Positions 1 through 51,793 of a DNA stretch of 51,793 bases are shown here, piece after piece. Below the pieces are notes generated by a model. That model saw only the letters and a list, made by a program, of their open reading frames with translations. It was not told where the DNA came from and did not search any database. Within the stretch, counting starts at the first letter, position 1. Every line of letters begins with the position of its first letter. The stretch covers positions 1 through 51,793 of the forward strand of contig CAJOFY010000025.1 in NCBI GenBank assembly GCA_905233945.1. Direction: 5' to 3'. A program made the translations under genes and the position numbers. The stretch comes from an uncultured bacterium (GTDB taxonomy: Bacteria > UBP6 > UBA1177).

Positions 1-1212
1 AATATCGACCTCTTTGAAATCAAGGTTGATTTTCTTGCCGGTGTACTGAACCTGTTCTTCTTCCATGTTGACTGCACCGCCTTTTTCGTCCTCGCCGCCT
101 TCTTCCTGCGCAACTGCCGCCTGAGGAAGTCTTACGATCTGAGCTTCGGAGTAACCTGCTACACCCTGAACTTTTTCGGTTGCCGTATTGAAAACGAACT
201 CGCTTCCGGTAGCCGATTCTTCAATCTCAAGAGTGTGTTTAGCCGATTTCATCTTTGCGATGATCTTTACGTTTTCCTTTTCGTTGTAGACTGCAAGCTC
301 TGCAACCGGACCTGTAAGCGAAGTAGCATCGATAACCTGTTCCTTGTCTTTCGCGATGAAAGCGTTTTTAAGGGTGATTTCGATATTCTGACCTGCAACA
401 TTCTTGCTGATTTCGAGCTTTTTGTCAGCCTTTACTTTAAGTATTTCAGGTTCTTCGCCGATGAAAGCAAGACCTTTGATTTCGGTTCTGTTGGCAACAG
501 CCGGAACTTCCTCGACCTTTTCAGCCTTAGCTTCAGCAACCGCTGTCTCTTTCTGCTGATTTTTAAAGGAAGCAAACATCTTTTTGCCTTCCGTTCCGAA
601 AGCATATGTCGAAGAACGTTTAATCGAGAAATACTGCGGAATTTCTTTCTCGATAACTACGCGGTATCCTGCCGGATGGTTCGCACTTCTGACACCTTTC
701 GCCGATTTCATCGTTCCTTTGATGCCGATAAAGTCGAAAACAAGTCTGTCGGGACCTTTCAGCGTGAAAAATCTGACTTTTTCCGGCTGCTCGGTGAAAG
801 CAAAACTGATATTTCCCGACTTCGAGCTCATCGTGACGCGGCTGTTTTTGAGCTCTTTCTCTTCTGACATCGAAACGAGACTTTCAAAATCGCCCGTTTT
901 TACCGATGTCATACCAGTTGAAAGCGATTCAAAGAGAACGTTTCCCTCGTCCGCATCAACTTTGAGATGAGCCGCCTTTCTGCCGTTGACGGTTCCCTGT
1001 TCGGCAGTTCCTTCTGCAGCATCGCCCAAACCGATGACTTCAACGCTGTCGGAATTGAGTTTAAAATAAGTTCCGTCAAAATTTTCGGAAACCACAACGC
1101 TGTTCCCGTTCTGTGCGACGGACAACGAATCGTTCCTGTTCTGCGCAACAGCGAAAACCGTTACAACCGAAAAAACCAAAACAAGAACAAATGACAACCT
1201 GAGACTTTTCAT
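1..1212 (-). CDS. pilQ: Type IV pilus secretin PilQ, N-terminal part (runs off window)
   Basis: The reverse strand is open from ATG at 1212 to base 1, giving 404 residues with no stop, so the gene continues outside the window. The product starts with a signal peptide (MKSLRLSFVLVLVFSVVTVFA). An AMIN-like beta-rich region follows, around residues 110-210 (KVRFFTLKGPDRLVFDFIG). A second beta region and an acidic linker (QEEGGEDEKGG) come next. The last residues, GKKINLDFKEVDI, are the usual opening of the secretin N0 domain. PilQ forms the outer-membrane pore through which the type IV pilus passes. The start has a GGAGA Shine-Dalgarno 7 bases upstream and lies 16 bases after pilP, as the last visible gene of pilMNOPQ. 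The beta-barrel secretin domain is not in view. Confidence 0.88.
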   Translation of the reverse strand, partial: MKSLRLSFVLVLVFSVVTVFAVAQNRNDSLSVAQNGNSVVVSENFDGTYFKLNSDSVEVIGLGDAAEGTAEQGTVNGRKAAHLKVDADEGNVLFESLSTGMTSVKTGDFESLVSMSEEKELKNSRVTMSSKSGNISFAFTEQPEKVRFFTLKGPDRLVFDFIGIKGTMKSAKGVRSANHPAGYRVVIEKEIPQYFSIKRSSTYAFGTEGKKMFASFKNQQKETAVAEAKAEKVEEVPAVANRTEIKGLAFIGEEPEILKVKADKKLEISKNVAGQNIEITLKNAFIAKDKEQVIDATSLTGPVAELAVYNEKENVKIIAKMKSAKHTLEIEESATGSEFVFNTATEKVQGVAGYSEAQIVRLPQAAVAQEEGGEDEKGGAVNMEEEQVQYTGKKINLDFKEVDI

Positions 1213-1228
1213 TCCAATCTCCGTTCCG

Positions 1229-1861
1229 TTAGTTATTCAAATTTTCTTTGCTTTTCTCTTTTTCGCCGCCGTTGTTATACTCAGCAGCATCCTCCGGCTC
1301 ATCAGACTCTTTAAGAGGCGACTTTATCGGAAGTTCGAGATACAACTTATTTATAATCTTCCTTCCGAGAGGATCTTTGTAAGTTTCGATAATTTCAAGT
1401 TTGTCCGGCAGAATCCTGCTGATTTTTCCCCAGTTCTTGCCGATAAAACTCCCTTTCTTGACGATGTAGCTCTTTCCGTCCGGTGCGATTACAACCGCTT
1501 TAGGATCTGTAATTCCGTAAATTATAGCGGAAAGCCTGAGATCGGTGACATCGAAATTCTGAAGTTCGCTGACAATCTTCTTTTCCTTGTTAAGGCTCGC
1601 CATATCACCGAAATAATTTCTGAAAGGATCTTTTTTGCCGACTGCCGAGTAGCGGTAATTCGACCTTCTCTGCGCGATGTCGGTAATGTCGATCTCTTTT
1701 TTCGTTTTGTTTTCATTCGATTTGGTCTTGCTGACTCTTTCGTATTCAGCTTTGTAGTCGTAAGGCTCGATCTGGTATTCGTTGGCACAGCCGGCAAGAA
1801 TCGAGCAAAGAATCAAACAGGAAACCAAAATCATATAACGCGCACTATTTTTTGTTTGCAT
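1229..1861 (-). CDS. pilP: Type IV pilus inner-membrane lipoprotein PilP
   Basis: This is a 210-residue lipoprotein with a hydrophobic signal and lipobox (LILCSILAGC). The charged N-terminal half is probably disordered. The C-terminal half (RKDPFRNYF-like motif, then LRLSAIIYGITDPKAVVIAPDG) matches the PilP beta domain, which links the PilN/PilO pair to the secretin PilQ. I chose the ATG at 1861 because GGAGGT lies 5 bases before it. An in-frame GTG at 1873 would add four residues but would overlap that ribosome-binding site. The 5' end overlaps pilO by 17 bases, which suggests translational coupling. Confidence 0.85.
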   Translation of the reverse strand: MQTKNSARYMILVSCLILCSILAGCANEYQIEPYDYKAEYERVSKTKSNENKTKKEIDITDIAQRRSNYRYSAVGKKDPFRNYFGDMASLNKEKKIVSELQNFDVTDLRLSAIIYGITDPKAVVIAPDGKSYIVKKGSFIGKNWGKISRILPDKLEIIETYKDPLGRKIINKLYLELPIKSPLKESDEPEDAAEYNNGGEKEKSKENLNN

Positions 1862-2507
1862 TCTGACCTCCACCCATCTCGGATGACGAAAGGAAACGGT
1901 AAGTCGTCGCCCTGAAAACTATGTCGAGAGCAGTCTTGTTCGGCTGGAAACCGCCGAAAGACGTCTTTACATTGCTCTTTTTCTCCTTCTTTGCCGCGTT
2001 ACCGCCGCTGACGACCTTCATCTCAAGATCGCTGACATTGACAATACGCGCCAGTTTGTTGACACTGTCAAAAAAGCCGAGAACTTCGTGGAAACTTCCC
2101 TTGACCTTCATCGAAACAGGAACTTCGGCGTAAAAATCCTTCTTTCTCTCTGCAAGCGGCTCGAAGTAATAAACCTCAAGACCAAACTTTTCAGCTTCGT
2201 CGGAGAGCTTTTTAAGCAGAGAAGGGATCTCTTTTTTGTCCGGAAGCATACTGATAGCGACCTTCAGATCTCTGTCGAGAGCCTCGACCTCTTCCATAAA
2301 CTGGCCTCTGTCACGAACCAGAACGACCATCTTGGAGAATTCGGCTTTTTTGGAATTGAACTCCCTGTAAAGGGCTTCCATTCTGTCAACATGGGGCATA
2401 TAGACAGTCACGTAGTAAACCGCAATGATTACAACAAGAACCAGAAGCAGTCCTCCGTATCTGTATGCCGGTTTTAATTTTCCTATGTTTACCAGCAAGG
2501 ATTTCAT
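1845..2507 (-). CDS. pilO: Type IV pilus assembly protein PilO
   Basis: The product has 220 residues: a short cytoplasmic N-terminus, one transmembrane segment at about residues 18-37 (GGLLLVLVVIIAVYYVTVY), a coiled coil at about 40-85, and a periplasmic ferredoxin-like domain (FGLEVYYFEPLAERKKDFYAEVPV, then GSFHEVLGFFDSVNKLARIVNV). This is the typical PilO layout. PilO dimerises with PilN in the inner-membrane alignment complex of the pilus machine. It sits 15 bases after pilN and overlaps pilP. The C-terminal tail (about 170-220) is Lys/Gly rich and not conserved in the family. Confidence 0.87.
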   Translation of the reverse strand: MKSLLVNIGKLKPAYRYGGLLLVLVVIIAVYYVTVYMPHVDRMEALYREFNSKKAEFSKMVVLVRDRGQFMEEVEALDRDLKVAISMLPDKKEIPSLLKKLSDEAEKFGLEVYYFEPLAERKKDFYAEVPVSMKVKGSFHEVLGFFDSVNKLARIVNVSDLEMKVVSGGNAAKKEKKSNVKTSFGGFQPNKTALDIVFRATTYRFLSSSEMGGGQNANKK

Positions 2508-2522
2508 ATCACTCCTCCACCA

Positions 2523-3158
2523 CTAATTAGCACTCGGTTGAGCCGCAGCGGCTTCTGCTGCCGGCTGCTGCTGTCCTTCAGGTTTCGGCTGAGCCGGCTG
2601 TTCCTGCCTTCCGGCGAAGTGAACCGTCGTGTTCAGACCGTAGGTAAGCACTGTGACTCCCTGCACCGCCTTGTCCTTCGTAACCTTTTTCAGGTTGATG
2701 TTTGAAAAGAACAGGGAATTTTCAAGCTGCTTCATAAAGTTTGCAACTTCCTGGTTTTCCAGAGTTTTTCCGTCGAGTTCGAGTTTCGAGCCTTTGATTG
2801 AAAGCTTGTCGACCCAGATTTTGTTCGACGGAAGTTTGAGAGAAAGCTCGTCAAGAACGCGGACAGGACCGATATTCTGTTCCTGAAGTTTAATGATCAT
2901 GTCCATTTTTTCCTGAAGTTTCGCTTTCTTATCCTTCAGATTTTTAATTTCGCCCATAATCGATTTGAGTTTTGCAATCTCAGCATCAGCCTCTGCGATT
3001 CTCGCCTTGCTTTCCTCTTCTCTTTCGGTAAGAAGCGAGCTGTTAAAGACGATGAGAACGGCCAAAACGACAATGGAAATAATGCAGAGAGCAAGGAAAC
3101 CCTTAGCTTCGGTTATAAGTTTGTCTTCCTTTACGGGTAACAGATTGATTTTTATCAT
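2523..3158 (-). CDS. pilN: Type IV pilus assembly protein PilN
   Basis: The 211-residue product opens with the conserved PilN motif MIKINLLPVKE, which binds PilM in the cytoplasm. A transmembrane helix at about 22-43 follows, then a coiled coil (about 50-95) and a periplasmic domain (LDELSLKLPSNKIWVDKLSIKG). The C-terminus is a Pro/Gln/Ala-rich tail of about 30 residues (EGQQQPAAEAAAAQPSAN), longer than usual. The start overlaps the pilM stop by 4 bases, so the two are probably translationally coupled. Confidence 0.88.
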   Translation of the reverse strand: MIKINLLPVKEDKLITEAKGFLALCIISIVVLAVLIVFNSSLLTEREEESKARIAEADAEIAKLKSIMGEIKNLKDKKAKLQEKMDMIIKLQEQNIGPVRVLDELSLKLPSNKIWVDKLSIKGSKLELDGKTLENQEVANFMKQLENSLFFSNINLKKVTKDKAVQGVTVLTYGLNTTVHFAGRQEQPAQPKPEGQQQPAAEAAAAQPSAN

Positions 3159-4210
3159 TGTTCGTCCATCCTCCGTAATGCCAATCCGAGACTGAGAGCT
3201 GCAACATGGCTGTAATCCTCAACTTCCTCTCTTGAAAGAACCTGACCCGGAACGATTATCTCTTTGAACGGGTTCATTCTTTCGACAGGAATCGTCAGAG
3301 TTGACTGCAGAGCCTGCATAAAGGTGAAACTTTTCGTTGTTCCGCCGGTTACGAAAACCTTTGCAACACTGTCTTCCGGATTCGTGTTTGTATAGTAATC
3401 GAAAACTCTCATAATGTCGGAAACCATGTTCTTTGCGACATCGGCAATAATCTCTTCGACCTGGTTCGGGAGAATCGAATCGCCCGCGGCATGAGTTCCC
3501 GATTTAAGACTCTCTGCCTGCTGGAAGCTGACTTTGAGACGTCTCGTGATCTCTTCCGTAATAAAGTTGCCGCCGGTAAGAACATCTCTGAAGAATCTGA
3601 CGTTGCCGTTCGACATTACGACGATGTTGGTTTTTGAAGCGCCGATATTGAGAACAGCGACCGTTTTGTCCTTTTCTTCCGGATAGTTGAGCTCGAAAAT
3701 GTTGGCAAGTGCCGTCGCGTCGATCTCTACCGACATCGGTTTTACGCCTGCATCGGTTACGACCTGAATGAAGTCGCCGATAAGATCCTTTCTCGCAGCA
3801 ATAAGAATAACTCTGTCACGCCCGTCCTCAACGATATCAGTTTTGATTCCGTCGAAGTAAATCTCCTTGATGTCGTGCGGGATATGGGTTTCGGCTTCGA
3901 CTCTCAGTGCATTGTAGAACTCCTGCTGCGAAACCTTGGGAACATTGATGACCCTGTTGATGATTCCGTGTCCCGCAACAGCAATCGAGCAGAATTTGTC
4001 TCTGAATCTCTCCTTTGCAAGAAGCGTTTTGACCGCATCGTTCATCTCGTAAGTGTTCATAATGCTGCCGTCAACCATCGTGTTGACCGGAATGGGAATG
4101 AACCCGAACTTTTTAAGCTGATACTTTCCCTTCCCTTTTTTCTGGAGCTGGGCAGCTTTGATCAGATAAGACCCGAGGTCAAGTCCCATCAGTTGCTTGT
4201 TATAAAACAT
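3155..4210 (-). CDS. pilM: Type IV pilus assembly ATPase-fold protein PilM
   Basis: This 351-residue protein has the actin/FtsA-like fold of PilM. The N-terminal phosphate-1 loop is GLDLGSYLIKAAQL, a second nucleotide loop is VLNIGASKTNIVV (about 190-203), and the adenosine motif is VFVTGGTTKSFTF (about 287-299). PilM is a cytoplasmic protein that binds the PilN N-terminus and couples the pilus motors to the inner-membrane complex. A strong ribosome-binding site (GAGGAGGCGGAG) precedes the ATG. It is the first intact gene of the pil operon, directly after a broken regulator gene. Confidence 0.9.
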   Translation of the reverse strand: MFYNKQLMGLDLGSYLIKAAQLQKKGKGKYQLKKFGFIPIPVNTMVDGSIMNTYEMNDAVKTLLAKERFRDKFCSIAVAGHGIINRVINVPKVSQQEFYNALRVEAETHIPHDIKEIYFDGIKTDIVEDGRDRVILIAARKDLIGDFIQVVTDAGVKPMSVEIDATALANIFELNYPEEKDKTVAVLNIGASKTNIVVMSNGNVRFFRDVLTGGNFITEEITRRLKVSFQQAESLKSGTHAAGDSILPNQVEEIIADVAKNMVSDIMRVFDYYTNTNPEDSVAKVFVTGGTTKSFTFMQALQSTLTIPVERMNPFKEIIVPGQVLSREEVEDYSHVAALSLGLALRRMDEQ

Positions 4211-4225
4211 CTCCGCCTCCTCTGG

Positions 4226-4419
4226 CTATTCTTCATCATCCGAAAAAACTTTATGTTTTTCATCAAGCGAAAGCCCCAGAGCAAGAAGAATCTTTCTCTT
4301 CGTTTCCATGCGGCACTTTCCGTTCTTCTCGATTCTGCGGACACACCCGCCTTTCTTGCAAGTTCGGACTTGCTCATAAGAAGCCTTTCTCTCATTTTTT
4401 TAAGGTTGTTTTCCGCCAT
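4226..4419 (-). pseudogene. XRE-type helix-turn-helix regulator, frameshifted
   Basis: The frame from ATG 4419 reads MAENNLKKMRERLLMSKSEL and then ARKAGV, the start of a Cro/C1-type helix-turn-helix. It then degenerates and runs out at 4189, inside pilM. A second frame continues the family from about 4339 to a TAG at 4226: RRIEKNGKCRMETKRK, then ILLALGLSLDEKHKVF and SDDEE. Joining the frames gives a protein of about 65 residues ending 15 bases before pilM. About four residues of the recognition helix (the usual AGVSxxTIxRIE) are missing at the join, which fits a deletion of about 13 bases near 4335-4347. Small XRE proteins of this type occur in deltaproteobacteria. Whether this is decay, a strain variant or an assembly error cannot be told here. 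Confidence 0.7.
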
Positions 4420-4459
4420 TGCTTACTCCATCGCAATAAAAATAACAAATCCGGAGGCG

Positions 4460-4487
4460 ATGATAGTAAGAAAAATTTAAAAAGCAA
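4460..4487 (-). promoter_or_regulatory. Sigma-70-type promoter for the regulator-pil operon
   Basis: On the minus strand TTGCTT (4487-4482) and TATCAT (4465-4460) are separated by 16 bp. A GC-rich stretch (CGCCTCCGG) follows the -10. It lies about 40 bases upstream of the regulator start, in an AT-rich gap (4420-4556) that holds no other gene. Confidence 0.5.
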
Positions 4488-4556
4488 GAAATTTTGTAAA
4501 AAAACATATCATATTTATATAATTATGCAAAATATTGCTAAAATTCCTTTGCATTT

Positions 4557-5840
4557 TTAACCATTTTTACGCTCTATTGATATTCCTATTCCCTTTAATT
4601 TATCCTCAATAGCTTCATATCCGCGGTCGATCTGACGCACATTGTATATTTTGCTCTGCCCTTTTGCGGCAGCGGCAGCCATAAGCATCGACATTCCGGC
4701 CCTGATATCCGGCGAATCGAGGTTCGCGCCGTGCAGCTGCGAAGCTCCCGAAACGACAACACGGTGCGGATCGCACAGAATTATCTGCGCTCCCATTCCG
4801 ACAAGCCTGTCAACAAAAAAGAGCCTGCTTTCGAACATTTTCTCGAAGAAAAGCACCGTTCCTTCCGCCTGAGTCGCCGCAACAATCGCGATCGACATAA
4901 GGTCTGACGGGAACGACGGCCATATTCCGTCATCGATTTTCGCAATCGCGTTGTTCATTTCTTTCACGACAACCATTTTCTGCGACGGCACAAAAATGTC
5001 GTTTCCCCGTTTTTCGGTTTTTATTCCGAGTTTTCCGAAAGTGTGAAGAACCATTCTTAAAGTATTATCGCGCGCAGAATCCTTAATTAAGAGCTCGCCG
5101 CCCGTCATCGCAGCCAGGGCGATATAGCTTCCGGCCTCGATGTAATCGAAACCTATCGTGTGAGTGCAGCCTCCAAGCGACGAAACACCGTCAATTGAAA
5201 GAAGGCTCGTGCCTACGCCGCTGATTTTCGCACCCATTTTGTTAAGGAAGTTGCACAAACCCTGGACATGCGGCTCTGTCGCGGCATTCATTATGGTCGT
5301 GCGCCCTTCGGCAAGAACAGCTGCCATAATGATGTTTTCGGTTCCGGTGACACTAGCCTCGTCAAGGAAAATGTCGGCACCGGTAAGTTTTCCGGCATGA
5401 ATTTCGTACCCCTCGCCTTCAACCGTGTAGTCGGCACCGAGTTGTCTGAAACCGAGGAAATGGGTGTCAAGCCTTCTTCTTCCGATGACATCTCCGCCTG
5501 GAGGAGGCAGAATCACTTCGCCGTTTCTCGCCAGCAGAGGCCCTGCGAAAAGAACCGATGTGCGCACCTTTCCGCAGAGATCGCGGTCGAGCGGTTTGTT
5601 CAAAAGATGTGACGAGTTTATTTCGATTTTATTTTTACTGATCCGTTTTACAGAAACGCCCAAATCTTCAGCGATTTCAAGCATATTTCTGACATCAAGA
5701 ATATCCGGGACATTGTCGATGACAACTGTTTCCTTCGAGAGAAGGGCCGCAGCAAGAACCGGAAGCGCTTCGTTTTTGTTACCGGAAATCACTATATCGC
5801 CGCTTACCGCAGTACCGCCGTATATCTCAAAATATTCCAT
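4557..5840 (-). CDS. murA: UDP-N-acetylglucosamine 1-carboxyvinyltransferase MurA
   Basis: MurA transfers enolpyruvate from PEP to UDP-GlcNAc, the first committed step of peptidoglycan synthesis, in the cytoplasm. The 427-residue product has the full two-domain EPT fold, with SGNKNEALPVLAAALL at about 19-34, GKVRTSVLFAGPLLAR at about 90-105, and a C-terminal GYEAIEDKLKGIG. The catalytic loop reads PPGGDVIGRRRLDTHF, with Asp117 where Escherichia coli MurA has Cys115. That Cys is the residue alkylated by fosfomycin; MurA of Mycobacterium and Chlamydia also have Asp there and resist the drug. Resistance is therefore predicted here, not shown. The gene stands alone, facing away from the peptidase at 5988. 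Confidence 0.95.
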   Translation of the reverse strand: MEYFEIYGGTAVSGDIVISGNKNEALPVLAAALLSKETVVIDNVPDILDVRNMLEIAEDLGVSVKRISKNKIEINSSHLLNKPLDRDLCGKVRTSVLFAGPLLARNGEVILPPPGGDVIGRRRLDTHFLGFRQLGADYTVEGEGYEIHAGKLTGADIFLDEASVTGTENIIMAAVLAEGRTTIMNAATEPHVQGLCNFLNKMGAKISGVGTSLLSIDGVSSLGGCTHTIGFDYIEAGSYIALAAMTGGELLIKDSARDNTLRMVLHTFGKLGIKTEKRGNDIFVPSQKMVVVKEMNNAIAKIDDGIWPSFPSDLMSIAIVAATQAEGTVLFFEKMFESRLFFVDRLVGMGAQIILCDPHRVVVSGASQLHGANLDSPDIRAGMSMLMAAAAAKGQSKIYNVRQIDRGYEAIEDKLKGIGISIERKNG

Positions 5841-5931
5841 TAAAGATCTCTCAAAAAATCCGTAGGCAGTTTAGTCAAAAAATATTTTTTTACCACTTTT
5901 TCATACCTTTTTTTTCGGAGTTCCGCAAATC

Positions 5932-5959
5932 TTGATTTACCATGGTTTTTCCTTAAAAT
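5932..5959 (+). promoter_or_regulatory. Promoter of the prolyl oligopeptidase gene
   Basis: TTGATT (5932-5937) and TAAAAT (5954-5959) are 16 bp apart, followed by TTCCCG. It lies 29 bases upstream of the ATG at 5988, which has an AGGAGG ribosome-binding site. Confidence 0.5.
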
Positions 5960-5987
5960 TTCCCGTTTTTTCTGTTAGGAGGTCAAA

Positions 5988-8114
5988 ATGAAAAAACTTG
6001 CACTTATCACATTGATTTTATTGGCAGTTTCAGTCGGATGCACGAAAACTAAGAAAGAGGAGGAAAGCCCTGTGAAGCAGGAACAGGCACAGCAGACTCT
6101 CTGGAACTATCCCGAAACTAAGCGTGAACTTGTGACGGACGAATATTTCGGCACGAAAGTCGAAGATTACTACCGCCACCTTGAAAACAACGATGCCGAA
6201 GATGTCCAGAAGTGGACTGCGGCGCAGAACGAGCTTACCGAAAAGACGATTTTTTCGTGGGCGCAGACTCCGAAAATCGAAAAAAGACTCGGCGAAGTGT
6301 GGAATTACGACAAAATGATGCTTCCGATCAAACGCGGCGGCAAACTTTTCTACCGCTACCAGACAGGTCTTCAGAACCAGCCTGTCCTTATGATGCAGCT
6401 TCCCGACGGAACGAAAAAAGAGCTCGTCAATCCGAATACGATCGATAAAAACGGAACGACCGCTATGGACTGGTGGTATGTTTCGCCTAACGGCAAGTAT
6501 ATCGCGGCAGGACTCAGCGAAAACGGCTCGGAACAGTCTGTCCTTCACCTTTTTGACACCGATTCGGGCGCTGAAGCCGATAAACCTATCGACGGATGCC
6601 GCTATGCAAGCGTAGGATGGCTTCCCGACGAGAGCGGTTTTTACTACACGAGAAAGCTTGACGGAAACCACGAAGGCGAAATCGACACCGAACAGAGCGT
6701 CCGCTTCCACAAAATCGGTGAAGATGCCGAAACCGACGAAATAATCGCGAAAAGCTCGATAAAAGAGGCGATCCTCGTCAGCTCGCTTGACGAAAAAGGG
6801 CTCTGGCTCCTTCTCACCGAATATCAGGGATCGAGCGGAAAAGCGAAACTCGCGGTTTACAACACGCAGACGAAAGAAACCAAAAAAATCGTTGACAACT
6901 ACGAAAACATTTACGAAGGCGAGGCTTACGGCGGCTACCTTTTCCTGAAAACCGACAAGGACAACGCACTCAACTGGAAAATCGAGCGCGTCAACTGCGA
7001 AACTCTCGAATGGCAGACGGTCGTTGCCGAACACGAAAAAGACGTTATCGAACTGTTCGCGGTTTCAAAAGGGCGCATCGTCGTTTCCAAGATGCACGAT
7101 GTAGCAAGCAAGCTCGCGATTTACGACCTTGACGGCCAGAACGAGCGTGAAATTCCCCTTCCCGCGTTAGGAAGCGCCGAATTTATCGCTGATTCCGTAA
7201 ACGATGAAATTTATGTCGCTTTCTCGTCGTTCGCATTCCCGCCGGCAATCTACGAATACACCGAAAACGGCGGAATGAAGCAGCTTTGGAAAGCAGAAGT
7301 TCCTGTAAACACTGACGATATCGTCACAGAACAGGTTTTCTACACGTCAAAAGACGGCACAAAAATCCCGATGTTCATAATCTACAAAAAAGGACTCGAA
7401 AAAAACGGCAAAAACCACACTTTCCTTCGCGGCTACGGCGGTTTCAACGTCAATTATCCGATGTACTTCTCGGCTGTCAATGCAGTCTGGATCGAAACGG
7501 GCGGCATCATGGCGATCGCAAACATCCGCGGCGGCGGCGAATACGGCGAAAAATGGCACAGAGCGGGAATGCTCGACAAGAAACAGAATACTTTCGACGA
7601 TTTTGCCTATGCAATGAAGTATCTTGCCGAAAACAAATACACCAATCCTGAAAAACTCGCAATCTGGGGCGGCAGCAACGGCGGACTTCTCACCGGCGCG
7701 ATGGTAACTCAGTTCGGAGACCTCTTCAAAGCGGCAGTTGTAGCAGTTCCTCTGCTCGACATGCTCCGTTTCCACAAATTCCTCATCGGAAGATACTGGG
7801 TCAGCGAATACGGCTCAAGCGACGACAAGGCGCAGTTTGAGTACATCCTCAAATATTCGCCCTATCAGAACATCAAAAAAGACGGCAAATTTCCGGCAGT
7901 CCTTCTCACCGCAGGCGAACACGATTCCCGCGTTCATCCGATGCACGCAAAGAAAATGGCGGCAGCTCTCCAGTACGAAAACAAATCGAACAACCCGATT
8001 TTCCTCTGGGTCGAAACCAAAGCAGGCCACGGCCAGGGCAAATCGATGCAGGCAAGAATCAAAGAATCGGCAATGGAAATCGGATTTTTCCTTAAAATGC
8101 TCGGCGTGGAATAA
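5988..8114 (+). CDS. Prolyl oligopeptidase family (S9A) lipoprotein
   Basis: This is a 708-residue serine peptidase that probably cleaves short peptides after proline. A signal peptide with lipobox (LLAVSVGC) predicts lipid anchoring, whereas classical prolyl oligopeptidases are cytosolic. The N-terminal S9A segment (WNYPETKRELVTDEYFGTKV) is followed by the seven-bladed beta-propeller (about 80-400) and the alpha/beta-hydrolase domain (about 430-708). The catalytic triad is visible: Ser563 in WGGSNGG, Asp646 in GEHDSRVHP and His681 in KAGHGQG. The oxyanion region LRGYGGFNV and the motif NIRGGGEYGEKWH are also present. An ATG with AGGAGG 5 bases upstream sets the start. No operon partner is evident. 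Confidence 0.92.
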   Translation: MKKLALITLILLAVSVGCTKTKKEEESPVKQEQAQQTLWNYPETKRELVTDEYFGTKVEDYYRHLENNDAEDVQKWTAAQNELTEKTIFSWAQTPKIEKRLGEVWNYDKMMLPIKRGGKLFYRYQTGLQNQPVLMMQLPDGTKKELVNPNTIDKNGTTAMDWWYVSPNGKYIAAGLSENGSEQSVLHLFDTDSGAEADKPIDGCRYASVGWLPDESGFYYTRKLDGNHEGEIDTEQSVRFHKIGEDAETDEIIAKSSIKEAILVSSLDEKGLWLLLTEYQGSSGKAKLAVYNTQTKETKKIVDNYENIYEGEAYGGYLFLKTDKDNALNWKIERVNCETLEWQTVVAEHEKDVIELFAVSKGRIVVSKMHDVASKLAIYDLDGQNEREIPLPALGSAEFIADSVNDEIYVAFSSFAFPPAIYEYTENGGMKQLWKAEVPVNTDDIVTEQVFYTSKDGTKIPMFIIYKKGLEKNGKNHTFLRGYGGFNVNYPMYFSAVNAVWIETGGIMAIANIRGGGEYGEKWHRAGMLDKKQNTFDDFAYAMKYLAENKYTNPEKLAIWGGSNGGLLTGAMVTQFGDLFKAAVVAVPLLDMLRFHKFLIGRYWVSEYGSSDDKAQFEYILKYSPYQNIKKDGKFPAVLLTAGEHDSRVHPMHAKKMAAALQYENKSNNPIFLWVETKAGHGQGKSMQARIKESAMEIGFFLKMLGVE

Positions 8115-8171
8115 AATTTCTCGATAATAACTGGAGAGATTTCAGAAAACGCCTCTACAGAAAATCCTTTT

Positions 8172-8199
8172 TTGACACTTTGTAACAAATCATTATAAT
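8172..8199 (+). promoter_or_regulatory. Near-consensus sigma-70 promoter
   Basis: TTGACA (8172-8177) and TATAAT (8194-8199) match consensus fully and are separated by 16 bp, followed by GTCGCGC. It drives the HAD hydrolase and cytidylyltransferase pair. Confidence 0.75.
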
Positions 8200-8232
8200 G
8201 TCGCGCTTTATTGCTTATTGTTGCAGGTTCCC

Positions 8233-8895
8233 ATGATTTACAATTTTCCGAAAGTCATTCTTTTTGACCTTGACGGCACTCTAATCAACACGATGGAAGG
8301 GTTTGCAGACCTCGCAGGAGAGCTTATCGAGCGCGATTACGGCGTTCCTTTTCCTCAGGCACGGCGCAATTACATCACGACAAGCGGAATCCCTTTCAAA
8401 TGTCAGCTTGAGGTCATGTTTCCGGAAGATTCGAGAAATTTCGAAGTTCAGAAAGAATTCGAAAGACGCAAACTTGATGTTTTTTTCAACATGCGTCCTG
8501 ACGAAGACACTGTGGAAGCAATAAAAAATCTTAGAAAAATCGGAATAAAAACAATAGTTTCGTCAAACAATTACTTTGATTTCGTCCAGCGCTACTTTGC
8601 ACAGCAACCCGAATTTGTTTTTGACGAAATTCTCGGTTACCGCGACGGTTTTGCGAAAGGAAAAGACCATCTGAATTATGTCGTTCAACACTTTGATATT
8701 GCAAAGGACAACATGATTTTTGTAGGTGATTCGCTTCACGACGGCGACGTGGCTAAAGAACTCGGAATTCCTTTCATCGGCAGAATCGCGATAAGGACAA
8801 AAGAAGAATTTCTCGAAAGATTTCCGAATATTACGTGTGTAAACAAAATTTCACAGATTTTTGATATGTTTAAGGAGAACAAACAATGCAGATAA
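8233..8895 (+). CDS. HAD-superfamily phosphatase (phosphoglycolate phosphatase-like)
   Basis: The 220-residue product is a HAD hydrolase. Motif I is FDLDGTLINT near the N-terminus, with nucleophile Asp and acid/base Asp. Motif II is the Ser of IVSSNN, a Lys follows in GFAKGKDHL, and motif IV is FVGDSLHDGDVAKELG. A helical cap domain lies between motifs I and II, as in the Gph/PgmB class. The substrate cannot be read from sequence. The next gene overlaps by 10 bases and encodes a sugar- or polyol-phosphate cytidylyltransferase, so this enzyme may act in the same CDP-activated headgroup pathway. I start at ATG 8233; an in-frame TTG at 8218 has no better ribosome-binding site. Confidence 0.8.
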   Translation: MIYNFPKVILFDLDGTLINTMEGFADLAGELIERDYGVPFPQARRNYITTSGIPFKCQLEVMFPEDSRNFEVQKEFERRKLDVFFNMRPDEDTVEAIKNLRKIGIKTIVSSNNYFDFVQRYFAQQPEFVFDEILGYRDGFAKGKDHLNYVVQHFDIAKDNMIFVGDSLHDGDVAKELGIPFIGRIAIRTKEEFLERFPNITCVNKISQIFDMFKENKQCR

Positions 8896-9587
8896 TCATT
8901 CTGGCAGCCGGTCTTGGCTCGCGTCTCGGAAAAGGTCTTCCGAAAGCGCTCGTTCCGGTCTGCGGCAAAACAATGCTTCAGTATCAGTATGAGTGGACAC
9001 GCACTTTCAAGCCCGAAAGAACTGTTGTGATCGGCGGATACCACTTCCCGGAAATGGCGGATTTCTGCTCTAAGAATTTTGACGATGTCATCCTGGTCGA
9101 AAACACGAGATACAAAGAGCAGAACCTCTACTCTCTCCTTGCGGCAGAGAAGTTTTTCGACAAGGACACGCTCATCATGAACGTTGACCACATTTACCCG
9201 GTTTCGTTTGCAGAAAGAGTCGTAAGCGAGTTCGGCAAAGTAAAGGATTACGCGATTTTCGCCGACACATGCCGTCAACTTTCCGACGACGACATGAAAG
9301 TTTTCGTCAACAACGGAAAAGTCGAGAAAATATCGAAAAAACTGACTGAATGGAACGCCGGATATATCGGAATGACCTTCATAAACAGAAATTTCTGGGG
9401 CGAATACCTTAAAGCGGCTGCGGCAACTTCAGAAAACATGAAGGAAAAAGCTGTCGTCGAAATGGTTGTTCAGCAGCTTATCGACAACGGTCACTACCCG
9501 TCAGTCATTAATTCCGACGGCATTGTCTGGTATGAAATCGATACGCCGGAAGAACTTCAGTTCGCAGAATCCAAGCTCGGAAAATAA
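8886..9587 (+). CDS. Nucleotidyltransferase, CTP:inositol-1-phosphate cytidylyltransferase-like
   Basis: The 233-residue product has the NTP-transferase signature IILAAGLGSRLGKGLPKALV at residues 3-22, the metal and base-binding region NVDHIYPVSFAERVV, and EWNAGYIGMTFI. The N-terminal motif with Gly-Lys-Gly before Leu-Pro-Lys, together with the DHIY motif, resembles the IPCT family. Those enzymes make CDP-inositol for inositol phospholipids. LicC/GlmU-type cytidylyltransferases of capsule or teichoic-acid-like pathways are the alternative. The start overlaps the HAD gene by 10 bases and has AAGGAG 8 bases upstream, so the two are co-expressed. No CDP-alcohol phosphatidyltransferase gene follows in this window. 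Confidence 0.72.
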   Translation: MQIIILAAGLGSRLGKGLPKALVPVCGKTMLQYQYEWTRTFKPERTVVIGGYHFPEMADFCSKNFDDVILVENTRYKEQNLYSLLAAEKFFDKDTLIMNVDHIYPVSFAERVVSEFGKVKDYAIFADTCRQLSDDDMKVFVNNGKVEKISKKLTEWNAGYIGMTFINRNFWGEYLKAAAATSENMKEKAVVEMVVQQLIDNGHYPSVINSDGIVWYEIDTPEELQFAESKLGK

Positions 9588-9677
9588 TAAGAGTTACCCT
9601 CTGATATCAGATTTAAGATTTTTATTTTATTTGGAATTTTTTTTGTTGATTATAGGAATTTATTTATCTGATTTTAT

Positions 9678-11147
9678 TTAGTACGGGCACTTAGGATTGT
9701 CTTCCGTGCCGCAGGTTGCGTTTGCCTGAGACGGTGCCTGGTCAAGGCATGTGCTTGAATCCCATCCGCATGCGCCTGTATTGCCCTGCTGATCCTGTTC
9801 GCAGCAGCTTTCAATCAGCTGACGATAGCCTGACGCCTCGCCTTCGCCGATTTTGCTGCCCCAGCTTTCGCACTCTTCCATGCAGGCTTTCTTTTCATCG
9901 GTATTTTCGGCATTGCTCTTGGGATAGCCGCCGCACTCCTGTTCAATACAAGCCTTGACTTCGGAGCAGCTGCAGAATCTGTGGCACAGCATTACGCCGT
10001 ATTCGGTGCAGTTCTGGCCGCAGTAAGCCGAAGCGGTATTCGCCTCGTAAACAGACTCGCCTGTTTCGTCCTTGATATCGCCGCAGTCGATAAAGTCGCC
10101 CTTTTCGCAGACCTCATACGGTTTGTCGATTACAGAGTTGCCGCATGTGAGGTGGGTTTTGCATGCATCCGCCTGAAATTTGCAGACAGTGTTCATACAT
10201 TCTTCTTCAACAACACATTCGTTTTTGGCAAAACATTCTTTCATTGTGTCGTATTTAGCTTTTGCTGCCGACCACGTTTTGGCGACGCACTCGGCTTCAC
10301 AGCTTGAATCGCTGCAATCCTTGGCACATTCATAAACCTGATAGCAGGTAAGAGAGTTGATATCTACGCAGGAGTATGTATCCCAGCCGTTGCAGTCAGA
10401 GTTGCATACAGCCTCGTTTATCGGCTGATACTGCTGTTCTTCCGTGTCAAGCTCCTGACACGGTTTTGTCTCTTTGTTTTCACAGATTTCACCCTCGTCA
10501 AGCACGCCGTTTCCGCATTTTTTGTTCGGATTGCAGGTGTAGTAAGCGTCATAACATTGTTCATTCAGACACTTCAAATCCGAGACTCCGCCGCACGCTG
10601 CCGCGCACTGTGCAAGTGCTTCATATTTTGCAAGACCATCGTCTGTTCCGGCTTTCTTACATTCCTCAATGCAGGAATTATCCTCGCCGCAGCCGTTGAC
10701 ACAGTCGAGAATCAACGAGCAGGGTTTATTTTTTCCGCCTTTGGAACAGTTCATCGTCTCCCATCCGCGGCAGTCTCTTCTGCATGTCGCATTGCCTTCT
10801 GTAAATTCAGGGTCAAGATCGGAGCACAGCTTGGTTTCGCCCTGCTCGCAGGATTCGCCGCCGTCGATCTCACCGTTTCCGCATTTATCGCTCGGGTCTC
10901 TCTGAACGCATTTGCTCGTGTCATAAGCGGAACAGTCAGAGTTGCAGGTTGCCTTGCCTTCCGGATAGAAATGACCCGCTTCCCAGCATTCGACATCGCC
11001 GTCACAAACTTCACCGCTCTCTATTTTGCCGTTTCCGCATCTCGGAACATAGCCTGACGCACCGCCGTCGTCCGATCCGCTGCTGCCGCACGAAGCAAGC
11101 ACAGCAAGACAAAACGCCAAAACTGAAATACCTAAAAATCTCTTCAT
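9678..11147 (-). CDS. Cysteine-rich lipoprotein with DUF4215/Myxococcus-type repeats
   Basis: This is a 489-residue lipoprotein (lipobox AVLASC). After a short Gly/Asp linker it is built from two alternating Cys modules. Module A starts CGNGxIxxGExC and ends with a DCxxWxTxxC-like motif; four copies start at about residues 36, 88, 210 and 335. Module B is helical, with CxxxCxxxC and ECxxxG spacing and longer Lys/Ala-rich helices (CSLILDCVNGCGEDNSCIEE; CYQVYECAKDCSDSSCEAEC; CSCSEVKACIEQECGG). Module A resembles the Myxococcus disulfide repeat/DUF4215 family, usually on surface-exposed proteins. Disulfide formation implies periplasmic or surface location. Function is unknown. The gene has its own promoter, a GGAGG site, and an octamer-repeat island upstream. 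Confidence 0.82.
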   Translation of the reverse strand: MKRFLGISVLAFCLAVLASCGSSGSDDGGASGYVPRCGNGKIESGEVCDGDVECWEAGHFYPEGKATCNSDCSAYDTSKCVQRDPSDKCGNGEIDGGESCEQGETKLCSDLDPEFTEGNATCRRDCRGWETMNCSKGGKNKPCSLILDCVNGCGEDNSCIEECKKAGTDDGLAKYEALAQCAAACGGVSDLKCLNEQCYDAYYTCNPNKKCGNGVLDEGEICENKETKPCQELDTEEQQYQPINEAVCNSDCNGWDTYSCVDINSLTCYQVYECAKDCSDSSCEAECVAKTWSAAKAKYDTMKECFAKNECVVEEECMNTVCKFQADACKTHLTCGNSVIDKPYEVCEKGDFIDCGDIKDETGESVYEANTASAYCGQNCTEYGVMLCHRFCSCSEVKACIEQECGGYPKSNAENTDEKKACMEECESWGSKIGEGEASGYRQLIESCCEQDQQGNTGACGWDSSTCLDQAPSQANATCGTEDNPKCPY

Positions 11148-11184
11148 TTAAAAATCCTCCGGTCAAAAAAATCAAAAACGCACA

Positions 11185-11212
11185 ATTTTAAGGAAAAGAG
11201 AAAAAAAGGCAA
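11185..11212 (-). promoter_or_regulatory. Promoter of the Cys-rich lipoprotein gene
   Basis: On the minus strand TTGCCT (11212-11207) and TAAAAT (11190-11185) have a 16-bp spacer, followed by TGTGCG. It sits 38 bases upstream of the ATG at 11147, just beyond the edge of the repeat island at 11217. Confidence 0.5.
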
Positions 11213-11216
11213 GAAG

Positions 11217-11385
11217 TCGTTCTTGTCGATTAGGTTCGTTCTTGTCGATGCCGCCAATCTTTTTCGTTATAACGTTATTCCGGTATTCCGATATACCGAC
11301 ACAGGGCGGCGAACCGATAATAACGATAATAACGTTATTCCGACGGCGCGAATCGTTATTATCGATAAGAATCGTTCTTATCGAT
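11217..11385 (+). repeat. Octamer-mosaic intergenic element, copy 1
   Basis: A 169-bp stretch made of short blocks that nearly all begin with CG. It opens with TCGTTCTTGTCGAT twice, then GCCGCC (11250-11255), then four octamers at 11265-11296: CGTTATAA, CGTTATTC, CGGTATTC, CGATATAC. Next come CGACACAG and GGCGGC (11305-11310), then a tail of CGATAATAA units, CGACGGCG, CGAAT and a TCGATAAGAA/TTCTTATCGA palindrome. The same order recurs at three other sites. It ends on the stop codon of the spoIID-like gene. The family is not recognised. Confidence 0.75.
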
Positions 11386-11795
11386 CAATACATCTTCCGG
11401 ATTTCAATCCCTTTGAGATAGAATTTCAGGATTTCGTAGTGGGTTTTGCCGAGTTTCGCCATACCTGCCATTCCCCACTGGCAGACGCCGACACCGTGCC
11501 CTGCCCCTTTGCCGCTGAACACGAAAGTGTCTCCGCTTTTCGATACAGTGAAATCATTGGACCAGATCACAGAAAAACCTACAAGTTCGCGGAATTTGTT
11601 GACCGGAATCTTTTTTCCGTCAACGACAACGGAATCAACGCGCGTCTTTCCGCGCACTGTTTTAATAGATTTTGCCGATTTTACGCCCAGTTTTTTCGCG
11701 AGATCGGCTGATTTTATCTTTCTAGTCCAGCGGTAAAGCGAAGACTTCGTGCAGTAAGGGCATGTCAGCTGCTGAAGATGCGGCTCCTCCTTTTT
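11385..11795 (-). CDS. SpoIID/LytB-domain protein, 3' fragment after frameshift
   Basis: This frame carries the C-terminal half of a SpoIID-type protein. It reads KKEEPHLQQLTCPYCTKS and YRW, then RELVGFSVIWSNDF. The signature SGKGAGHGVGVCQWGMAGMA follows, and it ends ILKFYLKGIEIRKMY. All family landmarks are in order, continuing the 5' fragment. The frames join at a run of six A residues (11791-11796): removing one A restores a single frame. A conventional start exists only at 11657, which would omit the CPYC region. Either the gene is broken, or the read has one base too many, or a +1 shift occurs. Confidence 0.75.
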   Translation of the reverse strand, partial: KKEEPHLQQLTCPYCTKSSLYRWTRKIKSADLAKKLGVKSAKSIKTVRGKTRVDSVVVDGKKIPVNKFRELVGFSVIWSNDFTVSKSGDTFVFSGKGAGHGVGVCQWGMAGMAKLGKTHYEILKFYLKGIEIRKMY

Positions 11796-12486
11796 TCAGA
11801 TTTCCGCAGGTCGAATGGAAGTATATTTTAGCAGGATCGCTTCCGATAGTTATCACTTCGCCTTTTGTCGCATCGACCGCTTCGACAGAGGAGACATCCT
11901 CTTTGCCCAGTCCGTCGTAAACCTGATCCAGGACTGTCGGCGCAAGGTCAAAGAACTCACTTCTCGGATTGAACATTTTCTGGTAAACAGCGAAAGTTCT
12001 GGCAAGAACTGCCTGCGTTTTCTTGGCTTCGACCGGCCACGAAGGAATTGCCTCCTTGTTGATTACGCCTTTGACATAATCCTCGATGTCGAGCTTGTTC
12101 ACAACAATGAGCTTCGAGTTTTTAAGGTGTATTTCAATCTCCCCGCGGAACATTCTTCCCTCTACTTTCAGCGGAAGCAGCTCCGACGTGAATTTTATCA
12201 TATTTACCTTAAAAACTTTACCGCCGACCCGGATTCCGCCTGATTCGGCAGAAATTTGAAAACGCCCCTGAATCGTTCCTAAGACTTTATCGTTTTTATC
12301 CAGAATTTCGGCGTCACCTTCAAGTGAAAACGACGAAACATCGGTTTTGATTCCGATTCTCAAAAAATGGGTAAAACCGTTGGCCAGACCGTCTCCGTCA
12401 AGCAGTTCATCGACATCAAAAGCATAAATTCGGGGAAAAAATGTTAAAAGAATGAATAAAAGAGGAAGATTCTTTAAAAATTTCAT
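11722..12486 (-). CDS. SpoIID/LytB-domain protein, 5' fragment before frameshift
   Basis: The first 230 or so residues carry a signal peptide (MKFLKNLPLLFILLTFFPRI) and the SpoIID N-terminal region. That includes KLDIEDYVKGVINKEAIPSW, KTQAVLARTFAVYQK and the catalytic-cleft motif IYFHSTCG. SpoIID proteins are lytic transglycosylases that cut peptidoglycan glycan chains stripped of stem peptides; Gram-negative homologues are exported cell-wall enzymes. After STCGNLKK the frame leaves the family and stops at 11722. The rest continues in the +1 frame down to 11385. It lies 8 bases after iscU and has only a weak ribosome-binding site. Confidence 0.75.
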   Translation of the reverse strand: MKFLKNLPLLFILLTFFPRIYAFDVDELLDGDGLANGFTHFLRIGIKTDVSSFSLEGDAEILDKNDKVLGTIQGRFQISAESGGIRVGGKVFKVNMIKFTSELLPLKVEGRMFRGEIEIHLKNSKLIVVNKLDIEDYVKGVINKEAIPSWPVEAKKTQAVLARTFAVYQKMFNPRSEFFDLAPTVLDQVYDGLGKEDVSSVEAVDATKGEVITIGSDPAKIYFHSTCGNLKKGGAASSAADMPLLHEVFALPLD

Positions 12487-12494
12487 TACTGAGC

Positions 12495-12875
12495 TTATTT
12501 GAGCCCGTATTTTGCCTTGTACTCGTTGATTGCCTTGTGCAGAGCTTCCGAAGCAAGGTTCGAGCAGTGCATTTTTTCTGCAGGAAGACCGCCAAGTTCT
12601 TCTGCAACAATGTCTCTCGTTACTTTGAGAGCTTCGTCAATGTGCTTTCCTTTGACCATTTCGGTCGTCATAGAAGATGTCGCGATCGCCGCGCCGCAGC
12701 CGAAAGTCTCGAAGGAAATGTCTTCGATTATCCCTTCAGGATTGATGCGGAGGAAAATTTCGATGATATCGCCGCACGCCGGATTTCCGACTTTGCCGAT
12801 TGCGTTCGGGTTCTCGATTTTTCCGACATTGCGCGGATGAAGGAAGTGATCCATAACTTTTTCTGTGTAATTCAT
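12495..12875 (-). CDS. iscU: Iron-sulfur cluster scaffold protein IscU
   Basis: The 126-residue scaffold has the three conserved cluster-ligand cysteines: Cys34 in NPACGD (with Asp36), Cys60 in FGCGAAIA and Cys104 in MHCSNLA. It receives sulfur from the cysteine desulfurase encoded 14 bases upstream and assembles a [2Fe-2S] cluster for transfer to apoproteins. The LPPVK-type chaperone motif (for HscA) is absent near Cys104, where AEKMHC stands. Together with the lack of hscA/hscB/fdx here, this suggests the NifU-N/IscU type found outside Proteobacteria sensu stricto. A clear AGGAG precedes the ATG. Confidence 0.92.
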   Translation of the reverse strand: MNYTEKVMDHFLHPRNVGKIENPNAIGKVGNPACGDIIEIFLRINPEGIIEDISFETFGCGAAIATSSMTTEMVKGKHIDEALKVTRDIVAEELGGLPAEKMHCSNLASEALHKAINEYKAKYGLK

Positions 12876-12889
12876 GATTTTCTCCTGTC

Positions 12890-14080
12890 TTAGTGTTTAT
12901 CTGAGTTTACAAATTCATCGTAAATCGGCGAGAAGCTGCGAAGAAGTGAAATCGTGCTCTTCAAAGTGTCCACCGTGTAGTCGACATCTTCGAGTGTTGA
13001 ATGTTTTCCCAGAGAAAAACGGATACTTGAGTGTGCTTCTTCCGGATCGCCGTTCAAAGCCGTGATCACGTGGCTCGCCTTGAGATCGCTCGAAGAACAT
13101 GCGGAACCAGTGGATACCGCGATGCCTTCAGTGTCGAGTTTCAGCAGGATCCCCTCGCCTTCAACGAATCTGAACGAAATGTTGGAAAGGGTCGGAACTC
13201 TGTGAGACGGGTCACCGACGACTCTCGTGTATGGAATTTCAGCAAGAACTCTCTGCTCGAGATGGTCTCTGAGAGCCGCAACTCTTTTTGCCTCTTCGTC
13301 AAGCTCTGCAACTGCAAGCTCAATTGCCTTTCCCATGCCGATTATGCCGACAACATTTTCCGTTCCCGGGCGTTTTCCCTTTTCCTGATGGCCGCCGGTA
13401 AGGAGGTTTTTGAGAACTCTTCCGCGTTTTACGAAAAGTGAGCCGACACCTTTGAGGCCGTAGAATTTATGCGCCGAAACTGTAAGAAAGTCGCAGCCGA
13501 TCTTCTTTACATCGACCGGAATTTTGCCGACAGCCTGAACCGCGTCAACATGGAAAAGAATGTTGTGCTCGCGGGCGATTTTGCCTATTTCCTCGACCGG
13601 ATAGATGTTTCCGATCTCGTTGTTTACGAACATCGTCGAGATCAAGCCTGTATTTTCCTTGATCGCTTTGCGGAGATCGTCGAGATTGAGGTTTCCCTTG
13701 CCGTCGACCGGCAGATAAGTTACCTCGAAGCCCTCTTTTTCAAGCGCCGCAGCGGTGTTGAAAATGCTCGGGTGCTCGACAGCGGTCGTGATTATGTGGT
13801 TTTTCTTCGTGTTTTTGCCGAGTCCCAGCATATAGCCGCGCAGAACGGTGTTGTTTCCTTCGCTTGCGCAGGAATTGAAGTAGATTTCAGCCGGATCAGC
13901 GTTTAAAGCCGCCGCAACTTTCGCCCTTGCAGCTTCTACCGCCGTTCTGACAACTCTGCCTTCATAGTGCCGGCTCGAAGGATTGCCGCCGAGTTCGGTG
14001 AGAAACGGCATGATTTCGTCGACAACTTCCTTTCTGACAGGCGTTGTCGCGCTGTTATCGAAGTATATTCTGTGTGTCAT
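12890..14080 (-). CDS. iscS: Cysteine desulfurase IscS/NifS
   Basis: This 396-residue PLP enzyme converts cysteine to alanine and hands persulfide sulfur to IscU. The start YFDNSATTPVRKEV, the PLP-binding Lys205 in SAHKFYGLKGVG, and the mobile-loop catalytic Cys328 in STGSACSSSDLKASHV identify it. The long SACSSS loop places it in the group I (IscS/NifS) class. It is the first gene of iscS-iscU-spoIID, with its own promoter. No iscR is adjacent. Confidence 0.94.
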   Translation of the reverse strand: MTHRIYFDNSATTPVRKEVVDEIMPFLTELGGNPSSRHYEGRVVRTAVEAARAKVAAALNADPAEIYFNSCASEGNNTVLRGYMLGLGKNTKKNHIITTAVEHPSIFNTAAALEKEGFEVTYLPVDGKGNLNLDDLRKAIKENTGLISTMFVNNEIGNIYPVEEIGKIAREHNILFHVDAVQAVGKIPVDVKKIGCDFLTVSAHKFYGLKGVGSLFVKRGRVLKNLLTGGHQEKGKRPGTENVVGIIGMGKAIELAVAELDEEAKRVAALRDHLEQRVLAEIPYTRVVGDPSHRVPTLSNISFRFVEGEGILLKLDTEGIAVSTGSACSSSDLKASHVITALNGDPEEAHSSIRFSLGKHSTLEDVDYTVDTLKSTISLLRSFSPIYDEFVNSDKH

Positions 14081-14118
14081 CCTAAAACCTCTAAAAAAAC
14101 AATAAATTCACCGCCGCT

Positions 14119-14146
14119 AATATAATTTCAACTTTCCGTTTGTCAA
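14119..14146 (-). promoter_or_regulatory. Promoter of iscS-iscU
   Basis: On the minus strand TTGACA (14146-14141) and TATATT (14124-14119) are 16 bp apart, followed by AGCGGCGG. The -35 lies 9 bases from the -35 of the divergent lipoprotein promoter at 14156, so the two face away back-to-back. Confidence 0.65.
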
Positions 14147-14155
14147 TCTGAAAAA

Positions 14156-14183
14156 TTGATATTTTTTCCGTTTTTTTTAAGAT
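14156..14183 (+). promoter_or_regulatory. Promoter of the DUF1566 lipoprotein gene (duplicated copy A)
   Basis: TTGATA (14156-14161) and TAAGAT (14178-14183) have a 16-bp spacer and a TCCGCG discriminator. The surrounding 57 bases (about 14146-14203) are almost identical to those before the next lipoprotein gene (16281-16338). Confidence 0.6.
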
Positions 14184-14222
14184 TCCGCGTTTTTATTTGT
14201 TCAACTTTTCTGAGGTTTCAAA

Positions 14223-16259
14223 ATGAAAAAAATTTCCATTTGCTCTGCTATTTTTGCGGTACTTCTCTTTGTGATTTCCTGCGACGACGGCTCGAAAAAT
14301 GACGACAAAAAGGAGATTCCTGATTCTGGTGAAACAGTAACTGACACTGACACGGCTGACAACAGCGAACCGGCAGACGATTCAGATTCGAATTCTGATT
14401 CCGATACTTCGGACACCGGAATCCCGGGAAGCGACGATGATTCCGATTCCACATCTGCTCAGCCGGATGACGATGCCGATTCTGCACCTGTTCAGCCCGA
14501 TGACAACAATACGACAGACGATTCCGATTCCGAAGAAATAAAAACTCCGTGCTATCCTAATCCGTGTGTCGATATTGCGACTTCAGACGGTGAATGCACC
14601 GAAAAAGACGACACTTTTGAATGCGGATGCTTAGAAAACTACACTTGGAAAGACGGCAACTGTGTTGCTAATACACGCTACGAAACATGCACTTTGCCCG
14701 ACCACGCAGAATTGAACACAGCGGAGGGAATCACGCAACAGTGGAACGGTTCGACGTGGGAACCTCCCGTTGAAAGCGTTTACAATGAAGAGGCTTCGAC
14801 CACGGAATGCCGCTTCAAATGTATTTTCAACCAGAACAAACAATATGAATATGACGGTGAAAAATGTGTGATTTCTATACCGCCGTGCAATGCCGAAAAC
14901 GCTGACAAAACCTGCAAAGACTATGAAACCGGCTACATCTGGTCGGCAAAATCAGAGGCAGACTACCCTTTCAAAAATCAGGAAGCGAAGTCATATTGTG
15001 AAGGTTTAACTACCGACGGTTTGTCGTGGAGACTGCCGACTATCGACGAACTCCGCACGATCATAAGAAACTGCGACAAAACAAAAACAGGAGGATCTTG
15101 TCAGGTCAGCGTGGAAAACTGGGACAAAAACACTTACTGGTCCGAGGGAACCTGCGGGGGATGCGAACTGAACGAAACGGAAGGCAACAGCATTTTCGGA
15201 GACAAATCGAAGGCTTTCTGGTCTTCTACTGTATCCGAGGCAGCCGTCAGCGCATGGATCGTTGCATTCTGGAATACAGGATACGCCAGAATCGAAGCGC
15301 AGAATATGAAAAGTGAGATGAAAATCCGCTGTATAGGCAACAGCAAATGCAAGGAGAATTTTGTTCTCGACGGCAATTTTGAATGTGTTCCCGCACAAAG
15401 AAAGGCGACATGTACAAATCTTCCGGAAAATGCAGTCAACAACCCTGCCGGTCACCACATTTACCAGATCTGGAACGAAGAAAGCGGAAAATGGCTTCCG
15501 GAAAGCACGGAATACAAATATTGCGCAGATTACAACTCCAAAGAGTGCTGCTTCCAGTGCCAATCAAATTCTGAATGGAATGCAGCGACAAAAAAATGCG
15601 AACCTAAGACAAGAACCGCCAGATGCACAGGTCGTCCGTCTTATGGAGAATGGAACAGCGTGAACGAAATTACCCAGACACAGGATATAACAGGAATATG
15701 GCTGCCTTCATCAACAGGAGTTTACAACGAAACTCCGAGTACAACAGAATGCCGTTTCAAATGCATGGACGGATATGCCTGGAACAATGTAGATTCACTA
15801 TGCCAAAAAATAAAGTGCGGCAATTATATTGAGAATAACGGTGTCTGCAAGGATACTGCCAACGGACTGATGTGGATGCCTTATACGGCATCCGTTCCGC
15901 GAATCTATTCGGAAGCAGTAAATTTCTGTTCACAACTGGTTCTCGGAGGCTATTCTGACTGGCGTCTGCCCTCGATCGACGAACTCAGAACCACTATCAA
16001 AAACTGTCCTAACACAGTTCCGGGCGGAGTTTGCGAGATAACAGACACTCACACCTATTCTTCTTCAGATACTTATTCCAACTGCAAATGTGAAAACTCA
16101 TATGAACACAGCAAATTCGAAGAACCGACAATCTGGTTATGGTCTTCCACCAAAGTTACCGGCACGGACACAGACAGTCACTGGATTGTGATATACCAAC
16201 CTGCTCAAATCTACAAACTTGAAGATTCTGAGAAGAATTTTGTCCGCTGCGTCCGTTAA
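14223..16259 (+). CDS. Lipoprotein with two DUF1566 (Lcl C-terminal) domains
   Basis: The 678-residue product has a signal and lipobox (LLFVISC) and an Asp/Ser/Thr-rich linker (about 22-108). An EGF-like Cys module follows (NPCVDIATSDGECTEKD, then CGCLENYTWKDGNC). Two DUF1566 domains follow, each with the Trp-Arg-Leu-Pro core: WRLPTIDELRTIIRNC at about 268-283, and DWRLPSIDELRTTIKNC at about 579-595. Both carry FWSSTV/WLWSST motifs and end in IRCIG/VRCVR. Between them lie at least two shorter Cys repeats (STTECRFKCI... and CCFQCQSN...). The DUF1566 fold is seen in Legionella collagen-like adhesin and phage tail tips and may bind surfaces, but no activity can be assigned. Confidence 0.82.
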   Translation: MKKISICSAIFAVLLFVISCDDGSKNDDKKEIPDSGETVTDTDTADNSEPADDSDSNSDSDTSDTGIPGSDDDSDSTSAQPDDDADSAPVQPDDNNTTDDSDSEEIKTPCYPNPCVDIATSDGECTEKDDTFECGCLENYTWKDGNCVANTRYETCTLPDHAELNTAEGITQQWNGSTWEPPVESVYNEEASTTECRFKCIFNQNKQYEYDGEKCVISIPPCNAENADKTCKDYETGYIWSAKSEADYPFKNQEAKSYCEGLTTDGLSWRLPTIDELRTIIRNCDKTKTGGSCQVSVENWDKNTYWSEGTCGGCELNETEGNSIFGDKSKAFWSSTVSEAAVSAWIVAFWNTGYARIEAQNMKSEMKIRCIGNSKCKENFVLDGNFECVPAQRKATCTNLPENAVNNPAGHHIYQIWNEESGKWLPESTEYKYCADYNSKECCFQCQSNSEWNAATKKCEPKTRTARCTGRPSYGEWNSVNEITQTQDITGIWLPSSTGVYNETPSTTECRFKCMDGYAWNNVDSLCQKIKCGNYIENNGVCKDTANGLMWMPYTASVPRIYSEAVNFCSQLVLGGYSDWRLPSIDELRTTIKNCPNTVPGGVCEITDTHTYSSSDTYSNCKCENSYEHSKFEEPTIWLWSSTKVTGTDTDSHWIVIYQPAQIYKLEDSEKNFVRCVR

Positions 16260-16290
16260 TTTGTGATTTTCCTGACATAGATCTGAAAAA

Positions 16291-16318
16291 TAGACATTTT
16301 TTCCGTTTTTTTTAAGAT
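16291..16318 (+). promoter_or_regulatory. Promoter of the second lipoprotein gene (duplicated copy B)
   Basis: TAGACA (16291-16296) and TAAGAT (16313-16318) have a 16-bp spacer and the same TCCGCG discriminator and downstream bases as copy A at 14156-14183. It lies in the 86-base gap after the DUF1566 gene. Confidence 0.6.
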
Positions 16319-16345
16319 TCCGCGTTTTTATTTGTTCAATTTTTT

Positions 16346-17119
16346 TTGGAGGTTCTTATGAAAAAGTTTTTAACGGTCACTCTTTTGGTTTTGTCTATGA
16401 TGATTTTTGTTTCCTGCGGTGACAGCAACGACGAAACCGACACAGGCGACACCGTCAGCGATTCGGACAGCGATACCGGTGATTTCGCAGCGGACGAAGA
16501 GCAAACCGACACCGGAGACCAGACGAACGATGAAGAAAACAACACGCCGGGTCTGCCTGATGACGATGAGGGCGATTCAGCAAACGACGAGGAAAAAACC
16601 GACACAGGAGATCAGACAAACGACGAAGACGACACCGATACCGGCGATAACAACGTAATAGACGACAGCAGCTGCGAAACTGTTGTCTACAAATCGATGG
16701 ACGTTCGAAAGATGGATGTCAATGAAATCGATATCTGGCTTTACGATTCGGAAACTTATGTAGACGATACAGAGCCCCTCTTTTTCATAGAGGCTTACTT
16801 CACCAAAAACGTTACCGAACTCAAAGGTGAAACTATTTCTCTGCAGAATCTTGATCCGAACAACGAAGACGGCACCCGTGTTTTCTTCTACACGGATTTC
16901 GATGCAAGTATGTGGTGGTTCAAAAAGAACTATATCGCAAAAAGCGGCTCTTTCCACATTGAAGATGTTGACGCAGAGGACTATACGAAATTGAAAGTCG
17001 ATACTACCGCCATCGTTTTCTACGAACTCTTAATCGATGAGGAAAACGGTGTTTACACTGAACCCGAAAACGGGAAATGCTATAAACTCGAGCCTTTTGA
17101 ATGGAACAGTATCGACTAA
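16346..17119 (+). CDS. Lipoprotein with acidic TDTGD-type linker, unknown C-terminal domain
   Basis: This is a 257-residue lipoprotein (lipobox MIFVSC). Residues 22-108 are an acidic low-complexity linker with an imperfect repeat (TDTGDQTNDEENN, TDTGDQTNDEDD, TDTGDNN). The C-terminal 145 residues look folded, mostly beta strands: CETVVYKSMDVRKMDVNEID, LFFIEAYFTKNVTEL, VFFYTDFDASMWWF, and CYKLEPFEWNSID. Two cysteines (near 111 and 247) could pair. I do not recognise this domain. It shares signal, linker style and promoter with the preceding DUF1566 lipoprotein, so they are probably co-regulated. tdk follows after 14 bases. Confidence 0.75.
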   Translation: MEVLMKKFLTVTLLVLSMMIFVSCGDSNDETDTGDTVSDSDSDTGDFAADEEQTDTGDQTNDEENNTPGLPDDDEGDSANDEEKTDTGDQTNDEDDTDTGDNNVIDDSSCETVVYKSMDVRKMDVNEIDIWLYDSETYVDDTEPLFFIEAYFTKNVTELKGETISLQNLDPNNEDGTRVFFYTDFDASMWWFKKNYIAKSGSFHIEDVDAEDYTKLKVDTTAIVFYELLIDEENGVYTEPENGKCYKLEPFEWNSID

Positions 17120-17133
17120 CCGAAGAATGATCT

Positions 17134-17715
17134 ATGGCTAAACTTTACTTCAGATACGGCGCCATGGGGGCAAGCAAGACATCGAACGCACTCATGGTCG
17201 AATACAACTATTTCGAACGCGGCCAGAACGCCGTCATTTTCAAACCTTCGATCGACACGCGTGACGGCATCGATATAGTCAAAAGCAGAATCGGGCTTGC
17301 AAAAAAAGCCTGTATCTTAAAACCAGAAGACAATGCTTTCGACACTATAAGCAAAATGAACGCAGCAAAAAAAATCGACTGTGTTCTGATTGACGAAGCA
17401 CAGTTTCTCACACCTGCCCAGGTCATGCAGCTCTGCCGCGTCGTTGACGAACTCAACATTCCTGTAATCGCATACGGACTGCGCACCGATTTCGCCGGAA
17501 ACCTTTTCCCGGGAAGCGAACGACTGCTTGCCATGGCCGACACCATCGAAGAAATCAAAACCGTCTGCTGGTGTTCAAAAAAAGCGATAATGAATGCCCG
17601 CGTCGTCAACGGCAAAGTCGTGAAAGTCGGGGAACAGGTTGTTCTCGGCGGCAACGAAAGCTACGTCGCGCTTTGCAGAAAGCACTGGGCCGAAGGAAAT
17701 CTCGGAAATAAATAA
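17134..17715 (+). CDS. tdk: Thymidine kinase
   Basis: This 193-residue type II thymidine kinase phosphorylates thymidine to dTMP in the salvage pathway. The P-loop region reads YGAMGASKTSNALMVEYNYF: Lys15 and Thr16 are kept, but the usual Gly before Lys is Ser. The catalytic Glu88 is in LIDEAQFL. The lasso and zinc regions are CWCSKKA and VALCRKHW, and GLRTDFAGNLFPGS matches the family. Length is typical. It is only 14 bases after a lipoprotein gene, with a weak ribosome-binding site, so probably read from that gene's transcript. An octamer-repeat island begins immediately after the stop codon. Confidence 0.93.
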   Translation: MAKLYFRYGAMGASKTSNALMVEYNYFERGQNAVIFKPSIDTRDGIDIVKSRIGLAKKACILKPEDNAFDTISKMNAAKKIDCVLIDEAQFLTPAQVMQLCRVVDELNIPVIAYGLRTDFAGNLFPGSERLLAMADTIEEIKTVCWCSKKAIMNARVVNGKVVKVGEQVVLGGNESYVALCRKHWAEGNLGNK

Positions 17716-17837
17716 TTCGTTCTTCTCGATTAAATTCGTTCTTCTCGACGCGCCGGAAATCAGGATCGTTATCCCGTCATTTCGTTATAACGTTATTCCG
17801 ACGGCGCGAACCGTTATAACGATAATAACGTTTTAAC
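17716..17837 (+). repeat. Octamer-mosaic intergenic element, copy 2
   Basis: It starts at the first base after the tdk stop codon. It has TTCGTTCTTCTCGA twice as direct repeats, then four octamers at 17767-17798: CGTTATCC, CGTCATTT, CGTTATAA, CGTTATTC. The tail follows: CGACGGCG, CGAAC, CGTTATAA, CGATAATAA. It has the same order as copies 1 and 4 but lacks the GCCGCC/GGCGGC pair around the octamers. Confidence 0.72.
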
Positions 17838-17851
17838 AACAATGGCCGAAA

Positions 17852-17880
17852 ATAAAAAAAAGCGGACCTTGCGGCCCGCT
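17852..17880 (-). terminator. Rho-independent terminator of the coiled-coil gene
   Basis: On the minus strand AGCGGGCC and GGTCCGCT form an 8-bp stem (one G-U pair) around loop GCAA. A T-run follows (A-run at 17852-17860 on plus). It starts 8 bases after the stop at 17888. Confidence 0.8.
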
Positions 17881-17887
17881 TCTGAAA

Positions 17888-20800
17888 CTATTCCAGCTCT
17901 TCGAGAGCTGTTTTCGCTTTGAGGAAGAATTCGTTTGAAGGCATCAGAGTCTTGGTGAGAAGGGTGAAAATCTCTTTTGCCTTTGCCTTGTCTGTTTCTC
18001 TCTTGCCGTAAGCTTCCCAGTACATCGATTTAGCAGTAACGTTGATAGAGTTCATACCGTTGAGCGCGATCTGGTTGTTGCGGTCGATCTTGAGAGCCTC
18101 AGCAAAAGAACGTCTTGCGCCGATGAGGTCTTTTTCGTTGAGTTTCTGGAGTCCGCTCTTCGCAAAAGCGTCAGCCTTGAGGTTGTAGATATCGGTCGAA
18201 CCTTTGACATCGACAACTTCTCTCGACTTCGTGACTTTATATTCGTCTTTGAATTTAGCACGGATCTGCTCGAGTTCCTTCTCGTCGATCTCTTTTGTTT
18301 TTTCCTCGTAGTTCTGTTCAGCCTCTTTTTTCTTTGCGATAGCTTCTTTCTTGTCGTCAAGAGCAAGCTGTTTCAGATCTTTCGAGAACTGAGCCTTCTC
18401 TTCTTTTCTCTGAGCCTCTTCCTCAGTCCACTTTTCGTTTTTCTCTTTCCATTTTGCCTGCTCGTCGGCAAGAATCGCCTGACGTTCCTCTTTTCTTCTC
18501 TGTTTTTCCTCGTTCAGTTTCTGAACTTCCTCTTCCCACTGCTCTTTCTGTCTCTTCTGAGCATCCTTGTCATCGACCTGTTTCTGAGCGTATTTGTTCT
18601 CTATCGCCTCTTTCTTTTCCTTGTATTCAGCATCGGTCTTGTCGTATTTTTCCTGCCAGGTCTTCTCGTATTTCTGGTTTTCAGTCTGGTTCTTGATCTT
18701 GATGTCATCGCTCTTGTCAGCCCATTTTGCGTTTGTTATGGCGATATTGGCATCAATACTTTCGTTTTCCTTTAAAAGGCGTTCTTTTGCATTCTTGTCC
18801 GATCTCTGCTTGTTCTCGAGATCTTTCTGTCTCTTTACCGCCTCGGCATTCCATTTAGCGGAAAGAGTTCCGCGCTCTTTTTCACGAGCCTCGATCTTGC
18901 GGTCCCTGTCTTTCTGGGCCGTTGCAATCTGGCTGTCGATGTTCTTTTTGAAAGCAGCCTTTCTCTGCTGGAAAGCTTTGAAATTCGCTTCAGCTTTTTT
19001 CTTTTCAGCCTGCTGGTTTTTCTGATATTTCGTATTGTCCTTGTTAAGTTCGTCGCTCTTCTGCGCAAGTTTCATGTCGACAGCCATGCTCTTGTTCTCG
19101 CATTCCTGCTCTACTGCAGCCATTTTCTTAGCGACGAAAGCATCTTTTCCGCCTTCGTGCTTCGAAATTTTCTTTTCCGCCGCTGCAAGCTGTTTTTTGA
19201 GAGCCGGAGTCTCTTTCTCGGCGATTTTTGCTTCGATGTCGGCCTTTTCCTTGTTCAGCTTTTCGAGCTCTTCGGTGTAAGATTTTTCAGCGTCTGCAGA
19301 AGCCGTTTCTTTGTTCTTTGCGCACTCAGCCTCGACCGTAGCACGTTCCTTTTCGATCTCTTCCTGATATTTCGACATAACTTCAGCATTTTTGAACATG
19401 TATTCTTCGGTTGCTGCGTCATATTTTTTGAGTTTTTCACGCTCTTCCGATTCCTGAGCATCGTAATCCTGAAGCTTTTTGTTGAGGTCGTCGAACTTAG
19501 CCTGATACTCTTTCTCGACTTCGACTTTGTATTTTCTGTCCTCGTCCTCGTTTTTCATCCTGATTTCTTCATTCTGAGCCATGATTTTCTTTTCGTTCTC
19601 GTCGAACTTTTCCTGCTCGCCGGTCATTTTCTTGTCGAGTTCGGAAATTTTCTCCTCATTGGCCTTTTTCTTTCCTTCAAGAGCGAGAACGGCAGCTTCC
19701 GTCTTTTTGTTGCCGGCTTCGATCTCATCGTCCTGCTTTTTGTAACGGGCTTCCTTTTCTTCTTTCATTTTCTTGAGCATATCGCCGTATTTCTTGTCGG
19801 TTTCGGCCATTTCCTTAGCCATTTCCTTCTCATATTGAGCCGAAAGAGCGTTGGAACCTTTCGTGACACCTTTTTCCCGCTGCTCAAAAAGAGTGAGCTT
19901 GTTCTCGAGCTCGACGATTTTCTGCTCGATTTCGCTGTCGTCCTTTTCCCACTGGTATTTCATATCTTTGATTTTCTTCGTGAGTTCCGCATATTCGGTA
20001 TCTTTCTGCTTCTTAGCGGCAGCGGAATCCTCGTCGAACTTTTTGAGTCTTGCTTCTCTCTCAAGAATTCTCGCATTGAGCCATGCGTCGGTCTCAGCGA
20101 TAGTTTTAGCCTTTTCCTTTCTGAGTTTTTCACGCTGTTTCTCGTTTTTGGAATGGATCACATCAACAGCGCGGATATCCTTTTCACTCGGATCAGAGTA
20201 GATGACTCTTTCAACAGCATCCTTTCTGTAAACACGGTATTTCGAGCTCGAGCCCATCTCAAGAATCGCTTCGTCAAGTTTTTCAGCCTTTGCGATAACC
20301 GGGATCGCCTCATCGTAATTTTTCGCCTTTATCGCGGCATTCGCACGCTGGACGAATTTTGCTATTTCAGCGATATTCTTCTTGAGTTCTTTCGCTTTGA
20401 CATCTCTTTCTGCAGCGCCGTCGAGAGCTTTGTCGGCAGCCTTGAGATCACCTGACGCATAAGCCTCGAGAGCCTCTTTTATAGCGTTGTCAGTGTTTTT
20501 TCCGGCAGGTTTTTTAGCGGGTCTGACCGGTTCTTCCTCTTCTTCCTCCTCCTCTTCCGGCTCGTCTTTCGCAACCGAGTGGGAAGAAAGCATCTTAGTC
20601 CATACTTTTGCGAGTTTCGACGCGATTTTCTCGGTCGAAGCCCCTTTTTCGAAGTTTACTTTCTCTTTTTCAAGATTGTTGCCTTTTCCGTCAACAAGGA
20701 AAGTTTCAACTATCGTTTTTCCGCTCTTTTTAACGAATTTCATCTTGGAAAAAATGTAAAAATCGGATTTTTTCTTCGCTTTCGAGATGAATTTTTTCTG

Positions 20801-21046
20801 ACAGCCAAGGTTTTCGCCGCATTTTTCAAGCTGTTTTTTAACTTTTGTGCCGAGCGAATCGGAAAAAATCCCGGCATCGGCTCCTTTGATGTCGTCAAGA
20901 ACATCCTCGATCGACACGTCAATGTCTTCCGCAGCAAGACGGTCATCTTCTACAGCAGCCATAGGAAACAGCGAAACTGTTCCTGCAAAAGCTGTGAAGC
21001 TCATAAAAATAATGGTTACAGCCATCAAAATTTTCAGATTTTTCAA
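17888..21046 (-). CDS. Giant exported coiled-coil protein with N-terminal CsgG/TPR-protein-like domain
   Basis: The product has 1052 residues. I start it at TTG 21046, which has GGAGG 5 bases upstream; an upstream in-frame TTG at 21058 would overlap that site. A signal peptide (about 1-22, ending TAFA) is followed by an alpha/beta region (SLFPMAAVED; LEKCGENLGCQKKFISKAKK; KSGKTIVETFLVDGKGNNL). That region resembles the 'CsgG-like' sensor domain before TPRs in myxobacterial proteins. An acidic run of Glu and a helical region (about 165-270) come next. Then about 600 residues of extremely charged Lys/Glu/Gln/Ala coiled coil follow. A C-terminal TPR-like stretch (STDIYNLKADAFAKSGLQKL to the end) closes it. 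Only two cysteines are evident, both near residue 80. It may be a periplasmic structural or tethering protein. Function is unknown. Confidence 0.75.
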   Translation of the reverse strand: MKNLKILMAVTIIFMSFTAFAGTVSLFPMAAVEDDRLAAEDIDVSIEDVLDDIKGADAGIFSDSLGTKVKKQLEKCGENLGCQKKFISKAKKKSDFYIFSKMKFVKKSGKTIVETFLVDGKGNNLEKEKVNFEKGASTEKIASKLAKVWTKMLSSHSVAKDEPEEEEEEEEEPVRPAKKPAGKNTDNAIKEALEAYASGDLKAADKALDGAAERDVKAKELKKNIAEIAKFVQRANAAIKAKNYDEAIPVIAKAEKLDEAILEMGSSSKYRVYRKDAVERVIYSDPSEKDIRAVDVIHSKNEKQREKLRKEKAKTIAETDAWLNARILEREARLKKFDEDSAAAKKQKDTEYAELTKKIKDMKYQWEKDDSEIEQKIVELENKLTLFEQREKGVTKGSNALSAQYEKEMAKEMAETDKKYGDMLKKMKEEKEARYKKQDDEIEAGNKKTEAAVLALEGKKKANEEKISELDKKMTGEQEKFDENEKKIMAQNEEIRMKNEDEDRKYKVEVEKEYQAKFDDLNKKLQDYDAQESEEREKLKKYDAATEEYMFKNAEVMSKYQEEIEKERATVEAECAKNKETASADAEKSYTEELEKLNKEKADIEAKIAEKETPALKKQLAAAEKKISKHEGGKDAFVAKKMAAVEQECENKSMAVDMKLAQKSDELNKDNTKYQKNQQAEKKKAEANFKAFQQRKAAFKKNIDSQIATAQKDRDRKIEAREKERGTLSAKWNAEAVKRQKDLENKQRSDKNAKERLLKENESIDANIAITNAKWADKSDDIKIKNQTENQKYEKTWQEKYDKTDAEYKEKKEAIENKYAQKQVDDKDAQKRQKEQWEEEVQKLNEEKQRRKEERQAILADEQAKWKEKNEKWTEEEAQRKEEKAQFSKDLKQLALDDKKEAIAKKKEAEQNYEEKTKEIDEKELEQIRAKFKDEYKVTKSREVVDVKGSTDIYNLKADAFAKSGLQKLNEKDLIGARRSFAEALKIDRNNQIALNGMNSINVTAKSMYWEAYGKRETDKAKAKEIFTLLTKTLMPSNEFFLKAKTALEELE

Positions 21047-21093
21047 ATTTTCCTCCAATATGTAATTTTCAACGAAACACCTAAAAAGCGGGC

Positions 21094-21123
21094 TATATAA
21101 CTAAAATTCCCTTTCTAAGTCAA
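21094..21123 (-). promoter_or_regulatory. Probable promoter of the coiled-coil gene
   Basis: On the minus strand TTGACT (21123-21118) and TATATA (21099-21094) are 18 bp apart, followed by GCCCGC. TTATAT one base upstream gives a 17-bp spacer. It is the one promoter here that does not fit the 16-bp rule. Confidence 0.45.
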
Positions 21124-21160
21124 TTTTTTTATTCATTTCAGCGCAGAAACAGGCATCCGG

Positions 21161-22390
21161 CTATCCGACAGCGTCGTTGAGCTGGAGAATCGGCATGACG
21201 ACCGAAAAAACGATGAATCCGATGACACCTGCCAGAGCGACGATCATCATCGGCTCAAGCATCGAAGTGAGCTTTTCCATCGTGTATGTGACTTCCTTTT
21301 CGTATGAGGAAGCGAGAGTTTCAAGCATCTCCTCGAGTTCACCGCTCTGCTCGCCGATCGCTATCATCTGGATTACGATGGGCGGGAACTCGCCGCTTCT
21401 TTTGAGCGGAACCGCGATAGATTCACCTTCCTTGATGTTTTCGCGGGCTACTCCGACCGCGTTTTCAAGGATCTTGTTGTCGATGATCTTTTTGACGATA
21501 TCAAGCGCGTTCAGAATCGGAACGCCTGAATGGAGAAGAGTCGACAAAGTCTGCGCAAAACGGCTGATGGCGACCTGTCTGTTGACTCTGCCGAGAACCG
21601 GTGCGTTTATTTTGACTCTGCTCCACCAGATTTCCCCTTTCGGAGTTTTTATGTATTTGTTGAAAGCGACGACTCCGCCGAAAATCGCAAGCGCGATAAG
21701 CCACCACCAGCTTCCGATAAAGCCTGAAAGCCATAGCAGGATCTTGGTCTGGAGCGGCAGGGACATCTTTACATCCTCGAACATTTTGGAAAGTTTCGGG
21801 ATTACGACCGTAAAGAGGACGCCGACAACTAAAACCGCAACGATCATGAGCACTATCGGGTATGTCATCGCGCTTTTGACTTTGTTCTTGAGGTCGACCT
21901 GCGACTCCATGAATCCGGCAAGCCTCATCAATACTTTGTCTGTCGCGCCCGACTCTTCGCCTGCCGCGATCATGTTGCAGAACAAGTCATCGAAAATATT
22001 GGGAAATTCACGTGCGCTTTTGCTAAAGCTGTAACCTTCGTTCATCTTGCCCTTGATGATGATAAGGGCATCTTTCATTACCGGATTTTCCTGCTGCTGC
22101 GCGACCGCGTCAATCGCCTCTACAAGCGGAATTTTCGCTTTCTGGAGCGTCGCAAGAAGACGCGTCATCGAAGCGACTTCGTCAAGAGGCACTTTTTTCG
22201 CACCGAAAGAGAACATTTTCCGCAGGAAGTCGAAACTGAAACCCTGCGCTTCCGATTTTTCGCTGATTTCAGTGATGTAGTAGCCTTCAGAAAGGAATTT
22301 CGTCTTTACCGCCGCCTTGTTAGGGCACTCGATCGTCCCTTTTTTCTCCTTGCCGTTTGCGTCAACTATTTTGTAGGCAAAAAGCGGCAT
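21161..22390 (-). CDS. gspF: Type II secretion inner-membrane platform protein GspF
   Basis: The 409-residue product has the PulF/PilC layout: a short soluble start ([20 protein letters not shown]) and two T2SSF four-helix domains. Membrane segments lie at about 170-192, 220-242 and 378-402. Conserved motifs are LLATLQKAKIPLVEAIDAVA, AAGEESGATDKVL and the second-domain pair LLHSGVPILNALDIVKKI and AIGEQSGELEEML. GspF couples the GspE ATPase to pseudopilus growth. PilC of the type IV pilus is the close alternative, but order gspC-D-E-F supports GspF. The start overlaps the gspE stop by one base (TAATG). No pseudopilin or gspG-N genes follow in the window. Confidence 0.88.
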   Translation of the reverse strand: MPLFAYKIVDANGKEKKGTIECPNKAAVKTKFLSEGYYITEISEKSEAQGFSFDFLRKMFSFGAKKVPLDEVASMTRLLATLQKAKIPLVEAIDAVAQQQENPVMKDALIIIKGKMNEGYSFSKSAREFPNIFDDLFCNMIAAGEESGATDKVLMRLAGFMESQVDLKNKVKSAMTYPIVLMIVAVLVVGVLFTVVIPKLSKMFEDVKMSLPLQTKILLWLSGFIGSWWWLIALAIFGGVVAFNKYIKTPKGEIWWSRVKINAPVLGRVNRQVAISRFAQTLSTLLHSGVPILNALDIVKKIIDNKILENAVGVARENIKEGESIAVPLKRSGEFPPIVIQMIAIGEQSGELEEMLETLASSYEKEVTYTMEKLTSMLEPMMIVALAGVIGFIVFSVVMPILQLNDAVG

Positions 22391-24084
22391 TATTTGTCCT
22401 CCTGCGTTCTGAGAAGGACTTCTTCTGGCGAAGTTATTCCCTTGATCGCCTTGAGTGCGCCGTCCTCGCGGAGATTGAGCATTCCGTTTGCAGCCGCGAT
22501 TTTTCTGATGTCGCTCGCATCCTGACGCGCTACAACGGCACGTCTGAGCTCTTCGTCGATCATAAGAAGCTCGAAAATACCGCTTCTTCCTTTATAGCCC
22601 GAATATCCGCATTCAGGGCATCCGACAGCCTTGTAGAACGGATGGTTCGCGTATTCTTTCGGGTCAAGTCCGAGTTCTTCAAGTATCGCAGCGGGCGGAT
22701 AGTAAGCCTCCTTGCAGGCCGGGCAGAGCTTTCTGACAAGTCTTTGCGCCAGAACGCCGACAACAGTCGAAGAAATGAGGAAAGGTTCGATTCCCATATC
22801 GATAAGTCGGGTGAAAGCCGTCGGAGCGTCGTTTGTGTGAAGTGTCGAGAAAACAAGGTGACCGGTAAGAGACGCGTTGATCGCGATGTCTGCCGTCTCC
22901 TTGTCACGGATTTCACCGACCATGATGATGTCGGGGTCCTGACGGAGGATCGAACGAAGACCGCTCGCGAAAGTGAGTCCTATCTTCGAATTGATGTGGA
23001 TCTGGTTTACCCCTTTGATCTGATACTCGACCGGGTCTTCGACCGTGATTATCTTGACATCGGGCGAGTTTATTTCGGTCAGAGCCGAATAAAGCGTCGT
23101 CGTTTTACCGCTTCCGGTAGGGCCTGTGACGAGGAAAATCCCGTGTTTCATGTGGATTATCTTCCTCATCGTCTCGAGGTCGCGCTTCGTGAAACCGCTT
23201 TCGTCAAGCGAAAGTTTCTGAGAGCGTTTGTCCAGAATACGGAGAACTATCGATTCGCCGTGGACGCTTGGAAGTGTTGAAACACGGAAGTCGATGTCGT
23301 TTCCTGCGATCTTGACCTTGATGTTACCGTCCTGCGGAAGCCTTTTTTCCGAAATGTTGAGCCGGCTCATGATCTTGATTCTCGTGATGAGACCGGCCTG
23401 AGCCGCCTTAGGTACGCGCTGGACGATAGAAAGTTTGCCGTCTTTTCTGAAGCGGACGATGACTTCGTCTTCATAAGATTCGAAGTGAATATCGCTGGCC
23501 TTTTCCTTGACAGCTTTCGCAATCGTGTTGTTCACGAACTTGATGATCGGGGCGTCGTCGTTTGAGTCGATAAGGTCGGGGATCGTATCGTCCTCGTCCG
23601 CCATTTTGCCGAAATCACCGGCGTTCAGAGCCTCTTCCTTGTTGTCGACGCTGCTGTAGGCCTGGTTTATCATGTCGTTGATTTTTGTGGGAGTTACAAG
23701 AAGCGAAACGACATTTTTGCGGTAAATCATAAAAAGCTGGTTGAAAAGGAGCATGTCGAAATCGGTTATTACAACGTGCAGGTCATTGTCGGCGTAAAGC
23801 GGAAGAGCCTTGAATTTCTTTGCCAGAGCAATAGGAAATTCGCCTAAAACCGCCGGATCGAGCTTCTTGAGGTCTTCATCCGTTACGATTTTTATTCCGC
23901 TCTGCTCCGAAAAAGCCTCGGTCACCTGCTCCGGCGTGACTTTTCCTTCAGAAACAAGGAACTGACCTATTTTGCCCGTTCCCTGACGGTCGGCATGCTG
24001 CTTAGCCAGAGCTTCCGAAAGCTGCGTCTCGTCGAGCCAGCCTTTTCCGACAAGAATTTCACCTATTTTGCGCTTTGCTGCCAT
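22390..24084 (-). CDS. gspE: Type II secretion ATPase GspE
   Basis: The 564-residue AAA-type secretion ATPase powers pseudopilus assembly at the cytoplasmic face. Residues 1-150 form the MshEN/T2SSE N-terminal domain ([20 protein letters not shown]). The catalytic part has Walker [11 protein letters not shown] at about 320-329, the Asp box [10 protein letters not shown], Walker [16 protein letters not shown] and the His box [11 protein letters not shown]. The C-terminal zinc element has CPAC and CPEC. It starts 3 bases after gspD and overlaps gspF by one base. PilB is the alternative, but no pilT or pilC genes neighbour it and the operon also has gspC and gspD. Confidence 0.9.
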
Positions 24085-24086
24085 AA

Positions 24087-26690
24087 CTAGTCCTCTTCGT
24101 CGTCAAGTTCCGGAACAAGCTCGTCCTCTGCATCTTTCTTCGGCGTTTTCGGTTTCTCTTTATCATCAGTGTTTTCAATCACTTTCTCCTCGCCGTAGGG
24201 TGTTACCATGATCGAATTTTCCTTTTTGTTAGCAGCTTCTATTCTCTTCAGCTCCTCTTTCTCAAAAGCCTGCTGATGACCGACAGCGTTGACAACCGAA
24301 AGAAGCGGACCACGCCTTTTGTCAAGGTAAACCGTTTCCTCGAAAGTCGTGTCGCCGCCGTAGTATTTGCGGGCGAACTCCTCTCTCTCCTCCATTTTTC
24401 TGCGGAGAATGCGCTCGAAGTCCTCTTTGCTGTCGACAACATGCGGAGTAAGGATAAGAAGAAGGTTTACTTTGGCTTTGTTGACTTTTTTATACTTGAA
24501 AAGATTGCCGAGAACCGGAATGTCGCCCAGAATCGGAATCTTGTTCTCGCCTTCTGTAACAGTATCCTTCATGAGACCGCCGATTACGATCGTCTGTTCG
24601 TTCTCGGCATTGATTTTGGTCTTCGCCTGTCTTTTCGTCGTCTTGTAACCGTAATCGGTCTGCGCGCCGAGCTCGGTCATTTCCTGATTGATTTCAAGCG
24701 TCATGTAGCCCGATTCGTTGATCTGCGGTTTTATTTTGAGTTTCAGCGCGACATCTTCACGGGTGTAGGTAATAGTGCTTCCTGTCGTGCTTGTCAGAAT
24801 GTTGCCCGACGGGAACGGAACCGTTTCACCGACCGTGATCTCGGCTTCCTCGTTGTCAGTCGTGAGAAGGTGCGGAGTCGAAACTACGTTGACCGTGGAA
24901 TCGTTCTGCGCCGCGTTCAGGATGAGTCCTATCGAAGGAATTCCGTCGACAAGCGAAAGTCCGGGAAGACCCGCTGTTCCGTCAACGGAAGCACCGACCA
25001 TTCCGGCGACAAGTCCGGGTGTAGGCGAAGAAAGAGCTTTTCCGAAGAAAATAGGAATTTTCTCTCCTGCTACCGTTACCTGATACCCCATCGCGCTGTA
25101 TGCGTTGCCGTATTCAAGGCCGTTGTCGATGCTGACTTCGAGAATCGCCGCTTCGACAAAAACCTGTTTGCGTTTGACATCGAGTTTTTCGACAACTTTT
25201 TTGAGATTTCTGAAATCCTGAAGCGAAGAAACTACAACGAGGGAGTTTGTCGACTCGTTGGATGAAATCTGGACATCGCCCTCAAAAACGTCGGTTCCTT
25301 TGTTCCCGCTTTTGGAAGAACCTGTCGATTTTTTGTTTTTTGAGAGTGAATTCAAGGTCTTGAGCATATCTTCCGCTTTCGCGTTCTGAAGTTTTACGAC
25401 GTGGATTTCACCCTCACCCTCGACTTCGCGGTCGATATTCTGGACAACCTGAAGAATCAGATTGTATGTCGCTTTGTTGCAGAGAACGATTATCTGCTGG
25501 CTTCTCTCGTCTGCGACAATGTGAATGTACGTTTCACTGAGCCCTTCGCTGTCGTCCTGATTGCCGCCTCCCCAAGGATTCGGAAACGGGGGACGCGGAG
25601 GAAATTTGCCGTTGTTGCCTTCAGCCTGTTTTCCGACACCGCCGAGAGAAGGGGTATTGTCGTTGTTCTTTCCTTTCTTGTTCCCTTTTTTGGAGAAATC
25701 CTTGAAAATATCCTCGATGATTTTACGGGCATCGGCTGCAAGAACGTGGTTCAGCTTGATAAAGTACAGTTCCGCCTTGTCCGATTCTGACGGCTGGTCG
25801 AGTTCCTTCACAAGAGTCATGATTTTTCTGATGTTCGCCGCATAATCTACAACGATAAGCGTCTTGTCGTCGAAAACGACCGAAGTCGCGCCTTTATCCC
25901 TGAACAGTTTCAGGACCTTGTCTATATCGGTCGCCGTTACGTACTCGAATTTCATGATCGTTGCGACCATCTTGAAAAGGTCGGGAACATTGGCGCCTTT
26001 ATAAAAAGGGATTTTCATCTCCGGAATGTTCTTTTCCTTCGTGATTATCGTGTAGGAGCCGTCTTCTGAAACGCTGAAATCGTTGACTGCAAGAAGGGTC
26101 AGGAATGTTTTGTAGGCTTCTGCAACCGTGACTTTCTGCGGAGAAAGGAGATTGATTTTCGCCTTGCCCAGATTTTCGGGAATTATGAAATTTTTCTGAA
26201 GAAGATCTGAAAAGAGCTTGACTACGTTCATCAGTTCTTCGTCTTTGAAATCAAGCCTGATTTTAAGGTTCATATTTGCCGCCTTCGGCTCGTTTATCTC
26301 GACTTTTACCGCATCCAGAAGTTTGTTTTCCTCCTGAGGCTTGTTTTCCTGTTCCCTGTTGAGGATATTTTTCGGCTGAGGCGGAGTCACGGTTCTGACA
26401 TCGTTATTGGTTTTCTTCGGCTGAGCCGCATTTCCGGCAGAACCGGGGGTTTCCTCGTCTTTTTTCTCCTCATCTTTTTCCTCTTCGTCTCCCTTTTTCT
26501 CATCTATTACGGGTCTGTTGAACTTTGGATTGTTCAATTTTCTGAATCCGGGAGCCGGAGGCTTGATTTTATTGTTGAGGTTGATAGGAACTTTAACGTC
26601 TTCCGCCGCCTGCTCATCCTCTGCCTGAAGCCATACGGACGAAAAAACGGTCAGTGCAGCCAGAAAAATTATCTTTTTCCAATTCAGCAT
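24087..26690 (-). CDS. gspD: Type II secretion secretin GspD
   Basis: The 867-residue product forms the outer-membrane secretion channel. A signal peptide ([20 protein letters not shown], cleaved near LQA) precedes an unusually long charged linker (about 30-130, Lys/Glu/Pro rich). The N0 domain follows ([20 protein letters not shown]), then N1-N3 repeats with a Lys/Asn/Gly-rich loop in N1/N2. The C-terminal secretin barrel has [20 protein letters not shown] and [20 protein letters not shown], then [10 protein letters not shown]. An S-domain-like acidic tail of about 100 residues ends the protein. It lies between gspC (9 bases) and gspE (2 bases). Confidence 0.91.
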
Positions 26691-26699
26691 TTATGCCTC

Positions 26700-27674
26700 C
26701 TATTCTATTGTATATTCCAATGTTTCATTCTGTCCTTTTCTGACGATGTCAAGAGAGAGTTTTGACGCGCTCTGAAGCCTTGAATAAGCCTCAAGAGCCT
26801 TGTCCGGACTCGAAAGTTCGATACCGTTGATCGACTTGAGGACATCGCCGTTCTGTATTCCTATCTTGCTGTAAAGACTGTCTTTCGCGATCGAGAAAAT
26901 CTTGAATCCGTTGTCTTTCGCCGACGGAACGATTCTCGCCTGGGATGCCAGAGCCCCCAGATTTCCTGTCGCCTTGTTGAGATCGGCACGCTTGACGACA
27001 TACTGGTTAGGACCGACGTTTCTGATGTCAAATTCGTCATCGCCGCCCTTAGGCTGCGTCTCCCCCGCCGTCTTAGGAGCTTCCGGAACAGGTGAGGATT
27101 TCGTTTCGCCGACACCCTCGCCGATGCATTTCACACCGCTTGTAGTCCTGAAAATCGCGATATTTCTCCAGACAAAAGCAAGAATCACACCCTCCTGCAC
27201 CTCGGCTCCGGTTCTTGTAACAGCACCGCTTGCGCTTCCCTTGCTTCCTTTAAGAATCGCAAACGAAAAGTCGTTGTCTTTCGCAACGATGGTTCCAGTA
27301 AGCTCGTAACCAGGCAGAAGTGCGCATTTGTCAGGATTTTCGAGATAAAAGAAGATATCTTCCTTGCTCATTTCCGGTACGACCTGACCCTCTTCGACAG
27401 TGTCGGTTGTCTGCTGCTCGGTTAAAGCGATAAAGCGCGAATTTGAGTCAAAAATATTGGCCGCACTCATATTGTTGGGATTTTTTCCGAAATAAAAGCT
27501 CTCCTTTTTCTCTTCCGATCCGGTATCTTCCATCGTTTTATAATAATTTTTTCCTACAGGCACGTAAACCTGCTCGCCCTTCACGACAAAAGCAAGCACG
27601 AAGCCTACAAACGAAAGCACCGCCGCCGCTATCGCGATGAACAAAGCTATATTCAAAACAGTTCTGCTTTTCAA
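26700..27674 (-). CDS. gspC: Type II secretion protein GspC with PDZ domain
   Basis: I place the start at TTG 27674 (325 residues). GCGAGGTG lies just upstream and the product then begins with a proper anchor: KSRTVLNIALFIAIAAAVLS and FVGFVLAFVV. The longer open frame to 27932 runs through a repeat island and has no ribosome-binding site, so it is rejected. After the membrane segment comes a Ser/Glu linker. The HR domain follows (LPGYELTGTIVAKDNDFSFA), then a second linker (about 180-235) and a C-terminal PDZ domain (about 240-325, SLYSKIGIQNGDVLKSINGI). GspC contacts the secretin GspD and may select substrates. It is the first gene of gspCDEF. Confidence 0.82.
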   Translation of the reverse strand: MKSRTVLNIALFIAIAAAVLSFVGFVLAFVVKGEQVYVPVGKNYYKTMEDTGSEEKKESFYFGKNPNNMSAANIFDSNSRFIALTEQQTTDTVEEGQVVPEMSKEDIFFYLENPDKCALLPGYELTGTIVAKDNDFSFAILKGSKGSASGAVTRTGAEVQEGVILAFVWRNIAIFRTTSGVKCIGEGVGETKSSPVPEAPKTAGETQPKGGDDEFDIRNVGPNQYVVKRADLNKATGNLGALASQARIVPSAKDNGFKIFSIAKDSLYSKIGIQNGDVLKSINGIELSSPDKALEAYSRLQSASKLSLDIVRKGQNETLEYTIE

Positions 27675-27786
27675 AGCGCACCTCGCAAAAAACAAAAACC
27701 GATTATTTAAGCAACTCAAATGCCAAAAAAATTCGCAAGTAATATCAATAAGTTGCAGAATCACAAAAAATGTCAATTCGACAATT

Positions 27787-27799
27787 TGACAATTTGTCA
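27787..27799. promoter_or_regulatory. Palindrome in the gspC/exchanger divergent region
   Basis: TGACAATTTGTCA has perfect 6-bp arms around a central T. Half-site copies (GACAATT, TGTCAATT) lie just to the left at 27771-27786. It lies about 115 bases upstream of gspC on the minus strand and beside repeat copy 3. It could be an operator or simply part of the repeat-rich stretch. Confidence 0.3.
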
Positions 27800-27805
27800 C
27801 GGGTT

Positions 27806-27894
27806 TTGACGCCGCCAAATCTTTGTCGAAATATCGAAATTCCGAAATGTCGAAATATCGAGAGGCGGCGAATCGATAATAATGGCGGCGTCGA
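27806..27894 (+). repeat. Octamer-mosaic intergenic element, copy 3 (short form)
   Basis: The 89-bp copy begins TTGACGCCGCCA and ends TGGCGGCGTCGA, a terminal inverted repeat. Inside are four octamers at 27827-27858: CGAAATAT, CGAAATTC, CGAAATGT, CGAAATAT. They are followed by CGAGA, GGCGGCGAA and TCGATAATAA. It lacks the long tail of copies 1 and 4, and lies between the divergent gspC and exchanger genes. Confidence 0.72.
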
Positions 27895-27907
27895 AAAGAA
27901 CGAAATC

Positions 27908-27935
27908 TTGAAATCAGCTCGGTTTTCATCATAAT
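27908..27935 (+). promoter_or_regulatory. Promoter of the CaCA exchanger gene
   Basis: TTGAAA (27908-27913) and CATAAT (27930-27935) are 16 bp apart. It lies 34 bases before the ATG at 27969, which has GCGAGGG as ribosome-binding site, and just right of repeat copy 3. Confidence 0.45.
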
Positions 27936-27968
27936 TCAGGGTTTTTTCTTTTTTTTGCGAGGGTAAAA

Positions 27969-28895
27969 ATGTGGCTTCAGGGAATAGTTCTCATTGTTTC
28001 ACTTTTAATTCTGGCATGGAGCGCAGACCGTTTTGTTGACGGTTCGTGCGGTCTGGCACGGGTTCTCGGCGTTTCGCCGTTTCTCATCGGCATGCTCATC
28101 GTAGGTTTCGGAACATCGGCTCCGGAAATGCTCGTTTCGGCGGTTTCGGCATTTGAAGGAAGCCCCGATATCGCGCTCGGCAACGCGTACGGCTCTAACA
28201 TCACGAACGTGCTGCTGATTCTCGGCATCGCAGCAATCGTCAACCCGATCAAAGTTGATTTTTCGGTCGTAAAAAAGGAGCTTCCATTCCTCGCAGGCAC
28301 GATAATTCTTACAGTTTTTCTCATTCTAGACGGCTTGATTTCCCGCATCAACGCGATTTCGATGCTGGTTCTCTTCATCCCGATAATGGTGATTTCCTCG
28401 CTCGGCAAGAAAGAAGAAGCTGAAGAAGATTCCGGTAAAAAAGAGTCTCTTCCCAAATCAATTTTCTGGATTATCTTCGGTCTCGCGCTTCTCGTCGGCA
28501 GTTCGCGTGCCCTTGTCTGGGCGGCAAAAGACATTGCGACAGCCCTCGGAGTCAGCGAACTTATCATCGGACTCACGATAATCGCGCTCGGAACGTCGCT
28601 TCCGGAACTCGCAGCTTCGGTATCCGCAGCAAGAAGAAACGAACACGGCGTAGCATTCGGAAACGTTGTCGGATCGAACCTTTTCAACACGATGTGCGTT
28701 GTCGGAATAGCCGGAACAATCACTCCTGTTGCGGTTGACCCGAAAATTCTCACGAGAGACCTGCCTGCCGTAGCACTTGTCACCCTTTTTCTCTTTATTT
28801 TCGGCATAAGAAAGCAGATCAGCCGTATCTCCGGTGTTTTTCTCGTTGCGTTGTATATCGTCTACACGGTTCTCTTGGGACTTAAAATAATATAA
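27969..28895 (+). CDS. Calcium/sodium antiporter of the CaCA family (YrbG-like)
   Basis: The 308-residue membrane protein has ten predicted helices in two inverted halves, each with the ion-binding alpha repeat. The first is GFGTSAPEMLVSAVSA (about 46-61), with GNAYGSNITNVLLILG following. The second is ALGTSLPELAASVSAA (about 206-221), with GNVVGSNLFNTMCVVG. The acidic residues in each repeat (Glu52 region and Glu213 region) are those that coordinate Ca2+/Na+ in the family. A short charged cytoplasmic loop (KKEEAEEDSGKKES) separates the halves. It is a single gene between the T2SS operon and the tRNA cluster. Confidence 0.9.
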   Translation: MWLQGIVLIVSLLILAWSADRFVDGSCGLARVLGVSPFLIGMLIVGFGTSAPEMLVSAVSAFEGSPDIALGNAYGSNITNVLLILGIAAIVNPIKVDFSVVKKELPFLAGTIILTVFLILDGLISRINAISMLVLFIPIMVISSLGKKEEAEEDSGKKESLPKSIFWIIFGLALLVGSSRALVWAAKDIATALGVSELIIGLTIIALGTSLPELAASVSAARRNEHGVAFGNVVGSNLFNTMCVVGIAGTITPVAVDPKILTRDLPAVALVTLFLFIFGIRKQISRISGVFLVALYIVYTVLLGLKII

Positions 28896-28967
28896 TGCCG
28901 TAATACCATCGTTACCGGCAGAAAATCCTCATAAAAAGAAACAAAAACCATAAAACTCATTTTTTTA

Positions 28968-28995
28968 TTGACTTTTGACAAAAAATGAGCATCAT
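28968..28995 (+). promoter_or_regulatory. Probable promoter of the tRNA-tadA-ffs transcript
   Basis: TTGACT (28968-28973) and CATCAT (28990-28995) are 16 bp apart, followed by TGCCCCGC. That is a GC-rich discriminator like those of stringently controlled stable-RNA promoters. A second -35-like TTGACA at 28975 has no partner -10 at proper distance. Confidence 0.45.
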
Positions 28996-29032
28996 TGCCC
29001 CGCTTTGTTCTTTGAACATCGAGATGAATCGT

Positions 29033-29120
29033 GGAAGAGTGGCCGAGTGGTCGAAGGCGGCGGTCTTGAAAACCGTTGACGTTTACGCGTCCGTGGGTTC
29101 GAATCCTACCTCTTCCGCCA
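29033..29120 (+). tRNA. tRNA-Ser(TGA)
   Basis: Acceptor stem GGAAGAG (29033-29039) pairs with CTCTTCC (29110-29116). The anticodon loop CTTGAAA gives TGA. There is a long class II variable arm, the T-loop is GTTCGAATC, and CCA is encoded (29118-29120). Confidence 0.95.
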
Positions 29121-29128
29121 GAATATGC

Positions 29129-29221
29129 GGAGAGGTGTCCGAGAGGCCGAAGGAGCTCGCCTGCTAAGTGGGTATGGGACTAATAATTCCATCGAGGGTC
29201 CGAATCCCTCCCTCTCCGCCA
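29129..29221 (+). tRNA. tRNA-Ser(GCT)
   Basis: Acceptor GGAGAGG (29129-29135) pairs with CCTCTCC (29211-29217). The anticodon loop CTGCTAA gives GCT. A long variable arm and encoded CCA are present. It lies 8 bases after the previous tRNA. Confidence 0.95.
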
Positions 29222-29231
29222 CTTTTTTTGG

Positions 29232-29308
29232 GCGCCCATAGCCCAATTGGATAGAGCGTTTGGCTACGGACCAAAAGGCTGGAGGTTCGAGTCCTCCTGG
29301 GCGCGCCA
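29232..29308 (+). tRNA. tRNA-Arg(ACG)
   Basis: Acceptor GCGCCCA (29232-29238) pairs with TGGGCGC (29298-29304). The anticodon loop CTACGGA gives ACG, and CCA is encoded. A34 of this tRNA is the substrate that TadA deaminates to inosine; the tadA gene begins 8 bases after the CCA. Confidence 0.96.
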
Positions 29309-29316
29309 TACCGGTG

Positions 29317-29814
29317 ATGACAAGAGAAACCGAATATATGAAAATTGCGCTGGAACTTGCTGAAAAGGCAAGAGAGATGGGCGAAGTTCCCGTCGGCGCG
29401 ATAGTGGTCTTTGAAAACAGAGTAATCGGAAAAGGATTCAACAAACGGGAATCCGCCCAGTCGCCTCTTTCCCACGCGGAAATCGAGGCGATAACCGAAG
29501 CGTCGGCCTACCTTAAAAGCTGGCGGCTTGAGGATTGCGAGCTTTATGTCACTCTGGAGCCCTGCATAATGTGCAGCGGCGCAATAGTGCAGTCGCGGAT
29601 CCCAAGAGTCTACTTCGGTGCGCGTGATCCGAAAGCGGGAGGAGTGAGATCGCTCTACACGCTTCTGGAAGACGAGCGCTTGAATCACAGGGTGGAAGTT
29701 GTTGAAGGGATTCTGGCTGAAGAATCTGCCGAACTTTTATCGGGTTTCTTCCGGGAAATCAGGGAAAAGCAGAAACTTTTGAAAAAACAGTCCGGATCCG
29801 AGAATCTTGAATAA
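29317..29814 (+). CDS. tadA: tRNA-specific adenosine deaminase TadA
   Basis: The 165-residue enzyme deaminates A34 to inosine in tRNA-Arg(ACG), allowing it to read CGU, CGC and CGA. Zinc ligands are His53 (with catalytic Glu55, in SHAEIEA) and Cys83 and Cys86 (in LEPCIMCSGA). The motif FGARDPKAGGVRSLY and the C-terminal helix FFREIREKQK are typical. I start at ATG 29317 because the N-terminus then aligns with the family (TEYMKIALELAEKA). GTG 29314 and ATG 29338 are alternatives. There is no Shine-Dalgarno: the start is 8 bases after tRNA-Arg, and the stop is 3 bases before the next tRNA. The message must therefore be cut free by tRNA processing. Confidence 0.94.
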   Translation: MTRETEYMKIALELAEKAREMGEVPVGAIVVFENRVIGKGFNKRESAQSPLSHAEIEAITEASAYLKSWRLEDCELYVTLEPCIMCSGAIVQSRIPRVYFGARDPKAGGVRSLYTLLEDERLNHRVEVVEGILAEESAELLSGFFREIREKQKLLKKQSGSENLE

Positions 29815-29817
29815 CGC

Positions 29818-29909
29818 GGAGAGATGTCCGAGTGGTCGAAGGAGCCTGACTCGAAATCAGGTGCGCTCTTTACAGGGTGCCTGGGGTTCGAATCCCTATC
29901 TCTCCGCCA
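29818..29909 (+). tRNA. tRNA-Ser(CGA)
   Basis: Acceptor GGAGAGA (29818-29824) pairs with TCTCTCC (29899-29905). The anticodon loop CTCGAAA gives CGA. A long variable arm and encoded CCA are present. It starts 3 bases after the tadA stop. Confidence 0.95.
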
Positions 29910-29934
29910 TCTTTTTATCCTTTTTCCGGTTCAT

Positions 29935-30025
<91 letters not shown>

Positions 30026-30029
30026 TTGT

Positions 30030-30133
30030 GGCCGGGTGCCGTACAACAAGCCCCGCAAACCCCGTCAGGTCCGAGAGGAAGCAGCGGTAGCGGATAGTTT
30101 GTGTGTTGCGGTTTCTCCGGCCTTCCTTTTTTT
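30030..30133 (+). ncRNA. ffs: Signal recognition particle 4.5S-type RNA, with terminator T-run
   Basis: The conserved Ffh-binding hairpin is present: GTCAGGTCC, GNRA loop GAGA, then GGAAGCAGC (about 30064-30083). The ends GGCCGG (30030-30035) and CCGGCC (30117-30122) close the long rod. A CTTCCTTTTTTT run follows as terminator. The RNA proper is about 93 bases, the small bacterial type without an Alu domain. It begins 4 bases after tRNA-Ser(GGA) and is probably processed from the same transcript. Confidence 0.93.
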
Positions 30134-30157
30134 ATCACGTAAGGACTTTCAGGCCGT

Positions 30158-33100
30158 TTACTGTTTTATTTCACTGATTTTATTGATTATTTCTTCAATT
30201 TTCTGAATATTTTCGACTTTGAATTTTATAGTGCTTTCACCTTGGAACGACCCTTCGTTTTTCTCAAGAAAATCGAATAAAACATCCATGCTTTTCGGGA
30301 TGAATGAAACGCCCAGAGTTATTGAGAATTCGTTTTTTCCTACTGAAATCGCGGCTGCACCGCAGTTGACTGCAAGGATTTTTATCTTTGTGAGAGTGAT
30401 GAGATTTTCCGTTTCCTCGGGAATTTTTCCGAACATTTCAGTCATGGTGTCGCGCACCCAGCCGAGTTCGTCGAGCGAGTGCAAATCTGCGATTTTCCTG
30501 TAGAATCCCATTCTGACTTCGGTATCGGCAATATAGCTTTCCGGGATGTTTGCGTTGAGATCGGTCGAAATTTCAAAATCGTTTTCTATGTGCGGAGTTC
30601 CGTTTTTAAGCTCGTCGATACGCTCTTTCAGCATTTCGAGATACATGTCGTAGCCGACCCCTTTGAGTTTTCCCGACTGGCTTATTCCCAAAATGTTGCC
30701 GCCGCCGCGGATGTTGAGGTCTTCCATCGCAACATCGTAGCCGTGCCCGAGCTTGTCGAAACGCTTGATCGTCGAAAGGCGGGCGCACGATTCCTGCGTG
30801 AGATTGTTGAGATTTGGAACGAAAAGATAAGCCTTGGCTTCGCGGTTCCAGCGCCCTACTCTGCCGCGGAGCTGGTAAAGCTGCGCCATTCCGAACATAT
30901 CGGCGCGGTTTATGATGATCGTGTTGACAAGCGGAATGTCGATTCCCGATTCAATGAGCGAAGTCGCGAGCAGCAGGTCGTAATCGCGGTTCACGAATGA
31001 AACCATCACTTTTTCAAGCTGCTCAGGCTCCATCTGGCCGTGGGCGACAGCGATCCTGAGATTCGGAATAAGCTGCTGCAGCCTGAGTTTTATGTCGTTA
31101 AGCCCTGCAACGCGGTTGTGGACGAAGTAAACCTGGCCGTCACGCGCAAGTTCGGCAAGAATCGCGTCCTTGATGATCTCCTCGCTGTATTCAAGCACGA
31201 AAGTCTGGATATTTTTCCTGTCGCTCGGGGCAGTTTTGATGAAAGAGGACTTTCTTATGCCGAGAAGCGACATCTGGAGCGTTCTCGGGATCGGTGTTGC
31301 CGTCATCGAAAGGGTCGCTACATCACGCTTCATCTCCTTGATCTGCTCTTTGTGGGTGACTCCGAAACGGTGCTCCTCGTCGATAACAAGAAAGCCTAAA
31401 TCGCGGAATTTCACATCCTTTCCGAGAAGCCTGTGAGTGCCGACAAGAATATCTATCTTGCCAAACTCTAAATCGTTAAGTATTTGTTTTTGTTTGGATT
31501 TATCGTAAAGACGGGAAAGCATTTCAATTCTTACGGGAAGTTTCGCGAAACGCTCCTGAAAAGTACGCAGATGCTGGAACGCTAGGACTGTCGTCGGAGC
31601 GAGAACTGCCGCCTGCTTCCCGTTGGCCACAGCTATCATGCAGCCGCGCATCGCGACTTCGGTCTTTCCGAAACCGACATCGCCGCACAGAAGCCTGTCG
31701 GTGATCTCGTGCCCTGCAAGATCGGCCTCAAGTTCGCGGATCGAACGCGCCTGGTCGGGAGTCTCGCGGAAAGGAAAATCACGCAGAAACTCGTAGTAAA
31801 GCGGCGTATCGACCTTCATTGAATCGGTTTTCTCGACGCTTCTCTGTGCATAAAGCTCCAGAATCGCAGCAGCGACTTTCTCGATTTCACGGCGGACTTT
31901 CGACATAGTCTGCTGCCAGAGCGCGGTGCGGATCGAGCTTATTTTCGGAAAAACGCCTTCTTCCCAGCGGTAGCGGTAGACATAGTGCATGTTGTAGACC
32001 GGAATATAGATTTTGTCCTCGTTTTCATAGCGGAGCTGCAGACAGTCGGTTCCGTTCATGCTGACAGTCCCCTCGTAAACTCCGATTCCGAACTTGTAAT
32101 GGACGACAAACTCGCCCGGTTTCAGCGAATTGAGCTCAAAAATTCTGTTTTCTACGTATTCTTCGTGTTTTATTTCCCTGTTTTTCTTTTTTGAAACAGC
32201 AAACTTGAAGATTTCCGAAGAAAAAAACGCCGTATCAAGATTCTGGACGGCGACAACGCTGTCTGCAGTGAACCACTCTTTTTTATCGACAAGAAAAACA
32301 TTGTCATACTGGAGCTGAAGCGGAAGTGCCTCGACATTGACCATCGGAATGTCGTTTTTTTCGCCTATTTCCTTCAGAACATCTATCTCATCCGGCTTTG
32401 CGAATATAACCAGGCATCTGTTTTCTTTAGACAGTTTATTGATAACAAAAGCGGGATCGTTCTGGAGTTTCTGCGGAACCGCCTTATGCACGACAGGAAA
32501 TTTTTCTATCTCGTCAGCAGTAGAAAAAAATGAACTGACCTCGATATCGAAATCCTTTTTCTCCTCCGAAAAGTAGGCTTCCATCCTAAACGGAAGAAAA
32601 TGCCCTTCTTCCACCCTTTTTTTCCTTTCGTTGTCTATTTTTTCGAAATCGTCTTTTTCACATGTTTCCGATTTCAGCCTCTCGAAGCGTACCGTTTTCG
32701 CCTTGAAACGGGAATAAACAGTACCGTCTCCGGCAATGAGCGGAAAGATGTCCCACTTGGGCATTGTGCCGGATGAAACAAGATCTTCAGTTTCAATAAG
32801 CTGCTGCGTCGAAAAGCCTTCAGTCCGTTCCTCAAGCACTTTCTGCCAGTCTTCGCGCAAAATGTCAGGAAACATGAGCTGCGGAACAGTAATTTCGTCG
32901 AGAGATTTTCCGCTTCTCTGGTTCGAAAAACGGAAAAGCGAGATATTTTCGAGTTCTTCGTCAAAAAAATCAAGACGGACACCCTTTCCGGGGATAAAAA
33001 TTCCGATGTCAACAATATCGCCGCGCACAGCAAACTCGCCGGCATCACGGACAATCTGCACTTTTTTGTATCCCATGTTTGTCAAAGAGAGAACAACATC

Positions 33101-33436
33101 GGAAATCCTGTAATAAGAGTTCCTTCTGAAATTGAGTTCAGCGGAATTATCCGGCAGAAAAAGCCTTCCGCCGAGCGGAGTTGTCACGATTATATCGGGC
33201 TGCTCTGACATTCCGGCATAAACTTTCTGAATGTCGGGCTCTTCCCCGCTCCTTTCAAGAAGAAGAAACTGCGGAGCGAAAAGCAGACTCCTGAGCCGGA
33301 ACGCAGAAAGCGCCGAAACAAGAAGCGAAGCATCCCTGAAATTCGGCATCTGGACAATCAACCTGCCGTATTTATTGAACAAATCAACAGCAACGACCGG
33401 AAAGGCATCTGGTGAAGTCTCTATGAATCTTGTCAT
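30158..33436 (-). CDS. mfd: Transcription-repair coupling factor Mfd
   Basis: The 1092-residue DNA translocase removes RNA polymerase stalled at lesions and recruits UvrA. The UvrB-homology module (about 1-330) includes TTPLGGRLFLPDNSAELNFR. The CarD-like RNA-polymerase-interacting domain follows (about 430-500: LKPGEFVVHYKFGIGVYEG). The RecG-like helicase core has Walker A GDVGFGKTEVAMRG near 590, DEEHRFGV, TATPIPRTLQ and the C-half QLRGRVGRWNREAKAYLF. The C-terminal TRCF domain is present. A good ribosome-binding site (GAGGA) precedes the ATG. It is the last gene of the long minus-strand rimP operon, 51 bases after the PBP gene, and faces the ffs terminator. Confidence 0.95.
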   Translation of the reverse strand: MTRFIETSPDAFPVVAVDLFNKYGRLIVQMPNFRDASLLVSALSAFRLRSLLFAPQFLLLERSGEEPDIQKVYAGMSEQPDIIVTTPLGGRLFLPDNSAELNFRRNSYYRISDVVLSLTNMGYKKVQIVRDAGEFAVRGDIVDIGIFIPGKGVRLDFFDEELENISLFRFSNQRSGKSLDEITVPQLMFPDILREDWQKVLEERTEGFSTQQLIETEDLVSSGTMPKWDIFPLIAGDGTVYSRFKAKTVRFERLKSETCEKDDFEKIDNERKKRVEEGHFLPFRMEAYFSEEKKDFDIEVSSFFSTADEIEKFPVVHKAVPQKLQNDPAFVINKLSKENRCLVIFAKPDEIDVLKEIGEKNDIPMVNVEALPLQLQYDNVFLVDKKEWFTADSVVAVQNLDTAFFSSEIFKFAVSKKKNREIKHEEYVENRIFELNSLKPGEFVVHYKFGIGVYEGTVSMNGTDCLQLRYENEDKIYIPVYNMHYVYRYRWEEGVFPKISSIRTALWQQTMSKVRREIEKVAAAILELYAQRSVEKTDSMKVDTPLYYEFLRDFPFRETPDQARSIRELEADLAGHEITDRLLCGDVGFGKTEVAMRGCMIAVANGKQAAVLAPTTVLAFQHLRTFQERFAKLPVRIEMLSRLYDKSKQKQILNDLEFGKIDILVGTHRLLGKDVKFRDLGFLVIDEEHRFGVTHKEQIKEMKRDVATLSMTATPIPRTLQMSLLGIRKSSFIKTAPSDRKNIQTFVLEYSEEIIKDAILAELARDGQVYFVHNRVAGLNDIKLRLQQLIPNLRIAVAHGQMEPEQLEKVMVSFVNRDYDLLLATSLIESGIDIPLVNTIIINRADMFGMAQLYQLRGRVGRWNREAKAYLFVPNLNNLTQESCARLSTIKRFDKLGHGYDVAMEDLNIRGGGNILGISQSGKLKGVGYDMYLEMLKERIDELKNGTPHIENDFEISTDLNANIPESYIADTEVRMGFYRKIADLHSLDELGWVRDTMTEMFGKIPEETENLITLTKIKILAVNCGAAAISVGKNEFSITLGVSFIPKSMDVLFDFLEKNEGSFQGESTIKFKVENIQKIEEIINKISEIKQ

Positions 33437-33487
33437 TTACGTCCTCGAAAAATGCCGGATTTCAGCAAGAAAAAACTGATTTTCAAA

Positions 33488-36079
33488 TCAGAAAAGACCT
33501 TCTGCGCCCTGCGTCGGATCAAGGACATCCTTTTCCTCGACTGTAGTGCTGGGCTCGCTTCCGGCATGGAAATACATTCTCACGCCGCTTTTATCGGAGA
33601 GAAGCCCTGTTGCCGGATCGATGTTTCTTCCGACAACATTCGGCGGAATTTCGTAATCCGACGGCGGGAAGTTTTTAAGATACCTTTCCATAAAATCGCG
33701 CCAGATAGGAAGGGCTGTCTTTGAACCGGTTTCGACCCTGCCGAGCGGACGTCCGTGCTGGTCGTTGCCGACCCAGACCCCTGTAACGAAATTCGGCGAA
33801 TAACCGATAAACCATGCATCGAAATAGTCGTTTGTCGTGCCTGTCTTACCGGCAATGTGACGGTTGCAGATTCCTTCCTCGCCTTCCTCCTCGTTGCTCA
33901 TATTGCTCTTTTTGCATTTGTAGTGGTTGAAACCGCGCACGCTCGCAGCAGTTCCGCGGTTGACGACATCTTCCAGAATTTTGTTGGTTATGTATGCCGT
34001 CTGGGGAGTAAGCACCTGATTTTCTTCCCTTTTAGCAAAATAAAGCAGACGTTCTATCTTTGACGGAGCCGAAATGTAAGGGTCGTAAAACACGGTATTG
34101 TCTTCAAGAATATTGCCGTTTTTGTCATATATCTTCCTGATGTAGGTCGTATGCGGAGTCTTTCCCATGTTGGGGAAATGCCCGTAAGCGTCCGTGAGCT
34201 CGTCTATCGTCAGACAGCTTGAGCCTAGCATACTTCCAAGTTCAGGTTTTATTTCGCTTTTTATGCCGAGAGCCTTGGCACCGTCGATAGCGTCACGGAG
34301 AGTCAGTTTTTTCAGAACCCTGACTGCCGGCGTATTCATCGAGTGGATGAGAGCCTCCCATACCGTAACTTCGCCTTTGAAAGTGTTTTCAAAATTTGCC
34401 GGTTTGAATGTGCTGTCGGCATCAACGATCGGTGCATCAAGAATCAGTGACGCCGGTGTGAGCAGAGGCTGCCTTCCCTGATGCTTTTCCAGCGCCAGAG
34501 TATAAAAAATAGGCTTTATCGCGCTTCCAGGCTGTCTGCATGCCTGAGTGGTGCGGTCAAATTCGCTGATTTCAAAATCGTATCCGCCCATAAGAGCCTT
34601 GACATAGCCGGAATATGGGTCTTTTACGATTATTGCCGCCTGAGAAGATGGAATCTGTTCAAGAACAAAATAAAAATCATTTCCGAGTTCCTTTGAATAG
34701 TTGCGGAAATCGTATTGATCGCGCGTTCCTGCCTTGTCGGTTGCCCTGACGAGAATGACATCGCCCGGCTTGAAAACCTCTTTGACCGATTTTACAGCCG
34801 TGTATGAGCCTGTCGGGCTCCATGGACGCGCCCAGCCCAAATCTTCAAGGTAGATGCTGCGCTTGACTTCGCCGACCTGTACAAGCGCGCTTTTCTCAGC
34901 TGTTTCAAGAACTACACCCTGATAGTAAACACCGCTTCGGATAGAATCCTCGCTGATTTTTCCGAACACTTTCTCGTGTTTTTTCAAATAAGTCTCAAGA
35001 TCCTTCTTGAGGTTTATCGAATAGAGCGGATTTGTCACTTCACCGCCGAATTTCTCACCTTTTTTATAGCTGTCTTCTTCGCCTCTTGCGTATCCCTGAC
35101 GCTTTGAAAGCTCACGGATCCCATAGAAAACCGCCTCATGGGCGAACTGAGTTGCCCGCATATCAACTGTTGTCTGTACAATCATCCCTTCTTTATAGAG
35201 TTTGTCGAAACCGTATTTGTCGAGCAGATAACGGCGCACTTTCTCGCTGAAATAAGGCGCTTTGTCGAGAAAAAGCTCTTTCTGAGGGTTGGTTTTTACA
35301 GGTTTTGCGACAGCTGTCTCGTATTCATCCTTCGTGATGAATTTTTCCTCAAACATCCTTTTGAGAACGTAGTTTCTGCGGGTAAAAGCCTTGTCTGGAT
35401 TAAGTATCGGGGATGCCGCAGAGGGAAATTTCGGAAGTCCTGCAAGAATCGCCATTTCGTCGATTTCAAGTTCCCAGACATGCTTGCTGAAATACTTGCG
35501 GGAAGCCGATTCTACTCCGTATGCGCCGCTTCCGAGGTAGATTTCATTCAAATAAAGATATAAAATCTCCTCTTTTGAAAGATGTCTTTCAAGCTCCATC
35601 GCAAGAATCATATCTTTGAATTTACGGCTGAAAGTTCTTTCGCTTCCTACAAAAGCCTTTGAGAGCTGCTGGGTTATCGTGCTGCCGCCCTGCTTGACGC
35701 CTGTAAAAAGGTATTTTAAACCGGCACGCAGAATACCGATCGGGTCAATACCGCTGTGAGTGTAAAATCTGGCATCCTCGGCTGCAACAAACGCGAGACG
35801 CAGCTTTTCGGGAATCTTGTCATACGGAACGATATTTCTTTTGTTCTCGTGATAAAACTCGGCAATCAGCTCTCCGTCGTATGAATAGACCTTAGTTCCG
35901 GCATCCGGTTTATAATCGCTGACAGTATTGATTGCCGGAACCTCCGCCTTGAACTTGAAGTACAGCGAAACCGCAACAACAATAGAGACAACAAGGAACG
36001 CCGCGGCAGCAATCAACGATATTTTAAATATTTTCCGCAACTTAGATGATTTGGAACCAAAATTTTTCTTTTTCGGCAT
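33488..36079 (-). CDS. Bifunctional penicillin-binding protein 1A
   Basis: The 863-residue class A PBP polymerises and cross-links peptidoglycan in the periplasm. One N-terminal anchor helix (about 17-40) precedes the GT51 glycosyltransferase domain, with catalytic Glu in AAEDARFYTHSG and motifs QGGSTITQQLSKAF and KEEILYLYLNEIYLG. An OB-like insert follows (about 360-460). The transpeptidase has SxxK at QPGSAIKP (Ser near 517), SxN at SMN and KTG at AGKTGTTNDYFDAW. Start ATG has GGAGA upstream. It lies 16 bases after rbfA, an unusual tail to the nusA-infB operon. Confidence 0.93.
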   Translation of the reverse strand: MPKKKNFGSKSSKLRKIFKISLIAAAAFLVVSIVVAVSLYFKFKAEVPAINTVSDYKPDAGTKVYSYDGELIAEFYHENKRNIVPYDKIPEKLRLAFVAAEDARFYTHSGIDPIGILRAGLKYLFTGVKQGGSTITQQLSKAFVGSERTFSRKFKDMILAMELERHLSKEEILYLYLNEIYLGSGAYGVESASRKYFSKHVWELEIDEMAILAGLPKFPSAASPILNPDKAFTRRNYVLKRMFEEKFITKDEYETAVAKPVKTNPQKELFLDKAPYFSEKVRRYLLDKYGFDKLYKEGMIVQTTVDMRATQFAHEAVFYGIRELSKRQGYARGEEDSYKKGEKFGGEVTNPLYSINLKKDLETYLKKHEKVFGKISEDSIRSGVYYQGVVLETAEKSALVQVGEVKRSIYLEDLGWARPWSPTGSYTAVKSVKEVFKPGDVILVRATDKAGTRDQYDFRNYSKELGNDFYFVLEQIPSSQAAIIVKDPYSGYVKALMGGYDFEISEFDRTTQACRQPGSAIKPIFYTLALEKHQGRQPLLTPASLILDAPIVDADSTFKPANFENTFKGEVTVWEALIHSMNTPAVRVLKKLTLRDAIDGAKALGIKSEIKPELGSMLGSSCLTIDELTDAYGHFPNMGKTPHTTYIRKIYDKNGNILEDNTVFYDPYISAPSKIERLLYFAKREENQVLTPQTAYITNKILEDVVNRGTAASVRGFNHYKCKKSNMSNEEEGEEGICNRHIAGKTGTTNDYFDAWFIGYSPNFVTGVWVGNDQHGRPLGRVETGSKTALPIWRDFMERYLKNFPPSDYEIPPNVVGRNIDPATGLLSDKSGVRMYFHAGSEPSTTVEEKDVLDPTQGAEGLF

Positions 36080-36095
36080 TTATCTCTCCAAAGAA

Positions 36096-36443
36096 TTAAT
36101 CGTTTTTTATTGCCTCGAAAATCTTTTCCAGCCTTATCTCACGGTCGACCGAGTCGTCGTAAACGAACTTGATTTCAGGCACGACTTTGAGCCTGTTCAG
36201 GTGAGATGCGAGCTTGAAACGGATATTTTTGAGGTTTAAGTCAAGGTATTCCTGGATTTTTTCGACATTTTCGGGCTGAAAAGTCGAATAGTAGATTTTA
36301 GCAGACCTCAGATCGGGCAGAACCGAGACATGCGTTATAGTGATCATGTCGGCAGGAGTGCCGCCGAAATCGCTGTACACCATAGTGCTTATGAATCTTT
36401 TTATAGTTTCGGCAACCCTGCCCTGTCTTATCGCACCCGCCAT
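36096..36443 (-). CDS. rbfA: 30S ribosome-binding factor RbfA
   Basis: The 115-residue KH-fold protein helps 16S rRNA 5' processing and late 30S assembly. Family features are the start IRQGRVAETIKRFISTMV, the central ITITHVSVLPDLRSAKIYY, and RFKLASHLNRLKVVPEIKFV with DREIRLEKIFEAI at the end. Its start overlaps the infB stop by one base (TAATG), the classic infB-rbfA order. Confidence 0.9.
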   Translation of the reverse strand: MAGAIRQGRVAETIKRFISTMVYSDFGGTPADMITITHVSVLPDLRSAKIYYSTFQPENVEKIQEYLDLNLKNIRFKLASHLNRLKVVPEIKFVYDDSVDREIRLEKIFEAIKND

Positions 36444-37885
36444 TAAAGAACCTCGTCCTTAAATTCCTTGTCAATGTAACATTCTATTATGTCGCCGATT
36501 TTGATGTCGTTGTAGCTGTCTATGGTCGCGCCGCACTCGTAACCGCTCTTGACCTCCTTGACATCGTCCTTGAAACGCTTGAGCGTCCCGAGTCTGCCGT
36601 TGTAGATGACGACATTGTCACGGACGAGCTTGATTTTCGAAGCTTTGACGACTCTTCCTTCCGTGACCATACAGCCTGCGATCGTGCCGACTTTGCCGAC
36701 TTTGAAGATTTCGCGGACTTCGAGTTTTCCGATGAATTCCTCTTTGATTATCGGTGCGAGCATACCTGACATTGCAGCTTTGATTGCATCGATAAGCTCA
36801 TAAATAATCGAGAAAATCTGAATATTCACCCCTTCCGCCGACGCAAGCTGCTTTGCTTTGTTGTCAACGCGGACATTGAAACCGATGATCATTCCCTGAG
36901 ACGCACTTGCAAGCAGAACGTCGTTTTCGTTGATGCCGCCGACGCCCGAGTGGATGACTTTTATCTTCATTTTCTTGTGCTCGATCTTGTTCAGCGACGC
37001 GATGATAGCTTCAACCGAACCGTCTACATCACCTTTTACGATAACGTTGAGATCCTTGACATCTTCATTTTCAGGTGAAAAGAACTTTTCGATTGAAGGA
37101 ATTGCCTTTTCGACGTTTTTCTTCTCGCGCTGCTTGTTGATTCTGAGCTCGACCAGACCTTTCGCCTTTCTTTCATCCTTGAAGACGTAAAGTTTTTCAC
37201 CCGCCGGCGGAACAGTGTCAAGACCTGTGATTTCGACTGCCATTGAAGGCGACGCCTCTTTCACGCGCTTTCCTGTCCAGTCCATCATGCTTCTGACGAA
37301 GCCGATCGACGCGCCGGTTACGACCATGTCGCCGATTTTAAGGGTTCCGTCTTTGACAAGAACTGTCGCGACGGGGCCTTTGCCGAGATCCATTCTCGAT
37401 TCGATGACGATACCTTCAGCCGGTTTCGTGGGATCTGCTTTGAGATCCATCATCTCGACCTGAAGAAGAACCGCTTCGAGAAGTCCTTCGATATTGATTC
37501 TCTGTTTTGCCGAAATTTCGACGAAAAGGTTTTCGCCGCCGAGTTCTTCCGCGACGATTTCGTATTTGAGAAGCTCGTTTTTGACTTTAGCCGGGTTTGC
37601 CGTCGGTTTGTCGATTTTGTTGATAGCGACGATTATCGGAACATTAGCCGCTTTCGCGTGGTTTATAGCCTCGACCGTCTGCGGCATAACGCCGTCATCG
37701 GCTGCAACGATGAGGATAACAACGTCGGTCGCCTGCGCGCCGCGGCTTCTCATCGCCGTGAACGCCTCATGGCCCGGAGTATCGAGGAAAGTGATTTCCG
37801 ATGTGCTGCGTGATTCCGCCCGCCTCGCGGTCAACGACGTTCGTGTGCCTGATCGCGTCGAGAAGTTTCGTTTTGCCGTGGTCAA
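36443..37885 (-). CDS. infB: Translation initiation factor IF-2, C-terminal fragment after frameshift
   Basis: From residue 30 of this frame the sequence is authentic IF-2: [20 protein letters not shown] (G3 motif DTPGH), NKIDKP (G4) and the C-terminal domains II-IV ending [14 protein letters not shown]. The first 29 residues are out-of-frame reading of the upstream G domain. Compared with the family, about ten residues between QHIG and ITFLD (strand beta-2/switch region) are missing along with the frame, so about 29 bases appear lost near 37795-37800. No plausible separate start exists here. As IF-2 is essential, either the sequence is wrong at this point or another copy exists. Confidence 0.85.
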
Positions 37886-39053
37886 CGTGACCCATGACAG
37901 TAACTACCGGCGGACGCGGAACCATGTTTTCCGGCCTGCTCTCGGTAACCTCGATGAACGATTCCTCGCTGAGAGCGACGTTTTCAGCGGTAAATCCGAA
38001 TTCTTCGGCAAGGAACTGCGCCGTATCGTAAGGAATTTTGTCGTTGATTCCGAACATTTCGCCTATGCTCATCAGCTTTGAAAGAAGCTGAGCCGCCTTG
38101 ACGCCCATTCTGCGTGCAAGTTCCGCGACCTGAATCGAATCTTCTATCTTGAGGATCTTTTTTATCGCCTTTGTCGGATTCGGAGCCGGTGCCGGCTGCT
38201 GTTTCGCTTTTTTCTTGTCTTTCTTTTTTCTTTTGAAATCCTGGAATCCTCCGCCGTAGCTGCCTCCCTGGTCATCTCCCATGAACTGCGAAATATCCGC
38301 GCCTCTGATCTTGCCGGTAACAACAAGATGGACTGCGTCATCGCTGTCGCCGCGGTTTCCGTTTTTCTTCTTGCCGTGACGCTGCTGCATATTGTTGTTC
38401 TGGGAAACGGGGGTATTTGTTTCCGGAATGACAACTTTTTTCTTCTTGTTTACTCTGTTTCTGAAATCGTCGGAATAGTCGTCGTCATCGTCATCGTTTT
38501 TCTCTTCATCTTTTTTATGGATATGCTGCGGTTTGCGCTCTTCCTCAGGCTCTTCTTCATTCTGCTCCGCAGCAAGTTTCCGTATTTCATCTTCGATACT
38601 GACAATATTTTCTTCCGGCGCTTCAGGAGTTTCTTCCTGCTTCTCAACGACTTCAGGCTTGGTTTCGTCCGCAGATTCTTCCGGAGTTTCCTCTACGGCA
38701 GTTTCAGAAACAGCGGCCTCTTCTGCTGCCCCGGACGGCTTTTCATCCGCTTTTATCTCTTCTGGAGCTTTTTCTTCAACGGTTTCGGTGGTTTCCGCAT
38801 CCTGTTCCGGTTTTCTTTCGTCTGAAGGGATGAAACTCCTCTCTCTGTTTCCTCTCCGGAGAATCGCCTTGGGTTTGGCCTGCTCAGGTTCATCTTCCTT
38901 TTTAACGGCAGGAAAATGGTCGCGGATCATATCCTCAAGAAATCCATCAATTTTGTTCCCAGCTTTGTAACCGCCGTGTCCTTCCGAATCGAGATACGCG
39001 ATTATCACTTTGTTTTCCAAGCCAAGTTCTTTTGCCAATTCTCTGATAAGCAT
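37767..39053 (-). CDS. infB: Translation initiation factor IF-2, N-terminal fragment before frameshift
   Basis: The 428-codon frame starts with the IF2_N domain ([20 protein letters not shown]). A long Glu/Pro/Asp-rich low-complexity region follows (about 55-265), then a second IF2_N-like domain ([20 protein letters not shown]). The G domain opens with G1 [15 protein letters not shown] and the switch motif [11 protein letters not shown], after which the frame leaves the family and stops at 37767. IF-2 is a GTPase that brings fMet-tRNA to the 30S subunit. The start overlaps the ylxR stop by one base (TAATG). Confidence 0.87.
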
Positions 39054-39628
39054 TAAAATTCCCCCGAAGTGAAATTGTTCAGTAAATTCATATAAAACAT
39101 AAGTTTTTCGGACTGTTTTGACGGTTTAAGCGCAAGCACCGATACTCCGCGTCCGTCAAATTTTCTCCCGAGCTCGTCTTTTGAAAACACCGTTTTTATA
39201 CCTTTAAGCCCGGTCTTTTTTTCAATTTCCCTGACTGTCTTTTCCGATGCATCGGACGCAAGGACAAGAACGGCAAGAACAGTCCCTTTTCGCGCTTCTT
39301 CCGCGATAAGGTTCTGTCCTTTAAGCAGCACTGCGCTTTTGCGGCAGAGAGCAATGTAGTAATCGGCCGATTTTTCAGCCTGTGTCCTGACAAAATCGAG
39401 AATTTTGTCTTCCGGGACGCCGAAAGTATCGCACTTTTCGAAAGATGAAAGCGCTTTTTTAGCGCTGTATATCCCGCACAGACACTTTCTGCTGAAATGG
39501 GTATAGACAGAGCGGCCATCCAGTTTCTGAGTCCAGTCGGGAACGAGCACGCCGCCCGCTGCAACCCAGCGCAAAAGGCTTTCCTTCTCTCCTCTGCAAC
39601 CGCAGACAATGCAGCTTCTTTCTGTCAT
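39053..39628 (-). CDS. YlxR (DUF448) protein fused to an L7Ae-like RNA-binding domain
   Basis: The 191-residue product combines two RNA-binding folds. Residues 1-75 are DUF448/Ylx[21 protein letters not shown], with [16 protein letters not shown]. Residues about 95-185 resemble L7Ae/Ylx[48 protein letters not shown]. In many bacteria these are separate genes (ylxR, ylxQ) between nusA and infB. I start at ATG 39628, whose GGAG overlaps the nusA stop codon. An upstream in-frame start at 39679 lies inside nusA without such a site. The Cys pair CIVC and later CLCG could bind metal. Confidence 0.85.
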
Positions 39629-39629
39629 G

Positions 39630-41219
39630 CTACTCCTTGTCACCTTTTCCGTTTTCTTCGCCTGAAGCATCGTCGTCAAGTTTCGAGAAGTCGAAGAACG
39701 AATCAGGCGTTATTCTGCCGACCTTATCGCGTTTTTTGCCGTTGAGCTCGTCAATATGCAGCTGGAGACTGTAACGGATCTGTCTTGCCCTTCTTATGTT
39801 GAGCTCGGCATTTTTTGCAAAAGACTCGGTATCCGGCTCGCTCTGAATGTCTGCAAGCGTAAGATAGCCTCTCTCGGCAAGGAACTGCGACAGCTCCTCG
39901 TTGATGCATTTGAGTGTCGTCGTCGGAACATCGAGTTTTTTCTCGAGCTCGTCGTCAATAGTGATGACACCCATGCCTTTTTCAAGCATCATATTAGCCT
40001 GTTCAATGATTGATTCAGCCTTCTCCACCGTGATGTCAGGCAGCTCGGCGAGAACTTCCGGAGCAACCGTTGTAAGGTCTTCAAGAGTCGTGTAGCCGAG
40101 TTTTATGAGAGAATCGGCGATGCTTTCGTCAATACCGTCGATGAAAAGAAGTCTTCTTTTCGCCTCTTCGAGCATCATCTGCATCTGGCTCTCGCTCTGA
40201 ATATCGATGCTCCAGCCTGTGAGCTGGCTCGCAAGTCTGACATTCTCGCCTCCGCGTCCGATGGCAACCGAAAGCTGGTCGTCAGGAACAATGACATCCA
40301 TGCTGTGCTCATCGTCGTCGATTACAATCTGCGAAACCTCAACCGGAGAAAGAGTGTTGCAGATATACTTTACCGAATCCTCGTCCCACGGGATAATGTC
40401 GATTTTTTCTCCGCTGAGCTCATGAACGACATTCTGGATTCTCGAACCTTTCATTCCGACGCACGCGCCGACAGGATCAACATCGTGATCGATTGATCTT
40501 ACGCTGATTTTCGAGCGGTGGCCCGGATCACGCGCAACGCCTTCGATTTTAACGATTTTTTCAGCGATTTCAGGAACTTCCAGTTCGAACAGTTTAATCA
40601 GGAAAATCGTGCTGATTCGGCTGAGAAGAATATTGCAGCTCTGCCCAGAAGCCGGTTTTTTGACTTCAAGAATAAGAGCTTTGATTCTGTCGTTGGTCTT
40701 GAATCTGTCTGTCGGAATCTGCTGGCTGTACGGAAGATAAGCCTCGGTTTTGCCGATATCGACAATGATTCCGGTCTTCTCGAAGCGTCTGACAGTTCCT
40801 GTAATGATTTCCGACTGCCTGTTCTTGAACTCGTCGTAAATTATGTCGCCTTCAAGAGTCTTGATTTTCTGAAGGATAACCTGTTTTGCCACCTGCGCCG
40901 CAATTCTGCCGAGCTCGTCAGCCTCCATTTTAATACCGAGCGTATCGCCGAGCTGAGCCTCCGGGTCGATTTTAACCGCATCTTTAAGCGAAATATCCAG
41001 CAGCGGATCCTCGACTTTGTCAGTTACAACCCTGAAATAATAGGCTTCAAGGTTACCTGTGGCATCGTCATACATAATGTCGATGTCAGCGTCGGAACCG
41101 AGCTTTTTCTGAACAGCGCGGTAGAGAGCCTCTTTCACGATGTCGATAATAAATTCCCTTTTGATACCCTTCATCTTGACCAGCTGGTCGATCAATTCCT
41201 TCAAATTAAAGTCCATCAT
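39630..41219 (-). CDS. nusA: Transcription termination/antitermination protein NusA
   Basis: The 529-residue RNA-polymerase-associated factor has the N-terminal RNAP-binding domain (FIIDIVKEALYRAVQKKLGS), the S1 domain (GTVRRFEKTGIIVDIGKTEA), and KH1/KH2 (VGACVGMKGSRIQNVVHELS; LSVAIGRGGENVRLASQLTG). Two C-terminal acidic repeats (LGYTTLEDLTTVAPEVLAEL; RGYLTLADIQSE) follow. The acidic repeats are of the proteobacterial type. Start is the first of two ATGs (41219, or 41216) with GGAG 5 bases upstream; it overlaps the rimP stop (ATGA). It sits between rimP and ylxR, as usual. Confidence 0.94.
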   Translation of the reverse strand: MMDFNLKELIDQLVKMKGIKREFIIDIVKEALYRAVQKKLGSDADIDIMYDDATGNLEAYYFRVVTDKVEDPLLDISLKDAVKIDPEAQLGDTLGIKMEADELGRIAAQVAKQVILQKIKTLEGDIIYDEFKNRQSEIITGTVRRFEKTGIIVDIGKTEAYLPYSQQIPTDRFKTNDRIKALILEVKKPASGQSCNILLSRISTIFLIKLFELEVPEIAEKIVKIEGVARDPGHRSKISVRSIDHDVDPVGACVGMKGSRIQNVVHELSGEKIDIIPWDEDSVKYICNTLSPVEVSQIVIDDDEHSMDVIVPDDQLSVAIGRGGENVRLASQLTGWSIDIQSESQMQMMLEEAKRRLLFIDGIDESIADSLIKLGYTTLEDLTTVAPEVLAELPDITVEKAESIIEQANMMLEKGMGVITIDDELEKKLDVPTTTLKCINEELSQFLAERGYLTLADIQSEPDTESFAKNAELNIRRARQIRYSLQLHIDELNGKKRDKVGRITPDSFFDFSKLDDDASGEENGKGDKE

Positions 41220-41695
41220 TTTTCTCCATTCCAAACTTCATTTATCTTTCTTACGAATCCTTTTGCTATTTTAAGTTCAGTACCGTCTTCGGCGCGGACA
41301 ATGAACTCTTCTTTGTCGTCGTCAACCGAAACAAGCTCTCCGGTAAAGCGTTTTCTCCCTTCGACAAGCTCCGAAAGTTTGATTTTAAGCGTCTTTCCGA
41401 TTTCGTCGTGAAGATCGTCCCACCTTCTTACAGGGCGGTCGAGCCCCGGTGAGCTGACTTCAAGGTAGTAGCGGAACGGAAACGGATCCTCCGCATCAAG
41501 AAAATCACTCACGATCGGACTGAATCTGCCGCATTCGTCAAGCGAAATGTGCGTTTCCGGCGAAAGCGTGTCAAGATAAACGCGGAAAACGCCGTTCTGG
41601 CCGGTCGGGAGATCAAGCTCCACGATTTTGAAGCCCATTTTGTTTGCTAACGGCTCCAGTTTGTTAAAAATATCCTTAGCTCTGCCACTCCACAT
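41216..41695 (-). CDS. rimP: Ribosome maturation factor RimP
   Basis: The 159-residue factor supports 30S subunit maturation. The N-terminal domain has MGFKIVELDLPTGQNGVFRV, ISLDECGRFSPIVSDFLD, and the family signature YYLEVSSPGLDRPVRRWDDL. The C-terminal SH3-like domain includes FTGELVSVDDDKEEFIV. It is the first gene of rimP-nusA-ylxR-infB-rbfA-PBP-mfd and overlaps nusA by 4 bases. Confidence 0.93.
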   Translation of the reverse strand: MWSGRAKDIFNKLEPLANKMGFKIVELDLPTGQNGVFRVYLDTLSPETHISLDECGRFSPIVSDFLDAEDPFPFRYYLEVSSPGLDRPVRRWDDLHDEIGKTLKIKLSELVEGRKRFTGELVSVDDDKEEFIVRAEDGTELKIAKGFVRKINEVWNGEK

Positions 41696-41769
41696 TCAAC
41701 AACCTCACTCTTTGGATTAAAACCTGCGAAAAAGATGCAGAGAAATGAGACAAAAGAACCTCGGACGCC

Positions 41770-41797
41770 TATTTACCAGCAAAAATATAAAAATCAA
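41770..41797 (-). promoter_or_regulatory. Promoter of the rimP-nusA-infB operon
   Basis: On the minus strand TTGATT (41797-41792) and TAAATA (41775-41770) have a 16-bp spacer, followed by GGCGTCCG. It lies 75 bases upstream of rimP and 25 bases from repeat copy 4. Confidence 0.5.
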
Positions 41798-41821
41798 AAT
41801 TTTTTTAACGCGCTGATTTTT

Positions 41822-41981
41822 TGTCGGTATTATCGTTATTATCGATAAGAACGATTCGCGACGTCGGATTAACGTTATTATCGATTCGCCGCCCTGTGTC
41901 GGTATCCCGTTATACCGTTATAACATTATTCCGACATAATCTGGCGGCGTCGACAATAACGAACTTAATCGAAAAAAACGA
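41822..41981 (-). repeat. Octamer-mosaic intergenic element, copy 4
   Basis: Read on the minus strand it starts at the first base after the rpoD stop codon: TCGATTAAGTTCGTTATTG, then GACGCCGCCAGAT. Four octamers follow at 41933-41902: CGGAATAA, TGTTATAA, CGGTATAA, CGGGATAC. Then come CGACACAG, GGCGGCGAA, TCGATAATAACG, CGACGTCG, CGAAT and CGTTCTTATCGATAATAACG. A 30-base block spanning CGACACAGG and CGATAATAACG differs from copy 1 by one base, in opposite chromosomal orientation. One octamer starts TG instead of CG. Confidence 0.75.
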
Positions 41982-44000
41982 TTACATGAAATCGTCCCAG
42001 GAAGTCTTTTTGCCTTTGAGCATTTTTTTGAGTTTGATGACAGCTTTTGCCTCAATCTGCCTGATTCTTTCGCGGGTCACACCGAATTCCTTGCCGATTT
42101 CGTCAAGTGTGAAGGAATCGGTTTCGCCTATGCCGAAACGCATTCTGATAACTTTTTCCTCTCTCGGAGTGAGACCGTGGAAAAGTTCCCTGATGATTTC
42201 GGCCATATTCTGGCGCGCGGTGTAATCTTCCGGGCTTAAAGTCTTGGGATCCTCGACGAAATCCTGAAGCTGGCTGTCCTCATCTTCGCCTATAGGTGTT
42301 TCAAGCGAAATTGTCTCTCTGGCGCTGCGCCAAACCTTGCGGATTTTGTCTTCCGGAAGGTTCATCTGTTTAGCGACATCGGCGATACTCGGCTCGAAAC
42401 CGTTTTTATTGGTGAGTTCCTTGATGGTTTTGTTGATTTTGTTCATCATTTCGATCATGTGGACAGGAATTCTTATCGTCCTGCCCTGATCGGCGATAGC
42501 CCTGGTTATCGACTGCCTGATCCACCATGTCGCGTAAGTCGAGAACTTGTAGCCGCGGTGGTATTCGAACTTGTCAACAGCCTTGATGAGACCGATATTT
42601 CCCTCGCAGATGATGTCCTTGAAGTCAAGTCCGCGGTTATTGTACTTTTTCGCGATGCTGACAACAAGCCTGAGGTTTGCCTGTATCAGTTTGTTTTTAG
42701 CGCTGCGGACAGCTTCTTCGGCAGTTCTGAGTTTTTGCGAATTGGCAGTAAGTTCTTCTATCGAAAGTGTTGTCTCGGCTTCAATCTTCTTTATGCTGCG
42801 TTTTGTCTGGTTGATGAGAGCATATTTCTCGTTGATGTGCATGGCGTTGGAGTCAACCAGCGGGAATTTATCCGGATTTGCGATTATCTGCCCCATCTGT
42901 TCGAACGTCATGTTCATGTCGTCCTCTATGATTTTGATACTGGTCTGAAGTTTTTTCACCGATTCTTCATAAGACTTGATCTTTTCGCAGAGAGAGTTGA
43001 GGAAAGACTTGTTGAGCCTCATTTCAATGACAATGTCAACCATTTCATCGACCACTGCATTGAGATTTGCCGTATATTTTTTCTTTGCATCAGATCTGAG
43101 ATGCGGCGTCTCAAGAAGTTTCAACGCCTTTATTTTGTCTCTGTTTTTGGCTTTAAGACGCTCGATGCAGTCTACTGTCGCATCGATAAGCGACTGGTTC
43201 CGCTCATTGTTCTGAACCTCTTTCTGTGTCGGAACTTTCGGCTGTTTAGCCTTTTTGCCGGCAGCAGAGTCCTCCTCGATGACATCATCGCTCTCGTCGT
43301 CGAGATCATCCGACTGATTCTTCTCGTTCTCGAAATCGTCGTCGTCATCGTCTGCCATATCGTCGCCGTCACCGCCGATCTCCTCGTCCTGCTCGCGGAC
43401 AATCTCCTTGATGTTGAGCTGGCCGTTGCTGACCTTGTCGGGAATCGTGACTATCTCCTTGAAAGTGATGAAGAAATCGAGAAGCAGTTTGATTATCTCC
43501 TTTTCGCCGCTTTCGATCTTCTTCGCAATATCAACCTCGCCCTCTTTTGTCAGCAGCGGAACAGAACCGATAGTGAGCATATACATTCTGAGCGGATCCT
43601 TTCTGCCGCGTTCGTGAGTCGTGGCGGATGTCTTCTTCAGAATATCGGCAACTGCGTCCTCGGAAGACACTTCGGTCTCGTCCGGAACAGAGTGGGGAAT
43701 TTTTCTGTCGAGACTGAAATCGTCGGGCAGGACGTTGAAGAGCATTTCCATATCGTCGACATTGAAGTCATCGGGCACCATCTTGTTGAAATCCTGAGGA
43801 TCAGTAAAGTTGTCGGCGTTCAGCACAATATCCTTTGCGGTCTGTTCAAGCGACTCTTTGGGATTCATCCCGTCCTGCCGCAGCTGTTTTATCCTGTCGC
43901 TCAGCTGCGCGAGCCTCTCTTCGTTCTTTCTGCGGGAAATTGTGCCGGAATCTCTCGTAATTACATTTTTTCTTTTCTTCATAATAGGCGGAATTCTCAT
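41982..44000 (-). CDS. rpoD: RNA polymerase primary sigma factor RpoD (sigma-70)
   Basis: The 672-residue housekeeping sigma factor has region 1.2/2 ([60 protein letters not shown]), region 3 ([20 protein letters not shown]) and region 4.2 ([20 protein letters not shown]). The non-conserved region between 1.2 and 2.1 holds an unusual acidic stretch (residues about 205-260, with [15 protein letters not shown] and [10 protein letters not shown]). GGAGG lies 5 bases before ATG. It follows dnaG by 16 bases in the dnaG-rpoD pair. Confidence 0.95.
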
Positions 44001-44016
44001 CTTCTCCTCCCTAAAA

Positions 44017-45756
44017 TCAAATCCTGTTGTCCCTTTTTATTTTCTCAAGTTCTCTGTTTTCTTTAATAATTTCAGCTATTTTTATTTGAGCCTCCCTGCT
44101 TTTGTCATTGCAGAGAATCTGATATAGAATTTCATTCTGGGCGATTTTCACGCCCGCAATCTCTCTTGAAAAATATTTTTCTATGTAACCGTCGCTTTTA
44201 CCTGAGAACTCGGCTGAAATATCACCGTTGGCATCGACTCTTTCGAGAATGCCGTCCATCGACTCGCCCTCATCGTAAGCCGCTGAAATTTCGTTTATAA
44301 GCGCATCGCATCCGGAATAGACGAAATAATCCCTGACACTTTCGAGAGATTTCACGAACTCGTTGTGAAGAAGAGCGATAACCACAAGCTTCCTTATATT
44401 CTCGAAACTGCATCCTTCGTAAGGATCATGCTGTTTAACCTCCCCTTTCTCAGCCTGGGCGGCAAGAGTTCTCACTTTTGAAACCTGCCTGTTGTATATT
44501 CTGATATCGCCGTTCGACATTTTCAGCACATAGTTTGCATAAGCCCTCACCTTCGACTGCGGAATATTTGTGAAAATATCGCGGATAAGACGTTCGACCC
44601 CGAGTTTCTCCTCAACATTTTCAAGGGAATTGAAAATTGTGAGCTGTTCGTCGAGAAGTTCCTGAAAAAGCGGCCTCGACTTTTCAATCAGGGCGCGTAT
44701 CTTCTCCTCTCCGCCTTCTTTTTTCAGCATGGAATCGGGATCCTCTCCCTCGTCGGTAATGAATGCCGCCCTGAGATCGAGTTTTTCAGGGATGGTCAGC
44801 TTCGCGATCCTCTTTGCAGCCTTGCGCCCGGCGCTGTCGCCGTCAAGCATGACGACAAGCGGTTTGTTGAATCTGCTCAGAATCTCAAGATGTTCGCTGC
44901 TTACAGCCGTTCCCAGAGCCGCCACAGCCGTCTGAAAACCGTGCTGGTGCATCGCAACGACATCGAAATAACCTTCGCAGAGGACGACATAAGGGAAATC
45001 ATGAAGCGCTTCACGGACAAAATCAATGCCGAAAAGGTGCTGTTTTTTGTTGAAAACCGGAGTATCGGACGTATTGAGATATTTAGGCCCGCCGCTGCCG
45101 CTTTCCATCACCCTTCCGCCGAATGCTATAACATTTTTCCTGTTGATTATCGGGAACATAAGGCGGTTGAAGAAAAAAGAGCGGACTCTCGAATTCTCGT
45201 CTATCTTGACAAGCCCGGCACGCGAAGCCGCATTGAGGCCGATGCCGTTTTCCCTGAGTTTTTCAACGAAAGCGTCGCCGTCACCGATGTAACCTATCGC
45301 GAAACGCCGCCTCATCTCGTCCGAAACACCGCGTTTTTCAAGGTATTCACGCGCCTCGGCACTGTTTTCAAGATTCTGCATGAATATTCTGGCCGCTGTC
45401 TTGTTGGCTTCGAAAATCTCGTTTCTGAGCTGTTCTGCGGCTTTGTCTATTTTCGGCTCGTCCTTGAGAAGTTCAGGAATGCTGAAGTCTTCCCCGAGCT
45501 TTTTTACAGCGTCGGAATAGGAGTAACCCTCTTTTTTCATCAGGAAGGTTATCGCATTTCCGGATATACCGCAGCCGAAGCAGTAAAACACGTTGAGCTC
45601 GGTATTTATGTGGAATGACGGGGTCTTTTCGTTGTGGAAAGGACAGAGACACTTGAATCCTTCTCCGGTCGGTTCCAGCTGTGCATACTTCGAGATTATC
45701 TTGTCAAGAGAAATGCGCTCGGAAACGAGCCTGTTGACTTCAGTAGAAAATGCCAA
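44017..45756 (-). CDS. dnaG: DNA primase DnaG
   Basis: The 579-residue primase makes RNA primers at the replication fork. The zinc-binding domain has [15 protein letters not shown] and [17 protein letters not shown]. The TOPRIM catalytic core has [19 protein letters not shown] with [20 protein letters not shown]. The C-terminal helicase-binding part (from about 430) is weakly conserved. I place the start at TTG 45756, with GAGG 7 bases upstream; TTG 45762 is in frame but only one base from that site. It is the first gene of dnaG-rpoD, behind its own promoter. Confidence 0.92.
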
Positions 45757-45786
45757 CTGCAAACCTCATCAAAAAAAAGGCTGAAT

Positions 45787-45814
45787 ATAGTACTACTTTA
45801 ATTTAAAAAATCAA
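45787..45814 (-). promoter_or_regulatory. Promoter of dnaG-rpoD
   Basis: On the minus strand TTGATT (45814-45809) and TACTAT (45792-45787) have a 16-bp spacer, followed by ATTCAGCC. It is 31 bases from the dnaG start and faces away from the lipoprotein promoter at 45840. Confidence 0.5.
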
Positions 45815-45839
45815 TTTTTTAATTATATGACAAGATTTT

Positions 45840-45867
45840 TTGACTTGCCTCGGAATTATTGTATTAT
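45840..45867 (+). promoter_or_regulatory. Promoter of the TSP3 lipoprotein gene
   Basis: TTGACT (45840-45845) and TATTAT (45862-45867) have a 16-bp spacer. An overlapping TATACT at 45865 would give 19. The ATG is 43 bases downstream with a TTGAGG site. Confidence 0.5.
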
Positions 45868-45910
45868 ACTGCAATTTTTCGATTTTTTGACTTTCTGTTG
45901 AGGTTTTGCA

Positions 45911-47194
45911 ATGAAAAAAACAGTGCTTTTCGCAATTTTTCTTTCTTTTTTCTTTTTCGGCTGTCTTGAGGAGACGAAACTCGTAAGCTCCGGAACATTC
46001 GAAGACACCACAGGACATGGCGGCAAAGCCGATTCGGACGAGGTTTCCGATGATTCCGAAACCGAGAATCCCGACGGCGAGAGACCCGATTCCGACCGCG
46101 AACGTCCCGGCAGAGACGACAGCGACGGCGGTGAAGGTGAAGAAGACGGCTGGAACGGCGAAGAAGAGGAAAATCCCGATGAAGACGGACTTCCCGACAG
46201 CGACAGAGTACGTCCCGAAAGAGACGAAGACTTCAATCCTCAGAATGATGCCGACGAAATTCCTGCTGACAGGGACAGCGACGGAGACGGAGTTCTTGAC
46301 AGCGAAGACGGATGCCCTGCCGATCCGAATAAAACAGAACCAGGCGTATGCGGCTGCGGAAAAGAAGATAGCGATCTCGATACCGACGGCGACAGTGTTC
46401 CCGACTGCAAAGACAACTGCAAAAATGACAAAAATACAGATCAGACCGACCTCGACGGCGACGGCATCGGCGATGCATGCGACGATGACCTCGACGGCGA
46501 CGGTGTAAAGAATATCGAAGACAACTGCGTTAAAGTAGCGAATCCGAAAGAGGGGGGCTCTATTTTTTCGCCCGGACAACAGCCTGACATGGACGGTGAC
46601 GGCATCGGTGACGCGTGCGACGACGATATCGACGGCGATGACATTCCGAATGCAAACGACAACTGCCCGAAAGATGTAAATGCTGACCAGCTTGACGGCG
46701 ACAAGGACGGTGTGGGCGATGTCTGCGACCTTTGTCCGGAAGACAAAGACAAGGCTATTGATGCCGGCATCTGCGGATGCGGAGTAGCTGAAAACGACAA
46801 GGACGGCGACGGAGTTGTTGACTGCAAGGACAACTGCCCTGACGATTTCAACGCTTCGCAGCTTGACAGTGACGGCGACGGAATCGGCGATGCGTGCGAT
46901 CCGTTACCGTATGAACAGAAAACGGAGGAACCGGATCCTGACACTTCCGATGCCGATACTGACAACAATCCCGATGCGAATCAGGAGCAGGGCGATTCTG
47001 AGCAAGGTGATCAGGAGCAGGGCGATTCCGAGCAAGGTGATCAGGAGCAGGGCGATTCCGAGCAAGGTGATCAGGAGCAGGGCGTTTCCGAGCAAGGTGA
47101 TCAGGAACAGGGCGATTCCGAGCAAGCTGATCAGGATGCAGGTACGGTTCCCGAGTTTCCCGATGGAGATACCGATACCGACACCGGCAACTGA
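45911..47194 (+). CDS. Lipoprotein with thrombospondin type 3 calcium-binding repeats
   Basis: The 427-residue lipoprotein (lipobox FFFFGC) has an acidic linker (about 25-120) and at least six TSP3-type repeats (about 120-335), such as DGDGIGDACDDDLDGDG and DNCPDDFNASQLDSDGDGIG. Each has the DxDxDGxxD calcium-binding pattern and paired Cys. Two GVCGCG/GICGCG motifs interrupt them. TSP3 arrays act as rigid Ca2+-dependent stalks on surface proteins. The usual C-terminal OmpA or adhesive domain is absent: the protein ends in a 50-residue Gln/Glu/Gly/Asp tandem repeat and a DTDTDTGN tail. Its function is unknown; a surface role is inferred. Confidence 0.85.
   Translation: MKKTVLFAIFLSFFFFGCLEETKLVSSGTFEDTTGHGGKADSDEVSDDSETENPDGERPDSDRERPGRDDSDGGEGEEDGWNGEEEENPDEDGLPDSDRVRPERDEDFNPQNDADEIPADRDSDGDGVLDSEDGCPADPNKTEPGVCGCGKEDSDLDTDGDSVPDCKDNCKNDKNTDQTDLDGDGIGDACDDDLDGDGVKNIEDNCVKVANPKEGGSIFSPGQQPDMDGDGIGDACDDDIDGDDIPNANDNCPKDVNADQLDGDKDGVGDVCDLCPEDKDKAIDAGICGCGVAENDKDGDGVVDCKDNCPDDFNASQLDSDGDGIGDACDPLPYEQKTEEPDPDTSDADTDNNPDANQEQGDSEQGDQEQGDSEQGDQEQGDSEQGDQEQGVSEQGDQEQGDSEQADQDAGTVPEFPDGDTDTDTGN
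46981..47140 (+). repeat. 30-bp coding minisatellite in the TSP3 lipoprotein gene
   Basis: Five 30-bp units start at 46991, 47021, 47051, 47081 and 47111, preceded by a 10-base partial unit. Each encodes GDSEQGDQEQ with minor changes (Val for Asp in unit 4; ADQDA at the end of unit 5). Units 2 and 3 are identical. The unit length keeps the frame, so copy number can change without breaking the protein. Confidence 0.92.
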
Positions 47195-47219
47195 CAGTCG
47201 TTTTCGTCAATGCTCCACG

Positions 47220-47247
47220 TTTTAATTCCCGAAAAATTCGTTATAAT
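47220..47247 (+). promoter_or_regulatory. Possible promoter of the mechanosensitive channel gene
   Basis: TATAAT (47242-47247) is perfect and is followed by CCCCCG. The best -35 at 16 bp is TTTTAA (47220-47225), a poor match. It is 26 bases before the ATG at 47274, which has CGGAGG. Confidence 0.4.
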
Positions 47248-47273
47248 CCCCCGTTTTTAGTCCGGAGGCAGAA

Positions 47274-48554
47274 ATGAAAACGCTTTTTAAAATCGTAACT
47301 CCAGATTTCTTATCAGTTTTTTTCGCGCATCACTCTCTTCTTCACGCCCTTTTCAATTTTGCCGTAGTTGCGCTGATTGCGGTGATTCTTACTTTCGCGG
47401 CAAGAAAAATCGTCGATATCATCATAAAATTCGCAGTAACGCGTACAAAAACCAAGTGGGACGACATATTTTTCAACCACGGAGTCTTTTCAAAATTCGT
47501 AAACATGGTTCCGGCTCTTGTTTTTTACTGGTCTGCTTTTTCGTTCGAACGCGGCGGGCACTGGATGAAAAAACTTTCATTCTGCATAATCGTCATCGTC
47601 ATCATGGATATTCTGAGAGCCGCAAACAAGGCGATGCTCGAAATATACGACACTTTTGAAATATCGAAAGACAGACCGCTCAAAGGGCTCATGCAGATTG
47701 TCCTCATCGTTATCTACTGCGTCGGTCTCATCGCGATGGTTTCAATACTTCTCGACAAGTCCCCTGCCCTGCTTCTCAGCGGCTTCGGCGCTATGACAGC
47801 CGTAATCATGCTGATTTTCAGGGACACGATGCTTGGTTTTGTCGCAGGACTTCAGATTGCCGCAAACAATTCCATACGGAAAGGCGACTGGATTGTCATG
47901 CCGCAGAACAACGCCGACGGCGAAGTCATCGACATCGCGCTCCACACCGTAAAAATCCAGAACTGGGACAAAACCATCGCCAACATCCCGACCCACAAGT
48001 TCATGGAGGAGAGTTTCATCAACTGGCGCGGCATGGTGGAATCGGGCGGAAGACGTATGAGCAGAAACATCCTGTTCGATGTTTCCTCGGTGCGCCGTCT
48101 GACCGATGAAGAAATTGAAAAACTCGGCAAAATCGAGCTTATTTCAGGATACATCAAGGCAAAGACAGCGGAAATCGAACGGTACAACGCGAAAAGTGAC
48201 AGCGCGGCACAGGCAAACATGCGCAGACTGACAAACATCGGAACTTTCCGCGAATATGCCCGGCAGTATCTCCGCCACAACGACAATCTCAGACAGGATC
48301 TCACTCTCATCGTAAGGCAGATGCCGCAGACAGAGCACGGCCTTCCGCTTCAGATATATGCCTTCACAAAGACCACGGAATGGGTCGACTACGAAGCGGT
48401 GCAGTCCGACATTTTCGACCATCTTATTTCATCTGCCGGCTTCTTCGGGCTCAGGCTCTACCAGCAGCCTGGCTGGCACGACATTCAGATTGTTGCAGAA
48501 AAACTCAGCGGGAAATTAAATGCAGAAAGTAAAGAAACTGATAAAAACGCTTAA
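47274..48554 (+). CDS. Mechanosensitive ion channel, YbdG/MscM-like
   Basis: The 426-residue protein has five hydrophobic segments (about 24-46, 72-88, 98-116, 140-162, 168-190). The MscS pore-and-beta domain follows: LLLSGFGAMTAVIMLIFRDT and GFVAGLQIAANNSIRKGDWI, then GEVIDIALHTVKIQNWDKTI with IPTHKF. The C-terminal domain is long, including RQYLRHNDNLRQDLTLIVRQ and LPLQIYAFTKTTEW, which is the YbdG-type layout rather than short MscS. These channels release solutes on osmotic downshock. The 3' end overlaps the next gene by 35 bases. Confidence 0.88.
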   Translation: MKTLFKIVTPDFLSVFFAHHSLLHALFNFAVVALIAVILTFAARKIVDIIIKFAVTRTKTKWDDIFFNHGVFSKFVNMVPALVFYWSAFSFERGGHWMKKLSFCIIVIVIMDILRAANKAMLEIYDTFEISKDRPLKGLMQIVLIVIYCVGLIAMVSILLDKSPALLLSGFGAMTAVIMLIFRDTMLGFVAGLQIAANNSIRKGDWIVMPQNNADGEVIDIALHTVKIQNWDKTIANIPTHKFMEESFINWRGMVESGGRRMSRNILFDVSSVRRLTDEEIEKLGKIELISGYIKAKTAEIERYNAKSDSAAQANMRRLTNIGTFREYARQYLRHNDNLRQDLTLIVRQMPQTEHGLPLQIYAFTKTTEWVDYEAVQSDIFDHLISSAGFFGLRLYQQPGWHDIQIVAEKLSGKLNAESKETDKNA

Positions 48555-49479
48555 AAACAGAAAGCGGATATTCATCCAGACCCACAACTATCCCGACCAT
48601 GACGCGGTTGCATCTGCTTTCGCCCTCCAGTATCTGCTCAAAAGTTTCAAAATCAATTCCAGCATCATTTTTCACGGCGATATTCTCAGGGATTCGCTCC
48701 AGAAAATGATTGACAAACTGCGGATTCCGATACTTCCGCACTACAAATACGAACTCAGCGACGAAGACACGATTGTCATAGTTGATGCGAACAAGAAAAA
48801 CAAGAATGTCGCCGAACTGAAAGGCGAAGTCGCGGCAGTTATCGACCATCATCCCGGAACCGAACATGAAGATCTCGGTTTCTGCGACATCAGAAGCGAC
48901 TACGGTGCGTGCGCGAGCATAATTTTCTCATACTTCGCGGAACTCATGCTCGAACCTGGCAGAGAAGTCGCGACAGCGCTTCATGCGGGAATACTTTTCG
49001 ATACCCACCAGTTCACGAGAAACGCTAATCCTATCGATATCGAAACCGTAGCCATGCTTTACCACGTGAGCGATGTGGCTTTTGTCAACTCGCTCGTCAG
49101 AAACTCGATAAAACTCGACGATTTCAAGCAGTACAGATATCTTCTCGACAAAATACGCGTTCAGGACCGCTGCGCATACTGCCATTTTCAGGAAGGCTGC
49201 GACAAGGATCTCCTCGCAATTCTGGCCGACTACCTCCTTTCGGTCAAAGAGATAAAAGTTGTCGTTCTCTCGGCTCAGTCATCGGACTGCGTCTCATTCT
49301 GCGTCAGAAGCGAAATTCCCGAAATTCCCGCAAACACGATGATACAGCAGCTTCTCGCAGGAATAGGCTCAGGCGGAGGACATCTCGACATGGCGGGCGG
49401 CAGAATCCCGAATATAAAAGATTTCAATCAGGATGAGTTTTACAAAAAAGCGGTTTCACTTGTAAACGGAAAAAAATAA
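48520..49479 (+). CDS. DHH-family phosphoesterase (NrnA-like)
   Basis: The 319-residue protein has the DHH motif set: FIQTHNYPDHDAVASAFALQ (motif I/II), VIVDANKK (III), and AAVIDHHPGTEH (the DHH triad). The DHHA1 C-terminal substrate domain contains GSGGGHLDMAGGRIP. This fits nanoRNase/pAp-phosphatase type enzymes that degrade short oligonucleotides or cyclic-dinucleotide products. A non-canonical CAYCHFQEGC insertion (about 223-232) could bind metal. The gene starts inside the channel gene (35-base overlap), so the two are probably coupled. Confidence 0.85.
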   Translation: MQKVKKLIKTLKNRKRIFIQTHNYPDHDAVASAFALQYLLKSFKINSSIIFHGDILRDSLQKMIDKLRIPILPHYKYELSDEDTIVIVDANKKNKNVAELKGEVAAVIDHHPGTEHEDLGFCDIRSDYGACASIIFSYFAELMLEPGREVATALHAGILFDTHQFTRNANPIDIETVAMLYHVSDVAFVNSLVRNSIKLDDFKQYRYLLDKIRVQDRCAYCHFQEGCDKDLLAILADYLLSVKEIKVVVLSAQSSDCVSFCVRSEIPEIPANTMIQQLLAGIGSGGGHLDMAGGRIPNIKDFNQDEFYKKAVSLVNGKK

Positions 49480-49489
49480 CGGAGAAAAT

Positions 49490-51283
49490 ATGAAAAAAGT
49501 TCTTTTTTTAATTCTTGCAGCACTGTTTTTCGCTGTTTCGTGCAGTGCAAACTCAACAACAAAACCGGATGAAAATACAGATTCAGACAGTGATCCGCAG
49601 GCTGAAGACTCCGATCAGAACGAAGATGGTGATGAGATTCATGACGGAGACGCGGGTGATACCGAACCGTCCGACAGCGATGACGCCTCATCCGTTGAAC
49701 TGCCTGACTGCGGTGAAAGCGAAGAACCGGCAGACAACGGCAGAACCGTGGAAAATCTTGATTTTGAATCGGGTTTTATCGCTCTTGAAAGTGTGGCATA
49801 TTCACTGAAATCGCGCTGTGACAAGACCGGCAGGGCGATGATGTGGTACAACTTCCAGCCGGCAGACGAAAATCCCGAAAAGAAACCGCTTTTTGTCTTC
49901 TACAACGGCGGTCCAGGCTCGGCGTCGGCAATTGTTTTCCTTTACAACACGGCAAAAAGAACCGGTGACCAAGCATTTTCGGAAGAAGGATTTGCTGAAA
50001 ACGAATCAAGCTGGACTCAGCTCGGAAATCTGCTTTACATCGATGCTCGCCAGACAGGTTTTTCTTACGGAATTACCGATGATCCTGACGATCAGAACGA
50101 AAGAAGCACATATTTTTCAAGCTCCAACTTCAATGTTTTTACCGATGCGGCGGACTTTATCCGTGTTATTCTCCGATTTCTGAAAAGCCATCCGGCGCTC
50201 GAATCCAACCCTGTTATTCTCGCCGGAGAGAGCTACGGCGGAACAAGAACCACCGCTATAATCAACGTTCTTCTTAATGTTGCCGAATATGCCGAAAACA
50301 AGAGGGTTTTCTACGACGGGATCCTTTTCGACGAAATAGCGGGGCACTTCCAGAAAATCGATTCTTCAGTCAGCGGAATGCCTTCAAAAGAGGCTGTTGC
50401 GAAACAGTTCGGAAAACAGATCATGATCCAGCCTCTCGTCGCAGGAAACGAACAGTTCGAAGCTGAAGGCAAGCTGCTGGAACGCGATGACAGTCCGCTC
50501 TACACTGTACAGGAAGAAACAGGAAAAGAATTCAAAAAGTGCGGTAATTCCTGGAACTGCGACAAGCACAACAACGCGATGAGCTATATCCAGAGCGCGG
50601 GACGCGATATCTACTCTTACCGCCGGCCGTACAACTGGCTTTTCGACTACACCGATGCAGGTACGGCTAAAATGCTGCAGATGCCGATGTTCAGCGAGTT
50701 CATCCTCAACGACCCGACAAAAATAGATGAACTTTACGCCGGAAACAGGACAAAAGCATTCAGGTACGACGGCATTTACAACTTATATTCAAGAAGTTTT
50801 TCGGCAGATGCGGTTTTTGCAAACCTTCCTGAAATCGAACAAATTATTTTAAGGAACCGTATCATACAAAGAAATCTGAAACCGCTTGCAACAGGAAATC
50901 TGGAAAGCGTTTTCGGCGAACTGCAGCCTTACGATGAATATTTTGTCGATTTAAATTATGACATAAATTTTGCGTTTTACCGGGCTGCAGTAAGTCCGTA
51001 TGACAAAGTGAACGGCGAAATGTTCCTCGAAAACATCAGAACCGTAAAAACTTTCATCACTCAGGCTGAAGAGGACATCATCATCTACGCGAAAGGAATC
51101 CCTGAATCACTCAAGAGCTTCAACGGGGTTTCCGGCGTTGAGACCGGTGAAAACTCCTTTACCGTCAGCTTCTCTGACGGACAGTCGGTAGAAGTTACGT
51201 TCCCATTTTATCCCGAAAGTTCGCACAGCGTCTCTGTAAACCAGCCTCTAAAATTCTTCAACGACGTAAAAAACTGGCTCTGA
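49490..51283 (+). CDS. Serine carboxypeptidase (S10) family lipoprotein
   Basis: The 597-residue product has a lipobox (FFAVSC) and a 60-residue Asp/Ser/Glu linker. An alpha/beta-hydrolase S10 domain starts at about 88. The oxyanion motif FVFYNGGPGSASA, the motif LLYIDARQTGFSYG and the nucleophile Ser248 in LAGESYGGTRT are clear. The acid is probably the Asp of AEEDIIIYAKG and the base the His of SSHSVSVNQP near the C-terminus, matching the eukaryotic GHMVP motif position. Family members remove C-terminal residues at acidic pH. A lipid-anchored bacterial S10 with an acidic stalk is unusual. It lies 10 bases after the DHH gene, so probably in one operon. Confidence 0.87.
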   Translation: MKKVLFLILAALFFAVSCSANSTTKPDENTDSDSDPQAEDSDQNEDGDEIHDGDAGDTEPSDSDDASSVELPDCGESEEPADNGRTVENLDFESGFIALESVAYSLKSRCDKTGRAMMWYNFQPADENPEKKPLFVFYNGGPGSASAIVFLYNTAKRTGDQAFSEEGFAENESSWTQLGNLLYIDARQTGFSYGITDDPDDQNERSTYFSSSNFNVFTDAADFIRVILRFLKSHPALESNPVILAGESYGGTRTTAIINVLLNVAEYAENKRVFYDGILFDEIAGHFQKIDSSVSGMPSKEAVAKQFGKQIMIQPLVAGNEQFEAEGKLLERDDSPLYTVQEETGKEFKKCGNSWNCDKHNNAMSYIQSAGRDIYSYRRPYNWLFDYTDAGTAKMLQMPMFSEFILNDPTKIDELYAGNRTKAFRYDGIYNLYSRSFSADAVFANLPEIEQIILRNRIIQRNLKPLATGNLESVFGELQPYDEYFVDLNYDINFAFYRAAVSPYDKVNGEMFLENIRTVKTFITQAEEDIIIYAKGIPESLKSFNGVSGVETGENSFTVSFSDGQSVEVTFPFYPESSHSVSVNQPLKFFNDVKNWL

Positions 51284-51309
51284 ATCCGCAGATTTAGACC
51301 GGTAAATCG

Positions 51310-51793
51310 TTATTCAGACACTAACTTCTGATAAAGTTTGAAAAGTTCGGCAACAATATCAGCTTCACTCATTTTCGGATCGAAACCGTAGAGTTGCATA
51401 ACAGCCTTATCGTTTTCTTTGTGGGCTTTCCGCAATTCTGGCGGCATCGTGGTTTCGTCGTAAAGATCGGCAAGTGACGAGTCCGGATATTTCGCGCGGG
51501 CATCGAGAATTGCCTGCGCAGTTTGTTCGACCTTGTTCCGTAGAGACGTGACCTGACACGTCTCTTTTGCGTTTGCCACGGTTTTTCTTTTGTGAGACGT
51601 CTCAGGTGACGTCTCTACATCCGGCCACGGAAAATTGTTGTAAACGATATCCTTTGAATAACGGTAACGGCTTTCAAGTCTGCCGCATACAGCGCGCATC
51701 CACGCATTGTGGACCGATGATGTCAAAATGCCGAAGTGGTATAAAGTTGCGCCGGGGATTATCTGAACAGCGTCGTTTACAATTGTTTCATGA
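51310..51793 (-). CDS. MmeI-like type IIL restriction-modification protein, C-terminal part (runs off window)
   Basis: The reverse frame is open to the window edge, giving about 161 C-terminal residues: DAVQIIPGATLYHFGILTSS, VHNAWMRAVCGRLESRYRYS and KDIVYNNFPWPD. Then come ILDARAKYPDSSLADLYDET and MPPELRKAHKENDKAVMQLY, ending AELFKLYQKLVSE. This is the specificity/C-terminal region of the large MmeI/class IIb-like enzymes that combine methyltransferase and endonuclease. Between FPWPD and the NKVEQTAQAILDAR segment the protein carries about 27 extra residues (VETSPETSHKRKTVANAKET and CQVTSLR) encoded by two REP-like palindromes. Frame is kept. The shorter start at 51726 (TTG) is not a real start. 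Confidence 0.82.
   Translation of the reverse strand, partial: HETIVNDAVQIIPGATLYHFGILTSSVHNAWMRAVCGRLESRYRYSKDIVYNNFPWPDVETSPETSHKRKTVANAKETCQVTSLRNKVEQTAQAILDARAKYPDSSLADLYDETTMPPELRKAHKENDKAVMQLYGFDPKMSEADIVAELFKLYQKLVSE
51540..51618. repeat. Pair of REP-like palindromes inserted in frame
   Basis: The left palindrome has arms GAGACGTG (51543-51550) and CACGTCTC (51557-51564) around ACCTGA. The right has GAGACGTC (51594-51601) and GACGTCTC (51608-51615) around TCAGGT. The outer ends GTAGAGACGT and ACGTCTCTAC face each other, so the whole 79 bp is an inverted repeat with 25-base arms (two mismatches). This layout resembles paired REP/BIME or MITE-type elements. Confidence 0.88.

Follow-up and report, generated by a model that had tools for sequence, protein, structure and literature searches.

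What kind of element places four arrays of CGNNATNN octamers in a stretch of 51,793 nucleotides (the whole of the analysed DNA, hereafter the window) from an uncultured bacterium, and what holds their geometry constant? The arrays are located where a preliminary description of the window had placed them: three are exact (11265-11298, 17767-17800 and 27827-27860), and the fourth (41900-41933) has one CG changed to TG. Dinucleotide-preserving shuffles of the window contain no match with up to two mismatches allowed, and the chance expectation is zero. The features are as follows, each copy being assigned to the strand that reads the short spacer before the long one:

11250 to 11310, minus strand: copy 1, type B core, consisting of GCCGCC, a spacer, the array at 11265-11298, a spacer on the CTGTGT side, and GGCGGC
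11223 to 11385, no strand assigned: arms of copy 1, made of 9-10 bp units that start with CG (TCGTTCTTGTCGAT; CGATAATAA; CGTTATTAT)
17749 to 17808, minus strand: copy 2, type A core, consisting of a CGCGCCG stem, the array at 17767-17800 and a CGGCGCG stem, flanked by convergent genes
27810 to 27870, minus strand: copy 3 core, consisting of a CGCCGCC stem, the array at 27827-27860 and a GGCGGCG stem
41887 to 41949, plus strand: copy 4, type B core, consisting of a CGCCGCC stem, the array at 41900-41933 and a GGCGGCG stem, located 3' of rpoD

Copy 1, which is also matched by profile (contig C25, 11250-11301), consists of a type B core plus a truncated type A end (CGTTATTCCGACGGCGCGAATCGTT), located within its arms at approximately 11333-11352 by alignment of type A with type B. 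The CG lost from the array of copy 4 is seen in CGGTATCCCGTTATACCGTTATAACATTATTCCG. The flanks are overall as the preliminary description had them, except that the downstream CGACGGCG in copy 4 is CGACGTCG; the inverted repeat that it noted in copies 1, 3 and 4 does enclose the array, but copy 2, in which it was missed, has one as well, with a different sequence (GCGCCG/CGGCGC). Elsewhere in the window, tRNA genes for serine (four) and arginine (one) form a cluster with the SRP RNA (29033-30125).

The arrays belong to an undescribed repeat family of what is taken to be the genus UBA1177 of candidate phylum UBP6, the genus as which rumen UBP6 genomes have been reported (PMC7820578). Pattern and profile searches, on which all copy counts rest, find the family in each of the 15 genomes of the genus examined, with 15 to 144 profile matches per genome (as at most 150 candidates were scored in each, the highest counts are possibly lower bounds, to be read as 'at least'); in three sister genera, represented by four genomes, the profile finds no copies. 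The genome that contains the window (G000, 2.65 Mb, 99.7% complete) has 86 profile matches, which supports a multicopy element, and 27 exact occurrences per strand of CGNNATNNx4CG, versus none for a reversed-pattern control. A scan of named genomes located a type A element in UBP6_UBA1177 (L147), with an array identical to one in G000, and the assignment of the window to this genus is drawn from that relative. Literature searches found no published description of octamer arrays in either UBP6 or Bacteroidales. A plasmid origin is rejected, there being no similar DNA in PLSDB, and a viral origin likewise, the matches in viral contigs being mostly simple tandem repeats. One contig filed as viral (L176; IMG/VR contig 3300037454_000495) has a full UBP6-type element, and may be host DNA or the border of a prophage.

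The core is about 58 bp long: a GC inverted repeat, T, CG(DDATHHCG)x4 (D, not C; H, not G), RCAAGATT, and the inverted repeat again. The same order was found in 77 elements, in which a GC stem of 5-10 bp is followed by a spacer that is usually T, by CG(NNATNNCG)x4, by a spacer near RCAAGATT, and by the complementary stem. The array itself spans 34 bp, with a fixed palindromic dinucleotide every 4 bp, CG and AT by turns, and two free positions separating one from the next; the array is directionless because this pattern is its own reverse complement, and the direction of the element is set by the asymmetric spacers. In elements picked by GCCGCC...GGCGGC alone, ignoring the array, CG was found at 272 of 285 frame positions (95%) and AT at 215 of 228 (94%); 52 of the 76 elements so picked matched 17-18 of the 18 frame letters, and shuffles never matched more than 12. 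As previously described, the NN positions are variable, with one restriction: they are A, G or T when read from CG to AT on either strand, and C in only 11 of 912 cases (1%), possibly because A, G and T each have a major-groove hydrogen-bond acceptor that C does not. The proposed fixed number of units is borne out by 104 arrays, with four units in 93, three in 9 and five in 2, which also upholds the distinction from minisatellites. Nearly all arrays differ from one another (46 of 47 are distinct in G005, and 28 of 28 in G014).

The stem sequences take 27 forms with compensating changes. Swapping of flanks is the fair test of the stem, because the elements in the anatomy and compensation sets were chosen for having one: 76% of arrays have flanks that form a stem, a figure that drops to 27% once flanks are exchanged between elements and to 0.2% once they are shuffled. 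Pairing within the array is another matter. The covariation of NN positions that had been proposed as a check is absent at every register tested (75 arrays from two genomes, G005 and G014), the sole signal being a likeness of neighbouring units 8 bp apart (z = 6.75), and real arrays fold slightly worse than NN-permuted ones (z = +0.36, SE 0.10); formation of a hairpin by the array is rejected on these grounds. The exclusion of C holds for both strands, base use being nearly symmetric in G005 and G014 and mildly skewed in the non-redundant set. The symmetry of the array and its lack of covariation fit recognition of the duplex better than they fit RNA.

The copies have a history of dispersal to unrelated loci, of vertical inheritance at orthologous ones and of decay, and they can also flip their orientation where they stand. 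In types A and B, whose arms consist of 9-bp units, the resemblance between copies at unrelated loci extends over about 110 bp; for type A, the median identity at such loci is 82% over 109 bp versus 49% for DNA 100-200 bp outward, and boundaries are visible in the alignment. Both types have outer ends that resemble imperfect inverted repeats (CGTTMTTRTCGAT), delimited only approximately, and the GC inverted repeat is always near the array. The site of copy 3 (upstream of 27969) illustrates inheritance and change: the array is identical in G000, G006 and G011; the element in G012 is a reversed type B; G007 and G008 have CGNNACGN-type arrays; G009 has a G-rich array and G014 a 9-mer array; and G003 and G005 have no element, G003 apparently through a deletion, half a stem having stayed behind. 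At other orthologous sites, too, the arrays differ, and the elements often point the opposite way; one clear case of inversion in place (G000 L015 versus G003 L036) has flanks that are collinear at 96% and 90%. A notion that the array is a hypervariable barcode, derived from one pair with a changed array beside a 99% identical flank, is rejected: the yardstick was wrong because that flank is, as read from sequence, a tmRNA gene, and in a closer pair the NN positions change at about the intergenic rate. Three relatives (L029, L045 and L049) have element sequence in common with exchanged flanks, which suggests chromosome rearrangement at elements.

Among protein genes, in-frame copies were found only in the linker of a gene that reads as TonB-like (L269 427-620, L291-L293, L305-L319; all 15 genomes of the genus), through which tandem 51-bp copies of array plus spacer run in several genomes, encoding repeats like RDNEITESRNPxNDSAP. 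Seven of eight aligned orthologs have arrays, and the choice of NN letters there seems to match the intergenic arrays of the genome in question; these copies are not necessarily recent insertions.

Our tentative preference, which may well be correct, is for a MITE/REP-like dispersed element of which the array is read as duplex DNA by a putative multimeric protein. The element is accordingly described as a genus-specific, dispersed, near-palindromic repeat of the MITE/REP/RPE type, with a scaffold that encloses the 34-bp array. A pattern rather than a sequence is seemingly read, because copies keep the blueprint while the letters differ in almost every copy. The frame of the array would be kept because the putative multimeric protein, possibly the mobilizing enzyme, binds the double-stranded array in four 8-bp steps, making its contacts with CG and AT while accepting every NN except C on the CG-to-AT strand; the GC inverted repeat may act as a hairpin (in single-stranded DNA or a cruciform) or supply paired end sites when the element moves or inverts. 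From the directly observed scaffold, frame, unit number, compensating stem, subfamily dispersal, inheritance and inversion, we infer the duplex recognition by a multimeric protein and the mobility by means of some enzyme. Points in favour of the MITE-like element are the presence of the family throughout the genus and its absence from the sister genera, the frame in elements picked irrespective of the array, the dependence of the stem on an array's own flanks, its compensating changes, the lack of NN covariation, the two-stranded exclusion of C, the bounded identity of type A, the inversion, and the in-frame tandem copies. Points against it are that many copies are old and common to several species; that the proposed search for empty sites found no precise one, and no target-site duplication, among species-level relatives; and that the search for a partner enzyme, be it transposase or recombinase, yielded none: Y1_Tnp (PF01797) has no match in G000 and a match in only one of the 15 genomes of the genus, with matches obtained in control genomes.

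Dispersed palindromic repeats are already known in bacteria, including REP/REPIN sequences (PMC3116915), MITEs and Rickettsia palindromic elements, or RPEs (PMC10969869). The UBP6 elements resemble REPs and REPINs (PMC3116915) in being short, GC-rich, extragenic inverted repeats of many copies, with predicted hairpins and several subfamilies per genome. REPs have a conserved sequence and a RAYT (Y1) transposase, however, whereas the UBP6 copies have a common rule, with types A and B alone conserved in sequence; membership among REPINs fails because G000 has no RAYT and the sequence is not conserved, and a RAYT-driven REPIN is rejected since the Y1 transposase is absent from G000. Like bacterial MITEs (PMC10969869), the elements are non-coding and short, with apparent imperfect inverted-repeat ends (types A and B) and dispersed copies that are nearly alike. 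The initial view that they are unlike REP or MITE DNA holds only in part, since the dispersed, near-palindromic copies of subfamilies A and B are MITE-like. Neither a target-site duplication, among the species-level relatives compared, nor a parent transposon came to light, which would set the elements apart from MITEs. To our knowledge, MITEs do not have a central array composed of four degenerate units. RPEs (PMC10969869) are also a palindromic family of one genus, found both between genes and in frame inside protein genes; the UBP6 in-frame copies differ in being tandem and confined to one (TonB-like) gene family, and the elements in being 58-110 bp long with a fixed-unit array. The novelty therefore lies in copies that have a rule in common rather than a sequence.

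Rumen Prevotella and other Bacteroidales (L039-L155) have unstemmed CGNNATNN arrays, many of which adjoin a start codon on its upstream side or a stop codon on its downstream side. These have the same CG/AT frame, 8-bp step, and T before and A after the array, but they contain 4-16 units, are enclosed by a GC stem in 5 of 107 cases versus 73 of 96 in UBP6, and have C next to AT in 10% of cases versus 1%. G000 itself has a five-unit CGNNATNN array with no GC stem that precedes a gene start (L019, 4001-4042).

The UBP6 scaffold also encloses other classes of array, namely CGTNACGN x4 and 9-mers of TTAAGGACC or TAGGGAGTT x4-5 (G007, G008, G011, G014, G005 and G000). A broader proposal, which we hold to be conceivable but doubtful, is that one scaffold (GC clamp plus RCAAGATT spacer) accepts interchangeable arrays with a fixed count of degenerate, dyad-symmetric 8- or 9-bp units (CGDDATHH x4, CGTNACGN x4, or TTAAGGACC-like 9-mers x4-5), each class being read as duplex by a multimeric protein specific to it; elements that are related would then switch recognition class at one chromosomal site.

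The array could alternatively be a host site that is not mobile: a binding array, recurring throughout the chromosome, on which a host protein (chromosome-organizing, or a MetJ-like repressor) assembles cooperatively, 8 bp at a time, kept by selection and occasionally copied by recombination. MetJ operators consist of tandem 8-bp met boxes that are dyad-symmetric and of which adjacent units are bound cooperatively; the met box is one sequence, AGACGTCT. The likeness to the UBP6 array is in the geometry only (8-bp step and dyad-symmetric units), and the AGACGTCT box misfits the UBP6 frame, which leaves NN free and does not allow G immediately after AT. A host site is consistent with the fixed unit number and frame, the dyad symmetry, and vertical retention of an identical array at some sites. 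It also agrees with the gene context: the 60 placed elements represent every intergenic arrangement (21 convergent, 15 divergent and 24 tandem, single cases of which may be wrong because the gene calls are plain open reading frames), with no significant bias in direction. The spread of types A and B with long arms as units, the tandem copies within a coding gene, the switching of array class between species at one site and the frequent loss all speak against it, and we judge it rather unlikely. The host site and the MITE-like element have the duplex-binding step in common, and the suggestions of a mobile element and of a protein-binding array may both be true together.

A structured RNA, in which the GC stem closes a large loop in a 5' leader, 3' end or terminator, is improbable. 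The compensating changes in the stem, its presence in 71 of 77 predicted folds, and the location of some copies directly before ribosome-binding sites would be expected of such an RNA. The array, however, lacks any pairing signal and folds slightly worse than permuted arrays, and a reverse-complement-symmetric rule is unexpected for RNA. Nor is the earlier idea of a structured 3' RNA supported by the placement of copies between divergent as well as tandem genes, with 16 same-sense and 8 antisense elements in tandem contexts and with copy 3 just upstream of a promoter-like sequence (TTGAAA-16-CATAAT, 27908-27935) of a divergent gene pair. A terminator is disfavoured both by gene context and by a separate terminator hairpin (at 17712-17888) that lies beside copy 2 and is kept in species without the element; and Rfam at the gathering score matches only the tRNAs and the SRP RNA in the window, with no RNA family at the elements. 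Replication slippage or expansion of short repeats into functionless low-complexity 8-mers is very unlikely, for although it could account for the resemblance of neighbouring units, a shift by one unit between L029 and L045, and the 4-16 units of Bacteroidales arrays with the same frame, it is at odds with the four units of nearly all UBP6 arrays and with their GC clamp, and fails to account for CG and AT being conserved next to NN positions that are free but for the exclusion of C.

Known bacterial repeats are recognized by a shared sequence, whereas the UBP6 copies share a geometry of unit length, unit number, palindromic dinucleotides and clamp. A nearly free sequence under a fixed geometry suggests that the DNA is recognized in an unusual way, which can be searched for directly. 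The family is a marker of a single genus in an uncultured rumen phylum, and an accompanying question is why Bacteroidales of the same habitat have arrays with the same CG/AT frame.
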